Positions 1 to 64,000 of a stretch of DNA of 64,000 nt are shown in pieces (positions within the stretch are counted from its first letter, which is position 1; every line of letters starts with the position of its first letter). The notes beneath the pieces are model-generated. The model saw only the letters and a program-made list of their open reading frames with translations, was not told the DNA's origin and did not search any database. The stretch is from Acidimicrobiales bacterium (GTDB lineage: Bacteria > Actinomycetota > Acidimicrobiia > Acidimicrobiales > SZUA-35): assembly GCA_013003535.1 (NCBI GenBank), contig JABDIY010000092.1, positions 22,198 through 86,197 on the forward strand, given 5' to 3'. Made by a program: the position numbers and the translations under genes.

Positions 1-193
1 AGGTCTGAGCAACCTGGTCGACCACGGCGATGTCGCCGATCGCGGTGATCGTGAACAGCAGAATGGTGGGGATGATGACAAAGAAGAAGGAGCCCATCAG
101 TGTCATTGGGAACCAGAAGTCTCGTGCCTGGGCCAACTGTTTCAGGTCGGTTCGGGCGACGGTCCAGATCTGGGTTGTGTTGAGTCCAGGCAT
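1..193 (-). CDS. ABC-2 type transporter permease, N-terminal part (runs off the window start)
   Basis: Manual reverse-strand translation MPGLNTTQIWTVARTDLKQLAQARDFWFPMTLMGSFFFVIIPTILLFTITAIGD...; hydrophobic; directly downstream of the ABC ATPase. Absent from the ORF track because it is truncated. Confidence 0.7.
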   Translation of the reverse strand, partial: MPGLNTTQIWTVARTDLKQLAQARDFWFPMTLMGSFFFVIIPTILLFTITAIGDIAVVDQVAQT

Positions 194-202
194 GGTCACT
201 CC

Positions 203-1234
203 TTAGAGCACGGTCTCGGTGGAACGAGTGCGGGCGGGACGGGCGGTGGAGTCCTCGGGGGGAGCCAGCTCATCGATCGAGGAGCCCTTGCTCCGCCGGA
301 TAGCGAAATAGATGTCCTCGAGGTTCGGAACGAACGGCGAAACCGCGGTGATCATTGCCCCGTTGTTCACGAGGCGGTTGATGATGTCCGGCACGGCGTC
401 GAGGCTGCGGACCTCGGCCATAGCCGTACGTCCCTGAATGTCGGCGGAGATAACCCCGGGAAGGCCGGGGAGAGCTGTGAGATGACCTTCCATGGTGGTG
501 CTGATTCGCACTCGCTTGGTCGGGAGATACTTCTCCGCCAGAGCGGAAGGCCGGCCCCCTTCCAGCGATGTGCCGTGTTGCATGATGACCACCTCATCGG
601 CGAGGCCCTCGGCTTCGAGAAGAAGGTGGGTGCACATCAGAACGGTTCGACCTTCGCTCGTCATATCCCGAATCAGGTCCAGAACCGCCAAGGCAGATTC
701 GGGGTCGAGGCCAGAGGTCGGTTCGTCGAGCAGAAGCAGCTCGGGGTCATGAAGGATGGATCGGGCCAGCGCCAAGCGGGTCTTCATGCCTGTGGAGTAA
801 CCACCTACCTCTTGATCGAGCGCGTGCTCGATTGCGAATTTGCTGGCCGCCGATCGAATAGCACTCGTGGCCGAGTCACCGCGCCCTAGGCCGTAGAGTT
901 CGGCGGAGTATCGGAGGTTGTCCCAGCCGCTGAGGCGGTCGTACAGGCTCGGTTTGGCGCTGACCACCCCACACCGTCGACGAACTTCTTCGCCGTCGCG
1001 AGACGTCGGATCCAGCCCGAAGACGCGAGCGGTGCCGGCATCAGGGCCCAACGCTCCAGTAATCATCCGGATGGCGGTTGTTTTGCCCGCTCCGTTGGGA
1101 CCGAGCAGGACGGTTATCGATCCTTGGGGGACCCGGATGGTGAGGTCACGCAATGCGTGAACATGGCCAAAGGAGCGATACGCACTTTGTACATCGACGA
1201 TGAGTCCGGGCTGGTCGGAGGAGGGTGCATCCAC
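203..1234 (-). CDS. ABC transporter ATP-binding protein
   Basis: Walker A GPNGAGKTT, signature YSTGMKTRLALARS, Walker B LLLLDEPTSGLDP. Confidence 0.95.
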   Translation of the reverse strand: MDAPSSDQPGLIVDVQSAYRSFGHVHALRDLTIRVPQGSITVLLGPNGAGKTTAIRMITGALGPDAGTARVFGLDPTSRDGEEVRRRCGVVSAKPSLYDRLSGWDNLRYSAELYGLGRGDSATSAIRSAASKFAIEHALDQEVGGYSTGMKTRLALARSILHDPELLLLDEPTSGLDPESALAVLDLIRDMTSEGRTVLMCTHLLLEAEGLADEVVIMQHGTSLEGGRPSALAEKYLPTKRVRISTTMEGHLTALPGLPGVISADIQGRTAMAEVRSLDAVPDIINRLVNNGAMITAVSPFVPNLEDIYFAIRRSKGSSIDELAPPEDSTARPARTRSTETVL

Positions 1235-1315
1235 CGTGTTTCATCGGCAGCAATCGCCCAGAACTGAATCTCCGATAAAGCGGAGATTGTGTGGATCAAT
1301 GGGGCTGGAGGATGC

Positions 1316-4021
1316 TCAGCGAGTCCACGGGGGAGCGGTGTCGGTGGCGATGTTGTAGTGGTCGATCGCCTGGGAAACCGTGCCGTAGTCGATCGTTCCC
1401 TCGTCGGCCAATGCGGACAGTACCGCCACGACAACGTTGGCGGTGTCGGTCTCGAAAAACCCCCGCAGAGCTTCGCGGTCGTCGGAACGGCCATAGCCAT
1501 CGGTACCAAGCACCTTGAACTGCCGGGGGACGAAACGTTCGATCATGTCTGGCACGCTGCGCATGTAATCGGTGACCGCCACGACCGGACCGTTGCCTTT
1601 CTGGAGTTGCTCGGTGACGAACGCAACTCGTTTCTCTTCTCCGGGATGGAACTTGTTCCATCGTTCGACCGCCAGCGCATCCTCACGGAGAGATTTGAAT
1701 GACGTCGCGCTCCAAAGATCGACACCGATGCCGTAGGTGTCAGACAGAACGGTCTGGGCCTCGCGGGCGGCGGTATGCGAGATGCCGGAGAATACGATGG
1801 TGGCATTCTGTGCTCTGCCCTCCGGGGCATCGGAGAACGCGTAGAGCCCGCGCACGATGCCAGCATCCACATCGGCACCGTTCAACCCTTCGGGCTTGGC
1901 CGGCTGAACGTAGTTCTCGTTGTAGATGGTGATGTAGTAGAAGATGTCCTCTCCGTCCTGGTTCATCCGTTTCAAACCATCTTGGATGATCACTGCCAAC
2001 TCATAGGCAAAGGCCGGGTCATAGGCTTGGCACGCCGGGACCGTGCTGGCCATTACGTGAGAGTGGCCGTCCTGATGCTGGAGGCCTTCGCCCATCAGGG
2101 TGGTGCGTCCGGCCGTGGCCCCCATCAGGAAGCCCCGGACCCGGGCGTCGGCCGCAGCCCAGATGAGGTCACCTACCCGTTGGAATCCGAACATTGAATA
2201 GAATGTGTAGAACGGGACCATCGGCACGCCCTGGTGGGCATAGCTGGTGCCGGCGGCGGTCCACGATGCCGTGGCTCCGGCCTCGGTGATTCCCTCTTCG
2301 AGGATTTGCCCATCGGAGTCCTCGGTGTAGGACAGCAGCAGTTCATGGTCGACCGGTTCATACAGCTGGCCGAACGGGGCGTAGATCTCAAACTCGCGGA
2401 ACATTGCGTCCATGCCAAAGGTCCGAGCTTCGTCGGGAATGATCGGTACAACCCGCTTTCCGAATTCATCGGATCGCATCATCTCGCGCAACATGGCGGT
2501 GAAGACCATCGTGGTGGAGACCTCACGGCCTTTGCTACCCTCGAAAAAGGTCTCGAACGGCGCGGTGGGCGGGGCCGCCAACGGGCGACGATCCCTCACT
2601 ACCCGTAGCGGTATGGAACCATCAAGCGCTTTACGCTGGCCCATCATGTACGTGTACTCCACTGAGTCTTCGGCGGGACGGTAGTAGGGAGGGACTCCAT
2701 CCTCCAGTGTCTCGGCGGGGATTTCGTCGTGCAGGTGGAGGCGGTCGCGCAGGTCCAGCAGCTGGGCCTTGGTCATCTTCTTGATTTGGTGGGTGGCGTT
2801 GCGGCCTTCGAAGCCTTCACCCAGAGTCCAGCCCTTGATGGTTTTCGCAAGGATTACCGTGGGCTGGCCGCGATGTTCAGTAGCCGCCTTGTATGCGGCA
2901 AAGACTTTCTGGTAGTCGTGACCCCCTCGAGGCAGGGCCCCCAGATCAGCATCGGAGAGATGTTCGACCATTTTGCGGAGCCGCGGGTCGGGGCCGAAGA
3001 ACTTTTCCCTGATGAATGCCCCACCTTCTACGGCATACCGTTGGAACTCGCCGTCCACGGTGGTGTTCATCTTGTGGAGCAGGACACCGTCGACGTCTTT
3101 GAGAAGGAGTTCGTCCCAGCGGGAGCCGTGGATGACCTTGATCACGTTCCAGCCGGCGCCACGGAAGACCGACTCGAGTTCCTGGATGATTTTCCCGTTG
3201 CCGCGCACCGGCCCATCCAGGCGTTGGAGGTTGCAGTTGATGACCCATGTGAGATTGTCGAGGCCATACCGAGTGGCCAAACCAATGGCCCCCAGAGTTT
3301 CGGGTTCGTCTGTTTCGCCATCGCCGAGAAACGCCCAGATCCTGGTATTGGACGTGTCTTCGATGTGGCGGTCCTGCAGGTAGCGATTGAAGCGAGCGTG
3401 ATAGATCGAGTTGATGGGAGCTAGCCCCATGGACACGGTGGGATATTCCCAGAAGTCAGGCATCAGTCGAGGATGCGGATAGCTGGAAAGTCCGTTGCCT
3501 CCTACCTCGAGACGGAAGTTGTCGAGTTGTTCCTCGCTAAGTCGGCCCTCCATGAAGGCTCGTGCATACACTCCGGGGGCTGCGTGGCCCTGGTAGTAGA
3601 TGGCGTCACCGGGGCGCCCGTCGTCCTTGCCTCGAAAGAAATGGTTGAACCCCACCTCATACAGCGCCGCCGACGAGGCGAAGGTGGAAAGGTGGCCGCC
3701 GATGCCGTCAGATTTCTTGTTGGCTCGGACCACCATGGCCGCGGCATTCCAACGAATGAAGGCCCGAATCCGACGCTCGGTGTGTTCGTCACCAGGAAAA
3801 AAGGGCTGGTCTTCAGCCGGAATGGTGTTCACGTAATCGGTGGAAATGGCTTCGGAGTTGCCCAGTTGGAGTTCACGGGCTCGCTGGTTCATGCGACCGA
3901 GGAGGTACCGGGCCCGGGTCTTTCCCGCGGCATTGTTGACCGCCTCCAACGACTCGAGCCATTCGGCGGTTTCCTGCTTATCGATATCGGGGAAGTTGCC
4001 AAGAAAGCCGTTCGTACTCAT
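1316..4021 (-). CDS. aceE: Pyruvate dehydrogenase E1 component, homodimeric type
   Basis: 901 aa, full-length AceE-like sequence including the GDGETDEPE TPP-binding region. Confidence 0.97.
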   Translation of the reverse strand: MSTNGFLGNFPDIDKQETAEWLESLEAVNNAAGKTRARYLLGRMNQRARELQLGNSEAISTDYVNTIPAEDQPFFPGDEHTERRIRAFIRWNAAAMVVRANKKSDGIGGHLSTFASSAALYEVGFNHFFRGKDDGRPGDAIYYQGHAAPGVYARAFMEGRLSEEQLDNFRLEVGGNGLSSYPHPRLMPDFWEYPTVSMGLAPINSIYHARFNRYLQDRHIEDTSNTRIWAFLGDGETDEPETLGAIGLATRYGLDNLTWVINCNLQRLDGPVRGNGKIIQELESVFRGAGWNVIKVIHGSRWDELLLKDVDGVLLHKMNTTVDGEFQRYAVEGGAFIREKFFGPDPRLRKMVEHLSDADLGALPRGGHDYQKVFAAYKAATEHRGQPTVILAKTIKGWTLGEGFEGRNATHQIKKMTKAQLLDLRDRLHLHDEIPAETLEDGVPPYYRPAEDSVEYTYMMGQRKALDGSIPLRVVRDRRPLAAPPTAPFETFFEGSKGREVSTTMVFTAMLREMMRSDEFGKRVVPIIPDEARTFGMDAMFREFEIYAPFGQLYEPVDHELLLSYTEDSDGQILEEGITEAGATASWTAAGTSYAHQGVPMVPFYTFYSMFGFQRVGDLIWAAADARVRGFLMGATAGRTTLMGEGLQHQDGHSHVMASTVPACQAYDPAFAYELAVIIQDGLKRMNQDGEDIFYYITIYNENYVQPAKPEGLNGADVDAGIVRGLYAFSDAPEGRAQNATIVFSGISHTAAREAQTVLSDTYGIGVDLWSATSFKSLREDALAVERWNKFHPGEEKRVAFVTEQLQKGNGPVVAVTDYMRSVPDMIERFVPRQFKVLGTDGYGRSDDREALRGFFETDTANVVVAVLSALADEGTIDYGTVSQAIDHYNIATDTAPPWTR

Positions 4022-4027
4022 GCGAGC

Positions 4028-4033
4028 ATCTTA
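4028..4033 (-). promoter_or_regulatory. -10-like element TAAGAT for a leaderless aceE transcript
   Basis: TAAGAT then 6 nt then ATG on the minus strand. Confidence 0.5.
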
Positions 4034-4040
4034 TGGGTCC

Positions 4041-4046
4041 TAGGCT
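4041..4046 (+). promoter_or_regulatory. -10-like element TAGGCT for a leaderless rnhA transcript
   Basis: TAGGCT then 7 nt then in-frame GTG at 4054. Confidence 0.5.
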
Positions 4047-4053
4047 GCCCATC

Positions 4054-5004
4054 GTGCCATCCACTACGTCGACGATCGATGTCTATACCGATGGAGCTTG
4101 CTCAGGAAATCCGGGCCCAGGGGGTTGGGCGTGGGTCACCAGAGGCGGCGCCGGAGGAAGCGGCTCCGAGCCGGACACCACCAACCAGCGAATGGAAGTG
4201 CGCGCAGTACTTGAAGCGCTCCGAGAAAATCCTGGTCCGGTTCATATCTATTCCGACAGCGCCTATGTGGTGAACTGTTTCAACGATCGTTGGTATGAGG
4301 GCTGGCTGAAGCGGGGTTGGAAGAACAGCCAAAAGAAGCCGGTGGCGAACAGGGACTTGTGGGAGCCCCTACTCGAGGAGGCGCTGCCGCGGATCGAAAA
4401 CGGAGACCTGAAGTTCTTTTGGGTGAAGGGCCATTCGGGTGACGAGATGAACGACAGGGCCGACGCGCTCGCCGTCGCGGCCCTGGAACAACACAAGGAA
4501 TCCCTCGGTCCTGCAGAAAGCCGCTCTCGGTCAGCCGAGGAGCTAGCGATCGAGTCAGCTTTGGAATCTGCACCTGGCGTTCCGTGGGACTTCACCGACG
4601 CCCTCGTCGTGGTTGGAGCCACGTCCCTCAGCGCTGACCAAGAACGGGCGGTGAAAGAAGCGATACGCTCCGCCTCCGGGTTGGTGGTGAGTGGTCTTCG
4701 CCGCGGAGCAGAGCTTGTTGCGGCCGAGGCGGCGTTGGATCAGCGGCTGAAGCTAGCCGCGGTCCTTCCATTTCCCGATCCGGCGGCGCATTGGCCCGAA
4801 GACTTGCGGAGCCGATTCGATACGGCGCTCGGCCGGGCCGATTTCGAGATCGTGCTAAACGGTGATCCAGCGTCCCCCGGCTCTGCCATGCGCTTACGGA
4901 ACCGCTGGCTGGAAAACGCCGCACTGGGCATCGTCGTGGTCGGCGATCCGGCCCTCGCCGCCCGATTCGACGACGCTGGTCTGTCGGTGATCGAGATCCC
5001 GTAG
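4054..5004 (+). CDS. rnhA: Ribonuclease HI with C-terminal SLOG/DprA-like Rossmann domain
   Basis: RNase HI motifs YTDGACSGNPGPGGWAW, TTNQRMEV, YSDSAYVV, WVKGHSGDEMNDRAD; C-terminal part DALVVVGATSLS...GLVVSGLRRGAELVAAEAAL...VLPFP...RLRNRWLENAALGIVVV. The ORF-track ATG at 4033 is less likely than GTG at 4054. Confidence 0.9.
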   Translation: MPSTTSTIDVYTDGACSGNPGPGGWAWVTRGGAGGSGSEPDTTNQRMEVRAVLEALRENPGPVHIYSDSAYVVNCFNDRWYEGWLKRGWKNSQKKPVANRDLWEPLLEEALPRIENGDLKFFWVKGHSGDEMNDRADALAVAALEQHKESLGPAESRSRSAEELAIESALESAPGVPWDFTDALVVVGATSLSADQERAVKEAIRSASGLVVSGLRRGAELVAAEAALDQRLKLAAVLPFPDPAAHWPEDLRSRFDTALGRADFEIVLNGDPASPGSAMRLRNRWLENAALGIVVVGDPALAARFDDAGLSVIEIP

Positions 5005-5042
5005 TAGCTGACGGAAAGACCGTCCAATCATCGTTCGATCCT

Positions 5043-6041
5043 TTGATGAGAATGGCCGGCGAAGTTGCCCCTAAGGATGCGGCGAGAACGGCCGATATTC
5101 ACGATGTGGGACTTCTCAGCAACTTTCGCAAACAATCCGCCGCCGTTGAGCCCGACGAGACGCCGGCACTTGACTTCGAGTTCGGCGATGAACCGGATCA
5201 AGAAGACGAACAATGGTTACAGGCGGTTGATCGGCGCAAGCCAGTACCCCCAGAACAGGACGCCGACCCATTCTTGACGGGAATGGAGCCCGACGGTCCA
5301 GAGACGGCCCCCACAGCGGCGTTCCCTGCCTCGGCCGGACTCGCCCCCGAAGTCCCCGCTACCCCAACGGTTCCCTCCGCCGATGCGCCAGCCGAACCTT
5401 ACATGATCACCAGTCACGCTCAACCAGCCACGCTGATGAGCCCGATGCATTCGGAGCCAATGGCGATGGACGGCCAACCGGACTTTCCGGCCGAGGCCCC
5501 GCCGGCACCCAAACAACCGCCGTCATCGATGCACGAACAGGATCCTCCCACTCCGGTCTTTGAAAGCTATGACCTTGTGGACACAGAGGACCCTCCCGTT
5601 GCGTTCGCCTACGCCGAGGAGGTCCAGAAGGAGATTGTGGAGGTGCAGCCCGTAGCTGGGGTGCCTTCACCCCCGACCGAGCCCGAGGACCTTCCCGACC
5701 TGGGGATGGTGTTCGCCGGCTTGAGCAACCACGGCATCGTGCCCGCTGTGCCTGTAGCTCCACCGGTGGCCCCTGAGCCCCAGGCTGTGCCGCCCGCTCC
5801 GCCACAGATGGCGCCCATCGATATCAGTTTTGGCCCGCTCGGACCGCAGGCGGTGCCTCATCTCCAGACGATGGGTCTCACCGTTGGTGTTTCCTGGCCC
5901 CAGGTGACACAGGCTCGTCGAACTCTCATGGAGCAGAACCCTGCTGACGGGACCGCCGAGCAGCAATACCGTCGCACTGAGGTCAATCACGCCAGTGCTT
6001 CGCTCCGCCTCTTGCGGGTGGGGCCGCTGCCTGCCGTCTGA
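5043..6041 (+). CDS. Proline-rich low-complexity protein with possible degenerate J-like C-terminus
   Basis: 332-aa ORF; Pro/Ala/Glu-rich; C-terminal MGLTVGVSWPQVTQARRTLMEQNPADGTAEQQYRRTEVNHASASLRLL. Confidence 0.75.
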   Translation: MMRMAGEVAPKDAARTADIHDVGLLSNFRKQSAAVEPDETPALDFEFGDEPDQEDEQWLQAVDRRKPVPPEQDADPFLTGMEPDGPETAPTAAFPASAGLAPEVPATPTVPSADAPAEPYMITSHAQPATLMSPMHSEPMAMDGQPDFPAEAPPAPKQPPSSMHEQDPPTPVFESYDLVDTEDPPVAFAYAEEVQKEIVEVQPVAGVPSPPTEPEDLPDLGMVFAGLSNHGIVPAVPVAPPVAPEPQAVPPAPPQMAPIDISFGPLGPQAVPHLQTMGLTVGVSWPQVTQARRTLMEQNPADGTAEQQYRRTEVNHASASLRLLRVGPLPAV

Positions 6042-6091
6042 GTTCGCCTCGACGGCCTGGCAGGCCGCGTCGGTCCGCATCAGACCGGAGA

Positions 6092-6178
6092 TCAGGCGAT
6101 GAGCAACTGAATAGCCGAGGCCAGCAAAATGAGCAGGCCAAGGGCTAGGGAAAGCCCAAGAAGAAGTCGCGTACTCAC
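6092..6178 (-). CDS. Putative 28-aa single-TM micro-protein VSTRLLLGLSLALGLLILLASAIQLLIA
   Basis: Manual translation, GTG start, TGA stop; preceded by TATCCT at 6185-6190 with a 6-nt gap (leaderless signature); below the ORF-track length cutoff. Confidence 0.5.
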   Translation of the reverse strand: MSTRLLLGLSLALGLLILLASAIQLLIA

Positions 6179-6229
6179 GCTTACAGGATAAGCGCAGCGA
6201 GCCAAACTTTCGGTAGGGTCCTGAGCACT

Positions 6230-7132
6230 ATGGACGTAGCGATCACAGGTTCCAGCGGTCTCATCGGCAAGGCGTTGAAAGCAGCCCTACAGGCATCGGG
6301 CGATCGACCCATCTCGCTCGTCCGACGGCCAACGAGAGGCGAGGACGAAATCCAGTACGATCCAGCGGCTGGCACGCTGGATGGGGCCTCCCTCGAAGGA
6401 ATCGATGCGGTGGTCAACCTCGCCGGTGTCGGAATCGGTGACAAGCGTTGGACTGAGAGCTACCGAAAACTCATTCTCAATAGTCGAGTAGACACCACCT
6501 CATTGGTGGCTCGCACGGTGGCCGGGTTGGAGAGCAGACCTTCGGCGTTTCTTTCAGGTTCCGCCATCGGGATATACGGTGATCGCCCAGACACGGTGAA
6601 TACCGAAGTCTCACCGGCGGCAGATACGTTCTTGGCCGACGTCGTCACTCGGTGGGAGCTGGCCACCACCCCCGCTGTGGATGCAGGGATCCGAACTGTG
6701 TTCCTCCGAACCGGGATCGTGCTTGCACCTCGCGGGGGAGCACTCCAGAAGATGCTGCCACTTTTCAAATTGGGGCTCGGTGGGAAATTTGGAAGCGGCC
6801 GTCAATATTGGAGTTGGATTACCCTCGAAGACGAAGTCCGCGCCATCCAATACCTGTTGAAGGATGAATCGATCGGCGGGCCGGTCAACCTGACTGCGCC
6901 CAATCCCGTCACGAATGCCCAATTCGCCAAAACCCTCGGTCGGGTTCTTGCGCGACCGGCGATCCTGCCGGTGCCGAAATTTGGTCCCGGGCTGCTGCTT
7001 GGCCGCGAGCTGGCACAAGCACTTCTCTTCGACAGCGCCAACGTGGAACCAATGGTTCTCAACAAGAGTGATTTCAGCTACCACCACCCCGAGCTGGAAG
7101 TTGCCCTGCGTGACATCCTCGATAAGCCTTAA
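6230..7132 (+). CDS. TIGR01777 family NAD-dependent epimerase (YfcH-like)
   Basis: MDVAITGSSGLIGKAL... DAVVNLAG..., SDR-type epimerase with the DUF1731-like C-terminus. Confidence 0.9.
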   Translation: MDVAITGSSGLIGKALKAALQASGDRPISLVRRPTRGEDEIQYDPAAGTLDGASLEGIDAVVNLAGVGIGDKRWTESYRKLILNSRVDTTSLVARTVAGLESRPSAFLSGSAIGIYGDRPDTVNTEVSPAADTFLADVVTRWELATTPAVDAGIRTVFLRTGIVLAPRGGALQKMLPLFKLGLGGKFGSGRQYWSWITLEDEVRAIQYLLKDESIGGPVNLTAPNPVTNAQFAKTLGRVLARPAILPVPKFGPGLLLGRELAQALLFDSANVEPMVLNKSDFSYHHPELEVALRDILDKP

Positions 7133-7147
7133 CCGAAGGAGAGCGAG

Positions 7148-7618
7148 TTGAACGATACCCCTGATGTAGTCCCAGCAACCAACGACAAGAGCCGCAAGGT
7201 CACGTGGGGGTCACGGTTCATCCCGGCTCGAGCGGAGGCGATTTTCGATGTGCTCGCCAACCCCGCCAAACACCACCTGATCGATGGTTCGGGATCCGTG
7301 GTGGCAGCTCGATCAGGAAATCCTGAGCGATTGAGCCTCGGTGCCAAATTTGGAATGGACATGAAGATGGGCTTTCCGTACAAGATCTCGAGCACGGTGA
7401 GCGCCTTCGAGGAGAATCGTCTGATCGAATGGCATCACTTCGGTCGCCACAAGTGGCGGTACGAATTGGAGCCGGTGGCGGGTGGCACCCGCGTTACCGA
7501 GTCGTTCAACTACGGTTCGTCCCCGGCGAGCGCCTTGCTGGTATTGGCCGGTTACCCGGAACGCCATCGTAAGAGCATCGATGAAACACTCCAGCGTATG
7601 GCGGACCACTTCGGCTGA
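7148..7618 (+). CDS. SRPBCC family protein (polyketide cyclase/START-like)
   Basis: WGSRFIPARAEAIFDVLANPAKH...; TTG start preceded by AAGGAGAG. Confidence 0.8.
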   Translation: MNDTPDVVPATNDKSRKVTWGSRFIPARAEAIFDVLANPAKHHLIDGSGSVVAARSGNPERLSLGAKFGMDMKMGFPYKISSTVSAFEENRLIEWHHFGRHKWRYELEPVAGGTRVTESFNYGSSPASALLVLAGYPERHRKSIDETLQRMADHFG

Positions 7619-7770
7619 AGAGGGTCGTCCCTCGCCGAGACGCCTTGAGCATTCGGAGTGGGGGGGGAAATCTCCAGCCCGGTTCCATTGCGGGTGGGCA
7701 TGGCACCGCCAGCGGCTGGATACCATCAAAGAGCTAGAGCAGGGACTTGCTCGTTCGAAAGGTTGCACCC

Positions 7771-9174
7771 GTGTCAGATTCTCACTTCGATGTCGTAGTT
7801 ATCGGTGGGGGGCCGGGCGGCTATGCGTCGGCGCTCTATGGGGCTTCCGCCGGCCTCAACGTGGCGATCATCGAGTACAACAAACTGGGTGGCACCTGTT
7901 TGAACGTGGGTTGTATCCCCGCCAAAGAGCTGTTGGAGACGGCGGCGGTGAACCGGATGGTGAAGCACGCCGCAGATTTCGGAATCGAAGCCGAAGCCAC
8001 GGGTGTCAACTGGGACGTCACGCTCAAGCGGAAGCAGGGCATTATCGACCAGTTGGTCGGTGGTCTTGGTTCGCTGCTGAAAATGCGGAAAGTCACCGTT
8101 TTCGACGGCACCGGGACCTTGGGTGAGGATCATCGGACCGTCTCGATCTCGGGCGGACAGAGCGGCGACGTGGCCATTACCGGCGATGCCGTGATCATCG
8201 CAGCCGGCAGTCAAGCCCGAACCATTCCTGGTTTCCCAGTTGACGATCGCCGAATCGTCACCTCTACCGAACTCCTCAGCATCCCTGAGCTACCTGAGTC
8301 AGCGGTGGTTATCGGCGGTGGAGCGATCGGCTGTGAGTTCGCTTCCATGATGAGTGACCTCGGGACCAAAGTCACCATCATCGAGGCCGCCCCCAACATC
8401 CTTCTGAGCACCGATGTTGACTGCCGGAAGGTGGTGGAGCGTTCGTTCAAGAAGCGCGGCATCGACATCTACACCGGCGTGATGGTGACCGGCCAACAAA
8501 CCAATGGCGATGAGGTCACCGTTTCCTTCGGTGACGATCAGAAGGTCACCGCCAACACGGTCGTAGTGAGCATTGGTCGCCGTCCCGCCAGCGAAACGCT
8601 AGGTCTCGACAACACCCAGGTTCAGCTCGACGAGCGAGGACATGTGGTCGTGGACCCGATTGGGCGCACCACCGTGGAGGGAGTGTGGGCAGTCGGCGAC
8701 GTCGTCAATTCTGCTCAGCTGGCCCACGTGGCTTTCATCGAGGGAATGAATGCAATCAAAGACATTCTCGGCGAGGCCGTTATGCCGATCGATTACGACA
8801 GTGTTCCCTGGTGTGTGTACTGCTACCCCGAGGTTGCTTTCGCGGGTCTCACCGAAGAGCAGGCCAAGGAACGGGGCATGGAGGTGGTGGTGAGCAAACA
8901 CCGCTACAACTCCAACGGTCGCGCCATGATCGTAGGTGAAACCGACGGTCTGGTGAAGGTGGTTGCCAAAAAGAACGCCGACGGCACTGGCGGTCAGATC
9001 GTGGGTGTCCACATGGCTGGCCCCTGGGTTACCGAGCAGCTTGGCCAGGGGTATTTGGCCGTCAACTGGGAAGCCACTGTCGAGGAGGCCGCCGCCTTCA
9101 TCCAACCTCATCCCACCCTGAGCGAGACCTTTGGAGAAACCGTGCTCGCTCTCACCGGCCGATCACTTCATTGA
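7771..9174 (+). CDS. lpdA: Dihydrolipoyl dehydrogenase (E3)
   Basis: GGGPGGYASALYGA, GGTCLNVGCIPAKELL, C-terminal HPTLSET; start GTG 7771. Confidence 0.96.
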   Translation: MSDSHFDVVVIGGGPGGYASALYGASAGLNVAIIEYNKLGGTCLNVGCIPAKELLETAAVNRMVKHAADFGIEAEATGVNWDVTLKRKQGIIDQLVGGLGSLLKMRKVTVFDGTGTLGEDHRTVSISGGQSGDVAITGDAVIIAAGSQARTIPGFPVDDRRIVTSTELLSIPELPESAVVIGGGAIGCEFASMMSDLGTKVTIIEAAPNILLSTDVDCRKVVERSFKKRGIDIYTGVMVTGQQTNGDEVTVSFGDDQKVTANTVVVSIGRRPASETLGLDNTQVQLDERGHVVVDPIGRTTVEGVWAVGDVVNSAQLAHVAFIEGMNAIKDILGEAVMPIDYDSVPWCVYCYPEVAFAGLTEEQAKERGMEVVVSKHRYNSNGRAMIVGETDGLVKVVAKKNADGTGGQIVGVHMAGPWVTEQLGQGYLAVNWEATVEEAAAFIQPHPTLSETFGETVLALTGRSLH

Positions 9175-9256
9175 TACCCATCTGATTCCGTGCATCATCT
9201 GCTAGACCAAATACCACTCGCCAACTACATCACCACCGATCAGGAGCTTTTCCACC

Positions 9257-10756
9257 GTGGCCGAAATTGAGATGCCCCAATTGGGCGAAACCGTTACCGA
9301 GGGGACCATCACACGTTGGTTCAAGAAGGTCGGCGAATCTGTAGCCGTCGATGAAGTTCTGTTCGAGGTGTCCACTGACAAGGTCGACACCGAAGTGCCG
9401 TCTACTTCGGCCGGCACCCTCACCGAGATCAAAGTGGCCGAGGGCGAAACGGTTGATGTCGGAACCGTGCTTGCCGTAGTGGGGGACGGTGCTGCGGCGC
9501 CAGCAGAGGCGGCGCCAGCAGAGGCGGCACCGGCTGAGGCGGCACCGGCTGAGGCGGCACCGGCAGAGGCGCCGTCCGCTCCGGAACCCGAGGTACAAGC
9601 CCCGCCGGATGCGACACCGCCACCACCCCCACCGCCACCGGCGGCCAGCCCGCCCCCTCCAGAACGCCCAGCAGCGAGTCCGCCACCACCAACCCCGCCT
9701 GCCCAACCTCAGCCGGTAGCAAATCAACCTGCGGCCTCCGCCGGGAACGCCGCCGGCAAAGTGCTTTCCCCCGTGGTACGACGGCTCGTGAACACCTATG
9801 GAATCGATGCCAGCCAGATCACCGGGTCGGGCCTGGGTGGGCGGGTTAGCAGAGATGACGTCCAGCGATACATCGAAGCCAACGGCCTTCAGCCGGTTGG
9901 CATGGCGGCAGCCCCTGCTGCCCCGGCGACAGCCCCGGCGAGCCCGCCGCCAGCCCCACCAGCTGCGGAAAGTCCGGCGCCAGCACCGGCCCCGGCGCCC
10001 GTAGCACGCGTTGCGTCGGCACCGGTGGTTCAGGCTGGTCAGCGTGACACTGTGGTACCACTTTCCAATATTCGCCTTCGCACCGGCGAGCACATGGTCA
10101 TGAGCAAAGCCGTGGCACCGCACACGCTTACCGCCATGGAGATCGACTATGAGAATGTGGAACAAGTCCGTAAGAAGCACGGTTCGGAGTTCAAATCCGA
10201 CGAGGGAATGAGTCTTACCTATTTGCCGTTCATCTCTCGAGCAGTCATCGATGCGCTCCGTGAATATCCTCACCTCAACGCCTCCGTTGGTGACGGCGAA
10301 CTTGTCGTCCACTCCGAGGTCAACCTCGGGGTAGCGGTCGATCTGGACTTCCAGGGCCTGCTGGCCCCAGTTGTCCGCGGTGCAGATGGAATGCGAATGC
10401 GCGCCGTCGCTCGGGCCATTTCCGACATTGCCCGTCGAGCCAGGAGCAAGCAGCTATCGCCTGATGAGCTGGTGGGAGGAACCTTCACCCTCACCAATGC
10501 CGGAAGCTATGGGACGATGATGCAGTTTCCGATCATCAACCAGCCTCAGGTAGCAATCCTTTCCACCGATGCCGTGAAGCGGAAGCCGGTTGTGATCGAG
10601 GACGAGTACGGCAACGAGTCCATCGCCATACACAGTGTCGGAGTGCTGGCAATGGCGTGGGACCATCGGGCGGTTGATGGTGCATATGCCGCCGCCTTCC
10701 TCGCCCGGGTTCGAGACATCCTCGAGACCCGAGATTGGAACGCCGAGCTGGCGTAA
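9257..10756 (+). CDS. 2-oxo acid dehydrogenase E2 (dihydrolipoamide acyltransferase), single lipoyl domain
   Basis: Lipoyl motif STDKVDTEVPS, peripheral subunit-binding domain, catalytic DHRAVDG. Confidence 0.95.
   Translation: MAEIEMPQLGETVTEGTITRWFKKVGESVAVDEVLFEVSTDKVDTEVPSTSAGTLTEIKVAEGETVDVGTVLAVVGDGAAAPAEAAPAEAAPAEAAPAEAAPAEAPSAPEPEVQAPPDATPPPPPPPPAASPPPPERPAASPPPPTPPAQPQPVANQPAASAGNAAGKVLSPVVRRLVNTYGIDASQITGSGLGGRVSRDDVQRYIEANGLQPVGMAAAPAAPATAPASPPPAPPAAESPAPAPAPAPVARVASAPVVQAGQRDTVVPLSNIRLRTGEHMVMSKAVAPHTLTAMEIDYENVEQVRKKHGSEFKSDEGMSLTYLPFISRAVIDALREYPHLNASVGDGELVVHSEVNLGVAVDLDFQGLLAPVVRGADGMRMRAVARAISDIARRARSKQLSPDELVGGTFTLTNAGSYGTMMQFPIINQPQVAILSTDAVKRKPVVIEDEYGNESIAIHSVGVLAMAWDHRAVDGAYAAAFLARVRDILETRDWNAELA
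9497..9571 (+). repeat. Five tandem 15-bp units encoding APAEA in the E2 linker
   Basis: gcg/gca cca/ccg gca/gct gag gcg repeated five times. Confidence 0.9.
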
Positions 10757-10822
10757 GCGGTGTCGGCGGGGAGCCAACCAAACCAGACATCACCGACGCA
10801 CCGTCCACCTAGACTGTTGGTA

Positions 10823-12490
10823 ATGAACCAATTATCCCGGCTCTCGGCGCGTTGGCTGGGGCTAGTGCCCTACGCCGAGGCGTGGGATCTCCAGAACCGG
10901 TTGTTCGCAGGAACCTCCAATCACCTTCTCCTGCTGGAGCACCCACCGGTCTACACCCGCGGGGTACGAGCCGATCCTGCGAACCTCCTCGTGGACCCCA
11001 TCAGCATCGGCGCCGAAGACGTCGAAGTGAATCGTGGTGGCGACATTACCTTCCACGGACCGGGCCAAGTTGTTGGCTATCCGATCCTCAACGTCGCCGG
11101 AAAGCGCGGCGGGGGAATGGCCGACACAACCGCCTATGTGGCCACGATCGAACAGATACTGATCGACACCCTCGCCCACTTTGGACTGAGCGCCGATCGA
11201 TTCGCCGGCTATCCCGGTGTGTGGGTCGATGCGGGAACGTCCAATGCCCGCAAGATTGCGGCTATTGGTGTTCGGCTCACGCGCGGTCGTTCGATGCATG
11301 GTTTTGCGCTGAATGTCACCACCAACATGGACTGGTTCAGCCATATTGTTCCGTGCGGCATCGCCGACCACGGGGTGACGTCGATGCAATCGGAGGGGTT
11401 CGATGCCTCGCCCGCCGAGGTGGCGGGAGTCCTCGCTCACCATGTTGCTGAGCATTTCCGATATCAACTGGACTGGGCGACGATCACGGAACGACTGTCG
11501 AGCGACTCCGATCTGAGCGTTTTCAGCAGAACCCGTAGGGCCGGTGACGTGGTTACCCCAGAGCGTCCACCGGCCCCTGATGAGGGCGTGCCCGTTCGAT
11601 TGAAAGGTCGATTGGCCGAGGCGGGGATACGAGGCGGGCTGCCCATCACCGAGCGTAAACCAGAGTGGATGCGGGTCAAGCTATCCACCGGCCCCGAATA
11701 CAAACGACTCAAGAAGCTGAGCCGCGAGCTGGATTTGGTAACAGTCTGTGAAGAGGCGGGTTGTCCGAACATCTTCGAGTGCTGGAACGAGGGAACGGCC
11801 ACCTTCATGTTGCTCGGGGAACGGTGTACCAGAGCGTGCGGCTTCTGCCTGGTAGATACCCGCAAGCCCCAAGCCGTTGATCACAGCGAACCGAAACGAG
11901 TAGCCGCCGCAGTTGCCCGCCTCCATCTCGACTTTGCCGTCCTCACGATGGTTGCCCGCGATGATCTGCCCGACGGTGGAGCGAGCGTCGTTGCCGAGAC
12001 GGTGCGGGCCATTCGAGATGAAAGCCCCACCACAGGCGTCGAGGTGCTAATTTCGGACCTGCACGGCTCCCGGGAGTCGCTGCAGACGGTTATCGATTCT
12101 CGGCCTGACGTCTTGAATCACAACATCGAGACCGTGATCGCACTCCAAAGGGCGGTACGACCATCTGCCGGCTACTCCCGGAGTCTCAGCGTCCTCGCTC
12201 GCTCCAAAGACGCCGGACTCACCACCAAGAGCGGGATGATCGTGGGTATGGGCGAAAGCGTCGAACAAGTCCAGCAAACATTGATCGATCTGGCTGCCAT
12301 CGGCGTAGACATCGTGACGATTGGCCAGTATCTCCGGCCCACCACTCATCATCTGGCGATCCAGAGATGGTGGGAACCAGCCGAATTCGCCGATCTCAAG
12401 CGGTTCGGCGAAGCCTTGGGAATACCGCATGTGGAAGCCAGCCCGCTCACCAGATCAAGTCATCACGCCGGCGCCATCGCTCGGGGCTAA
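10823..12490 (+). CDS. lipB-lipA: Fused octanoyltransferase (LipB) and lipoyl synthase (LipA)
   Basis: LipB: NRGGDITFHGPGQVVGYP, KIAAIGVRLTRGRSMHGFALNV, PCGIADHGVTSM. LipA: CEEAGCPNIFECWNEGTATFMLLGERCTRACGFC, C-terminal RSSHHA. One uninterrupted frame; TAGACT 7 nt before ATG 10823. Confidence 0.96.
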   Translation: MNQLSRLSARWLGLVPYAEAWDLQNRLFAGTSNHLLLLEHPPVYTRGVRADPANLLVDPISIGAEDVEVNRGGDITFHGPGQVVGYPILNVAGKRGGGMADTTAYVATIEQILIDTLAHFGLSADRFAGYPGVWVDAGTSNARKIAAIGVRLTRGRSMHGFALNVTTNMDWFSHIVPCGIADHGVTSMQSEGFDASPAEVAGVLAHHVAEHFRYQLDWATITERLSSDSDLSVFSRTRRAGDVVTPERPPAPDEGVPVRLKGRLAEAGIRGGLPITERKPEWMRVKLSTGPEYKRLKKLSRELDLVTVCEEAGCPNIFECWNEGTATFMLLGERCTRACGFCLVDTRKPQAVDHSEPKRVAAAVARLHLDFAVLTMVARDDLPDGGASVVAETVRAIRDESPTTGVEVLISDLHGSRESLQTVIDSRPDVLNHNIETVIALQRAVRPSAGYSRSLSVLARSKDAGLTTKSGMIVGMGESVEQVQQTLIDLAAIGVDIVTIGQYLRPTTHHLAIQRWWEPAEFADLKRFGEALGIPHVEASPLTRSSHHAGAIARG

Positions 12491-12497
12491 GGCGTTT

Positions 12498-12743
12498 CTA
12501 GGCCAGTTCGGCGCGGTTGACCCAGCCGTACCAGATCGATGCCACCAGCAGCCAGATGAGGTGCACCCACGCCAGAGCGGTCCGCGCCCCCAGAAGCCAA
12601 CCTCCGCCAGCGATGATCACCCCGACCTGGTGACCGGTGAGTGCCAGCTTGTTCTTGGTGCGAATTACCTCCGGCAGTTTGGAACCGATCGGGATGGCCA
12701 AGGTGTATCCCAGCATCACGAGGAGTAGTGCAAGCGGGTTCAC
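12498..12743 (-). CDS. Small integral membrane protein, 81 aa
   Basis: Two to three hydrophobic segments; TAACGT 8 nt upstream of GTG. Confidence 0.65.
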   Translation of the reverse strand: MNPLALLLVMLGYTLAIPIGSKLPEVIRTKNKLALTGHQVGVIIAGGGWLLGARTALAWVHLIWLLVASIWYGWVNRAELA

Positions 12744-12812
12744 AACGCCCTACGTTAGACAGTTCAACGTCGCACCGAGCGCCACCCATCGGGGGCGGGA
12801 AGGAAAATATAG

Positions 12813-13289
12813 ATGAGCGAGAACGCGGAACGGGTTGCTGAGGTATTGCGTGCCAGGATCGGGGCGGAACCCGTTGCCGGTGACTGGTTTCAGATGACGC
12901 AAGAGCGAGTCAACCAATTCGCCGACGCAACGTTGGACCACCAGTTCATCCATATCGACCCTGAGAAAGCGGCCGCTACGCCCTTTGGCGGAACCATCGC
13001 CCACGGTTTCCTGACGCTCTCGTTGTTGGTCAAACTGAGCGAGAGTATTCATCCGGAGCCTGCGATTGACTACACAGGACTGCTCATGGGCGTCAACTAT
13101 GGGATGAACAAAGTTCGCTTCATCAATCCGGTTCCCACCGACGCACGGATTCGGGCCACTGCCACCACAATTGACATCGCCGTGAAAGGTGGCTCGGTCG
13201 ACGAAACCAGACTCATGACGGTGGAGATCGAGGGAGCCGAAAAGCCCGCTCTCATCGCCGAATGGATCGGTCGGTTGGTCTTCGGCTGA
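12813..13289 (+). CDS. MaoC family dehydratase
   Basis: Hot-dog fold motif ATLDHQFIHIDPEKAAATPFGGTIAHGFLTLSL. Confidence 0.93.
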   Translation: MSENAERVAEVLRARIGAEPVAGDWFQMTQERVNQFADATLDHQFIHIDPEKAAATPFGGTIAHGFLTLSLLVKLSESIHPEPAIDYTGLLMGVNYGMNKVRFINPVPTDARIRATATTIDIAVKGGSVDETRLMTVEIEGAEKPALIAEWIGRLVFG

Positions 13290-13293
13290 ACAC

Positions 13294-13995
13294 TCAGGCG
13301 GTCACGGCACTACGCCGCCGAACCGTCACTGGACTCAACGTGGCCAGATCGGCGATCTGGTCGAAAAGGTGGGTTCGGATGTCGGCATGACCCAACTCGA
13401 ACGCGGAAAGCAATCGATCGGTGTGCGCCCACGGAGACTCGTCGACCAGCTCGACCTGCGCCTGTCCAATGATGCTGTCGGCCTCAGCGCTGGAGCGGAA
13501 CAGCAACAGCGGGATTTGACGGCGCCACGCCGCTCGCCGCAACTGCGCAGACCAGCGATTGGCCAGATCGTTGATGCTGCTGGTGTTTGGCCCACACTCT
13601 TGTAAGCGAGAGAGTTCGGCCTCCAAGATCGTGCGTACTTGAGCTGCCGAAACGTGCACCCGTCCGGACCGGTTGATGATTCGTATGGACTCGCTGAACT
13701 TGTCGATAGCTTCATCGACCTTGGCGAGTTCATCGTCTATCGCCGCGATCGCGGTGTTCACCATCATGGCGGCCATCGGCTCTGCAGTGGTCTCCCAGTA
13801 TTCGGACGGGGTTGGTTCGGTTCCCTCATTTCGCATGCGGCGGAGCTCTTTCTGGGTTCGCCGGAGATCCCCACTGCGTAGATCGTGAGCATCGGCAATA
13901 ACCCGAAGCCGGTTGGTGAGCCGACGAGCACTGCTGTCGATCCGCTGACGAAGGCGGTCGGTGGCCGCTGTGAGTTCGGGAGCCGAGGAATCCAT
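13294..13995 (-). CDS. Helical protein of unknown function
   Basis: 233-aa ORF with heptad-rich helices, no recognised family. Confidence 0.65.
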   Translation of the reverse strand: MDSSAPELTAATDRLRQRIDSSARRLTNRLRVIADAHDLRSGDLRRTQKELRRMRNEGTEPTPSEYWETTAEPMAAMMVNTAIAAIDDELAKVDEAIDKFSESIRIINRSGRVHVSAAQVRTILEAELSRLQECGPNTSSINDLANRWSAQLRRAAWRRQIPLLLFRSSAEADSIIGQAQVELVDESPWAHTDRLLSAFELGHADIRTHLFDQIADLATLSPVTVRRRSAVTA

Positions 13996-14052
13996 AGTGA
14001 ATCAATCGGCGGGATCTTCCGGAACTCAAGCGGGACGGGTACTGTCGCCTAT

Positions 14053-15168
14053 GTGTTTACTGAACGCCTAGCGCGAACCCGGGATGCCATGCATATGCAG
14101 GGAATAGATGCCCTGCTTCTCTCGGTTGGACCCGACCTGCCCTGGCTGACCGGCTTCGCCGCGATGGCCATGGAACGTCTGAGCATGCTGGTACTTCCTG
14201 CTGAGGGACGCCCGCAGCTCATCCTTCCAGCCTTTGAAGCGGATCTGGTGCACGATCGAGAAGCTGTGATGGATCTCGTGCCGTGGGCCGAAACCGAGGA
14301 TCCGATCGCTCTGGTCTCCCGTAGCCTCGGTGCTCACCGCGCCGGAAATCTGGCGATCGGCGACCACACGTGGAGCCGGTTTCTCGTGGCGCTCCAAGCC
14401 GAAATGCCCGATGCCCGATGGCAACAGGCTTCCAACGTCATCTCGTCCCTCAGGGCCCAGAAGGACGCTGCCGAGATCGAGGCTCTCGCTCGAGCTGGTG
14501 CTGGTGTCGATCGGATAGCGGCAGAGCTGCAGACTGGAGAAATCCCTTTGATCGGACGATCAGAGCTGGCGATCGCCGCGGACATCGAGGCCAGAATCCT
14601 GGCGAACGGGCACAGAAAGGTGAACTTCTGCATCGTGGCGTCTGGACCCAACTCGTCAAGCCCCCACCACCACACCGGTGATCGTGTGGTGCAGTCTGGT
14701 GAGCCCATTCTGTTCGATTTCGGCGGCACCACCGCCGAGGTGGACGATGCGCCCGGCTACTGCAGCGATACCTCTCGCATGATTTTCACCGGCGAACCAC
14801 CGGTTGAGTTTGCCGAAGCCTATTCGGCTCTCCAAGCAGCTCAGGAGGCCGGCGTGCGGGCGGCAACGGTGGGGACAGCCGCGGAGCTGGTGGATAGCGC
14901 AGCCCGGACCGTGCTCACCGAGGCGGGCTTGGGGCAATATTTCACTCATCGACTCGGCCACGGAATCGGAGTGGAGGCCCACGAGGATCCCTACCTTGTG
15001 GGCGGCAACGATCGCCCGCTCGCGGCCGGCAATGCGTTCAGTGTGGAACCGGGTTTCTACATCGCCGGCAAATGGGGGGCTCGGATCGAGGACATCGTCG
15101 TTGCCACGGACGAGGGACCTCGCCGGTTGAACAACTCAAGCCACGAGTTGGCGATCGTTGAAGCTTGA
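14053..15168 (+). CDS. M24 family Xaa-Pro peptidase
   Basis: Metal ligands in FDFGGTTAEVDDAPGYCSDTSRM, HRLGHGIGVEAHEDP, SVEPGFY, ARIEDIV; GTG start with TACTGT 7 nt upstream. Confidence 0.92.
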   Translation: MFTERLARTRDAMHMQGIDALLLSVGPDLPWLTGFAAMAMERLSMLVLPAEGRPQLILPAFEADLVHDREAVMDLVPWAETEDPIALVSRSLGAHRAGNLAIGDHTWSRFLVALQAEMPDARWQQASNVISSLRAQKDAAEIEALARAGAGVDRIAAELQTGEIPLIGRSELAIAADIEARILANGHRKVNFCIVASGPNSSSPHHHTGDRVVQSGEPILFDFGGTTAEVDDAPGYCSDTSRMIFTGEPPVEFAEAYSALQAAQEAGVRAATVGTAAELVDSAARTVLTEAGLGQYFTHRLGHGIGVEAHEDPYLVGGNDRPLAAGNAFSVEPGFYIAGKWGARIEDIVVATDEGPRRLNNSSHELAIVEA

Positions 15169-15202
15169 CGGACCGTTCCCGGCGGTCCAACCTGTAGACG
15201 TA

Positions 15203-16018
15203 TTAGCCAGGCTCAGTTTCGCTCAGCAGTGCACCCCAGGCGATGTCCAATTCGCCGGCGGCGAGCACTGGCCGGTCCGGTAATGCTTCGGCCGCAGCAT
15301 TCAGGCGACCGATGACCTCTGAATTCTGGCCGTCAGCGGGAAGTTGAGTCAGCGACTCAACCGCGGCGGCGATGTCCTGCTCGGCCAGACCGTAGTTGGC
15401 CTGGTAGAGAAAGAGGCGGGCGCGCCCGAGGTACTGGGCCGCGACCATCGTGACCGACTGCTCCACAGCGAACCGATCGGTCTGAGTCAGGCTCGCCTCG
15501 ACGGCTGCTAGTTGGTCACTCAGCGAAACAAGGCTGGTGGTGAGGCCTTGGACGGTGCGCCCTGTTTGGACATCCTGGGCCGCCAAGGACTCTGAGGAGC
15601 CCTGAAGATCTGCAATGGCATCACCCAGTGCGACGGTTGCATTCTCTTCAGCAGCGAGGCGGTTTTCCAGTTCTTCGATCCGGGACAGACTTGCCGTCAG
15701 TCGCTCTTGAAGAGCGCTCACGTCGCTTGCCGTTGTCTCGACCGGCTGGATGTAGCGTTCCCGGACGATCGGCCAGCCGACATACGCGCCGACGCCGATA
15801 CCGCCCACCACCGCAAATGCAGCAAGCAACCTGGCGAGTCGGCTAAGTGGGCCAAGGCTCGTGTTGCGGAGGATTGGAGCAGAGGGACCGGGCGGGACAA
15901 GTTCCTTGTCTGCCTCCGGTTCGGGCTGGAGTGGACCGGCGGAATCCGGCTCGACATCGCCAATTGATTCGGAGTCGGAGGGCACCGATTCGAGAACGGG
16001 GGCTCGTTTGGTAGGCAC
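15203..16018 (-). CDS. Acidic N-terminus, single TM and coiled-coil protein (HemX/mitofilin-like topology)
   Basis: TM LARLLAAFAVVGGIGVGAYVGW followed by coiled coil SALQERLTASLSRIEELENRLAAEE. Confidence 0.65.
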   Translation of the reverse strand: MPTKRAPVLESVPSDSESIGDVEPDSAGPLQPEPEADKELVPPGPSAPILRNTSLGPLSRLARLLAAFAVVGGIGVGAYVGWPIVRERYIQPVETTASDVSALQERLTASLSRIEELENRLAAEENATVALGDAIADLQGSSESLAAQDVQTGRTVQGLTTSLVSLSDQLAAVEASLTQTDRFAVEQSVTMVAAQYLGRARLFLYQANYGLAEQDIAAAVESLTQLPADGQNSEVIGRLNAAAEALPDRPVLAAGELDIAWGALLSETEPG

Positions 16019-16093
16019 GATGTGATCTCACTCTGGTAATGAAGGGCGCACCTTTGTGATCGGGGTCTCTGCGGCAATCCTTAGCGGAAATCT

Positions 16094-16957
16094 TCAGCCC
16101 GGTTCGATGGCAAGGATCGCTCGTGCTACGAGGTCCATGCAGAACGCCGTGAGGATCGCCAGGTAGAGCAGCCCGGTGGCCGCCATGACGGCGCTGTATT
16201 GTTTCTCTCGTAACGCCGCCACGGTCACAAATACCAATGCAATGGTTGCGACAACGGATCCGGCCCAGAAGTACGCGAGAAGACCGTCGTACCCGTCCTG
16301 AATCGATCCGTCGAACGCGCTGATCATCCCCGTTGGGATGAGGAACAGTACGAACTCTGGCAGCCACAAGATCCCCAGCCATCTCACCAGTTGGTTCAGC
16401 GGGTCACGCGACATTCCTGGTTGAACGAGATACCAGTGACCGAGCAGCATCGCGTCGGTTACCACACCCAGGAACAGTGCGCCAACAAACATCCGGGCGA
16501 TTAACAACGGTGGCGAGTCGCCGGCATCGATCGCAGCCGCAATGAGGCCCGGGATCGCCAGAATCGCTGGAAGTAGGTCAAGCCGAGGATCGAATTCGGG
16601 ACCATCAGCGGCCTTGGCCGTTGCGGTGCGGTCGATTCCGGTCATGGCCGCAACTCGCGCTGATCGGCCTTCGGCCAGCATGCGCTGCCCGCTCACCCCT
16701 GCCCCACGTCGAGTCCATGACTGAACGAGGCCGGCAGCGATCGCCACCGCCACCGCAGCGGTGCTTGCTTCCCGTACAGGGTTCACGCCAAAGAAGAAAC
16801 CGACCGCCAGGGAGATCACACAAATCGCCAGGTAGGTGCCGCGTATGGACCAGCCGTAGCCAATCGACACCTCTCGGCGCCGGGTGGTAACCCAACAGAA
16901 AAACATCCCCCCGGCTGCCCATTGCAGTAAGAACGACGACGCCGCGAGATCGATCAC
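16094..16957 (-). CDS. Polytopic membrane protein of unknown function
   Basis: Multiple hydrophobic segments; TAGCCT 6 nt upstream of GTG. Confidence 0.7.
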   Translation of the reverse strand: MIDLAASSFLLQWAAGGMFFCWVTTRRREVSIGYGWSIRGTYLAICVISLAVGFFFGVNPVREASTAAVAVAIAAGLVQSWTRRGAGVSGQRMLAEGRSARVAAMTGIDRTATAKAADGPEFDPRLDLLPAILAIPGLIAAAIDAGDSPPLLIARMFVGALFLGVVTDAMLLGHWYLVQPGMSRDPLNQLVRWLGILWLPEFVLFLIPTGMISAFDGSIQDGYDGLLAYFWAGSVVATIALVFVTVAALREKQYSAVMAATGLLYLAILTAFCMDLVARAILAIEPG

Positions 16958-17033
16958 GAGACGAGGCTACGCACGCCTACTCCCAAACGCTCGGAGCCGT
17001 AGACCTGTTCATAATCCGGATCTCCCCAGTGGT

Positions 17034-17663
17034 CTACAAACTGGGAACACCCGCATCCCCCTTGAACGGGCCAACGAGCTCGTCGGTTATCCAGCCGCCG
17101 TAGAACTGGCTCTTCTGCGGTCGCACAAGCTCACCGGCAACGCGGCACTCGACGCGGTCTGGGTAGAAGGAGACCCAGCCGGCGTAGCGTCTGAACAGCT
17201 GATATGGGCGCGGATAGCGCCATGCTACGACCATCCCGCCGGGCTCGGAGAGGTACTCTGCCTCCCCCTTCCACTCGCAGTGAGACCGCTGACCGGTGAC
17301 GGCCAGCGCACCTTCGGCCAGGGACTCAGGTGGAAGGTAGAACGACGGCGGAAGCGACGTTTCCATCACCCGTACCGATTCTGCTGTCGAGGCGATCAGG
17401 CCGGTTCGGCCTCGCACTTCGATCAGCCGTGGATCGGGTTGGATTGCGGGCGGGCGGGGGTAGTCCCAAACCGACTCCTGCCCAGGACCGGGTTCAACGG
17501 CGAACGGGGGGCGAACCGTCCCCGTGTACGTCCATTGCTCACGGGCGGCTGCCAACCAGTCGGGAACCACTTCATCCGAACCCACGGTCCACCTTACCAA
17601 CGATGACCAGTCCAGGCCGGACCGCGCGGCAGGCCTGCCGGTCCTAATGTAGAACGTCACCAC
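17034..17663 (-). CDS. DUF427 domain protein
   Basis: ESVWDYPRPPAI...ESVRVMETSLPPSFYLPPE...VAWRYPRPYQLFRRYAGWVSFYPDRVE. Confidence 0.85.
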   Translation of the reverse strand: MVTFYIRTGRPAARSGLDWSSLVRWTVGSDEVVPDWLAAAREQWTYTGTVRPPFAVEPGPGQESVWDYPRPPAIQPDPRLIEVRGRTGLIASTAESVRVMETSLPPSFYLPPESLAEGALAVTGQRSHCEWKGEAEYLSEPGGMVVAWRYPRPYQLFRRYAGWVSFYPDRVECRVAGELVRPQKSQFYGGWITDELVGPFKGDAGVPSL

Positions 17664-17952
17664 AGGCGAAGCGAGAGATGTTGCGGTCGTGACAGCGAAG
17701 CTGAACAGTGCGGTTATTGGAGCGCCGAAGGCAAAGCATCAGCGGCGTTTGAGCTGCCTCCCGGAGGGACAGCAGAGCATCAGCGGCGTTTGAGCTGCCC
17801 CCAGAGGGAATCACAGCGAGCGACGTTGCGCAGTCCGAGCCGAAGACTACACGAGGCCTGTTGGAGTGCCGGAGGCAGAGCATCAGCGGCGTTTGAGCTG
17901 CCTCCCGGAGGGACAGCAGAGCATCAGCGGCGTTTGAGCTGCCCCCGGAGGG
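17664..17952. repeat. Two tandem ~144-bp units, each ending in a pair of hairpin-forming 32/33-nt motifs
   Basis: gcatcagcggcgtttgagctgcctcccggaggg at 17736 and 17880; gcatcagcggcgtttgagctgccccc[a/g]gaggg at 17777 and 17921; constant spacer acagcaga. Confidence 0.85.
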
Positions 17953-17954
17953 TA

Positions 17955-18896
17955 TTACTGCCGACGGAGTTGCACGGTGGTGGTGCGGTGGTCCGGGCCT
18001 TTGGAGAGGATGAGATCGGCACGAGATCGAGTGGGCAGGATGTTGTCCACCAGGTTCTTCTCGTTGATGGAAGTCCAGATTGTCGTTGCGGTGGTAAGGG
18101 CTTCTTCGTCGTTGAGATCGCTGTATCGGTGAAAATAGCTCTCGGGGTTTTGAAAAGCGGTGTCTCGAAGGGTGAAGAATCGTTGGACGTACCAGTTTCG
18201 AATGTCTTCGAGCGAAGCGTCCACGTAAATGGAGAAGTCGAAGTAGTCCGAAACGAACACTGGGTTTTGTTCATCTATTTGACCGGTCTGAAGGACATTC
18301 AGACCTTCAACGATCACAATATCGGGTCGACGGATAACGATTTCTTCGCTGGTCCGATCGTAGGTGAGGTGGGAATAGACCGGTGCAGTGACTTCGGGTG
18401 CCCCGGACTTGATGGCGTCGAGGAAACGAATGAGATGCCGCCGATCATAGGACTCGGGGAATCCCTTTCGGTCCATCAATCCCCGAGCTTCCAGCACGGC
18501 GTTGGGCCACAAGAATCCATCGGTAGTGATGAGATCTACCGTTGGGTGGTCTGGCCAGCGGTCGAGGAGAGCTTGCAGCACGCGGGCTGTCGTGGATTTT
18601 CCCACCGCAACCGAACCGGCGATACCGATGACGAACGGGACCTTGTGGGGGAGTTCGCCCAAGAAGGTGGCGCTGGCTCGGTAGAGCTCTTGGGATCCGG
18701 CGACGTAGAGGTTGAGGAGTCGGCTCATCGGAAGAAAGATCTGTTCGACCTCTGCCATATCAAGCTCGACATTGATCCCTCTGAGTCGTTCGATATCTTC
18801 GAACGAAAGGGTCATCGGTGTGGCCGCCCGGAGGGCGCCCCACTCTCTGGCGGAAAAGCTGAGATGGAGGCTAGGCGGATCGGCGGCGTGACTCAT
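17955..18896 (-). CDS. coaA: Type I pantothenate kinase
   Basis: P-loop [41 protein letters not shown]. Confidence 0.95.
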
Positions 18897-19008
18897 GAGT
18901 TATCCTCATTCACGGCCCGAATCGTACGGGATGAACCGCTATCACCCAAGCCGAGGCTTGGTCGATAGAGAATGGTGATAGTTGTGACTTGCTGGAAGAG
19001 GACCAAAC

Positions 19009-21117
19009 ATGCCTGAGATTTGGCCCGGCGTCGGGTATCCGTTGGGTGCGGTATGGACAGGATCGGGCACGAACTTCGCGGTTTTTGCCGAAGGGGCTCA
19101 CGGCGTTGAGCTCTGCCTTTTCGACGATGCGGGGAGAGAAACGAAACTGGCGTTGCCAGAAGTAACCGCTCACTGTTTCCACGGCTATGTGCCGGGAATT
19201 GGCCCTGGTCAGCGGTACGGCTTCCGCGCTCACGGCCCGTGGGATCCGGGGAGCGGGTTGCGCTTCAATCCTCAGAAGCTCATGCTCGACCCCTACGCCA
19301 GGGCGATCGAAGGAGCAGTGAAGTTCAATCGTTCAGTGTTCGATCACAAGGTCGGGAATATCGACGAAATGGATATTCACGACAGCGCGGATTCAGTCCC
19401 TCGATCCGTTGTGGTCAGCCCCTATTTCGACTGGGAAGACGATCGACCCCCGAGGACGCCGCGGCGCGACACCGTGCTTTATGAGGCTCACGTCAAGGGA
19501 ATGACCATGCGTCATCCCAAAGTGCCGAAGGAATTACAAGGAACGTACGCCGGGATGGCGCATCCGGCCATCGTTGACCACTTGGTAAATCTCGGGGTGA
19601 CCGCCTTGGAATTGATGCCTGTTCATCAGTTCTTCAGCGAGAGTTTTCTGGCCGACAAGAACCTGACGAACTACTGGGGGTACGCCACGATCGGCTATCT
19701 GGCTCCTCACAATGGATATTCGGCGTGGGGCCAAAGGGGCGAGCAGGTTCAAGAGTTCAAGAGTCTTGTGAAGACCATGCACGCGGCCGGGATCGAAGTG
19801 ATTCTGGACGTTGTCTACAACCACACCTGCGAAGGGAACACCTGGGGGCCGGCGTACTGTTTCAAGGGTTTGTCCAACCACAGTTACTACCGCCTGTCAC
19901 CCGACAACCCGCGCAACCACATCGATTTCACGGGTACTGGAAACACGCTCGACGTCGGTCACCCCAACGTGTTGCAGCTCATCATGGATTCTCTCCGTTA
20001 TTGGGTCACCGACATGCGGGTGGATGGTTTTCGGTTCGACCTCGCCTCGGCGTTGGCTCGCGACCACGATCATGTCGACCGATTCTCGGCCTTTTTCGAC
20101 ATCGTCCACCAGGATCCGGTTCTGCGGACCGTGAAGCTGATTGCGGAACCGTGGGACGTTGGCGACGGCGGGTATCAAGTTGGTCGGTTCCCTCCGCTCT
20201 GGAGTGAGTGGAACGGGCAGTACCGGGATACTTTGCGGAGTTTCTGGAAAGGTGAACCGGATTCGCTTGGTAGCTTCGCCAGCCGCTTCACGGGAAGCTC
20301 GGACCTGTATGAGAGCGATGGCCGCCACCCGTCGGCTTCGATCAACTTCATCACCTCTCACGACGGCTTCACGATGAACGATCTGGTGGCGTACAACGAA
20401 CGGCACAACGAGGCAAATGGCGAGAACAACGAGGACGGCGATCGTCACAATCGTTCGTGGAACTCCGGCGTAGAAGGCCCAACCGACGATGCTGGAATCA
20501 TCGAGGTTAGACAGCGTCGCGTCCGGGCAATGCTCGCCACACTGTTCCTGAGCCAGGGGGTTCCGATGCTGTTGGGTGGAGACGAGATCGGGCGGACCCA
20601 GCGGGGCAACAACAACGCGTACTGTCAGGACAACGAGTTGACATGGCTGGATTGGGAGAATGCCGACACCGATCTGTTGGAGTTCACCCGAGCGGTGATC
20701 AAGCTGAGAACGGACCACCCCGTCTTCCGGCGGCGGCGCTTCTTCGATGGCAAGCCCACCGAGGACGGCCAGGAGCTGGCTGATTTAGCTTGGATGGAGC
20801 CCAGTGGGCGGCCGATGCGTCACCGAGATTGGGTGCAGCCGCTCAACCGCGCGATCATGGTGTTCCTCAACGGTGAGGGTTTGGTTACTGAAACCCAGCG
20901 TGGTGAACCAATAGTCGACGATTCCTTCCTCATCCTCATGAACGCCAACAGTGTGCCGGTGCGGTTCACCGTCCCCGCCGAGCTGACCGACCGCTTCTGG
21001 CGCATCGAGTTGGACACCGCTTCTCCCAAATCGCCCGATCGTCCCGTAGTGGGGAGCATTGAAGCTCAGGCGTGGTCGGTCATCATCTTGAAGGACCTTG
21101 CCCATGAACACACCTGA
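19009..21117 (+). CDS. glgX: Glycogen debranching enzyme
   Basis: GH13 motifs DVVYNHT, VDGFRFDLA, ITSHDGFTMNDLV; N-terminal CBM48. Confidence 0.95.
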   Translation: MPEIWPGVGYPLGAVWTGSGTNFAVFAEGAHGVELCLFDDAGRETKLALPEVTAHCFHGYVPGIGPGQRYGFRAHGPWDPGSGLRFNPQKLMLDPYARAIEGAVKFNRSVFDHKVGNIDEMDIHDSADSVPRSVVVSPYFDWEDDRPPRTPRRDTVLYEAHVKGMTMRHPKVPKELQGTYAGMAHPAIVDHLVNLGVTALELMPVHQFFSESFLADKNLTNYWGYATIGYLAPHNGYSAWGQRGEQVQEFKSLVKTMHAAGIEVILDVVYNHTCEGNTWGPAYCFKGLSNHSYYRLSPDNPRNHIDFTGTGNTLDVGHPNVLQLIMDSLRYWVTDMRVDGFRFDLASALARDHDHVDRFSAFFDIVHQDPVLRTVKLIAEPWDVGDGGYQVGRFPPLWSEWNGQYRDTLRSFWKGEPDSLGSFASRFTGSSDLYESDGRHPSASINFITSHDGFTMNDLVAYNERHNEANGENNEDGDRHNRSWNSGVEGPTDDAGIIEVRQRRVRAMLATLFLSQGVPMLLGGDEIGRTQRGNNNAYCQDNELTWLDWENADTDLLEFTRAVIKLRTDHPVFRRRRFFDGKPTEDGQELADLAWMEPSGRPMRHRDWVQPLNRAIMVFLNGEGLVTETQRGEPIVDDSFLILMNANSVPVRFTVPAELTDRFWRIELDTASPKSPDRPVVGSIEAQAWSVIILKDLAHEHT

Positions 21118-22540
21118 GACACACCCGCACGTTCTTTTTGCATCGGCGGAATTGGCGCCACTGGTCATGGTTGGGGGATTGGCGCTGGCCGCCAGCGGCC
21201 TCGTGAAGGAGCTGATCTCTCAGGAGGTCAATATCACGGTGGTCCTCCCGGATTATGGCGACGCCATTCTCAGCTCCAGTGGCTTCGAGGAGACCAGCAG
21301 CTGGGGCCTGGACGTACCGGACTGGTGCGGCCCCATGCGGGCGCGGCGCGGTTCGGCCCCGGAGTTCCCCGACATCATCCTGATCGACCGGCCAGGGATG
21401 GCCCGCCCTCATCCCTATGTGGATCCGCTCTCTGGCGAAGCGTGGCCCGACAACGCGGATCGATTCTTTGCCTTTAGCGCAGCCATCGCGGCGCTGTGCG
21501 CACCGCACGATTACGGAGGGATCGCTCCCGACGTACTCCACCTCAACGATTGGCACACGGCAGCCACGGTGGGGTTCTCGGCTTCGTTGCCTCCCACCGT
21601 TCTCACTATCCACACCCTGGGATATCAGGGGGTCTGTGATGCCTGGTGGATGGGTCGTATCCCGCATCAAAGCTGGATGTTCTCGTGGTATGACGTCGCC
21701 AACCCGCTCGCTGCGGCGATCCGGTCGGTGGAACGGATCGTTGCGGTCAGCCCGAACTATGCGGCGGAGATCCTCACCCCTGAGGCCGGCATGGGAATGG
21801 ATTACGAGTTACGGCAGAGAGGCGACGCGCTCGTCGGGATTCGAAACGGAATCGATGCAACCGTTTGGAACCCTCAGACCGATCCGATGATTCCTCGGAA
21901 GTACAAATTCAAGAGTCGCGTACGAGGCAAGGGGGAGGCTCGGGCCAAGATGCTGGAGCGGGTTGGGTGGACCGAGACGGGCGCCGCCGTGATCGGTGTG
22001 GTAAGTCGACTGGTGGACCAAAAGGGGATCGACACGCTCATGGGCGTCGTCCCATACCTGGCTTCCATGAACGCCCGAATGGTGTTGCTCGGTTCTGGGT
22101 TACCTCACCTGACCGAGTTGGTCCGCGGCCTGGCTGCGGACCATCCCGAGGTTCTTGCGGCCGAACTCGACGCATTTGATGAACCGTTTGCTCACCTCAT
22201 TTTCGCCGGCTCTGACCTGTTCTGTATGCCCAGCCGCTTCGAGCCGTGTGGTCTCGCCCAGATGCAGGCCATGGCCTATGGCACCCCAACTGTGGCAACC
22301 GCGGTCGGCGGGCTCGTTGACACGATCGTGGATGCCGACAGAGATTTGGCCGGAGGCACGGGGTTTCTCACTATCACCAACGACCTCCCGGGCCTCGTGG
22401 ACGCGCTGCACCGGGCGGTCAGAGCATGGACATCGGATCAACACTTCATCGGGATTGTGGAACGGGGGATGAGCGCGGACTGGTCCTGGACCGGCCCAGC
22501 CACTCAGCATGTCGAGATCTACCAGGAGCTCAGTCGCTGA
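21104..22540 (+). CDS. glgA: Glycogen/starch synthase, GT5 family, with non-canonical N-terminal KXGGL motif
   Basis: HLNDWHTA, VSRLVDQKGID, PSRFEPCGLAQMQAMAYGTPTVATAVGGLVDTI; N-terminal PLVMVGGLALA. Confidence 0.88.
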   Translation: MNTPETHPHVLFASAELAPLVMVGGLALAASGLVKELISQEVNITVVLPDYGDAILSSSGFEETSSWGLDVPDWCGPMRARRGSAPEFPDIILIDRPGMARPHPYVDPLSGEAWPDNADRFFAFSAAIAALCAPHDYGGIAPDVLHLNDWHTAATVGFSASLPPTVLTIHTLGYQGVCDAWWMGRIPHQSWMFSWYDVANPLAAAIRSVERIVAVSPNYAAEILTPEAGMGMDYELRQRGDALVGIRNGIDATVWNPQTDPMIPRKYKFKSRVRGKGEARAKMLERVGWTETGAAVIGVVSRLVDQKGIDTLMGVVPYLASMNARMVLLGSGLPHLTELVRGLAADHPEVLAAELDAFDEPFAHLIFAGSDLFCMPSRFEPCGLAQMQAMAYGTPTVATAVGGLVDTIVDADRDLAGGTGFLTITNDLPGLVDALHRAVRAWTSDQHFIGIVERGMSADWSWTGPATQHVEIYQELSR

Positions 22541-22615
22541 CGAACTGAACATATTCGAGTAGCAGCCGACAGGTTTGAGGTGGCAAACCGCACCGAACTG
22601 GGTAAGGATGATTGC

Positions 22616-23872
22616 GTGATCGATAATGCTGCTCTTTTGGAACTTGGTTCTCGTCCACAGGTTCTCTCCATCGTTTTGGCCGGCGGCGAGGGAAAGCGAT
22701 TGATGCCGTTGACCGCGGATCGAGCAAAACCGGCGGTGCCGTTCGGTGGCCCGTATCGGCTCATCGACTTCGCTTTGTCGAACTTGGTGAACGGCGGCTA
22801 CCGCAAGATCGTGGTGCTCACCCAATACAAGAGCCACTCACTCGATGTGCACATCAGCCGTACTTGGCGATTGTCCACACTGCTCGGTAGCTACGTGAGT
22901 TCGGTGCCAGCGCAGATGCGGCGCGGGCCGGAGTGGTTCCAGGGTTCCGCCGATGCACTGTTCCAGAACATGAACATCATCGACGATGAGCGTCCGCAGT
23001 ACATTTTCGTCTTCGGTGCTGACCATATATACCGCATGGATCCGCGCCAAATGTTGGACCAACATATTCGCTCCGGTGCCGGGGTTACCGTCGCTGGATT
23101 ACGGGTCGACCGGTCCGAGGCCAGCGCCTTTGGTGTCATCGACCGCGAAGAATCCGGCACCCAGATCAAACAGTTTCTTGAAAAGCCCGAGGATCCTCCT
23201 GGCCTTGCCGATGATCCCAACCGAGTACTGGCATCCATGGGGAACTATGTGTTCAACACCGAGGTTCTGGTGGAGGCATTGAACGCCGACTATCAAGATT
23301 CCACGTCTCGCCGAGACATGGGCGGCGACATCATTCCCCGTCTCGTTGGTGAAGGAGCGGCCCATGTGTATGACTACACCACCAACATCGTGCCGGGCGA
23401 CGAGGAAGACCAGCGCGGGTACTGGCGAGACGTCGGCACCCTCGACGCCTTCTTCGACGCCCACATGGATCTCGTCCAGCCTCTACCGGCCTTCAGCCTC
23501 TACAACCAGCAATGGCCAATCTTCACCATGGCGCGCTCGTTGCCGCCGGCCAAATTGGTTCGAGACGGTGTGCGTTCGCCGGACGTCTACAACACCACTG
23601 TTTCCAATGGCGCCATCCTCAGTGGCTGCACCGTGTACGAGTCGGTGATCGCCCCCAACGTCCGCGTTGCTCGTGATGCCACGCTCGAAGGGACTGTCCT
23701 TTTCGATGATGTACATGTGGGCGCGGGTGCGCAGATCAAGAATGCCATCATCGACAAGGGCGTCAACATCCCAGACGGAACGAGAATCGGTTTCGATCTG
23801 GAGGAGGACGCAGCACGATTCACCGTGTCTGACGGTGGGATCGTGGCTGTTCCCAAGCGTTATAAGTTCTGA
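22616..23872 (+). CDS. glgC: Glucose-1-phosphate adenylyltransferase
   Basis: [34 protein letters not shown]; start chosen at GTG 22616, although the longer ORF from 22580 is possible. Confidence 0.94.
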
Positions 23873-23883
23873 CGGGCATCGCC

Positions 23884-24507
23884 TCAGCTGGGTCGGAGTA
23901 TGAGCTCCACCGCTACGGTCATCGTGGTTCCGCTCATGTCGAAAAGCGGCGGATCGATGGTCAGGGGGAACGACAGATGCAGGCCGGCGGTTGTCTGGAA
24001 CAGCGAGCCGACGGACCGTATCGGTCGTTGCACGCCGTTCATTTCGATGCTCCCTTCCAACACCATGCCCGCGGGGACGGTGGGTCCAGATGTGTCCCCA
24101 ACCACGCTCGGCCGGGTGAGTACATAACGAATTGTCGAGTCGTCGCCGGCGGTCACGACGGCCGTCAAGTCGGTGAGGGCATCGGCGCTGAACCCCGCCC
24201 TGGTTGATCCGTCGACGGTTTCCCAGGTTCCGTCCAGCGAGGCCGGCATCGAGAAGGGCACGCTGCTCGTGGCGGGCGTCGGGGCAGTGGACGGTGGAGG
24301 TTCCGGGGCGGATGTGGGGGGCAATGTTGCGGCGGTCGGGGACAGGGCGGCGGAGGTTTCACGATCGGGCACGAAAAGAACCGCTCCCAATGCGCATGCG
24401 AGTGCGAAACCGAGAACCGCGAGTCCAATAGAGAACCGATCAGCTCGAAACGTCTGGCTCGGGGACGCCGTCACGGTGCTCGGACGAGTCATTCTCTCGT
24501 CTCTCAC
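23884..24507 (-). CDS. Membrane-anchored protein with YceI-like domain
   Basis: N-terminal TM LAVLGFALACALGAVLFV; C-terminal GTWETVDGSTRAGFSADAL...GSIEMNGVQRPI. Confidence 0.55.
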   Translation of the reverse strand: MRDERMTRPSTVTASPSQTFRADRFSIGLAVLGFALACALGAVLFVPDRETSAALSPTAATLPPTSAPEPPPSTAPTPATSSVPFSMPASLDGTWETVDGSTRAGFSADALTDLTAVVTAGDDSTIRYVLTRPSVVGDTSGPTVPAGMVLEGSIEMNGVQRPIRSVGSLFQTTAGLHLSFPLTIDPPLFDMSGTTMTVAVELILRPS

Positions 24508-24548
24508 GGGCTCAACACTACAAGCCTTCGGTTGCTAGCTTCGGTCAC

Positions 24549-25412
24549 ATGACTTCAATAGGTTTCATTGGACTAGGCGTCATGGGCTTTCCCATGGCAG
24601 GGCATCTTCAGCAGGCGGGGCACGACGTCACCGTCTACAACCGGACGACTGCCAAGGCTCAGAGCTGGGTGGAGCACTACGGCGGCTCGCTGGCAGAGAG
24701 TCCCAAGGCGGCCAGCGCAGGCGCGGAGATTGTGATGACGATCGTCGGGAACGACGATGACGTCAGGGCCGTCGTGTTCGGCGAGGAGGGTGTGCTCGAG
24801 GGAATCCGTGAGGGGGCCGTCCTGGTTGACCACACAACCGCTTCTGCCGACCTCGCTAGGGTGCTTCACGCAACCTGTCAGTCCCGAGGTGTTGGTTTCG
24901 TGGACGCACCGGTCTCGGGTGGTGAAGCCGGTGCCCAGAAAGGAAAGCTGACCGTGATGTGCGGTGGCGAGCAGAACGACTTCGACGCCGTGGCAGGGGC
25001 GATCGAGGAGTTTGCTGTTGCGGTAACTCGGATCGGTGGGTCTGGTTCGGGACAACTCTGCAAAATGGTCAATCAGCTAGCCATTGCCGGAATATTGCAA
25101 GGTCTGAGTGAGGGAATTGCTTTCGGTGTGAAAGCGGGGCTGGACATGGACGTGGTGCTGGACGTCATTTCCCAAGGTGCTGCCGGTTCGTGGCAGATGG
25201 AGAATCGGGGCCGAACCATGGTGGCCGATGAGTTTGACTTTGGCTTCGCGGTTGATTGGATGCGGAAGGATCTCCGGATCGCCATCGATCAAGCGCACGC
25301 GGTCGGCGCCTCCGTTCCGGTCGGGGCGCTTGTCGACCAGCTGTACGCCCAGATCCAAGCGCGGGGTGGCAATCGTTGGGATACGAGCAGCCTTATTCGG
25401 CTGCTCCGGTAG
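24549..25412 (+). CDS. 3-hydroxyisobutyrate / 2-hydroxy-3-oxopropionate dehydrogenase family
   Basis: IGFIGLGVMGFPMAGHLQQAGHDVTVYNRT, FVDAPVSGGEAGA; TAGCTT 7 nt before ATG. Confidence 0.92.
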   Translation: MTSIGFIGLGVMGFPMAGHLQQAGHDVTVYNRTTAKAQSWVEHYGGSLAESPKAASAGAEIVMTIVGNDDDVRAVVFGEEGVLEGIREGAVLVDHTTASADLARVLHATCQSRGVGFVDAPVSGGEAGAQKGKLTVMCGGEQNDFDAVAGAIEEFAVAVTRIGGSGSGQLCKMVNQLAIAGILQGLSEGIAFGVKAGLDMDVVLDVISQGAAGSWQMENRGRTMVADEFDFGFAVDWMRKDLRIAIDQAHAVGASVPVGALVDQLYAQIQARGGNRWDTSSLIRLLR

Positions 25413-25456
25413 GTCATATGGACGAGAGAGTCGTGCCCCGGGGCCATCGACGGGTC

Positions 25457-25492
25457 GTGAGCTTCGAGTCCAGTCTGGCTCCCGGAGCTCAC
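25457..25492 (+). other. Stem-loop downstream of the dehydrogenase
   Basis: GTGAGCT ... AGCTCAC 7-bp stem with nested GAG/CTC and CCA/TGG pairings. Confidence 0.5.
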
Positions 25493-25661
25493 TCTCGGCG
25501 TTGATTATGTCACTTCTGTGATAGATCATTGGACCTATTGCAACCCCTGGTAACACGCTGTTCACTGGTTGTTGCGGGTACCGGGAACTGATTCCTCTCG
25601 ATTAAGCCACTGGCGGGCAGCGGCGATCGACTTTCAAGTTACGGATCATGTTCTCGATACT

Positions 25662-25703
25662 AAGGGCCCTCATCCAAGCGGATGGGGGTCCTTTATCTTT
25701 TGT
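25662..25703 (+). terminator. Intrinsic terminator/attenuator-like hairpin just upstream of the aminotransferase start
   Basis: 14-bp stem AAGGGCCCTCATCC-aagc-GGATGGGGGTCCTT (two G-U pairs) followed by TTATCTTTTG. Confidence 0.7.
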
Positions 25704-25718
25704 TCTTACGATGGACCC

Positions 25719-26909
25719 GTGACAACGCCCGATCCCACCTATGCCCGCCGCGGCAACATCGCACCGTTCCATGTGATGCAGGTGATGGGTGCCGCCCGCC
25801 GCCGCGAAGAGGCTGGCCATGAGATCCTCCATTTGGAGGTTGGTCAACCTTCAACGTCAGCGCCGGCGGCCGTCATCGCCGCGGCTCACGCCGCCCTTGA
25901 GAATGATCGCCTCGGATATACCGGCGCCCTCGGATTACCCGAACTGCGTGACCGAATCAGCCGGTGGTACCGGGATCGGTACGGACTTCTCATACCGGCC
26001 GATCGGATCGCGGTGACGACGGGGGCCTCAGGTAGCTGCGTTCTGAGCTTCTTGGCTCTCTGGGATCCCGGCGCGAACGTTGGCGTAATCGAGCCGGGGT
26101 ATCCGTGCTACCGAAACGACTTGGAAGCTTTCGGCATCAATGTCGTGAGGATCCCTGTCGACGCCGCAACCGGGTTTCGCCCCACGACAGCTGATCTCGA
26201 CGCCGCCGGCCCACTGGACGGGCTCGTTCTCGCTTCGCCCAACAACCCGACGGGAACCGTGCTTTCTCAACAGCATCTCGCGCCGCTGCTGAAGTGGTGT
26301 GCTGCTGGCGGCACGCAAGTCATTGTCGATGAGATCTACCACGGCCTGGTGTTCGATCAGCCGGCACCATCGGCCTTGGAGTTCGATCAAGAAGTCCTGG
26401 TGTTCAACAGCTTCAGCAAGTACTTCTCCATGACCGGGTGGCGCTTGGGCTGGGTGGTGGCGCCGGAGGCGCTCGTGCCCGCCATAGAAAGGCTTGCCCA
26501 GAATCTCACGATCGCCCCGCCGACTCTCAGCCAGTTGGCAGGTCTGGCTGCGTTCGACTCTCTAGAGGAGTGCGAGGCCAATGTTGGCCGCTACCGGCGA
26601 AACAGGGACAGTCTGCTCGGGGCTCTTCGCCAATCGGGATTCAGCGACATCGCGCCGGCTGACGGAGCGTTCTATGTTTGGGTAGACATTTCCCACACGG
26701 GGAAGACCGCCTCGGCCCTGTGCAAGGAATGGTTGGAGACGTTGAACCTCGCCGTTACGCCTGGTATTGACTTCGACCGAGAGCGCGGCGAATCGTTCGT
26801 GCGTCTTTCCATTGCTGGTAGCGAGCATGACATTGTGGAAGCAGGCGAGCGCATCAAAGCGTGGGCCGCAAAGGACACGGCGGCGGCAGGATCCAATGAA
26901 GCACGCTGA
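25719..26909 (+). CDS. Pyridoxal-phosphate aminotransferase class I/II
   Basis: LGYTGALGLPELRDRIS, SPNNPTGTVLS, SFSKYFSMTGWRLGW; GTG start. Confidence 0.93.
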   Translation: MTTPDPTYARRGNIAPFHVMQVMGAARRREEAGHEILHLEVGQPSTSAPAAVIAAAHAALENDRLGYTGALGLPELRDRISRWYRDRYGLLIPADRIAVTTGASGSCVLSFLALWDPGANVGVIEPGYPCYRNDLEAFGINVVRIPVDAATGFRPTTADLDAAGPLDGLVLASPNNPTGTVLSQQHLAPLLKWCAAGGTQVIVDEIYHGLVFDQPAPSALEFDQEVLVFNSFSKYFSMTGWRLGWVVAPEALVPAIERLAQNLTIAPPTLSQLAGLAAFDSLEECEANVGRYRRNRDSLLGALRQSGFSDIAPADGAFYVWVDISHTGKTASALCKEWLETLNLAVTPGIDFDRERGESFVRLSIAGSEHDIVEAGERIKAWAAKDTAAAGSNEAR

Positions 26910-27462
26910 ATGGCAACCCCAACCGCATCAAGGGCGTCAGCCTCGTCACCGGCGCGCCGGGCCCGGTTGGCGCACGATGCTCTGGCGGGGCGTCAGGAAA
27001 CGTTGCCCGGCGTGCGGGCAGAATCGCCTCTTCCATCGCTGGTTCACAATCAGCGAACGATGTCCCCGGTGCGGCTTGAAGTTCGAACGAATCGAAGGCC
27101 ACTGGATTGGGGCCATCGGCATGAACACCATCATCACCTTCGGCTTCTTGCTCATCGCCCTCGCCATCACCATGATCATCGTCGTGGGCACCGACGTACC
27201 GAGATGGCGAATAGCCGCAGGAGGCGTGATGCTCGCGCTCATCATCCCGCCGTTGATCGACCCCTTCACACGAACGTTGTGGACTGCGATCGACGTTGGA
27301 ATGCGACCGCTGGAGGCTCATGAGGTGGACTGGACAATCGTGGCCCCCGGTGTCCTCGGGAATAGTTCGGCGCCTCCAGACCTTCCATCTCGGCAGAATC
27401 AAAGCCGCAACGCTCCCCCTGAGTTTGAGCGCCAGGACCCCCCAACACGCGAGGACTCATGA
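26896..27462 (+). CDS. DUF983 family membrane protein
   Basis: RGVRKRCPACGQNRLFHRWFTISERCPRCGLKFER plus two TM helices. Confidence 0.9.
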   Translation: MKHAEWQPQPHQGRQPRHRRAGPGWRTMLWRGVRKRCPACGQNRLFHRWFTISERCPRCGLKFERIEGHWIGAIGMNTIITFGFLLIALAITMIIVVGTDVPRWRIAAGGVMLALIIPPLIDPFTRTLWTAIDVGMRPLEAHEVDWTIVAPGVLGNSSAPPDLPSRQNQSRNAPPEFERQDPPTREDS

Positions 27463-28883
27463 CCGATCTCACCCATCCCACCCCATCGGCGAACCATTTC
27501 GATCTCATTATTGTGGGGAGCGGCTCGGGTAACAGCATTCCTGAGGTCTTGGCGCCTTGGAGAATCGCCATGGTCGAACGGGGAATTTTTGGTGGAACGT
27601 GCTTGAACGTCGGCTGTATCCCGTCGAAGATGTTCGTGCTTCCGGCTGATCGGGCATTGAAGGCCGCAGAATCCAAATTGGAAATTACAACATCATTTTC
27701 TGGTGTCGATTGGCCCGCTCTGCGGGATCGAATCTTCGGTCGAATCGACTCGATTAGTGCTGGCGGCGAGGAATATCGTGCCAGCGGCACTGAGGGGCTG
27801 ACGCTCTATCGAGGAACCGCCCGGTTCACCGCAGACCGGTCCTTCACGGTCGCCATGAACGACGGGTCGCCCGATGCCATCATCAGCGGCGATCGCGTTC
27901 TGCTGGCGGCCGGTTCCCGTCCCCTTCTTCCCGAGATCGAGGGTATGGCCTCGGTCGGTGTGCATACGAGCGACACGATCATGCGGTTGGATTCATTGCC
28001 GAAGCGCCTCGCAATTCTCGGAGCCGGCTATATCGCGGCCGAGATGGGGCATGTCTTCTCCAGCTTCGGGTCACGGGTGATCATGTATGCCCGTTCCGGA
28101 CAGATCTTGCGCTCCCAAGACCGCGACATTGCTACCCGCTTCACCGAGCAGTTTGCTCAGCGCATCGATTTGAAACTCAACAACGTTCCGATCCGGATGG
28201 AGCGCACCCCACTGGGAATCGAGATCACCGGGTCCGATGGTGAAATTTCCGTGGTCGATGAAGTACTCGTGGCGATCGGGCGGATTCCGAACAGTGATCT
28301 TTTGGATCCCGGTCAAGGTGGCATAGCCCTCACAGCCGATGGACGTGTGGAAGTCAATGAGTACCAGGAAACATCTGCTCCCGGGGTCTGGGCCTTCGGC
28401 GACATCTCCAATCCTTTTCAGCTGAAGCATGTGGCCAATGCTGAAGCGAAAGTGGCTTTCGCCAACCTTGTGGCAAGTCGTTCGTCTGGGGACCAGAAGC
28501 GACAGATGTCGTATGCGGCTATTCCGGCTGCGGTCTTCTCCAATCCCCAGGTTGCATCCGTCGGTGCAACTGAACAAGAACTCATCGACAGGGGCGTGCA
28601 ATATTTTGTTGGTCGTCGCGATTATGGCGGCACTGCCTACGGCTGGGCCCTCGACGATCATGCGTCTTTTGCCAAAGTCTTGTTGGCCCCGACCGGCGAA
28701 ATCCTCGGCGCCCATGTCATCGGCCCGCAGGCCGCTTCACTGATTCAGCCGCTCATTCAAGCGATGACGCTCGGCCAGACCGCGCACCAGATTGCCCGCG
28801 AGGTCATGTACATCCATCCGGCCTTGACCGAAGTGGTGGAAAATGCACTTTTGGAGGGGCTCAACGCCATCGAGGTCGGGTAG
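27459..28883 (+). CDS. mtr: Mycothione reductase (flavoprotein disulfide reductase)
   Basis: DLIIVGSGSGNSIPE, GGTCLNVGCIPSKMFV, C-terminal HPALTEVVENALL. Confidence 0.88.
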   Translation: MTDLTHPTPSANHFDLIIVGSGSGNSIPEVLAPWRIAMVERGIFGGTCLNVGCIPSKMFVLPADRALKAAESKLEITTSFSGVDWPALRDRIFGRIDSISAGGEEYRASGTEGLTLYRGTARFTADRSFTVAMNDGSPDAIISGDRVLLAAGSRPLLPEIEGMASVGVHTSDTIMRLDSLPKRLAILGAGYIAAEMGHVFSSFGSRVIMYARSGQILRSQDRDIATRFTEQFAQRIDLKLNNVPIRMERTPLGIEITGSDGEISVVDEVLVAIGRIPNSDLLDPGQGGIALTADGRVEVNEYQETSAPGVWAFGDISNPFQLKHVANAEAKVAFANLVASRSSGDQKRQMSYAAIPAAVFSNPQVASVGATEQELIDRGVQYFVGRRDYGGTAYGWALDDHASFAKVLLAPTGEILGAHVIGPQAASLIQPLIQAMTLGQTAHQIAREVMYIHPALTEVVENALLEGLNAIEVG

Positions 28884-28957
28884 CGGACGATTCAGGCGTC
28901 CTCAGCTGGAGTCGGCTCTGTCTCAAGCTTGGATCGACCGATACCGACACTCCTGGT

Positions 28958-29464
28958 GTGGTAATTCCGTCTTGGGCCCCTCCGCCAACTCCCGAAGCGC
29001 CCGAGTCGACGGTTCCGGGCCAATCGTTCCCCGGCTCCACCCGCAGGACCGCAATCGGCGCCGCTGTGGCGATGGGTGCGTTGGTAGCCGCAACGGCGTT
29101 CTACTTCCTCGTCGTCTACCCCGCGGAGCCCTCGCCGCCCGAAACCGCCGTCGATCTCCTGCTCTCCGACCTTGCGGACCAACGGTGGAATGCGGCCTCC
29201 GAGCGATTTGGGACGCAGTGTTCCGATGTCAGCCCGGAGGTGCTGAGGCTGCAATTCGAACCTGTCATGAAGAACTACGAGAACCATCAAATACTCCCCG
29301 TGAGCAATCTTGACCCCGGGGACGACGGATTTGTTCGGGTCTTGGGGTCCATGAAGACAACGGTTGGCGACACCAACTCGGTTCGGGCTGACGTTGCTCC
29401 GAGTGTCGATGCAGAAGGGAACGTTCAATGGAGCGTGTGCGGGATGCAGATCTATGGTCCCTGA
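28958..29464 (+). CDS. Single-TM protein of unknown function
   Basis: TM AIGAAVAMGALVAATAFYFLVV; extracytoplasmic domain with two Cys. Confidence 0.6.
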   Translation: MVIPSWAPPPTPEAPESTVPGQSFPGSTRRTAIGAAVAMGALVAATAFYFLVVYPAEPSPPETAVDLLLSDLADQRWNAASERFGTQCSDVSPEVLRLQFEPVMKNYENHQILPVSNLDPGDDGFVRVLGSMKTTVGDTNSVRADVAPSVDAEGNVQWSVCGMQIYGP

Positions 29465-29605
29465 GAAGGGCATTCGTTGGCGGGGATCTGTAGTCCGAAC
29501 CGCCTATATGAGGGGGCGAGTCTGCACTGTCGCCCAAGGAATGAGGTTGGCCATCATGGTCGTTGGTGTCGGCACGCTGTGATCGACAGATCGGATGGGA
29601 CTGAG

Positions 29606-30448
29606 ATGGCTGATGATGCGGAATGGTTGACGGCGTTGCTCCGGTGCATGCCCGGTGCCGCAATGATTCTCGAAGGCCAAGAGATCAAAGCTGTCAACAA
29701 CGACCTTCCGCAGCTGTTCGGGATTCCTCGACTTCGGATAACTGGCTCTCCTCTGGTTGATTTGATTCTTCCCGAACAACAAGACGGCCTGAGGACCTGT
29801 ATCGACGCCCTCGAAGGGTCGGCTCTTTATTCCGTGCGTCTGGCCAGCAGCTTCATGCCTCTATCGTTCACGATGCGGCGAATCAGTGACCGATTGGTTG
29901 TGGTCTCCGCCCGCTCCACCGAGACCGAACATCAGTTGTCAGCCGCAGCTCGTGGGGCGCTAACCCATGACGCTGTCACCGGGCTGGCGAATCGCTACGT
30001 CGTTTTGGAGGAACTCCATCGGCGCCTGCACCGGGGATCGGTGCAACCGATGGCGATCATCGCCGTTTGGGTTGACGATCTCGGGGCTGTCGTAGAAAGC
30101 AGCGGACATCGCGCCGCTGAACATGTGTGTCGCCAGGTGGCGGAGCGACTGTCTACTCGGCTCCGTGGCAGCGACATGCTTGGCCGGATCGATGACCATG
30201 CCTTCTTGGCTGTGCTCGTGAGCGACTCAGATCTGGATGAACTCACCGCCGTAGCCGATCGACTTCGGGACGAGGTGTCGTTCCCGGTGGAATTCAACAG
30301 CACTCTCGTCAGCTTCACCGCTTCCGTGTTGGTGGCCTCGATCGGAACGAAGCCACCATCGGTCGAGCGCATCGTGGCCCGACTCGAGGCTGCTGGTCAA
30401 AAAGCTGCAGCGACCGGCGGGAACTGCACAGACATTTTGAAGTTGTGA
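29606..30448 (+). CDS. PAS-like plus degenerate GGDEF-domain protein
   Basis: HDAVTGLANRYVVLEELHRRL...LGRIDDHAFLAVL; the GGDEF signature is replaced by RIDDHAF. Confidence 0.75.
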   Translation: MADDAEWLTALLRCMPGAAMILEGQEIKAVNNDLPQLFGIPRLRITGSPLVDLILPEQQDGLRTCIDALEGSALYSVRLASSFMPLSFTMRRISDRLVVVSARSTETEHQLSAAARGALTHDAVTGLANRYVVLEELHRRLHRGSVQPMAIIAVWVDDLGAVVESSGHRAAEHVCRQVAERLSTRLRGSDMLGRIDDHAFLAVLVSDSDLDELTAVADRLRDEVSFPVEFNSTLVSFTASVLVASIGTKPPSVERIVARLEAAGQKAAATGGNCTDILKL

Positions 30449-30470
30449 GATTCCCGAACGGAGATCACTG

Positions 30471-31865
30471 TCACTCACAATTCGTGATCCGGTCTGCTTC
30501 ACCTTCGCACTGATCACGGCCAGAGCCACCATCTAGGCGATCAGTCGTTGAGCTGGCGATCAATAGATCGGCCCCTGCGAGGCCACAAACCGTGTTGCTG
30601 ATTCGGTCCTCCGGAGCGCGGAGATCGTCGTCATCCTGGGTTCCCACGATCGTGCAACCCACTGGGCCTTCGACCACGTCAAACACGTGAAAGGCGCCGG
30701 CAGGATAGGGAGCGGTGGCGTCTGGTGCGCCAACGACCAGGCGGTCATGGACCAACACCACCGATGTTCCAAATCTCGGCGAACCGCTCCCGGGATTGCC
30801 CCCGGGAACAGGAATGGCCTGGGAGAAGCGGTAGCTGCCAGTATCAGATGATAATTCGAGAAGATAGACGAAGTCGTTATCGGGATCGCCGACCGCCACA
30901 TGGTTCCCCCATATCGAGATTGACGAGCCCTCGACCGGGAGTTCTTCTACGGTGCCGAACGGACGCCCCGGTGCGGTTGACAACACTGTCCATGGCCCGG
31001 AGTCCCGGACGAAGAAGCTGCTTCTCTGCACCACGACGCGCTCGCCGTCGACAACCACCGGCCCGCCTCCGATCCGAACAAAGCGCTGGGTGGGGATCCA
31101 CCCGTTAGTACCTATTCGAAAGATCGCAACCTCTCCCGAACCGGCCAAGCGGTTTACACCACTCGCGGCGATGACCGCTCCCGAAGACGAAACCGCCACG
31201 TTGGTCTGTAAGAGGGCGGCGCTCCGGCGTTGTTCACCCGCCGATCCAATTTCCAGCTGTTGGGCCCATCTCAGTCGGCCGTCGAAGGTGACCGTGAAGA
31301 TGTCCACCCGGTCGGATCGTTGCGTGGTTTCGCTCACGACTGCGATCGCATTTCCGCCCAGCGCGATGGCAGTTCCGAAACGCTGGATCGACGGTGCAAC
31401 GGCTGCGGGGAGAACTGCCGCGCTGGCCTCGGTGAAGCCCTCACCGTCAGCCTCGGGAAGGGTCAGGAGCCGAAGGACCGGGGTAGAAGGGTCCTCCACT
31501 AGTCCCTGTTCGACCGCAGACTCACCAGCGACATCGATGACTGCCAGCCGGCGTCCCTGTGCCGCGGTTGGGCCTGAGACGACTTGTTGGGCCCGAACGT
31601 CGAGCGTTTCGATGTCGATGTAGGTGACCGCGCTGGAACCAAGATCGGCATTGCTGACCACGATTACTCCGTTGTCGACGCGCAGCAGATTCGTGCCGGT
31701 GCCCGAGAGCCGAGCCTGGTCTGATCTCGCTGTCTCGCTACTGCTCAGTGTGGCGACGGGCGCGGCCGCCGCTGCTGAAGCAGAAGCGACCACCGCTACC
31801 GCCAAGACTGCGGCAAGGGCTCGACCGTGCGGTCCTCGCCTACAAAATGCCGTCGAGAAGCTCAT
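30471..31865 (-). CDS. Secreted propeller-like protein with RTX-like C-terminal repeat
   Basis: Signal peptide ALAAVLAVAVVASASAAAAA; C-terminal NTVCGLAGADLLIASSTTDRLDGGSGRDQCEGEADRITNCE; start uncertain. Confidence 0.7.
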   Translation of the reverse strand: MSFSTAFCRRGPHGRALAAVLAVAVVASASAAAAAPVATLSSSETARSDQARLSGTGTNLLRVDNGVIVVSNADLGSSAVTYIDIETLDVRAQQVVSGPTAAQGRRLAVIDVAGESAVEQGLVEDPSTPVLRLLTLPEADGEGFTEASAAVLPAAVAPSIQRFGTAIALGGNAIAVVSETTQRSDRVDIFTVTFDGRLRWAQQLEIGSAGEQRRSAALLQTNVAVSSSGAVIAASGVNRLAGSGEVAIFRIGTNGWIPTQRFVRIGGGPVVVDGERVVVQRSSFFVRDSGPWTVLSTAPGRPFGTVEELPVEGSSISIWGNHVAVGDPDNDFVYLLELSSDTGSYRFSQAIPVPGGNPGSGSPRFGTSVVLVHDRLVVGAPDATAPYPAGAFHVFDVVEGPVGCTIVGTQDDDDLRAPEDRISNTVCGLAGADLLIASSTTDRLDGGSGRDQCEGEADRITNCE

Positions 31866-32646
31866 CGATGATCGCCGCCACGCCATGCTCTCCATGATGA
31901 GGAGCGCAATGGCTGGCGGCATTCTTCAGCTTGGGGCTGGCGTTTTCCATTGCGTAGCCGCGTCCCGCCCACTGGACCATGTCGAGGTCATTCACCTGGT
32001 CCCCGAATGCGGCAACTCCACTGGCGGCGATACCCAGCTGCTCACAGAGCGAAGCGAGCTCCTGGCCCTTGGTGGCAATGGCATGAGTAATTTCGACGAA
32101 GTCGGTTCCCGACGTCGACACCGACATTTGTCCGCCTGCGTGCGGGGTCACAGCATCGAGCCACTCGTCGTGGGTCAACGCCGGATGGGTTACAAGCAGC
32201 TTGACGAGATTCTCCCCTACCGGGAAGGGAACGATTCGGCCTTCCTGGGGCTCGGGTCGGGGGATCAGTGCGTTGCGGTGCCGGTCATAGAGTTCGTCCC
32301 AACCCATGTGCTCTGTGGTCTCCCAGGCCACGCCGATCTCACCGAATTCGGTCCGGAGCCGATCGATGAATACCTCTACATCCACCGCATCGATCATGTG
32401 GTGATGGACCACGGAATCGGCAACGAGGTCATACCTGGTGGCACCGTTGGAGCAGATGGCCCACGAGACAACTCCCGCAGGGCGAAGGAGTTCTAAAGCG
32501 GAATGCTGGCTCCGGCCGGTGGCAGCCACGATCACCACTCCAGCATCATGGGCTCGTTGCAGTGCCGCGATCGTGAGTGGTGACAGTGTGGCGTTGGGGC
32601 CGAGGAGTGTTCCGTCCAGATCCGATGCGATCAATTGAAGCTTCAC
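31840..32646 (-). CDS. HAD superfamily (Cof-type) hydrolase
   Basis: LIASDLDGTLLGPN, ATGRSQHSA, GVAAFGDQVNDLDMVQWAGRGYAMENA; GTG start with TACCCT 8 nt upstream. Confidence 0.92.
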   Translation of the reverse strand: MKLQLIASDLDGTLLGPNATLSPLTIAALQRAHDAGVVIVAATGRSQHSALELLRPAGVVSWAICSNGATRYDLVADSVVHHHMIDAVDVEVFIDRLRTEFGEIGVAWETTEHMGWDELYDRHRNALIPRPEPQEGRIVPFPVGENLVKLLVTHPALTHDEWLDAVTPHAGGQMSVSTSGTDFVEITHAIATKGQELASLCEQLGIAASGVAAFGDQVNDLDMVQWAGRGYAMENASPKLKNAASHCAPHHGEHGVAAIIDELLDGIL

Positions 32647-32689
32647 TGAAGCAGAGGGTAGGCCAGGAGATGAACGGATTCTGGTCAAA

Positions 32690-32778
32690 GGATCGGCAGC
32701 CGCTCAGCGGCTGCCGATCCCTCACTCTCGGCCCCAGGATGCCGCCTGGAATGGGCCGTTTGGATGCGCTTCGCATCC
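32690..32778. ncRNA. Candidate structured intergenic element: three consecutive hairpins
   Basis: GGATCGGCAGCCGC-TCA-GCGGCTGCCGATCC (14-bp stem, 32690-32720); CGGCCCCAGG-atgccg-CCTGgaatGGGCCG (32729-32758); GGATGCG-CTT-CGCATCC (32762-32778). Confidence 0.4.
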
Positions 32779-32923
32779 GTTCTAGTTGTATCGGACCAGC
32801 TCATTCAACATGAAGCACTAAGCAGAGTTCTTCGGGTGGGTGCTCACTTCTCTCTCAGGTCATCCCCGAGCCGAAGTCCATACGCAACCGGACGAGGCGG
32901 ACTCGATAGGCCAGAATGGTGGG

Positions 32924-33631
32924 GTGGCTGCGACGCACTATGAGACGCTAGGGGTGGAACCCGGCTGTGGGACAGAAGAGCTGCGCCGCGCGTACAGGAC
33001 GCTAGTACGGGCACTGCATCCCGACGCCACTGGCGAAGAACGCCCGGATCATCGCCGACTGACCGATCTGAACAGGGCTTGGCGCGTGCTGAGCGATGTT
33101 TCGCAGCGGGCCAGGTACGACGAGAGTTTGGTTACGGCTGCAACTACCAGACGTCCGCACCTGGTCGTGGTTTCGCCACCGCCGGCACCTCAAACGACGC
33201 ACTACCGGCGAGAGGAGTGGGTGCAGGGTGTCCGAGCCCAAATTGTGCGGTTGTCCAGTCAGTCCGGGAAGAGCGCTACGCAAACGCTGTTATTGCGTAA
33301 CCCCCGCGGCGGTCGGGATGCCTATGCGTCGATCGTTGCCATAATCGTTGATCTCATCGCGATGGACACCGAAGCACGGGTGCGGGCGGCTCGTGCCGCA
33401 GGTGCCGCACCCCTTGATCTCGGTGTAGCGGCCACGCTCATAGGGATTCGCTCCGCAGCAGATGAGATCCGGCGTCTTGCCAGCGAAGGCGTTTCGCTCG
33501 AATACATGATGGCGGCCGAACTGCTCGATCGGATGTGGGATGTCCTGGCGCATGAACTGCCGGTTTCGCTCGCCGCTGCTTTAGGTGGTAACCCCAACGT
33601 CGCCAGAAAGGTGCACGAGCAAGCATCTTGA
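32924..33631 (+). CDS. J-domain (DnaJ-like) protein with uncharacterised C-terminal helical domain
   Basis: HYETLGVEPGCGTEELRRAYRTLVRALHPDATGEE...LTDLNRAWRVLSDVSQRARYDESL; HPD intact. Confidence 0.88.
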   Translation: MAATHYETLGVEPGCGTEELRRAYRTLVRALHPDATGEERPDHRRLTDLNRAWRVLSDVSQRARYDESLVTAATTRRPHLVVVSPPPAPQTTHYRREEWVQGVRAQIVRLSSQSGKSATQTLLLRNPRGGRDAYASIVAIIVDLIAMDTEARVRAARAAGAAPLDLGVAATLIGIRSAADEIRRLASEGVSLEYMMAAELLDRMWDVLAHELPVSLAAALGGNPNVARKVHEQAS

Positions 33632-33754
33632 CCTCTACGCGAATTCGGTCGATCCGTGCGTGGAGTGTCCAGTAACGCCCGCCGACCGCTCAGCTGGGCG
33701 GTCACATGTGATAGAGGAGCGCAGGGGCGAAGTCTTGGTTGTTACGCTGAGCGG

Positions 33755-36301
33755 GTGAGTGCGGACGGCGAACTGGAGGCCGAGCGTCTCTATCTGGCGG
33801 CGGTGGGCCGGGTCCACATGGAACACCTCGAGCGGGCACGCGCCGCGGCAGAGATGCTGGGAACCGAAGCTGCCGAGGCTACGGCGGAAGGAATTCGTGA
33901 CATTGTCGACGAAGATGCTGAAGCCGATACCGCGGTCCGGGCTGCCGAGGTTCGGAATGCGGCGATTCGGGCGATGCATGCTGCCAATCGCGTCAGGGAG
34001 TTGGAGGGGAAGGGTACGGCGCTGGCATTTGGACGATTCACTACTGACGCCGCCAACGGATCAACAAAGTCCTACGTTGGACGGCTGTCGGTCTTTGACG
34101 GAGATGAAACGCTGCTGATCGACTGGCGAGCGCCGGCTGCGGTTCCCTTCTACCGAGCTACTCCGCTGGATCGCCACGGTGTTCGCACGCGCCGCCAGTT
34201 TCACTACGACAACCACCTCACCCAGGATCGGCGGAGTCGCGCCAGCGGCCAGACGGGGAGTTCTGGAGAGCTGGTGGGGTATTCAGATGACGTTCTGGAA
34301 ATCGATGCGCTCGATGATCCGGCCCAAACTCTCAATCTGCGCGGCGAGGCCGCGGTGCTGGCTGCTGTATCGAGCCCTACCACAGGCCAGATGAAACCTG
34401 TGGTGGCGATGATCCAGAGTGAGCAGGACGCCGTCATCCGGGCCCCTTCAAACGTACCGCTGATCGTCCAGGGAGGGCCGGGTACCGGGAAGACCGTGGT
34501 GGCACTCCACCGAGCAGCGTACCTCCTGTATGATCAGCGAGAGGAGCTGTCCGATCGCGGCATCCTTATCGTGGGACCCACTCGGCGGTTTCTTCGCTAT
34601 GTCAGCAACGTGCTGCCGAGCCTCGGCGAGACGGGTGTGGTCAGCGCAACACCGGCCGAACTATTTCCCGCCCGTCGCGGCGGCGTGGAGGTAGACGAAA
34701 CCGCGCGATTGAAAGGGCAACCAGAAATGGTCGGCCTGCTCGCTCGAGCCGTTGCCGATCGGTGTCGCAGGCCGAAAGAGCCGCTCCGGCTCTATTACGG
34801 ATCTCGCCGAGTGGTGCTTCGCTTGGAAACCTGTGTGGAAATATTCGAACGAGCGCAGCGTGGGTCAACCCACAACGACGGCGCTGAGATCTTCCGCTCG
34901 GGCATTGTGGATGCGCTGGTCGATGCCGTTTACGATCCGGCGTTTTTCAGTCTCGAAGATGCCACGTCAACCTTTGTGGAGAGCCGGGAGGTTCGTAGCT
35001 ATCTCCTGGCCCACTGGCCCACCCTCACCCCGGAACAATGCCTCAATGACCTGTTTGGTTCGCCTGCCTTGTTGGAGTCCGCTCGGCGGGAGGCCGGGCT
35101 GTCTCGGGCTCAGGCGAAACGACTGGCCGCTCCCCGGGTCCGCGAGCGACGCCTTGTCCGCCGCGCATGGGCCGACTCGGACATACCGCTTCTCGACGAG
35201 CTTCACCATCGCCTGGGACTTCGGGCCAGGGAATTGACCGAGAGCGTGCGGACCACCGAACGTGATGTTGAGGATGAGTTCGAACTAGCTCAGGCGATGG
35301 ATCGTGCGAACACGATGCGTGACGCCAACGATCAGGTTGTCTCAATCCAGCGAGTAGCAGGAACGCTGGATCTCGGAGCGGCCTCAGCCGAGCTGGAGAT
35401 CGTTTCCCTCGGTGCAGAAGAGGAGGACGCCTTTGCGGATACAGCCGAGCCCGAAGCAGATCCGGGAACATTGGTCGATCGTTTCAAGGGTGACCGGGCC
35501 GCGATGGTGGGCGACGTCGATCCCAACGAGCTCGTCCCCGAGGTGGTCGACTACCTCTTCTCCGAGGGCGTCAGCGTTGTCGAACTCGCCATTGGGGATC
35601 GCAGTTTCCGCTTTGGACATGTCATCGTCGACGAGGCCCAGGATCTCTCTGCGATGCAGTGGCGGATGGTGATACGCCGTGCCGAACCGGGCTCCGTCAC
35701 GGCCGTTGGCGATCTCGCGCAACGCACGATCGGTCCGGTTGAGAAATGGTCTGATCTGTTGCCGGCGATGGGGCCGGTCAACGAAATGGAGCTGTCCATA
35801 AATTATCGCTCACCAGCGGAGGTTCTGAGTCCAGCGGAGGCTGTTCTAGCGAAGTACGCCCCCCACTTGAAAATGCCTCGAGCGATTCGTCATAGCGGCC
35901 GGCCGTTCCGTGACATCGAGGTCAAATCTGTTCACCACGACCTCCCATCGCTGCTCTTGAGTTCATTGGGCGAGGACCGAGGTGAAGACCAGAACTTGCG
36001 GACGCTGGCATTGATTTGGCCTCCAGGAACCGGTGCAGCTGCTCGAAAGAAGGTGGAGAACGCAATAGATGCAACCGCCCTTGCCGAATCGGGATATGAG
36101 CTTCTCTCTGTGAGTTCGGCTGAGTGTCGGGGACTCGAGTTCGATGTGGTCGTCGTGATCGAGCCATCCCAGTTTGCTTCGGTACCGGGTGGGCTCGCCC
36201 ACCTATTCGTGGCACTCACCAGGGCAACGCAGTGGTCAATCGCTGTGTCCACACGGTCTACGGGTGATCTGTTTGATCTCGGAGATCCTGATCCGGACTA
36301 G
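33755..36301 (+). CDS. HelD/HelR-like UvrD-family RNA polymerase-associated ATPase
   Basis: N-terminal helical region, Walker A VQGGPGTGKTVVALHRAAYLLYDQRE, VDEAQDLSAMQWRM, C-terminal VALTRATQ; TACGCT 6 nt before GTG. Confidence 0.85.
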   Translation: MSADGELEAERLYLAAVGRVHMEHLERARAAAEMLGTEAAEATAEGIRDIVDEDAEADTAVRAAEVRNAAIRAMHAANRVRELEGKGTALAFGRFTTDAANGSTKSYVGRLSVFDGDETLLIDWRAPAAVPFYRATPLDRHGVRTRRQFHYDNHLTQDRRSRASGQTGSSGELVGYSDDVLEIDALDDPAQTLNLRGEAAVLAAVSSPTTGQMKPVVAMIQSEQDAVIRAPSNVPLIVQGGPGTGKTVVALHRAAYLLYDQREELSDRGILIVGPTRRFLRYVSNVLPSLGETGVVSATPAELFPARRGGVEVDETARLKGQPEMVGLLARAVADRCRRPKEPLRLYYGSRRVVLRLETCVEIFERAQRGSTHNDGAEIFRSGIVDALVDAVYDPAFFSLEDATSTFVESREVRSYLLAHWPTLTPEQCLNDLFGSPALLESARREAGLSRAQAKRLAAPRVRERRLVRRAWADSDIPLLDELHHRLGLRARELTESVRTTERDVEDEFELAQAMDRANTMRDANDQVVSIQRVAGTLDLGAASAELEIVSLGAEEEDAFADTAEPEADPGTLVDRFKGDRAAMVGDVDPNELVPEVVDYLFSEGVSVVELAIGDRSFRFGHVIVDEAQDLSAMQWRMVIRRAEPGSVTAVGDLAQRTIGPVEKWSDLLPAMGPVNEMELSINYRSPAEVLSPAEAVLAKYAPHLKMPRAIRHSGRPFRDIEVKSVHHDLPSLLLSSLGEDRGEDQNLRTLALIWPPGTGAAARKKVENAIDATALAESGYELLSVSSAECRGLEFDVVVVIEPSQFASVPGGLAHLFVALTRATQWSIAVSTRSTGDLFDLGDPDPD

Positions 36302-36379
36302 GAAATGCTGGAACCCTCTCGCCCTTGGCGTCGGTCACAGGCCGTAAGAGGGGTGCCGTCGACCGCTAGACTTTCGCTG

Positions 36380-36904
36380 ATGCGAGGTCGATCCATCAGC
36401 TCAGAGGAGCCTGCTCCGTTCGATATCCGGGTGTTCGGCGATCCGGTGCTGCGGAGCCGGGCGGCCGACGTCGAAAACGTCGATGGCGCGCTGGTAGCGG
36501 TGGTCGACGACATGCTTGCCACCATGTATGCCGAACCGGGATTGGGGCTCGCTGCTCCGCAAGTGGGGATCAGTAAGAGGCTGTTCGTCTATGACCTGGG
36601 TGACGGCCCCAACGCCATCGTCAATCCGGTGATAGCAGAGTCCCGGGGCGAGTGGACCTATGAAGAAGGTTGTCTTTCGGTGCCGGGTCTGCACTGGGAG
36701 ATCGTCCGCCCAAAGGAAGTTCACCTCACCGGGTTCGACCTCGACGGAAACGAAGTGTCCATCGAGGCGGACGAACTTGAAGCAAGACTGTTCCAGCATG
36801 AGCTGGATCACCTCGAAGGTCGACTTCTGATCGATCACCTCGAGGGCGACACTCGCAAGGCGGCGATGCGAACCGTCCGGGAGCAATTCCTCGGGTTGCT
36901 GTAA
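36380..36904 (+). CDS. def: Peptide deformylase
   Basis: GLGLAAPQVG, EGCLSVPG, QHELDHLEG; TAGACT 7 nt before ATG. Confidence 0.96.
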   Translation: MRGRSISSEEPAPFDIRVFGDPVLRSRAADVENVDGALVAVVDDMLATMYAEPGLGLAAPQVGISKRLFVYDLGDGPNAIVNPVIAESRGEWTYEEGCLSVPGLHWEIVRPKEVHLTGFDLDGNEVSIEADELEARLFQHELDHLEGRLLIDHLEGDTRKAAMRTVREQFLGLL

Positions 36905-36906
36905 TC

Positions 36907-37827
36907 GTGGAGACACAGCAACTGGTGTATCTCGGCACACCGGTGGAAGCTGTAGAACCCCTACGGGCACTTCATCGCGCGGGTTATGAAATTCCTTTGG
37001 TGATCACCCGAGCGGATGCGCGACGCGGTCGACGCGGGAAAGCATCTGCGTCGCCAGTGAAAGAGGCTGCGCTGGAGATGGGGCTCAAGGTGGAACACTC
37101 GCTTGAAAACGTGGCCACCTGTGGCGCCACCAGAGGAGTCGTGGTGGCCTTCGGTCAAATCATTCCGGCCTCGCTCCTGGCCCGGGTGCCAATGGTGAAC
37201 CTTCACTTCTCGAAACTGCCGCGATGGCGCGGTGCCGCTCCGATAGAGCGGGCTATTCTGGCCGGCGACACCGAGACCGCCGTCGCCATCATGGAGATGG
37301 AGGCCGGGTTGGACACCGGTCCGGTCCATGCCATGGAACCAGTGGAGATTAGCCAAGATGCAACCGCTGATTCGCTCCGCGAGAAACTCGTAGAAGTAGG
37401 CACTCGGCTCCTCGTGGAGACCCTCAACACCGGCATGGTTGTACCGCCGGTGCCCCAGGAGGGGGAGCCGATCTACGCCGCAAAGATCACGTCGCTGGAT
37501 CGCGCGCTTCGGTCCTACGAGGGAGTCGACATGACCCTCCGTCGAATCCGAATCGGTCGAGCATGGACAATTTTTCGAGGCGAACGATTCATCATCTGGC
37601 GGGCCGTACGGTCGGCGGCTACAACCGACCAGCCCCCCGGATCACTATTCCTCCATGATGGTGGTGTGGTGGTCAGCGTTGCCGACGGGGCGATCGAACT
37701 CCTTGAGGTGCAGCCAGCCGGCAAGAGTCGTATGGAGAGTCGGGCCTGGTGGAACGGTGTCCAACCCGAGGACGAGGTCCTCGTAGGTCTGCCGATCGAT
37801 GAACGTGAGAACGATAGCCGTGCCTGA
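36907..37827 (+). CDS. fmt: Methionyl-tRNA formyltransferase
   Basis: VNLHFSKLPRWRGAAPIERAILAGDTETAVAIMEMEAGLDTGPV. Confidence 0.96.
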   Translation: METQQLVYLGTPVEAVEPLRALHRAGYEIPLVITRADARRGRRGKASASPVKEAALEMGLKVEHSLENVATCGATRGVVVAFGQIIPASLLARVPMVNLHFSKLPRWRGAAPIERAILAGDTETAVAIMEMEAGLDTGPVHAMEPVEISQDATADSLREKLVEVGTRLLVETLNTGMVVPPVPQEGEPIYAAKITSLDRALRSYEGVDMTLRRIRIGRAWTIFRGERFIIWRAVRSAATTDQPPGSLFLHDGGVVVSVADGAIELLEVQPAGKSRMESRAWWNGVQPEDEVLVGLPIDERENDSRA

Positions 37828-39028
37828 GCCCAAGCAGTATCAGGGCAAACCGGAGAACCAGGTAGTGGGCCGAGCGAAACCCAAAAAACCCAAGAAGCCC
37901 AAGACTGGGGGCAAATCTGCGGGAGCCTTGCGGCGAACCGCCGAAGGGCTGGATTCTCGTAGGGTCGCAATCAAAGCGTTGGAGCGGATCACCGGGGCCG
38001 GTTCCTTCGCCAACCTCGTATTGGGCCCGTTGCTTGACCGGAGCTCGCTGGAAGGGCGGGATCGAGCGCTCGTTACCGAAATGGTGTACGGGACCACTCG
38101 CATGCAGCGGGCCCTCGATCATCTGATTGATCAGTTCCTACTGGATGAAGTGGATCACCACACGCGTTCGGCTCTTCGTTTGGGCACCTACCAAATCCAT
38201 TTCATGAATGTGCCTACGTTTGCGGCGGTAGACGCCACGGTCGGGGCCAGCAAAAAACGAGTTCGGGGATTGGTCAATGCCGTGCTCCGGAAGGTTGCCG
38301 ACGCCCCCCATGACTGGCCCTCCGATGCGGTCCGACTCAGCTATCCGGACTGGATCGTGGATCGGCTGAGCGCCGACCTCGGGCGGACCGCCGCCCTGGA
38401 GGCTCTCGAGGCCATGAACGAAGCAGCCATCACCACCACCCGTGATGATGGGTATGTCCAGGATCCGGCCAGCCAGGAGGTGGTGGCACTGCTCGAGGCC
38501 CAACCCGGCGAGCTCATTCTGGACCTCTGCGCCGCCCCGGGCGGCAAAGCTACCGGGCTTGCCGCTTCTGGAGCGTTTGTCGTGGCGGGCGACCTGCATG
38601 CGAAGCGTGCCCGGCTGGTCCGACGGAACGCCACCAGTACTGGGTCGGTGGTAGCTGTTCTTGCCGCCGATGCTCGCTCATTTCCGGTACGGGAGGATTG
38701 CGCCGACGCAGTGCTTCTTGATGCCCCTTGCTCCGGGCTCGGGAGCCTGCGACGCCGAGCCGACGCCCGCTGGCGAATTGATCCGGATGCTCCGGTTCGC
38801 CTGGGTGCGATACAGCGGGAGCTGCTGCTCGCCGCGGCAGCACTGGTGAAACCCGGTGGGCGGTTGATGTACAGCGTCTGCACGCTCACAACTGCAGAGA
38901 CAACCGATGTAATCAAAGCGTTGGACTGGCCCGCCTCCGCTCCGGTGGTTCGCTTGCCCAGTACCGACTCCGACGGCATGTGGAGCCAGATGTTTACCCG
39001 CCCTCAGGCAGGCCAGCGTGCCGTTTAG
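37799..39028 (+). CDS. rsmB: 16S rRNA (cytosine-C5)-methyltransferase
   Basis: N-terminal NusB-like domain, LDLCAAPGGKATGLA, LLDAPCSGLGSLRRRADARW; start uncertain (Lys-rich N-terminus). Confidence 0.93.
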   Translation: MNVRTIAVPEPKQYQGKPENQVVGRAKPKKPKKPKTGGKSAGALRRTAEGLDSRRVAIKALERITGAGSFANLVLGPLLDRSSLEGRDRALVTEMVYGTTRMQRALDHLIDQFLLDEVDHHTRSALRLGTYQIHFMNVPTFAAVDATVGASKKRVRGLVNAVLRKVADAPHDWPSDAVRLSYPDWIVDRLSADLGRTAALEALEAMNEAAITTTRDDGYVQDPASQEVVALLEAQPGELILDLCAAPGGKATGLAASGAFVVAGDLHAKRARLVRRNATSTGSVVAVLAADARSFPVREDCADAVLLDAPCSGLGSLRRRADARWRIDPDAPVRLGAIQRELLLAAAALVKPGGRLMYSVCTLTTAETTDVIKALDWPASAPVVRLPSTDSDGMWSQMFTRPQAGQRAV

Positions 39029-40512
39029 CGGTTGGTGGGGAACCCGAGATCAACCGAACTGGTGGCGGGATCAGGCCAGCGGGACGTCATCACCTTGGGG
39101 CGGGTGTAGAACCGCATCCCTTCGGGTCCGTACATCGTTGTGTCACCAAAGAAACTGTCGTTCCAGCCACCGAAACTGTGGTAACCAACGGGAACCGGAA
39201 TCGGGACGTTGATCCCAACCATTCCTGCCTCCACTTCATCCTGGAACCGTCGGGCGGCCCCTCCGTCCCGGGTGAAGATCGCCGTGCCATTGCCCCAGCG
39301 GTTGGCCTCGATCAGTTGCATCGATTCGGCAAAGGTGTCAACCCTGACCACGCTGATCACCGGACCGAAAATCTCGTCGGTGTACACAGACATGTCAGTG
39401 GTGACGTTGTCGATCAGACTCACCCCGAGAAAAAAGCCGTCGCCGTCAAACGACTGCTCTCGGCCATCGACGACGACGTCGGCGCCCGCTGCTGCGCCCG
39501 CATCGATATAGCCGGCCACTCTGTCGCGGTGTTCGGCCGTGATGAGAGGGCCCATGTCCGAAGCGGCGTCGTCGCCAGGACCGATCACCAGTTGTTTGGT
39601 CCGATCTTTGATAGCGGCAACCAGGGGATCCGCGACGTTGCCAACGGCCACGATCACCGAGATCGCCATACAGCGTTCTCCGGCTGAGCCGTAGGCCGCC
39701 GAGACCGCAGCGTCGGCGGCTTGATCGATGTCAGCATCGGGCAGCACAACCATATGGTTCTTCGCCCCACCCAGGGCTTGCACTCGCTTACCGTTGGCGG
39801 CCGCAGTGGTGTAGATGTACTTCGCAATGGGAGTGGATCCCACGAAACTGATCGCTCGAACCAAGTTGTGCTCGAGAAGGGCATCTACCGCGGTCTTGTC
39901 GCCGTTGACCACGTTCAGCAGCCCATCGGGGAAACCCGCTTCGTGGAAGAGTTCTGCGATGAACATCGGGCACGACGGGTCCCGCTCGGACGGCTTGAGG
40001 ACAAAGGCGTTGCCCGCCGCTACGGCGTTCGGGATGGTCCACAGTGGGATCATGGCCGGGAAGTTGAACGGCGTAATACCGGCAACGACACCGAGCGGCC
40101 GCCGGACCGTGTACACATCCACTCCGGTGGAGGCATTTTCCGAATAGCTCCCTTTCAAGGATTCGGCCATGCCGCAGGCGAATTCGATATTTTCGAGCCC
40201 GCGAGCGACCTCGCCGGCGGAGTCTGAGAGCACCTTTCCATGCTCGGCTGTCAGGCGTCTGGCTATTTCGCTGCTGTTCCGATCCACGATGTCTCGGAAG
40301 GTGTACATGAGCTTGGTTTTCTTGGCGATACTGACGGTTCGCCACTCCTCATAGGTTCGTTGGGCCACTTGAACGGCCTCATCCACCTCGGCGATGCTGG
40401 CTAGTGAGATCGTGGCCGTCTGCTGGCCGGTAGCCGGATTGAAGACCGGTTTCGACTCTCCAGAACTTCCGGCGCGGTGCTTGCCGGCAATGAGGTGACC
40501 GATGGTGTCCAT
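39025..40512 (-). CDS. mmsA: CoA-acylating methylmalonate-semialdehyde dehydrogenase
   Basis: ALDH fold, AYGSAGERCMAISV, FNFPAMIPLW. Confidence 0.93.
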   Translation of the reverse strand: MDTIGHLIAGKHRAGSSGESKPVFNPATGQQTATISLASIAEVDEAVQVAQRTYEEWRTVSIAKKTKLMYTFRDIVDRNSSEIARRLTAEHGKVLSDSAGEVARGLENIEFACGMAESLKGSYSENASTGVDVYTVRRPLGVVAGITPFNFPAMIPLWTIPNAVAAGNAFVLKPSERDPSCPMFIAELFHEAGFPDGLLNVVNGDKTAVDALLEHNLVRAISFVGSTPIAKYIYTTAAANGKRVQALGGAKNHMVVLPDADIDQAADAAVSAAYGSAGERCMAISVIVAVGNVADPLVAAIKDRTKQLVIGPGDDAASDMGPLITAEHRDRVAGYIDAGAAAGADVVVDGREQSFDGDGFFLGVSLIDNVTTDMSVYTDEIFGPVISVVRVDTFAESMQLIEANRWGNGTAIFTRDGGAARRFQDEVEAGMVGINVPIPVPVGYHSFGGWNDSFFGDTTMYGPEGMRFYTRPKVMTSRWPDPATSSVDLGFPTNR

Positions 40513-40530
40513 AGCGGGGCTCCTGTGTTC

Positions 40531-41814
40531 CTAGGTGATCTTGCTGGCCGCGGCCTTGAGAGCGTCAGTGCCAATGGTCATTTCGTCTTCGGTGACGTTG
40601 AGCATAGGCGTGATCCGGAGAACGTTTCCGTAGAGCCCGCCTTTGCCGATCAGTAGTCCCTCGGCTTTGCATGCCTCCATGAAGGCCACCGATCGATCTG
40701 CTGAGGGTTGCAGCGTGTTAGGTTCGACCGTTTCGATCGCCTGCATCAGACCTCTGCCGCGGGCTTCAACGATCCAATCGTGCGTCTCGGCCAGCTCATC
40801 CATTACAGCACGCAACTGCTGGCCGCGACGCAATGCATTGCCCTGCAGATCCTGTTCAACCACTTCGTTGATCGTTGCCAATCCGGCTGCTGAGGAAAGC
40901 GGATTACCACCGAACGTGGAGAAGTGGGCAACGTTGATGGTTTCAAAAATCTCGGCTCGAGCCACAATACCGGCGAGGGTGATTCCGTTCCCAACTCCTT
41001 TGGCAAAGGTAAGCATGTCTGGAACGATGTCATGAGCTTGGTAGCCCCAGAAGTGTTCACCCGTCCGGCCCCAGCCGGTCTGCACCTCATCGGAGATGTA
41101 GAGAATTCCTCGATTGTCCAGCTCTTTCTTCATGGAGCCGAAGAACCCATCGGGTGGTGTGGCGAAACCGCCGACACCCTGGATCGGCTCGGCGATCAAA
41201 CCGGCAACATCGCCGGCACCGGTCATGTCCAGCAGTTGGAGAAGGTCTTCGGTGCATGCCTTGGTGTAGGCATCGCCATCGAGGTCTCGGAACGGTGAGC
41301 GCAGGCGGTACGGACCCTGGACGAAGGTGACTTTGAGTCCGGAGTGGCTCGTGGCCCCCCACGAAGTATGAGACGTGATCGCCTGAGCGGTGAAGCTACG
41401 ACCGTGATAGCTGTTCCGCATCGCCAACATCTGGTTGGATTTTCGATACGAGGTTGCCAGAAGGATGGCGGTGTCGTTCGCTTCGGTTCCTGATGGGGTC
41501 AGGAAGACTCTCGGGTTGGGAATTCCCGACAGCCCGGCGATGCGCTCAGCGAGTGCGATCATCGGCTCGCTCAGGTAAAGCGTTGACGTGTGGAGTACCT
41601 TGCCAGCTTGCTCTTGGATCGCGGCAGTTACCCGGGGGTGATTGTGACCGATCATCGTGGTCAACACACCGCCGAAAAAGTCGAGGTATTTGTTTCCTTC
41701 ACCGTCGAAGACCCAACTGCCCTCGCCGCGGTCGATCTCTATGGGTTCGGCGTAGTACGGGCTCAGAAAGCCCGGAAGAACATTTCGATATCGTTCCAAC
41801 AGCTTCGCGTTCAT
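40531..41814 (-). CDS. Class III aminotransferase (omega-aminotransferase type)
   Basis: FLTPSGTEANDTAILLAT, ISDEVQTGWGRTGEHFWG, LTFAKGVGNG. Confidence 0.92.
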   Translation of the reverse strand: MNAKLLERYRNVLPGFLSPYYAEPIEIDRGEGSWVFDGEGNKYLDFFGGVLTTMIGHNHPRVTAAIQEQAGKVLHTSTLYLSEPMIALAERIAGLSGIPNPRVFLTPSGTEANDTAILLATSYRKSNQMLAMRNSYHGRSFTAQAITSHTSWGATSHSGLKVTFVQGPYRLRSPFRDLDGDAYTKACTEDLLQLLDMTGAGDVAGLIAEPIQGVGGFATPPDGFFGSMKKELDNRGILYISDEVQTGWGRTGEHFWGYQAHDIVPDMLTFAKGVGNGITLAGIVARAEIFETINVAHFSTFGGNPLSSAAGLATINEVVEQDLQGNALRRGQQLRAVMDELAETHDWIVEARGRGLMQAIETVEPNTLQPSADRSVAFMEACKAEGLLIGKGGLYGNVLRITPMLNVTEDEMTIGTDALKAAASKIT

Positions 41815-42989
41815 GGGCGGGGCTCCTCGCTCGTCACATCCTCGGACTCGAGGTGTCGCAAGAATATTCCGCTTCGTACCTTAGGTTCAAAATACGTGGA
41901 TTTTGGGGGCATGACATCCCTGGCATCGGCCACGGCGAACAGGTTGGCCATGGTCACCGGAGTCATCAATGCCAACAAGTCTCCATCTTTGGTCACCTGG
42001 TCCAACAAGTTCTGCTCATCGCCCTGGGCGTTTTGATACTTGACGATGACGTCAGGACCGAGGTGAGGTCGGATCATCGTCTCGAACTGCCAGGTATCAA
42101 GGCGCTCGAGAGGCCGTTGCGCCGGAATGTGGGGAATTGTCAGCCATTGGTCCTGATAGTGGACCTGCACCGTGCCAACGCCATCACCGATCCGGCCTTC
42201 CTTCGCGCCGGGCAGCTGGCGGAGAGCCCAAAGAGCCAAGCTATCCACCTCTGAACAGACCCGATGAAAGGCCGTGTTCTTCAACTGATCAGTCGGGAAG
42301 ATCGCGGCGAGTAGCCACGGCGAAGCTCCCGCTTGATGGCGAAGGTCGGCGGCAGCCGTTCGGTGGTGGCCATCGATCAAGTACAGCGAGGCGTCGGCCA
42401 AAGCGTTGCGGATGGCGAGCTCGTGGCTCGGATTCACTTCCCACACGGTCTGACTGAGGCCATCTTCCATGACGAAATCAATCAGTGGAGTACCGTTCAT
42501 CGTCTCTTGCACGATGCCCGCCACCACCGGATCGGGGTGATGGGACACGGTCACCGGGCTGCTCTGGGCGCCCACCACATCGGAGTGTTTGGCGAGGTAG
42601 CGAGCCCGGTCGGTGTAGATCGCTTCGTGGATACGTAGCGATCCAGTGGTGTAGTCGTCCATGTGGATGCCACCGACGAGGCCGGATTGGCCCCAGCCGT
42701 CCACCTCGAGTCGATACACGTAGAAGAGGTCGCCGCGAACTTCTGAGAATGCCTCTTCCTCGAGGAGTCGGTCCAGGGCTCTGCGGCCTTCTCGCAGAGC
42801 CTCATCCAGAGAGAGCCTGCCGTCAGCGCTGTCCTCGGGGCTGCGTGTGACAGCCAAGTACGAGTCGGGGAAGGCGGCCAGATGTTGCATCCGTTGGCGA
42901 GGGGTGAGCGAGTCGTGGGCGGGCGAGGGGACGCGATTTGTCCAGGCCGGGTCGATCAGCCGAAGACGAAGTGGCGCGAAGTGAACCAA
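41811..42989 (-). CDS. DUF1015 family protein
   Basis: VHFAPLRLRLIDP..., YLAVTRSPED, LYLIDGHHRTAAADLRHQ; operonic with serC. Confidence 0.88.
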   Translation of the reverse strand: MVHFAPLRLRLIDPAWTNRVPSPAHDSLTPRQRMQHLAAFPDSYLAVTRSPEDSADGRLSLDEALREGRRALDRLLEEEAFSEVRGDLFYVYRLEVDGWGQSGLVGGIHMDDYTTGSLRIHEAIYTDRARYLAKHSDVVGAQSSPVTVSHHPDPVVAGIVQETMNGTPLIDFVMEDGLSQTVWEVNPSHELAIRNALADASLYLIDGHHRTAAADLRHQAGASPWLLAAIFPTDQLKNTAFHRVCSEVDSLALWALRQLPGAKEGRIGDGVGTVQVHYQDQWLTIPHIPAQRPLERLDTWQFETMIRPHLGPDVIVKYQNAQGDEQNLLDQVTKDGDLLALMTPVTMANLFAVADARDVMPPKSTYFEPKVRSGIFLRHLESEDVTSEEPRP

Positions 42990-42990
42990 A

Positions 42991-44112
42991 TCAGCCTGCC
43001 GAGGACTGGAAGTTCTTCATGAACTCGACCAGGGTTGTGACGGACTCGTCAGGAGTTGCGTTGTAGACACTGGCTCGGACGCCGCCCACCGACCGGTGAC
43101 CTTTCAGATTCAACATTCCGGCATCCTCCGCTTCGGTCAGGAACCGCTTCTCGTCAGATTCGTCCTGAAGCCGGAAAACGATGTTCATGTGAGACCGGTC
43201 CTCGAGTGCGACGGGGCTCCGGTAGAAACCGTCGCTGTTGTCGATCGCGGTGTAGATCTGTCCGGATCGTCGCGCCGCTCGGGTCTGCATGGCTTCGACA
43301 CCGCCGAGCTCTTCCTTCCATGCCAGAACCTTGCCCGTCACCCAGATCGGGAACACCGGCGGGGTGTTGGCCATGGAGTCGGCTGCGGCATGATAGGAAT
43401 AGTCCAGGTACGACGGGTTCTTGGGCGCAGCTTCAATCACACTGGTCCGAACGAAGACAACGGTGAGCCCGGCCGGGCCCAGGTTTTTCTGTGCGCCGCC
43501 ATAGACCAGGTCGAACAGGTCCCACGGGATCGGGCGGGACAGGTAATCGCTACTCATGTCTGCTACCAACGGCACGCCGGGATCGTGGAACTGGGCCATG
43601 CGAATTCCGCCGATGGTTTCGTTGCTGGTGACGTGCACAAATCGAGTTCCGGGGCTGACCTGAATATCGGAAATGCTGGGCATCGCTCGGAACCCGTCGG
43701 CGGCTCCTGTCCATGCCGTGTAGGTGTTCGGCCGAAGCAGCTTGGCATCCGCCACGGCCTTCTTGCCCCAGGTACCCGCCACGACGTACCCGATCGCATC
43801 GTCAGGCTTGGAGGCGTTCAGTGGTGCCATGGTGAACTGGAGCGTTGCGCCGCCCTGGAGGAGCAGCACCGAGAAGTCCTCGGGCACGTTGAACAAGCGC
43901 CGGAACCGATCGAGGGCGTCGTGGTGGATGGCGTCGTAGTCCGGACCGCGATGACTCATCTCTATGAGCGACATCCCGGTGCCGTTGAAGTCGACCAGTT
44001 CGGCGGCGACTTCCTGAAGCACAGTGAGCGGGAGTGCACAAGGTCCGGCGCTGAAGTTGTACGCCCGCAGTGATTCTGCAACGGCTACGGCATCTGTTGG
44101 TGTTGAGGTCAT
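42991..44112 (-). CDS. serC: Phosphoserine aminotransferase
   Basis: YNFSAGPCALP, MSLIEMSHRGPDY, YGGAQKNLGPAGLTVVF. Confidence 0.95.
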   Translation of the reverse strand: MTSTPTDAVAVAESLRAYNFSAGPCALPLTVLQEVAAELVDFNGTGMSLIEMSHRGPDYDAIHHDALDRFRRLFNVPEDFSVLLLQGGATLQFTMAPLNASKPDDAIGYVVAGTWGKKAVADAKLLRPNTYTAWTGAADGFRAMPSISDIQVSPGTRFVHVTSNETIGGIRMAQFHDPGVPLVADMSSDYLSRPIPWDLFDLVYGGAQKNLGPAGLTVVFVRTSVIEAAPKNPSYLDYSYHAAADSMANTPPVFPIWVTGKVLAWKEELGGVEAMQTRAARRSGQIYTAIDNSDGFYRSPVALEDRSHMNIVFRLQDESDEKRFLTEAEDAGMLNLKGHRSVGGVRASVYNATPDESVTTLVEFMKNFQSSAG

Positions 44113-44154
44113 TCAAGTTTCCTTACGGTATTTCCGGCGACTGCGGCGCGCGGA

Positions 44155-45372
44155 CTACTGGCCCACAACAGAGACGCCAATGATGTTGGGGAGAGCGGTT
44201 AGTTCGTCCAACTTTCCAGGGTCCGGGACTTCGCTCACGTGGATCGTTGCCACGGCGGCGCCATTGTCACCGGCGAACAACTCGTTCTCCATCTGTTTCA
44301 CGTTGATTCCGGCCGAACGCAAGAGCACGAAGATCGAGGCGAGCACCCCAACCTTGTCGTGATGTTTGATGATGAGGGTGGCCATACCGGTGGGCTCGGT
44401 CTGGATATTCACAACGTTGACCGGGTTGCCACGGATGAACGCTTGAATGGTTTCCACGGTGCCATCGGCCACCGATTGTTGCGCTTGGGCCGTGGAGGCA
44501 CCGATGTGGTGGGTCCCGACCACATTGGGATGGGCTGCGATCGCTGACACGAAACTCCCCGCAGCCGTTTTTGGCTCGTTGGCATAGACGTCGAGACCGG
44601 CGCGGAGGCCGTTGTTCAGCGCGTCGAGTAGAGCCACTTCATCGACCACCTCGCCGCGGCTGGTGTTGAGAAGGATTGCGCCGGGTTTCAGTTGAGCGAG
44701 GAATTGCGCATTGACCATGCCAACCGTGGACGCGGCTTTTGGCACGTGAATCGAGACCACGTCGGCATCGGCCAGCAAGACTGCCTCGTCTTCGACGATG
44801 CGGATTCCGATCGAACGGATCTTCTGTTGAACGTCTTCGGAACGGTGATCTTTCCGCACGGCGGAGACGGTCATGCCAAACCCCTTGGCTCGCTGAGCCA
44901 CGGCCAAACCGATGTCACCCAGACCGATGATGGCGAGGTGCTTTCCCAACAGACCATCAGCCTCGCTGTAGACCCCCTTGTTCCAGGTGCCGCTTCGGAG
45001 TTCGGTGGCGTTGTCGGCGATCCTCCGATCGATGCTGAGAAGAAGACCCATGGTCAGTTCTGCCACCGCCACCGCATTCCGCCCGGGGACGTTGCATACA
45101 TACACACCGGCCTGAGATGCGGCGGTGGTGTCGATGTTGTCTACCCCTGCGCCGGCCCGGACGATGAATTGCAGATTGGAGGCTGCCTCGATCGTCTCGG
45201 CGCTCACCTTGGTGCTTCGAACTACCAGACCCTGGTAGGAGCCGATCGCCGAGGGAAGATCATCGATCCCAAGGCTTGGCTCCACATCACACTGGACTCC
45301 CATTTCAACGAGTGGATGCAGGCGGTCCTTGGGAATTGAATCTGCAAAAAGGACCCGCAAAGGGGTGGGCAT
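44155..45372 (-). CDS. serA: D-3-phosphoglycerate dehydrogenase with C-terminal ACT domain
   Basis: GLVVRSTKVSAETIEAASNLQFIVRAGAGVDNID, LAIIGLGDIGLAVAQRAKGFGM; ACT-like C-terminus. Start ATG 45372 with AGGAGAG upstream, shorter than the ORF-track call. Confidence 0.95.
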   Translation of the reverse strand: MPTPLRVLFADSIPKDRLHPLVEMGVQCDVEPSLGIDDLPSAIGSYQGLVVRSTKVSAETIEAASNLQFIVRAGAGVDNIDTTAASQAGVYVCNVPGRNAVAVAELTMGLLLSIDRRIADNATELRSGTWNKGVYSEADGLLGKHLAIIGLGDIGLAVAQRAKGFGMTVSAVRKDHRSEDVQQKIRSIGIRIVEDEAVLLADADVVSIHVPKAASTVGMVNAQFLAQLKPGAILLNTSRGEVVDEVALLDALNNGLRAGLDVYANEPKTAAGSFVSAIAAHPNVVGTHHIGASTAQAQQSVADGTVETIQAFIRGNPVNVVNIQTEPTGMATLIIKHHDKVGVLASIFVLLRSAGINVKQMENELFAGDNGAAVATIHVSEVPDPGKLDELTALPNIIGVSVVGQ

Positions 45373-45458
45373 GGAGCGGTCTCTCCTGGTTCGGCCTTCC
45401 CTCGGTGTGAAACGGACGGAAGGGGATCTCGGGCCGAGACTAGAGGTTGTACGCGGGT

Positions 45459-45472
45459 GTGTCGAACGACAC
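45459..45472. promoter_or_regulatory. Perfect inverted repeat GTGTCG-AA-CGACAC in the serA upstream region
   Basis: Exact 6-bp arms; overlaps TTCGAC-N18-TAGTCT on the minus strand. Confidence 0.35.
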
Positions 45473-45543
45473 GGGGACTTTTCCGGTTGCGCTGTCTCAC
45501 CTCCGGACCTGTGTGAAACGGCGTTCCATGGCATTATGGGATC

Positions 45544-46830
45544 GTGCTCGGTAGGCGCCTGTTGATCGGGCTAGTTGCCACCGTCGCCTGTAGCGCGCCT
45601 CAGCCCAACGCCGAATCCGTCACTCACACCCCACCTGAGAGCACGGCACCGACGATCGGAGTTGCGGCATCATCTCCGGACCCGGCCATAACAACGGCGC
45701 GCTCCAATTCCGCAAGCCAGGTGGCGGCCATGCGGGCAGTGGACACCTTCCTCCATGCCGCAGTCGCCCGCGACTTCGAGCATGCCGCGGAACTCTGGGA
45801 TGGTCGAGATGCTGATGATGTTGCCGGATTCTGCTTTTCAGGCTGCCGCGGGAACCGAGTGGTTGCTTCCAGCCCTGGGGACGCTCCCACTGCGATGAAG
45901 GTGTTCGTCCAGAGCGGCCCAGACACGTTGGCCCTGACCGCTCACCAGCGACGCGGCCAGTGGAGAATTGTCAGCGGGATACCGGACAAGATGCGCCGCA
46001 ACCAACCCGAGCAATCGGCCGGTCTCAACCAGCTGACGGCTGCAGTGACGGCTCGTGGTGGCCGCCTGGTGCTCGGCTGGGATGGTGCGGTCGAGATCAT
46101 TGACTGGCGAGGTTCAACCTGGCTTCGCCATCCCTCTATTCGCAAAGCCGTCAATAGTTGGCAGAACGGATGGATCCACGGAGACGGGGCATTCACCTCG
46201 GTGAGTGATCCGACCCTGCGTTGTCCCTACCCGACCAGAGGTGATGATGGCTCGCCTCTCACAGCAGTGGGAATTGGCCGCGTGGAAGGGCGGCTGGTAG
46301 CGCAGGTTTCGAAAGCGTCCGGCGGGGAATCGTTCATCGTGGATTGTGCAACGGGTGATTTTGTTGACCGCCCGCTGATCTACTCGCGCGGCGGAAGTTC
46401 GGCGTTTCGCCTGCGACTTGAGGCTGGAATGACCGTCCTCTCCCTCAAAGCTGATTCGATTGGAAACGTTGTGATCGAGCGCCAAGACGGCGTCCGCATC
46501 AGTGAGGACCGCGCCACCGCGGTCCGCCTCGCACCAAACGGATCGTCGTTGGCCTACATCGATCGCACCAGCGGCACGCGCGGGGTAGAGAGTCGGTTCT
46601 CTTCGCGCCGCCTCGTCTTGAGGGATACGGCCACCGGTCTCCTTCTCGGCGATTGGCTCTTCGACCAGCCTCTTATCGACGAGGTCTTATGGAACGGCGA
46701 ATGGATTGTGGTTACCACCGATGGCCAGGTTGGAGAACGCTCGCTGCCTCCTTTGATGATTGCAATTCAACCCAGAACGGGTGTGCAGTTGACCGCTCGG
46801 ACCACGGCACTGGCACTCGCCCTCGACTAG
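45544..46830 (+). CDS. Putative lipoprotein/secreted protein of unknown function
   Basis: N-terminal LLIGLVATVACSAPQ; long extracytoplasmic domain. Confidence 0.65.
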   Translation: MLGRRLLIGLVATVACSAPQPNAESVTHTPPESTAPTIGVAASSPDPAITTARSNSASQVAAMRAVDTFLHAAVARDFEHAAELWDGRDADDVAGFCFSGCRGNRVVASSPGDAPTAMKVFVQSGPDTLALTAHQRRGQWRIVSGIPDKMRRNQPEQSAGLNQLTAAVTARGGRLVLGWDGAVEIIDWRGSTWLRHPSIRKAVNSWQNGWIHGDGAFTSVSDPTLRCPYPTRGDDGSPLTAVGIGRVEGRLVAQVSKASGGESFIVDCATGDFVDRPLIYSRGGSSAFRLRLEAGMTVLSLKADSIGNVVIERQDGVRISEDRATAVRLAPNGSSLAYIDRTSGTRGVESRFSSRRLVLRDTATGLLLGDWLFDQPLIDEVLWNGEWIVVTTDGQVGERSLPPLMIAIQPRTGVQLTARTTALALALD

Positions 46831-46869
46831 TCGCAAGGCAGGATCACCCTTAGCGGGCACACTGATGAC

Positions 46870-47355
46870 GTGACCGAAATAAGCCGCAAACTGGCCAAAG
46901 TTGTAACCGTGTCCGATGGCGTCATTCACGGGACTCGGGAAGACAAGAGCGGCGACGCATTGTCAGCTCGGCTCGAAGCCGACGGTTGGGAGATTGTTGA
47001 TCGGCGTCAGATCGAAGATGGGGTGGAGTCCGTTCGGGACACCTTGATCGCACTGGCCGACGGCTTCAACGGGCTCATCGTCACCACAGGAGGAACCGGC
47101 TTCGGGCCACGAGACCTGACCCCCGAAGGAACCAGTGCAGCACTGGAACGGGAGGCCGATGGTATGGCCGAAGCCATGCGTTTGACCAATCCAAATGGGC
47201 TCGGTCGGCTCAGCCGAGCCCGGGCCGGGACCCGCGGCCAGGCGGTGATCATCAACACCCCCGGCTCCACCAAGGGAACCGTGGAAACACTGGAGGCCGT
47301 CCTTGATGTCTTGCCGCACGCCGTTGATCTCGTCGGCGGAGGGCGACCGCACTGA
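46870..47355 (+). CDS. MogA/MoaB family molybdopterin-binding protein
   Basis: VVTVSDGVIHGTREDKSG, LIVTTGGTGFGPRDLTPEG, VIINTPGSTKG. Confidence 0.92.
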   Translation: MTEISRKLAKVVTVSDGVIHGTREDKSGDALSARLEADGWEIVDRRQIEDGVESVRDTLIALADGFNGLIVTTGGTGFGPRDLTPEGTSAALEREADGMAEAMRLTNPNGLGRLSRARAGTRGQAVIINTPGSTKGTVETLEAVLDVLPHAVDLVGGGRPH

Positions 47356-48386
47356 TGGTCAATGACCGGTCCCCTATAGGCCATGAGTTGTCGGAAACGA
47401 TGATGGGTCGAGCGATCGCGCGCGCTGCGCACAGCCGGCTCCTCGCGCCGCCGAACCCGTGGGTGGGCGCCGTGCTGGTGTGCGACGACGGAACGTCGTT
47501 CGAGGGTGGGACCCAGCGGCCGGGGGACAGGCATGCCGAGCGGATGGTGCTCGATCGCGCTGGCAGTAGGGCCCGAGGTGCAACGCTTTATGTAACGCTG
47601 GAGCCCTGTTCCCATACCGGCCGCACCGGTCCTTGTGTGGGGGCGATCATCGAGGCACAGGTCGGAGCGGTCGTGGTCGCCGTGCTGGATCCGGACCATC
47701 GAGTCGCCGGAACGGGGGTCAGCCAGCTGAGGGATGCCGGAATAGAGGTGACGGTTGGGCCAGGTGCCCAGGCCGTTCAACAGCAACTCCGGCCGTATCT
47801 CCACCACCGCGTCACGGGCAGACCGTGGGTGATCAACAAGATCGCTTCGACGATCGATGGGCGAACGGCCGCGCCCGATGGGACTTCGCAATGGATCACT
47901 GGGCCCGAGGCCAGAGCTGACGCCCATCGTTTGCGAGCCGAAAGCGACGCGATCCTGGTTGGCGCAGGAACGGTTCGTAGCGACAACCCTCGGTTGACCG
48001 TACGCAACGTGACTGCTCCCGATGGCTTGCCGCCCAGGGAGCCCCGCCGAATCGTGCTGGGTTCTGCTCCGGCCGATGCCCGAATTCATCCGTGCACCGA
48101 ATATCGAGGCGACCTGGGCGCCCTTTTGGATCGTTTGGGCTCCGAGGGCATCTTGCAGCTGATGCTCGAAGGCGGCGCTCGCGTGGCGCACGCATTTCAC
48201 TCCGAGCGTCTCATCAATCTCTACGTTCACTATTTGGCGGCGGCAGTCATGGGCGGCAGCGACGGATCGCCGGTGTTTGACGGCATCGGTGCGGCCACGA
48301 TTAGCGATCTCTGGCGGGGGCAGGTTGCCTCGATCGCCCAACTCGGTGACACACTGAGAGTGGACATCCTTCCAATCCCCGATTGA
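47355..48386 (+). CDS. ribD: Bifunctional riboflavin deaminase/reductase
   Basis: PNPWVGAVLV, RHAERMVL, LEPCSHTGRTGPC; C-terminal reductase domain. Confidence 0.95.
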   Translation: MVNDRSPIGHELSETMMGRAIARAAHSRLLAPPNPWVGAVLVCDDGTSFEGGTQRPGDRHAERMVLDRAGSRARGATLYVTLEPCSHTGRTGPCVGAIIEAQVGAVVVAVLDPDHRVAGTGVSQLRDAGIEVTVGPGAQAVQQQLRPYLHHRVTGRPWVINKIASTIDGRTAAPDGTSQWITGPEARADAHRLRAESDAILVGAGTVRSDNPRLTVRNVTAPDGLPPREPRRIVLGSAPADARIHPCTEYRGDLGALLDRLGSEGILQLMLEGGARVAHAFHSERLINLYVHYLAAAVMGGSDGSPVFDGIGAATISDLWRGQVASIAQLGDTLRVDILPIPD

Positions 48387-48411
48387 TCAACTCTGAAAGA
48401 GGCTGGAACCC

Positions 48412-48984
48412 GTGTTTACCGGCATTGTGGAAGAACTAGGTTCGGTCGCTGCCCGTGATGGCGGGCGACTCCGCTTTCATTGTTCCAAAGTGCTCGAGGA
48501 CGTAGCGATGGGGGCGTCCATCGCCGTCAACGGATGCTGTCTCACGGTTGTGGACTGGGACGCCGATGCTGGGTGGTGGGAGGCAGACGTCACCCAGGAG
48601 AGTTTTGACCGCACTCAGTTAGGCGACCTGACACCGGGGGATCCGATCAATTTGGAACGCCCGGTTCGTCTTGAAGATCGACTGGGCGGTCATCTGGTTC
48701 AAGGACATGTGGATGCGGTTGGCGAGATCATCGAGCCGATACCTGACCTCCACGTCAGCGTGCCTGAGCCCCTTCACCGCTACCTGGTGGAGAAGGGCTC
48801 GGTCACTGTAGATGGGATTTCGCTCACCGTCGTGAAACCGACGGAGCAAGGTTTCACGGTTGCGGTGATTCCGCACACTGGGCAGGTCACCACGTTGGGC
48901 CACAAGGGTGTAGGTGACAGAGTGAACATAGAGGTAGACGTCATGGCGAAGTACGCCGAGAAGCTGTTGGAGGGACACAGATGA
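48412..48984 (+). CDS. ribE: Riboflavin synthase alpha subunit
   Basis: MFTGIVEELGSV, VNGCCLTV, GGHLVQGHVD, VDGISLTV. Confidence 0.96.
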   Translation: MFTGIVEELGSVAARDGGRLRFHCSKVLEDVAMGASIAVNGCCLTVVDWDADAGWWEADVTQESFDRTQLGDLTPGDPINLERPVRLEDRLGGHLVQGHVDAVGEIIEPIPDLHVSVPEPLHRYLVEKGSVTVDGISLTVVKPTEQGFTVAVIPHTGQVTTLGHKGVGDRVNIEVDVMAKYAEKLLEGHR

Positions 48985-50267
48985 GCGAATCCGAAGTCGA
49001 AGCCCTGGTTGAATCGGACGAGGCGGAACTCGAGCTTGAAGGGATTGACCGCACTCACGTATTCGATTCCGTTCCCGAAGCTTTGGCGGCCATCGCTCGC
49101 GGCGAAATCGTTGTGGTGGTCGACGATGAGGACCGAGAGAACGAAGGCGACCTCATCATGGCCGCCCAGTTCGCCACCGAGGGAAAGATGAGCTTCTTCG
49201 TCAACAACACCAGCGGTGTGATCTGCGCTCCGGTCACCAGCGAGCGTGCCGATGAGCTGGACCTGCCGCTCATGGTGCAGCAGAACACCGAGGTGATGCG
49301 CACTGCGTTCACCGTGAGCGTGGACTATCGGCACGGGACCTCCACCGGAATAAGCGCTCACGATCGGGCGCTTACGTTGCGTGCCCTGGTAGATACCAAG
49401 GCGCGTCCGGGAGACTTCGCTCGGCCGGGTCACATTTTTCCGCTTCGGGCCCGTGAGGGTGGGGTGCTCAAACGGGCCGGTCATACCGAGGCCGCTATCG
49501 ATCTTTGCACGATGGCCGGCGTGGAGCCGGTTGGTGTTCTCTGTGAGATCGTCCGGCCCAACGGAACTATGGCCCGCGTGCCCGACTTGGTGAAGTTCTG
49601 TAAAGAACACAAGCTCGTATTCATCTCAATCGCCGACCTCGTTCGGTATCGGCGCCGGACCGAGAAGTTGGTACGCCGGGTCAGCGAGGCCAACATCCCA
49701 ACCGACGCTGGTGAGTTCAACGCCATCGTGTATGAGTCCACGCTTGATCACGAAGAACACGTGGCTTTTGTCATGGGAGATCTGCGTCTAGCTGAGGAGC
49801 CGTTGATCCGGGTCCACTCCGAGTGTCTGACGGGCGATATTTTCGGTTCCCACCGATGCGACTGTGGTCCTCAGTTGAGGATGGCCATGCAGGAAATCGC
49901 CGCAAGCGGAGCCGGTGCACTGGTCTATCTGCGTGGTCACGAGGGAAGGGGCATCGGGTTGGGCCACAAGATTCGGGCCTACAGCCTCCAAGAACAAGGC
50001 CTGGACACCGTAGACGCCAACACCCAGCAGGGTTTGCCGATCGACAGCAGAGAGTACGGGATCGGGGCCCAGATTCTTGTGGATCTCGGGGTCACCAAGA
50101 TGCGTCTCATGACGAACAACCCTTCGAAATACGGGGGTCTAGATGGCTTTGGCCTCGAGATCACCGAACGGGTGCCTCTTCAGACCGTGCCAACCGCCGC
50201 AAACATCGAGTATCTGAGGACCAAGGCCGATCGAATGGGACACTTTCTCAGCTTCGACAACGACTAG
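48981..50267 (+). CDS. ribBA: Bifunctional DHBP synthase / GTP cyclohydrolase II
   Basis: DDEDRENEGDLIMAAQ, HSECLTGDIFGSHRCDCGPQL, LRGHEGRGIGL. Confidence 0.97.
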   Translation: MSESEVEALVESDEAELELEGIDRTHVFDSVPEALAAIARGEIVVVVDDEDRENEGDLIMAAQFATEGKMSFFVNNTSGVICAPVTSERADELDLPLMVQQNTEVMRTAFTVSVDYRHGTSTGISAHDRALTLRALVDTKARPGDFARPGHIFPLRAREGGVLKRAGHTEAAIDLCTMAGVEPVGVLCEIVRPNGTMARVPDLVKFCKEHKLVFISIADLVRYRRRTEKLVRRVSEANIPTDAGEFNAIVYESTLDHEEHVAFVMGDLRLAEEPLIRVHSECLTGDIFGSHRCDCGPQLRMAMQEIAASGAGALVYLRGHEGRGIGLGHKIRAYSLQEQGLDTVDANTQQGLPIDSREYGIGAQILVDLGVTKMRLMTNNPSKYGGLDGFGLEITERVPLQTVPTAANIEYLRTKADRMGHFLSFDND

Positions 50268-51088
50268 ACCGCCAGCCTTTGTGAACTCTGCCCTTCGTCG
50301 AGGAGGCGCTCGATGAATTTCTCGGCGTTGATCATCACGTCATCCTCTCCGACCTGATCGAACGGGTCTTCGAGGTGCTCTTGGATGTTGTCCAGACTCA
50401 CCAGAATCACACTCAGCAGAATGGGCATCACGAAGGTCAGTTCGGTGGCGAAGTTCTCGGCCTCGTAGGCGAAGTAGGGTCCGTAGATCACGGGCAGAAC
50501 GTAGATGAACACCTTCGAGTAGGTCCGAAGCGTAAGTGGTGTTCGGTATTGATACACGTGCTTGATGTGTTCGAAGGAGATCATCATCTTCGACAGAAAC
50601 TGGTTGCATCGAGACGCTTCGCCCGATGGTAAGCCTCGGTCCCGGAGCCCGTTGATGAACAGCGACAGGTCCGAGAAAGCGGCGTACACCCGGGGCTCGT
50701 GAATCGGCATCTCGGACACCGGATTTACGAAAAGCGTGCGGCAGGAGTCCAGGAGCTCGAACAGCCGAGCCCGCACATCGGCCTGAAGATGTTCATTCGT
50801 GTCAGGGAACCAGTCACGGGTGGCGAAGTAGATCGCGCGCCCATGAGCCTTGATCGCGCCGTAGTCGTCAAGCGCGGCCTCGCGCCGCTTGTAGGCACCG
50901 CCGATGGAGAACACGATCGGGAAGATCACGGCTGTTCCCACCAGCGTCAACGGGAAATCACCGGTCCACTCGAGCCGCCGACAGGTCCAGGTGGACAGAC
51001 ATGCCAGCACCGTCACGACGACCGTCTGGAGATTCACGATCGAACGAATACTCCGATACGCACGGCTTATCTGAGTTGAGGAGCTCAT
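50264..51088 (-). CDS. Bestrophin-like membrane protein
   Basis: Four hydrophobic segments, SLDNIQEHLEDPFDQVGEDDV. Confidence 0.6.
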   Translation of the reverse strand: MSSSTQISRAYRSIRSIVNLQTVVVTVLACLSTWTCRRLEWTGDFPLTLVGTAVIFPIVFSIGGAYKRREAALDDYGAIKAHGRAIYFATRDWFPDTNEHLQADVRARLFELLDSCRTLFVNPVSEMPIHEPRVYAAFSDLSLFINGLRDRGLPSGEASRCNQFLSKMMISFEHIKHVYQYRTPLTLRTYSKVFIYVLPVIYGPYFAYEAENFATELTFVMPILLSVILVSLDNIQEHLEDPFDQVGEDDVMINAEKFIERLLDEGQSSQRLAV

Positions 51089-51153
51089 GATGTCTCATCG
51101 GTGCCTTGCAAACGCTGTTGAGAATGTCTGGCTCGGAGGCGCCGGATGGCCGC

Positions 51154-51996
51154 TCAGAGAATGGCGTCGGTAGGCAGGGCAACGATGTCGGTGGCCCCAA
51201 GGTCTCGAAGCTCCTGGAGGCGCCGCCAGAGGTCGTTCTTCTCCACTACCATGTGAGCCGCCACACGATCGGAGCGCCCCGCCAAGGGCAGCACCGTGGG
51301 GGAGTCCAAGCCGTGGAAGACCTTGGTGAGGTCATCCACACGATCGGCGTCGATGTGCAGCATCACATAGTGGGTGCGGCGAGCGGCGAGGGCGGCAGAC
51401 ACGCGCAGCCGCATCAAATCGATGGCGTCGGCATTGGCCTCCGGGGCCGTGACGAATGTTGCCTCGCATGCATGGACTTCTTCAAGCACCCGCAGGCGGT
51501 TGCGGATCAGTGAACCACCTGTTTCGCGGAGGTCCACGATGGCATCAGCCAATCCGACGGCACAGACACCTTCTAGCGCCCCGCCCATGCTCACTACGGT
51601 GGCATCAATAGCGCGAGCTGCGAAGAAGCGTTCGGTCCAGGCTGGCAAATGAGTGGCCACCGTTTTGCCGGCGAGATCGGAGGCACTGGTCCAAGACTCG
51701 TCTTCCCGACATGCCACCACAAGGTCGGAACGGGCAAACCCCAGGGGGACGGTTGGCCAGGCTTCGATAGCGTTTTCCAGCGCGGTATCAGTGGAGATGA
51801 ACGCGGCATCTAGTCGACCGGCTCTCAGCCAGGCTGCGGCATCACCGGGTCGCATTTCGATGAACTCGATTCCTTCGGTCAAATTGGAGGCGTTGAGACC
51901 CGAGCTCACTCGGTAGCCGGCTTGACGAAGGAGCTGGATCGTTTGGTCTCGAAGTCGGCCCTTGGAAGGAACGGCAACACGCAAGACGGCGTTCAT
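51154..51996 (-). CDS. hisG: ATP phosphoribosyltransferase
   Basis: LRVAVPSKGRLRDQTIQLLRQAGY, GLADAIVDLRETGGSL. Confidence 0.95.
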   Translation of the reverse strand: MNAVLRVAVPSKGRLRDQTIQLLRQAGYRVSSGLNASNLTEGIEFIEMRPGDAAAWLRAGRLDAAFISTDTALENAIEAWPTVPLGFARSDLVVACREDESWTSASDLAGKTVATHLPAWTERFFAARAIDATVVSMGGALEGVCAVGLADAIVDLRETGGSLIRNRLRVLEEVHACEATFVTAPEANADAIDLMRLRVSAALAARRTHYVMLHIDADRVDDLTKVFHGLDSPTVLPLAGRSDRVAAHMVVEKNDLWRRLQELRDLGATDIVALPTDAIL

Positions 51997-52277
51997 GAGC
52001 GGCGGCCCTCCAGTACGGAGAGGAAGGCGGTTGGTTCGATTCCCGCACCCGCCAATCCGACCATGAGGTGGTACACCAGATCTGCTGCTTCGTTGGCTGC
52101 CAGGATTGGGTCGACCGCGGGTCGGTTGAGTTCCAGGCAGACCTCGAAGGCCTCCTCCATGATCTTGCGTTGATTGAATTCAGGGTCACCCAGGAGTTTG
52201 GCGGTGTAGGAAGAAGTCGGGTCTGCGTCTGAGCGGGCGGTGATGACGGCAGCCAGGTCATCAAGAATGGTGGACAT
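51993..52277 (-). CDS. hisE: Phosphoribosyl-ATP pyrophosphatase
   Basis: SYTAKLLGDPEFNQRKIMEEAFEV, NEAADLVYHLMVGLA. Confidence 0.95.
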   Translation of the reverse strand: MSTILDDLAAVITARSDADPTSSYTAKLLGDPEFNQRKIMEEAFEVCLELNRPAVDPILAANEAADLVYHLMVGLAGAGIEPTAFLSVLEGRRS

Positions 52278-52280
52278 GTC

Positions 52281-52751
52281 TCAGCTCGCCGAGACGGCGT
52301 CGAGAACTGACAGCGTCTCGATGAGCGTGACGACTGCCTCGGCGCCCTTGTTTCCGGCCTTGCCACCGGCGCGGTCTAGCGCTTGTTCGAGGGTGTCAGT
52401 AGTGAGGATCCCAAAGATCACCGGCTTGCCGGAGTCCAGCCCGGCTCGTTGAATTCCGGCCGCAGCTTGACCGGCAACAAAGTCGTAGTGGCTTGTGGCT
52501 CCTCGAATCACTGCGCCCAGACAGATCACGCCGTCAATATGGGGGCGATCAGCTAACGCCTTCGCCACGATCGGTGCCTCGAAGGCTCCCGGGACCCACG
52601 CCACGGTGATGTTGTCATCAGCTACCCCATGTCGAACAAGTGCCTCTGTTGCGCCCGCCAGCAGGCGATCGGTAATGAGGTCGTTGAAGCGGCCGCAGAC
52701 GATGGCGACTCTCCGCCCCGAGGCGTCCATGGATCCCGTGATCGTTTTCAC
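52281..52751 (-). CDS. ribH: 6,7-dimethyl-8-ribityllumazine synthase
   Basis: VAIVCGRFNDLITDRLLAGA, VPGAFEAPIVAKALA, GAVIRGATSHYDFV, GKAGNKGAEAV; start GTG 52751, supported by TAGTCT 7 nt upstream. Confidence 0.95.
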   Translation of the reverse strand: MKTITGSMDASGRRVAIVCGRFNDLITDRLLAGATEALVRHGVADDNITVAWVPGAFEAPIVAKALADRPHIDGVICLGAVIRGATSHYDFVAGQAAAGIQRAGLDSGKPVIFGILTTDTLEQALDRAGGKAGNKGAEAVVTLIETLSVLDAVSAS

Positions 52752-53027
52752 CCGCTTAAGACTAGACCCGTGGCGCTTCAAACTCATGTGCTGTTCGACC
52801 CACCTCGGGTGGTCATGTGAGCACAGTGCGTTGCTCTTTAACGAATGCGTAAAGACTTGGAATTGGCCCTTGCTGGGCGATTGGTGGCCTCCTATCGTCG
52901 GGCGTCGGTTATCGGGCCGGTGTTTGCTGCTTGTTGGGGCAGAGTATTTGTGGTGCGCGCGGGGAACTTCCCAGAACGCTTCCGTAGTTCTCGTCAAGTA
53001 AGGAAACCCAGTGCCGATGGACCAAAT

Positions 53028-55490
53028 GTGAGTGTGGATACGCCCCAGGACGACATGGTTGTAGCCGAGCCAGACACTGCAGCGGTGATGAATAAACCGT
53101 CATCGTTGTGGACCTCATGGCCGATTGTTGGACTCACTCGATTTGTGATGGCCGCGCCGGTGGCGATGGCCGTTGCCCTCATGGGCGTGCTGCTCACCCT
53201 GGTCGCCTTCTTCGGTGTGCGGGCATTGGAAGACAGCCGTGCCGAGGTTGCCTACGAACGCACGGTGCTCGATCAGACCACGAATGCCCAGAGTCGGCTG
53301 GCCAGCAACATTAGGTTGGCGGATTCTCTGGCCACGTTTCTGACGAATGGGGGACCGATTCCCTCATCGTCGGTTTTCGACAACTATTTCGTTGGCACCA
53401 AGCTCTTCGAGACCGGCTCGGACCTTGACGGTGTGGTGTACGCCGCCAAGGTTGACGACGTTGAGGGCTTCGCTGCATTGAAGGAGCGCGAAATCGCTCG
53501 AGAGAACGAGCACTTCACATTTCACTTCAACCCGCTGGCCCAGCCCGCGGGCGGATATGTAATTACACGAGCGTTTGGTACCGCCGGCCAGGAAGCTCGA
53601 GTGGGTGATCTGCTCGAAGCGGCAATGACCGGCGCCGTGCAGGAGGCCACAGAAACCGGAGCCACGGTGTTTCGTCTGGATGCCCAGGCCCAGAATCTTT
53701 TTCCAATCACCGATTCCGACTTCAGCGACAATGATGGCTTTCGATCCGTCAACGGACTCGTTCTGGTGACACCCGTGCTTACCACCGGCCCCGATCCGGT
53801 GGTACGTGGTGCGCTCATAACCCGGCTGAACCTCGGCGCATTGTTGGCCGGAGTCCAGGATGGCGATACGTCGGTGGGCCTGGAAATCATGCTGAACGAT
53901 CGACCGGTTGCTACAACCGTCAGTGCTGATGAGCGCGGGACGGTTTTGGGCGAACCGGCGAAGTTCACGCAGAACGATGCCACCACCTTCGCCGTCCAGG
54001 GATACCGGATCGGGTATCAAATCCCCCGCAATCAGAGCAGCGCGGTCCTCACCGGAGGTTTGGCACTTTCTTTCGTGCTCGCATGGATCGGGAGAGCCAC
54101 TCGGGAACACGCCTTGACGTTGGGTCGACTGGAACGAAGTGAACATGATGCTCGCCACGACCCCCTCACGGGTTTGCTGAACCGGGCGGGTCTCACGATC
54201 GGACTCGCTCGAAGAGTGGAGGCTCGAAAGCCCCCTGAAATGGTTGGCGTGCTGTTTCTCGATCTCGACCGACTCAAGATCATCAATGATTCAATCGGCC
54301 ACACCGCCGGTGACGAGGTCTTGGCCGTTGTAGCGGACCGTCTGCGCGAAGTAACAGAGCCCGACGATGTGATCGGACGCTTCGGTGGTGATGAGTTCGT
54401 AATCGTGCCGGCCCACGCCCGAGCAGTGCGTGACCTCACTCGGATCGCCGATGCGATTATCGAGGCTCTTTCAGAGGCGTGCGTTCTCAGCGACTCCTCG
54501 TTACAGATGATTTCTGCCAGCATTGGCATCGCCTGGATTGCCGATGGTGAGGCTACGGCGGAGAGCATGTTGCGTGACGCCGACGTTGCCATGTACCAGG
54601 CGAAAGACTCCGGTGGGAACTGTTGGGTCGTCTTCGACGCCGAGCTACGCGAACAGGCTCTGCATCGCTTGGAGGTAGAGCGAGAACTTCGCCGGGCCAT
54701 CGCCGAAGGGCAGCTGGTAGTTCATTACCAGCCGATCGTCTCTACCACTGACGGTTCGGTGGACAAGCTCGAAGCCCTTGTTCGTTGGAAGCACCCGGTG
54801 CGAGGACTCATTCCCCCCGGTCAGTTTTTGACCGTGGCCGAAGAAACCGGTCTGATCGTTGCAGTTGGTGAGCATGTTCTGCGCGAGGCCTGCCGTCAGG
54901 CGGCGCGGTGGAGTGCGATCTGTGGCCGCTCGATCAGTGTGAGCGTGAACGTGGCCGAACGTCAGTTGATCGACCCTGCGCTTGTGAAGACGGTTCGGAC
55001 CGTTCTCAACGAGGCCGGTCTCAACTCCAGCCAACTGGAACTGGAAATCACGGAAGAGCTGATCGTTGAACGCCTCGACCGCCGCCTCACCGTCCTCCGA
55101 CAACTCTCTCGAATGGGCGTGAAACTGGCGATCGACGACTTCGGCACAGGGCGAGCATCCCTCTCGCAGCTCCGGCACCTGGACATGGTGGACACTTTGA
55201 AAGTGGATCGAGCATTCGTGGAGAATGTTGCCACCAACGAAACCGACCAAAAGATCCTCACCGCCATCGTTGCCCTCGCCAAGAGCGTTGGGATGGAAAC
55301 GGTTGCCGAAGGAGTGGAAGACGCTGATCAGGCATCCCAGATTCGCGAGCAGGGTCTCGACTTCATCCAGGGCTTCTACTTCCACCGTCCCAGTGACGCC
55401 TCCGCCATTCTCGACGTTCTGCGAACCCCATTCCCGTTGCCGTGGGGCAATGCGTTCCAGCAGTCTTTGCTAGCCGACCAAAAGTTGTAA
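53028..55490 (+). CDS. CHASE-GGDEF-EAL transmembrane cyclic-di-GMP turnover protein
   Basis: GRFGGDEFVIV and KLEALVRWKHP/DDFGTGRASLSQL intact; CHASE-like extracytoplasmic domain between two TMs; start uncertain (52845-53055). Confidence 0.9.
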   Translation: MSVDTPQDDMVVAEPDTAAVMNKPSSLWTSWPIVGLTRFVMAAPVAMAVALMGVLLTLVAFFGVRALEDSRAEVAYERTVLDQTTNAQSRLASNIRLADSLATFLTNGGPIPSSSVFDNYFVGTKLFETGSDLDGVVYAAKVDDVEGFAALKEREIARENEHFTFHFNPLAQPAGGYVITRAFGTAGQEARVGDLLEAAMTGAVQEATETGATVFRLDAQAQNLFPITDSDFSDNDGFRSVNGLVLVTPVLTTGPDPVVRGALITRLNLGALLAGVQDGDTSVGLEIMLNDRPVATTVSADERGTVLGEPAKFTQNDATTFAVQGYRIGYQIPRNQSSAVLTGGLALSFVLAWIGRATREHALTLGRLERSEHDARHDPLTGLLNRAGLTIGLARRVEARKPPEMVGVLFLDLDRLKIINDSIGHTAGDEVLAVVADRLREVTEPDDVIGRFGGDEFVIVPAHARAVRDLTRIADAIIEALSEACVLSDSSLQMISASIGIAWIADGEATAESMLRDADVAMYQAKDSGGNCWVVFDAELREQALHRLEVERELRRAIAEGQLVVHYQPIVSTTDGSVDKLEALVRWKHPVRGLIPPGQFLTVAEETGLIVAVGEHVLREACRQAARWSAICGRSISVSVNVAERQLIDPALVKTVRTVLNEAGLNSSQLELEITEELIVERLDRRLTVLRQLSRMGVKLAIDDFGTGRASLSQLRHLDMVDTLKVDRAFVENVATNETDQKILTAIVALAKSVGMETVAEGVEDADQASQIREQGLDFIQGFYFHRPSDASAILDVLRTPFPLPWGNAFQQSLLADQKL

Positions 55491-55535
55491 GCGGTATGGG
55501 GCGACCTGGGCGGAAGGCCTGTTCCAGTTCAGCTT

Positions 55536-55835
55536 TTACGCCGACTTCTTTCGACCTCGCTTGAGCCCAATTGAACCGAAGCCACTGATTACAGCGATGT
55601 AGAACCCGACGTCGTACCAGATGCCGGTGTTGTTCGTTTCATAGATCCGCACCTCGTTGTTGAAGACGTGCCAGATGAGGGCGACCGGCGCGATCCAGCC
55701 GTGCCACACTCCAGAGAAAAACCCGGCCTGGGTTTCGGCATACTCCGATGTTCCTGCGGCACAGGCCGAGAGCATCAGTGCCGCGAGTAGAAATGTCATG
55801 CCGTATGTGAGCGCTTTGTGGCGTCGCCAGGTCAT
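55536..55835 (-). CDS. Small putative lipoprotein/membrane protein, 99 aa
   Basis: Lipobox LMLSAC; TACGGT 6 nt upstream of ATG. Confidence 0.7.
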   Translation of the reverse strand: MTWRRHKALTYGMTFLLAALMLSACAAGTSEYAETQAGFFSGVWHGWIAPVALIWHVFNNEVRIYETNNTGIWYDVGFYIAVISGFGSIGLKRGRKKSA

Positions 55836-55962
55836 AGCCGTACCGTAATTGAGGCTTCTGGGCCTTCGCCATGGGCTTAGGTCAACCGCTCCGGTGCCTC
55901 ATGGAGACGGTCCAATCTCGCCCTGGAACGTGACCTGGAGCTGTCCGGATATCGTGAAGGGC

Positions 55963-56334
55963 GTGAGCGAAGAGTTTGATCCGTCCAACATCGACCTGGC
56001 CGCAGCCTTTTCCTCAGAAGGGGAGCCGGAGGTTGATCCAGCCCAGGCCGAAGCGATGGCCAAGGAACTCAGCGAGGCTCGAGATCGGCTCTTGGAGGCC
56101 CACGTAGCCGACGTGGTAGTCAACCATGCCATCGGGCTGTACGAACTGGCTGCAATCCACCTGACGGCGGAAAAGCCAGATTTCGAGGAGACCCGTCTCG
56201 CCATCGACGCACTGAAAGCCCTGGTGGAGAATCTCAAGGGGAGGCTGGGAGAAGGCGAAGCCATGCTTGGCGAAGCCCTGTCCAGCCTTCAGATGGGATT
56301 CGTCCAACGCCGCTCAGAGTTTGAGAAGAAGTAG
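55963..56334 (+). CDS. DUF1844-like small helical protein
   Basis: HVADVVVNHAIGLYELAAIHLTAEKPDFEETRLAIDALKALVENLKGRLGEGEAML; TATCGT 7 nt before GTG. Confidence 0.75.
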   Translation: MSEEFDPSNIDLAAAFSSEGEPEVDPAQAEAMAKELSEARDRLLEAHVADVVVNHAIGLYELAAIHLTAEKPDFEETRLAIDALKALVENLKGRLGEGEAMLGEALSSLQMGFVQRRSEFEKK

Positions 56335-56516
56335 CCCACTCCCGGCCAACGGCGGTACAATGTCAGCTTGGTAGCAAGAGGGTTTTGCCCCACCGTTCCA
56401 GCTAACGCTGCGCTCGGTTTACCGGATTCGCCATCCGTGGCGTCCTTCCGCAGTCTCGCTTTTGCTTCCACGTCCGTGTTGTAGCGCCAGAGGAGAATGC
56501 GCCTAGATGAATAGAT

Positions 56517-57290
56517 ATCGCCATAGCTGAACAAGTCCGGGAGCCCCGCATCAACGACCGCATCCGCGCTCGTGAGGTACGGGTCATTTCCCCTGAAGGA
56601 TCCCAGTTGGGCATCAAGGCCTTGCCTGATGCGCTCACACTGGCCCGCAACCTCGAGTTGGATCTGGTTGAGGTCGCCCCCGAAGCCCGCCCCCCTGTCT
56701 GTCGAATCATGGACTACGGGAAGTGGAAGTACGAGGACGCTCAACGAGCGAAAGAGTCGAGAAGGAAGTCCACCAAGGTGGTGGTCAAGGAAATGAAGTA
56801 CCGGCCCAAGATCGGCGGGGGCGATTTTGAAACGAAAACTAAGAAAGTGGAGAAGTTCCTCCACGACGGCCACAAGGTAAAGATCACCATTATGTTCCGT
56901 GGCCGTGAGGTCACCCATCCCGAGCTTGGGCGAGACATCCTCGACAAGATCGCCGCTCGAACCGAGGCATACGCCAAAGTGGAAGCGATGCCTCGGCTGG
57001 AGAGCCGGAATATGACCATGGTGCTTGGACCGGACACGAAAAAGGCCAAAAATCAACGAGCCGACGAGAAAGCCGCTGCTGCCCGAGCAGCTGCGGGTGC
57101 CAGCGCCGGTTCGCCGGGCGAAGCCGGTGCGTCCGGGGCATCAAGTCGCCCCGCTCCGCCCACGCCAGAAGAAGTAGAAGCTGTGCGGGCCCAACGTGCT
57201 GCCGCAGCCGCAGCAGAAACAGCAGCCGCAGAAGAAACAGCAGCCGCAGAAGAACAAGTAGCTGTCGAAAGTGAGTCAGACAATGGGTAA
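56517..57290 (+). CDS. infC: Translation initiation factor IF-3 with Ala-rich C-terminal extension; start uncertain and apparently non-canonical
   Basis: In-frame upstream codons read IAIAEQVREPRINDRIRAREVRVISPEGSQLGIKALPDAL, with no ATG/GTG/TTG between the stop at 56508 and TTG 56607. Confidence 0.9.
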   Translation: MAIAEQVREPRINDRIRAREVRVISPEGSQLGIKALPDALTLARNLELDLVEVAPEARPPVCRIMDYGKWKYEDAQRAKESRRKSTKVVVKEMKYRPKIGGGDFETKTKKVEKFLHDGHKVKITIMFRGREVTHPELGRDILDKIAARTEAYAKVEAMPRLESRNMTMVLGPDTKKAKNQRADEKAAAARAAAGASAGSPGEAGASGASSRPAPPTPEEVEAVRAQRAAAAAAETAAAEETAAAEEQVAVESESDNG

Positions 57291-57480
57291 CAAGCAAAAA
57301 ACACACAAGGGTGCCAAGAAGCGGTTCAAGAAGACCGCCACGGGCAAGATCAAGCGCCGCCAGGCCGGTCTGAACCACTTCAACGAAAAGATGAGCGGTC
57401 GCGTGAAACGCCGGCTCGGCTCGCCCGAGCTCGTGGCCAAGGCCGATGAGAGTCGTATCAAGCGGATGCTGTCTTCATAA
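57283..57480 (+). CDS. rpmI: 50S ribosomal protein L35
   Basis: MGNKQKTHKGAKKRFKKTATGKIKRRQAGLNH. Confidence 0.97.
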   Translation: MGNKQKTHKGAKKRFKKTATGKIKRRQAGLNHFNEKMSGRVKRRLGSPELVAKADESRIKRMLSS

Positions 57481-57543
57481 GACGCAGAACCTTCCCCGTA
57501 TACATATTCATTAACAAGATCAAGAGTTTGGGAGCACCGTGTC

Positions 57544-57906
57544 ATGGCAAGAGCTAAGAGAGCCGTTCACTCCAAGAAGCGTCGTAAAGAAATCCTCGGC
57601 AAGGCCAAGGGCTACTACGGCAACAAGAGCCGGAGTGTCCGGGCCGCTAATGAGCAGGTCATGCACTCGGGCAATTACGCCTACCGAGACCGTCGCGCTC
57701 GTAAGGGTGAGATGCGTCGTTTGTGGATTCAGCGAATCAATGCGGCCTGCCGTCTCAACGGCACCACCTACAGCAAGTTCATCGCCGGGCTGAAGGCCCA
57801 GGACATAGAGGTGGACCGCAAGATGCTGGCCGACCTTGCTGTAACCGACGCCGGCGCTTTTGCGGCCCTCGTTACCGCTTCCGGAGCTGCCGCAGACGCT
57901 GCCTAG
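57544..57906 (+). CDS. rplT: 50S ribosomal protein L20
   Basis: [30 protein letters not shown]...[13 protein letters not shown]. Confidence 0.98.
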
Positions 57907-57919
57907 TGGAGCGCTGTCC

Positions 57920-58696
57920 ATGAATCCCGTCCCGGCCACCAAGGCCCAACTCGCCGAGATTCGTAAGCTTGCCCGCACGGCATCGCATCGTCATCAAACG
58001 GGACTTCTCTGTGTCGAGGGGCCCGTTTTGGTGGCCGAGGTGCTGGATTCCCGTTTGCGCGTTCGTTACGTCGTGGGAGCGGAATCTCTGTTGAGCCAGA
58101 TGTCTTCGGGGACCGTTGCGTTTCATGTCGCCGATCCTGACCGGCTCTGCGATGCCATGGGTACGAAGAGTCCTCAGCCGATCGTGGCGGTTGCCGAGAT
58201 CCCGGAGCCGGTTCGCTTGGAGTCCCTCGAAGCCGGTCCGCTCCTGGCACTGGTGGAGATCGGTGACCCCGGCAACGCCGGAACCATGATCAGAACCGCT
58301 GAAGCCGCCGGCATGGCCGGGGTGGTGATGGTTGGCGAGTGCGTCGACTCTTGGAATCCCAAGCTTGTACGGGCTTCGGCTGGGGCCGCCCTTCGGCTCC
58401 CGATCGTTCGGGTGAGTGAGGCCGAACTCTTCGCAGCCGGTCGTCGCCCGGTCGTTGCCACCGTGGTCGGACGAGGCACTCATTACATGGACACAGACCT
58501 TTCCGCTGCCGTGATCTGCTTGGGGAATGAAGCCCACGGACTATCGCCCGGGTTCATTGACCGATGCGATGCTGCGGTCACTATTCCACTGGCAGGACCC
58601 ACCGAGTCGCTGAACGTTGCCGCCGCCGCTGCGGTCCTGGCATTCTCCGCTCTCCACCAGCGTGCATCCACTAGTCTCTCCCAGCAACCGTTATGA
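57920..58696 (+). CDS. SpoU/TrmH family RNA 2'-O-methyltransferase
   Basis: LVEIGDPGNAGTMIRTAEAAGM, LGNEAHGLS, IPLAGPTESLNVAAAAAV. Confidence 0.93.
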   Translation: MNPVPATKAQLAEIRKLARTASHRHQTGLLCVEGPVLVAEVLDSRLRVRYVVGAESLLSQMSSGTVAFHVADPDRLCDAMGTKSPQPIVAVAEIPEPVRLESLEAGPLLALVEIGDPGNAGTMIRTAEAAGMAGVVMVGECVDSWNPKLVRASAGAALRLPIVRVSEAELFAAGRRPVVATVVGRGTHYMDTDLSAAVICLGNEAHGLSPGFIDRCDAAVTIPLAGPTESLNVAAAAAVLAFSALHQRASTSLSQQPL

Positions 58697-59736
58697 AAGT
58701 ACGAGGCCCGATGCCTGACATCCCAGAGATTCCGTCGGAGATTTCTGAGTTGGGTGCCCGTGTCTCGGCTGTCCTCGCTCAGGTCGAGTCGGCCGAGTCC
58801 TCCGATGAACTCACTGCGATTCTGAGCGCCGCGACCGGCAAGACGGGCCCAATAACGGTGGCTCGCAAGGCCATGAGTCAGGTCGATCCCACCCACCGCA
58901 AATCGGTTGGGATGCGGGTCCAGGATGCGAAGACAACGATCGAGACGGCAGTCGAAGCACGCCGAGTCGGGCTAGGAGCGGCGGAACGAACCGCTCGAGT
59001 GCAGGCGGAGCGAATGGATCTCACCGAGGTGGTGGGTACCCCAACGGCTGGCCACATCCACCCGCTCACCCAAGCATGGGAAGACCTCGAGGATGCCTTC
59101 ATCGGAATGGGCTTCACCGTTGCCGAGGGACCCCACGTCGAGACCGACTGGTACAACTTCGATGCCCTCAACATTCCCAAAGGTCACCCCGCTCGCGACG
59201 GCTTTGATTCGCTCTATGTGAACAACGGGGAAGAGGGCAGCACCGTCCTACGCACCCACACTTCACCGGTGCAGATCCGGACGATGCAGGCCCAGGAGCC
59301 ACCGATCTACATCATTGCGCCTGGTCGGGTATTTCGGCGAGACACAGCCGATGCCACCCACCTTCCGGTTTTCCACCAAATCGAAGGGCTGGTGATCGAC
59401 AAAGGGATTGGGCTGGCGCACCTCGCCGGGACCATCGAGAAGTTTACGCAGGCATTCTTCGGGGAGGAATTCCATTCCCGACTCCGACCCAACTATTTCC
59501 CTTTCACTGAGCCCTCGGCGGAATTCGACATCCAACGGCCCGACGGCTCATGGCTCGAACTCGGAGGGAGCGGCGTGGTGCATCCAAATGTTCTCCGAGC
59601 GGGTGGAATCGATCCGGAGGAGTGGAGCGGTTTCGCTTTCGGATTCGGAATCGATCGCTTCCTCCAGATCAAGCACGGTGTCACTGACCTCCGAGAGGCC
59701 TTCACCAACGACATCCGATTCCTAGAGCAGTTCTGA
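58693..59736 (+). CDS. pheS: Phenylalanyl-tRNA synthetase alpha subunit
   Basis: HTSPVQIRTMQ, FHQIEGLVID, PNYFPFTEPSAEFD; start 58693 or 58711. Confidence 0.96.
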   Translation: MKVRGPMPDIPEIPSEISELGARVSAVLAQVESAESSDELTAILSAATGKTGPITVARKAMSQVDPTHRKSVGMRVQDAKTTIETAVEARRVGLGAAERTARVQAERMDLTEVVGTPTAGHIHPLTQAWEDLEDAFIGMGFTVAEGPHVETDWYNFDALNIPKGHPARDGFDSLYVNNGEEGSTVLRTHTSPVQIRTMQAQEPPIYIIAPGRVFRRDTADATHLPVFHQIEGLVIDKGIGLAHLAGTIEKFTQAFFGEEFHSRLRPNYFPFTEPSAEFDIQRPDGSWLELGGSGVVHPNVLRAGGIDPEEWSGFAFGFGIDRFLQIKHGVTDLREAFTNDIRFLEQF

Positions 59737-59751
59737 GGCGGGAGACTTTTT

Positions 59752-62145
59752 ATGCGAGCAGTTCTTTCATGGATGCGAGAGTTCGCCCCCATCGCTGGCG
59801 AACCAGAACAGATAGCTGATCAGCTGACGAGCCTCGGGCTCGTGGTAGAGGAGATCCTCACAGTGGGTGCGGATTGGGACGGAATCGTTGTGGCAAGAGT
59901 GCTCGATCTTCGCTCTCACCCTGAGGCCGACAAGATCCAGCTGGTCGATGTGGACATCGGCGACGGTGAAGCCCTTCAGATCTGCTGTGGGGCGTTCAAC
60001 ATGAACGTTGGCGACAAGGTTGCCTTGGCCACCCTTGGCACCACGATGCCAGACGGTTTGGAGATCGCGCGCCGCAAGCTTCGGGGCGAGTGGTCCAACG
60101 GAATGATTTGTTCTTCGTCGGAGCTCAAACTGGAGGCCTCAGACAGTCACGGGATCATGATCCTCGAGACCGACGCAGAACTCGGTACGCCGCTCAGCAA
60201 GGCGCTCGGCGCCGTAACCGACATCGTGTTCGATATCGACGTTGAGGGCAATCGACCGGACGCACTGAGCGTCATCGGCATCACCAGAGATCTTGCCGCC
60301 AAGCAAGGCGTCCCGTTCGTTGTGCCATCTCCGAAGGTTCTTGAGGGCGGAATGCCAGCGGCAGCTGTTTGTTCGGCGGAAATCGTGGATCTCGATCTCT
60401 GTCCTCGGTTCGGCCTCCGAGTTCTGCGAAACGTCGTCAATGGCCCGTCGCCGGTATGGATGCAGAACCGGCTCATCGCGGCCGGCATGCGGCCCATCAG
60501 CACTGTCGTCGACATATCCAACTACGTGATGCTCGAAACCGGTCACCCCAACCACACGTTCGATCTCGACACGATTCCGGGGGGAGCGCTGAGAATTCGT
60601 CGGGCCAAGCCCGGAGAGTCGCTACGAACGCTCGATGGAACTGATCGTAGCCTGGTCGCCCCCGATGGCTCTGGCATCGGTCGGGGACTAGGCGATGGTG
60701 TAATCGCAAATGCATCTGACGAGGCCATTTCTTTGGCGGGCGTCATGGGTGGATTCACCACCGAGATCAGCGACGCCACCACCAACGTTTTGCTTGAAGC
60801 CGCTGTGTGGGACCGCATGAGCATCGCCAACACATCGCGCCGACTCAATCTGCGCAGCGAGGCCTCCACTCGATTCGAGCGTGGTGTCGACCATGCTGGA
60901 TTGGAACGGGCACTTGATCGCTTCTGCGAACTCGCGGCTGAGTTGGCCGACGCAGAAATCGCCCCTGGTCGTGTGTTCGCTGACGCACCACCTGTCGCCC
61001 CCGTCATCGTGACTACTCGCACGTCTATGGTCAACCAGCTGCTGGGGACCGATCTGGACGCCGCGGCCATGGTGGGCTTGTTGAATCCGATTGGCTTCAG
61101 TTGCAGCAACCCCACCCTTTCGGATGGGGCGCGATTTGATGTCACGGTTCCTTCCTGGCGACCTGACAGCACGATCGAGGCGGACATCGCTGAGGAGATT
61201 GGTCGTCACTTCGGCTTTGACAACATTGAGAATCAGGTGCCCGTGTCGATCGAGACCGGCGAGCTCACCCAACTGCAGAGGGGCCGACGGCGAATTCGGC
61301 GGGCCTTCGCTACGGTGGGATGCGCCGAGGCCATGCCCATACCATTTCTCGCTCCCGGGGATCTCGCCGCCGCTGGACTCAGTGGGGATGCACTCACGTT
61401 GGCTAATCCATTGGTCTCGGAAGAGTCGGTTCTGCGGACCTCGCTCCTCCCGGGTCTTCTCAAGGCGGTTGCCTACAACGCCTCGCATCGCCGACCCGAC
61501 GTTCGACTCTTCGAACTGGGTTCGGTCTATCACCCCACCGCTGACGGCGAACTTCCCGATGAGCCAGAGCAGGTCGCCGCCATTCTCGGTCAGACCGATG
61601 CCACCGAAGCGGTTCGGTTGCTCCGAGGAGTGGCGCAATCCCTGGGTCTTGATTTGCGAGTGAAGAATGCCGAACGGGCGGGACTGCACCCCACTCGAGC
61701 GGCCGAAGTGATCTTTCGGGGGAAGACCATCGGCGAGGTTGGGGAGGTAGATCCTGCGGTCGCTGAAGCATTCGAAATCAGTGGGCGCGTAGGCTGGGTC
61801 CAGCTCGACGTCGCCGCTCTCGCCGTCGGGCTCACAGCCGTACCGAAGGCAAAACCCGTCAGTCGATTCCCCAGCAGTGACCTGGATCTTGCGTTTGTAG
61901 TGCCAGGCGAAGTGGAGGCGTCAGCCGTGCACGATTCGCTCATGAAGGCGGGCCGGCCGCTGGTGCAGTCAGTTGAGCTGTTCGATGTGTTTCGGTCTGA
62001 GCAACTTGGAGCCGATCGGCGGTCATTGGCGTTCAGCGTTCGCCTCCAGGCCGATGATCGAACCTTGAGCGATGAAGACGTGCAGTCCACCCGCACCAAA
62101 ATGATCAACGAAGTCACCAAACGTCATAAAGCGGAGTTGCGCTAG
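59752..62145 (+). CDS. pheT: Phenylalanyl-tRNA synthetase beta subunit
   Basis: 797 aa; N-terminal tRNA-binding domain, C-terminal FDX-ACB domain. Confidence 0.97.
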   Translation: MRAVLSWMREFAPIAGEPEQIADQLTSLGLVVEEILTVGADWDGIVVARVLDLRSHPEADKIQLVDVDIGDGEALQICCGAFNMNVGDKVALATLGTTMPDGLEIARRKLRGEWSNGMICSSSELKLEASDSHGIMILETDAELGTPLSKALGAVTDIVFDIDVEGNRPDALSVIGITRDLAAKQGVPFVVPSPKVLEGGMPAAAVCSAEIVDLDLCPRFGLRVLRNVVNGPSPVWMQNRLIAAGMRPISTVVDISNYVMLETGHPNHTFDLDTIPGGALRIRRAKPGESLRTLDGTDRSLVAPDGSGIGRGLGDGVIANASDEAISLAGVMGGFTTEISDATTNVLLEAAVWDRMSIANTSRRLNLRSEASTRFERGVDHAGLERALDRFCELAAELADAEIAPGRVFADAPPVAPVIVTTRTSMVNQLLGTDLDAAAMVGLLNPIGFSCSNPTLSDGARFDVTVPSWRPDSTIEADIAEEIGRHFGFDNIENQVPVSIETGELTQLQRGRRRIRRAFATVGCAEAMPIPFLAPGDLAAAGLSGDALTLANPLVSEESVLRTSLLPGLLKAVAYNASHRRPDVRLFELGSVYHPTADGELPDEPEQVAAILGQTDATEAVRLLRGVAQSLGLDLRVKNAERAGLHPTRAAEVIFRGKTIGEVGEVDPAVAEAFEISGRVGWVQLDVAALAVGLTAVPKAKPVSRFPSSDLDLAFVVPGEVEASAVHDSLMKAGRPLVQSVELFDVFRSEQLGADRRSLAFSVRLQADDRTLSDEDVQSTRTKMINEVTKRHKAELR

Positions 62146-62276
62146 CAACGAAGATTGACGCCGATGGCGTCGCGCCCCGCTCGAATGGCAGAAACAGAAA
62201 AGTCGGTGCTCAGCGGGCAAACCGACAAACCAGGCTCGGGTCAAGCCGATGCCCGAGAGAGTCGTAGAATATAACT

Positions 62277-64000
62277 GTGACTGACACCCAGAACGCTGAT
62301 CTGACCGCTGCCGACGTTGCCTGGCAGCTCGACTCGCTGCTCGAAGGGCAAACGCCAGACGAAATGCTGGATATCGCCGACGAACGGTCTCAACGGATCG
62401 AGGCGCAATTCAAAGGTAAAGTCGCCGATCTGGACGCATCGGGACTGGCCGACATGTTCCGTCAACTCGGCGAGCTCAACGAGCTGATCAGCCGAGCCGG
62501 CCACTACGTCATGCTTCAGTTCAGCGTGGACACGCAGAACCCCGAGCTAGGGGCAGCTATGGCGTCGATGCAAGAACGATCCACGGTGATCGGTACCCGA
62601 CTCATCTTCGTGGACCTCGAGTGGGCTGCGGTTGATGATGAAAGGGCCGCGAAGCTCATTGCCGATCCGGCCGTGACGTTCGTGAAACATCACCTCGAGA
62701 ACATGCGCCGTATGCGCCCGTACCTTCTCTCTGAGGATGCCGAAACAGTGCTCAGCCAGACATCGCCTACCGGTGCGGCTGCCTGGGTCCGACTCTTCGA
62801 TGAACTCACCAGCTCTATCGAGATCGAGTTGGACGGAGAGACGTTGCCCCTCGACGGTGGACTCTCGAAGCTGCAGCACCCAGACCGGGAGGTACGCAAA
62901 GCTGCGGCCGAGGCGGTCTCTGCCGGCCTCCAACCAGGCCTCCGGACCCGAGCCTATGTCTACAACACGCTTTTGCTGGACAAGTCGATCGATGACCGTA
63001 TGCGCGGATTCGACACGTGGATCAGTGCACGAAACATGAGTAACGAGGCATCAGATGAGTCGGTCCAGGCGCTGATCGAAGCTGTCGTTCGTCGCTACGA
63101 CATTCCTCACCGGTGGTATGGATTGAAGGCCAAGGTTCTGGGCTTGGACAAGTTGGCCGACTACGACCGTGGCGCATCGGTGGCGGAATCCGACGAAACC
63201 ATCGGTTGGAGCCGGGCCACCGGGATCGTTACCGACGCCTACGCATCATTCTCCGACGAGCTGGCGGGAGTCGTTGGCCGGTTCATCAACGAGAACTGGA
63301 TCGACGCTCCCACCCGGCCCGGCAAGCGGGGTGGCGCGTTCTGTGCGTACACCGTGCCCAGCCACCACCCCTACGTGATGCTCAATTGGACGGGCCGAAC
63401 CCGGGATGTACTTACCTTGGCCCACGAGTTGGGTCACGGAGTCCACGCCTACCTCGCACGAGAGCAGGGGATCTATCATCAGACCACTCCGCTCACCCTC
63501 GCTGAGACAGCCTCAGTTTTCGGTGAGACCGTCACCAACAACCGGCTTCTGAGCATGATCGATGATCCCGCCGAACGGTTCAGCCTCCTCTCCAGCACAC
63601 TGGAGGACTCGATAGCCACGGTCTTTCGGCAAATCGCCATGAACCGGTTCGAGGATCGCTGTCACACGATCAGGCGAGACGAAGGCGAGCTTTCGGTGGA
63701 ACGCTTCGGCGACGTCTGGACCGAAACCCAAACGGCGGTACTGGGCCCTTCAGTGGAAATCACCGAGGGATACCGTAACTGGTGGAGCTACATCCCGCAC
63801 TTCATGGGGACCCCGGGATATGTGTATGCCTACGCCTACGGTCAACTGTTGGCCCTCAGCGTGTATGCCCGCTACGCCGCAGAGGGCGATGCGTTCGTGC
63901 CCGCCTATCTGGACCTGCTTCGCGCCGGCGGATCCAAGAGTCCCGAGGAATTGGGGAAGATCGTGCAATGTGACCTCAGCGACCCGGGTTTCTGGGACGC
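62277..64000 (+). CDS. pepF: M3 family oligoendopeptidase F (truncated at the window end)
   Basis: Manual translation VTDTQNADLTAADVAWQLDSLLEGQTP...; zinc motif TLAHELGHGVHAYLA. Absent from the ORF track because no stop lies in the window; TAGAAT 6 nt before GTG. Confidence 0.93.
   Translation, partial: MTDTQNADLTAADVAWQLDSLLEGQTPDEMLDIADERSQRIEAQFKGKVADLDASGLADMFRQLGELNELISRAGHYVMLQFSVDTQNPELGAAMASMQERSTVIGTRLIFVDLEWAAVDDERAAKLIADPAVTFVKHHLENMRRMRPYLLSEDAETVLSQTSPTGAAAWVRLFDELTSSIEIELDGETLPLDGGLSKLQHPDREVRKAAAEAVSAGLQPGLRTRAYVYNTLLLDKSIDDRMRGFDTWISARNMSNEASDESVQALIEAVVRRYDIPHRWYGLKAKVLGLDKLADYDRGASVAESDETIGWSRATGIVTDAYASFSDELAGVVGRFINENWIDAPTRPGKRGGAFCAYTVPSHHPYVMLNWTGRTRDVLTLAHELGHGVHAYLAREQGIYHQTTPLTLAETASVFGETVTNNRLLSMIDDPAERFSLLSSTLEDSIATVFRQIAMNRFEDRCHTIRRDEGELSVERFGDVWTETQTAVLGPSVEITEGYRNWWSYIPHFMGTPGYVYAYAYGQLLALSVYARYAAEGDAFVPAYLDLLRAGGSKSPEELGKIVQCDLSDPGFWD

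Follow-up and report, generated by a model that had tools for sequence, protein, structure and literature searches.

A LipB-LipA fusion in one reading frame is a retained trait of the bacterial class Acidimicrobiia

A single stop-free reading frame at positions 10823-12490 on the forward strand of the window (the whole 64,000-nucleotide stretch of Acidimicrobiales DNA that was analysed) encodes both an octanoyltransferase (LipB) and a lipoyl synthase (LipA), each of them complete. As a rule, octanoylation and sulfur insertion are the work of separate proteins. We propose that the product of the gene, lipBA, is a bifunctional enzyme that carries out both steps of de novo lipoylation, and that the gene goes back to a single joining of lipB and lipA in the ancestor of the Acidimicrobiia and has been kept since, a reading that we hold with a probability of about 0.88. 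LipB and LipA as enzymes are textbook material and the fusion is two known enzymes joined; its two activities are assigned by analogy with the known LipB and LipA families. The features of the locus are as follows.

7747..9174, forward strand: lpdA, dihydrolipoyl dehydrogenase (TIGR01350, 480 bits)
9257..10756, forward strand: E2 acyltransferase with a lipoyl domain, directly upstream of lipBA (Pfam and NCBIfam)
10823..12490, forward strand: lipBA, fused octanoyltransferase-lipoyl synthase gene, 555 aa, stop codon at 12488-12490
10835..11482, forward strand: LipB domain, residues 5-220 (PRK14345 match over residues 5-218; model pLDDT mostly >90)
11252..11254, forward strand: LipB catalytic Lys144 (100% conserved in 101 aligned fused proteins)
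11354..11356, forward strand: LipB catalytic Cys178 (100% conserved in the same 101 proteins)
11483..11650, forward strand: linker, residues 221-276 (lowest conservation; pLDDT 50-63 over 221-260; third-position bias)
11510..11545, forward strand: linker motif 1, residues 230-241, a degenerate copy of DLSxFSRGxGxG (F[STAV]RGxG pattern in relatives)
11585..11641, forward strand: linker motif 2, GVPVRLKGRLAEAGIRGGL, residues 255-273 (similar stretch in many linkers)
11651..12487, forward strand: LipA domain, residues 277-555 (TIGR00510 match over residues 276-552)
11747..11782, forward strand: LipA auxiliary-cluster motif CX4CX5C (C309, C314, C320; all three 100% conserved in the 101 fused proteins)
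11825..11848, forward strand: LipA radical-SAM motif CX3CX2C (C335, C339, C342; all three 100% conserved in the 101 fused proteins)
12452..12463, forward strand: RSSH, the auxiliary-cluster serine motif (R544-S545-S546-H547; usually RSSY)

Both halves of the frame score above NCBIfam cut-offs and the frame reads through from one to the other, as an earlier note made from the DNA letters had claimed. Over the LipB part, PRK14345 gives 196 bits (cut-off 155; residues 5-218) and TIGR00214 gives 143 bits (cut-off 83.55), and K144 and C178 are both present. Over the LipA part, TIGR00510 gives 330.7 bits (cut-off 310.25), with all six cluster cysteines and R544 to H547 in place, and the cluster-binding Ser546 is conserved in 99% of the 101 aligned fused proteins. 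The same note's description of both domains as complete, including the two cluster motifs and the C-terminal RSSH of LipA, therefore stands. A search of PDB structures matched each domain with its own solved counterpart (5exk for LipA, TMt 0.93; 1w66 for LipB, TMt 0.85), no entry among the best-ranked covered both domains, and a viral structure library gave no useful match.

Compared with stand-alone LipB (PRK14345, TIGR00214; 1w66 of M. tuberculosis), the fusion shares the fold (TMt 0.85), the Lys/Cys dyad and the RGGD/HGPGQ region, but it continues into the linker and LipA where the stand-alone enzyme stops after its own domain. Similarly, the fold (TMt up to 0.93, with 5exk), both cluster motifs and the cluster-binding serine are common to the LipA part and stand-alone LipA (TIGR00510; 5exi, 5exj and 5exk of M. 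tuberculosis), whereas in the fusion the LipA N-terminus is attached to LipB and RSSH replaces RSSY. A histidine at the tyrosine position of this motif is reported to be tolerated (PMC13232139). RSSH in place of RSSY occurs in 37 of 143 fused loci, in the family of the window and some others, and tyrosine is found at this position in all 26 separate LipA proteins checked.

The start of lipBA is likely the ATG at 10823 or a codon close by. A GTG at 10760 is a possible alternative that would add 21 codons to the frame, but the whole stop-to-stop frame of the fusion in a relative of the same genus is 559 aa, so that such an extension has no room there. Directly 5' of lipBA lie lpdA and the E2 gene, in the placement that had been noted from the DNA, and this gene order, lpdA-E2-lipBA, is conserved: among relatives' loci with enough flanking DNA, E2 is directly upstream in 49 of 59 and lpdA is upstream in 58 of 59. 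Elsewhere in the window, at 4033-5004 on the forward strand, an RNase HI domain (PF00075, 122 bits) precedes, within one frame, a SLOG/DprA-like half, for which the YpsA and DprA matches are weak and below cut-off; this may be a further domain fusion.

The window comes from a 4.0-Mb draft assembly in 221 contigs that is ~96% complete, and a lost stop codon or a frameshift introduced by sequencing or assembly could in principle join two genes on paper. Many assemblies made independently show the same open frame, among them single-contig genomes such as G026, G030, G042 and G066, and we regard the chance of such an artefact as negligible; a linker stop or frameshift, which the note had named as the finding that would speak against the fusion, was encountered in none of them. 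Stops reported in two genomes, G092 and G146, fall right where the LipB match begins, outside the linker. At the window locus alone, an open linker has a probability of ~0.18 by base composition, and an open linker in all 101 loci, if these were independent, one of ~10^-56, a figure that is overstated since the loci are related.

Within the Acidimicrobiia the fusion is a class-wide trait, with near-complete retention. Examination of the window's own genome and 40 relatives gave a match in 39 of 41, nearly all with both domains or both parts in one frame, and a class-wide search gave a match in 141 of 148 genomes, mostly one stop-free match over both domains. All 40 class genomes that were picked across families and read directly are fused, and even genomes of ~1 Mb, in genus g52, carry the fusion. 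In total 143 fused loci were collected, some of which represent one species present in two collections. Judged from these sequences, lipBA is a retained one-polypeptide fusion, with both domains in one translated frame that is kept in relatives. The suggestion in the note that such fusions may exist for "a few lineages" is an understatement, given that the fusion is class-wide in Acidimicrobiia and absent from the other Actinomycetota sampled.

Exceptions within the class are few. G130, a metagenome-assembled genome that is 85% complete, has a LipB with its own stop and no LipA after it, and no LipA was found elsewhere in that assembly; loss or replacement of LipA is possible, and the presence of LipB alone counts against the bifunctional reading. 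No LipB or LipA match was obtained in four further class genomes (G097, G101, G137 and G182), each >90% complete, which may reflect assembly gaps or real losses. A separate lipB-lipA pair on a 5-kb contig of G091 was considered as an unfused example from the class; both domain trees place it well away from the fused clade, the genome also contains a fused copy, and the pair is probably a contaminant or a transfer.

In a search of 247 genomes of the phylum, stop-free full-span matches were restricted to Acidimicrobiia among the matches listed, and the 47 loci read from other Actinomycetota include no fusion. Where LipB was found in these, its gene mostly precedes lipA at a short distance and in the same orientation; no LipB was found in the stretch read for 16 of the 47, which shows only that the LipA gene there is free of LipB. 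These neighbouring pairs encode the same two enzymes as lipBA, mostly in the same order and on the same strand, but in every locus read the two genes are kept apart by a stop codon or by lying in different frames. Candidate fusions outside the class, in the form of LipA matches within open frames longer than ~480 aa, were fetched and none is fused; long LipA frames of this kind are attributed to chance, because the DNA is GC rich and no second domain was present where tested. In a plasmid collection, the two fetched matches that cover both domains, from Neisseria and Nonomuraea, are separate genes, and two others are annotated as two genes; phyla other than Actinomycetota may still have fusions of independent origin.

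In phylogenetic trees of LipA and of LipB, each built from 48 fused and 26 separate rows, every fused row falls to the same side of a single branch (SH-aLRT values of 81 and 95, respectively), with one state change. Given this grouping in both domain trees, a single origin of the fusion, at the base of the Acidimicrobiia and from the neighbouring operon genes lipB and lipA, is most likely.

The linker is the least conserved region of the protein. From the end of LipB to the KPxW of LipA it spans 19-84 aa in the 101-protein alignment, and a few fused loci outside that alignment have longer linkers. It had been described as proline rich, and that of the window does hold some proline (PERPPAPDEGVP), but over the family linkers are not notably so, with 7.1% proline versus 5.4% in the whole protein. 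Of 143 linkers, 65 contain the pattern F[STAV]RGxG, which is present in both deepest lineages, is absent elsewhere in these proteins, and was not seen in separate LipB tails or LipA heads; it is missing from about half of the fused loci, and the window's own copy is degenerate (FSRTRRAG). Within same-genus pairs, linker changes fall mostly at the third codon position (between loci L010 and L011, 9 at first, 4 at second and 44 at third positions), and by this measure the linker evolves as translated, constrained protein.

Such constraint bears on whether LipA could be made on its own from an internal start in the linker, so that free LipA would accompany or replace the fusion. In 35 of 101 loci there is at least one in-frame ATG, GTG or TTG that has a fair ribosome-binding match, and in the window a TTG located 23 codons before the Met of KPEWM scores -7.8. 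However, no start position is conserved across loci, an in-frame start codon is wholly missing from the linker in 10 of 101, which counts against separate translation, and the protein-level constraint on linker changes does so as well. We consider free LipA of this origin very improbable.

A stronger competitor is that the fusion is a passive by-product of the joining of operon genes, in which the domains act independently and the tether is catalytically neutral, a possibility to which we give somewhat less than even odds. On this view, to which the same odds apply, the fusion persists since the cell cannot do without either part and is under no selection to separate them. The variable, poorly conserved linker of 19-84 aa, the lack of the F[STAV]RGxG motif in approximately half of the linkers, and the resemblance of each domain to its stand-alone relative all agree with it. 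The poor conservation and variable length of the linker also weigh against the bifunctional reading, in that they fit a tether better than a precise device. Conversely, near-complete retention throughout an old and diverse class is unexpected for free domains, although it is no proof of coupling, and the same can be said of the confident whole-chain structure models obtained for two orthologues. For the window protein, AlphaFold2 with 60 natural sequences as input gave a whole-chain pLDDT of 88 and a pTM of 0.91, with the linker weak at residues 221-260, and for a short-linker orthologue (L106) a pLDDT of 87.5 and a pTM of 0.90. For domains that float freely a far lower pTM is to be expected, and the score thus suggests a fixed domain arrangement in two orthologues with different linkers.

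If lipBA is indeed one bifunctional enzyme, its LipB domain would transfer octanoate from octanoyl-ACP onto Cys178, with the participation of Lys144, and would then hand the octanoyl group to the lipoyl-domain lysine of GcvH and E2 proteins. The LipA domain would next insert two sulfurs, at C6 and C8, by means of its radical-SAM cluster and with sacrifice of the auxiliary cluster. The tether would presumably fix equal amounts of both activities and may raise the local concentration of LipA near the freshly octanoylated carrier. Hand-over of substrate between the two domains of the fusion is plausible. The earlier note had proposed that octanoyl transfer and sulfur insertion are physically coupled; support for this extends to covalent tethering and a predicted domain arrangement and stops short of channelling. 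A fixed assembly that docks one lipoyl domain for octanoylation and then sulfuration, with no free exchange in between, and that uses the clade-specific linker motifs as a dock or latch, appears unlikely to us. Should it hold true, it would be a natural lipoylation machine with substrate channelling that a whole bacterial class has kept.

The fusion probably serves several carriers and not the neighbouring E2 alone, because the genome encodes one GcvH and five E2-type acyltransferases but only one LipA and one canonical LipB, each of them a domain of the lipBA protein. No further LipA, and no further LipB above the LipB models, was found in this ~96% complete genome. Therefore, the adjacent E2, put forward in the note as the protein needing lipoylation, does adjoin lipBA but cannot be its sole target. 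The genome also holds a second LplA/B-like protein of 234 aa (positions 1387-2091 of locus L110, contig C69; PF21948, 50 bits), which is far below ligase cut-offs and matches no NCBIfam model above cut-off; it may be a ligase or a transferase with a role in salvage or in transfer between carriers.

Sequence databases may already label LipB-LipA fusions automatically as multifunctional. Among NCBIfam fusion models, the only related one present is NF053790, bifunctional lipoate-protein ligase/lipoyl synthase (LplA-LipA), and there is none for LipB-LipA. Both arrangements place an attachment enzyme of the LplA/B superfamily N-terminal to LipA, but in NF053790 the N-terminal part is a ligase, and the window protein matches the LipA half only, scoring 332 bits against a cut-off of 800 with its best stretch in the LipA part, and is not a member. 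We found no published description of a LipB-LipA fusion in the open-access literature searched, nor did the text of PMC10332631, a phylogenomic paper on lipoate assembly, yield one.

The fusion is firm, class-defining and experimentally tractable, though made of known parts. As a natural enzyme found throughout a class, it offers a test of whether the two lipoylation steps are physically coupled, and it would let the entire pathway be studied, structurally and kinetically, in one protein, besides providing a compact, one-gene lipoylation module for engineering. It is also a rare genomic marker of a bacterial class.
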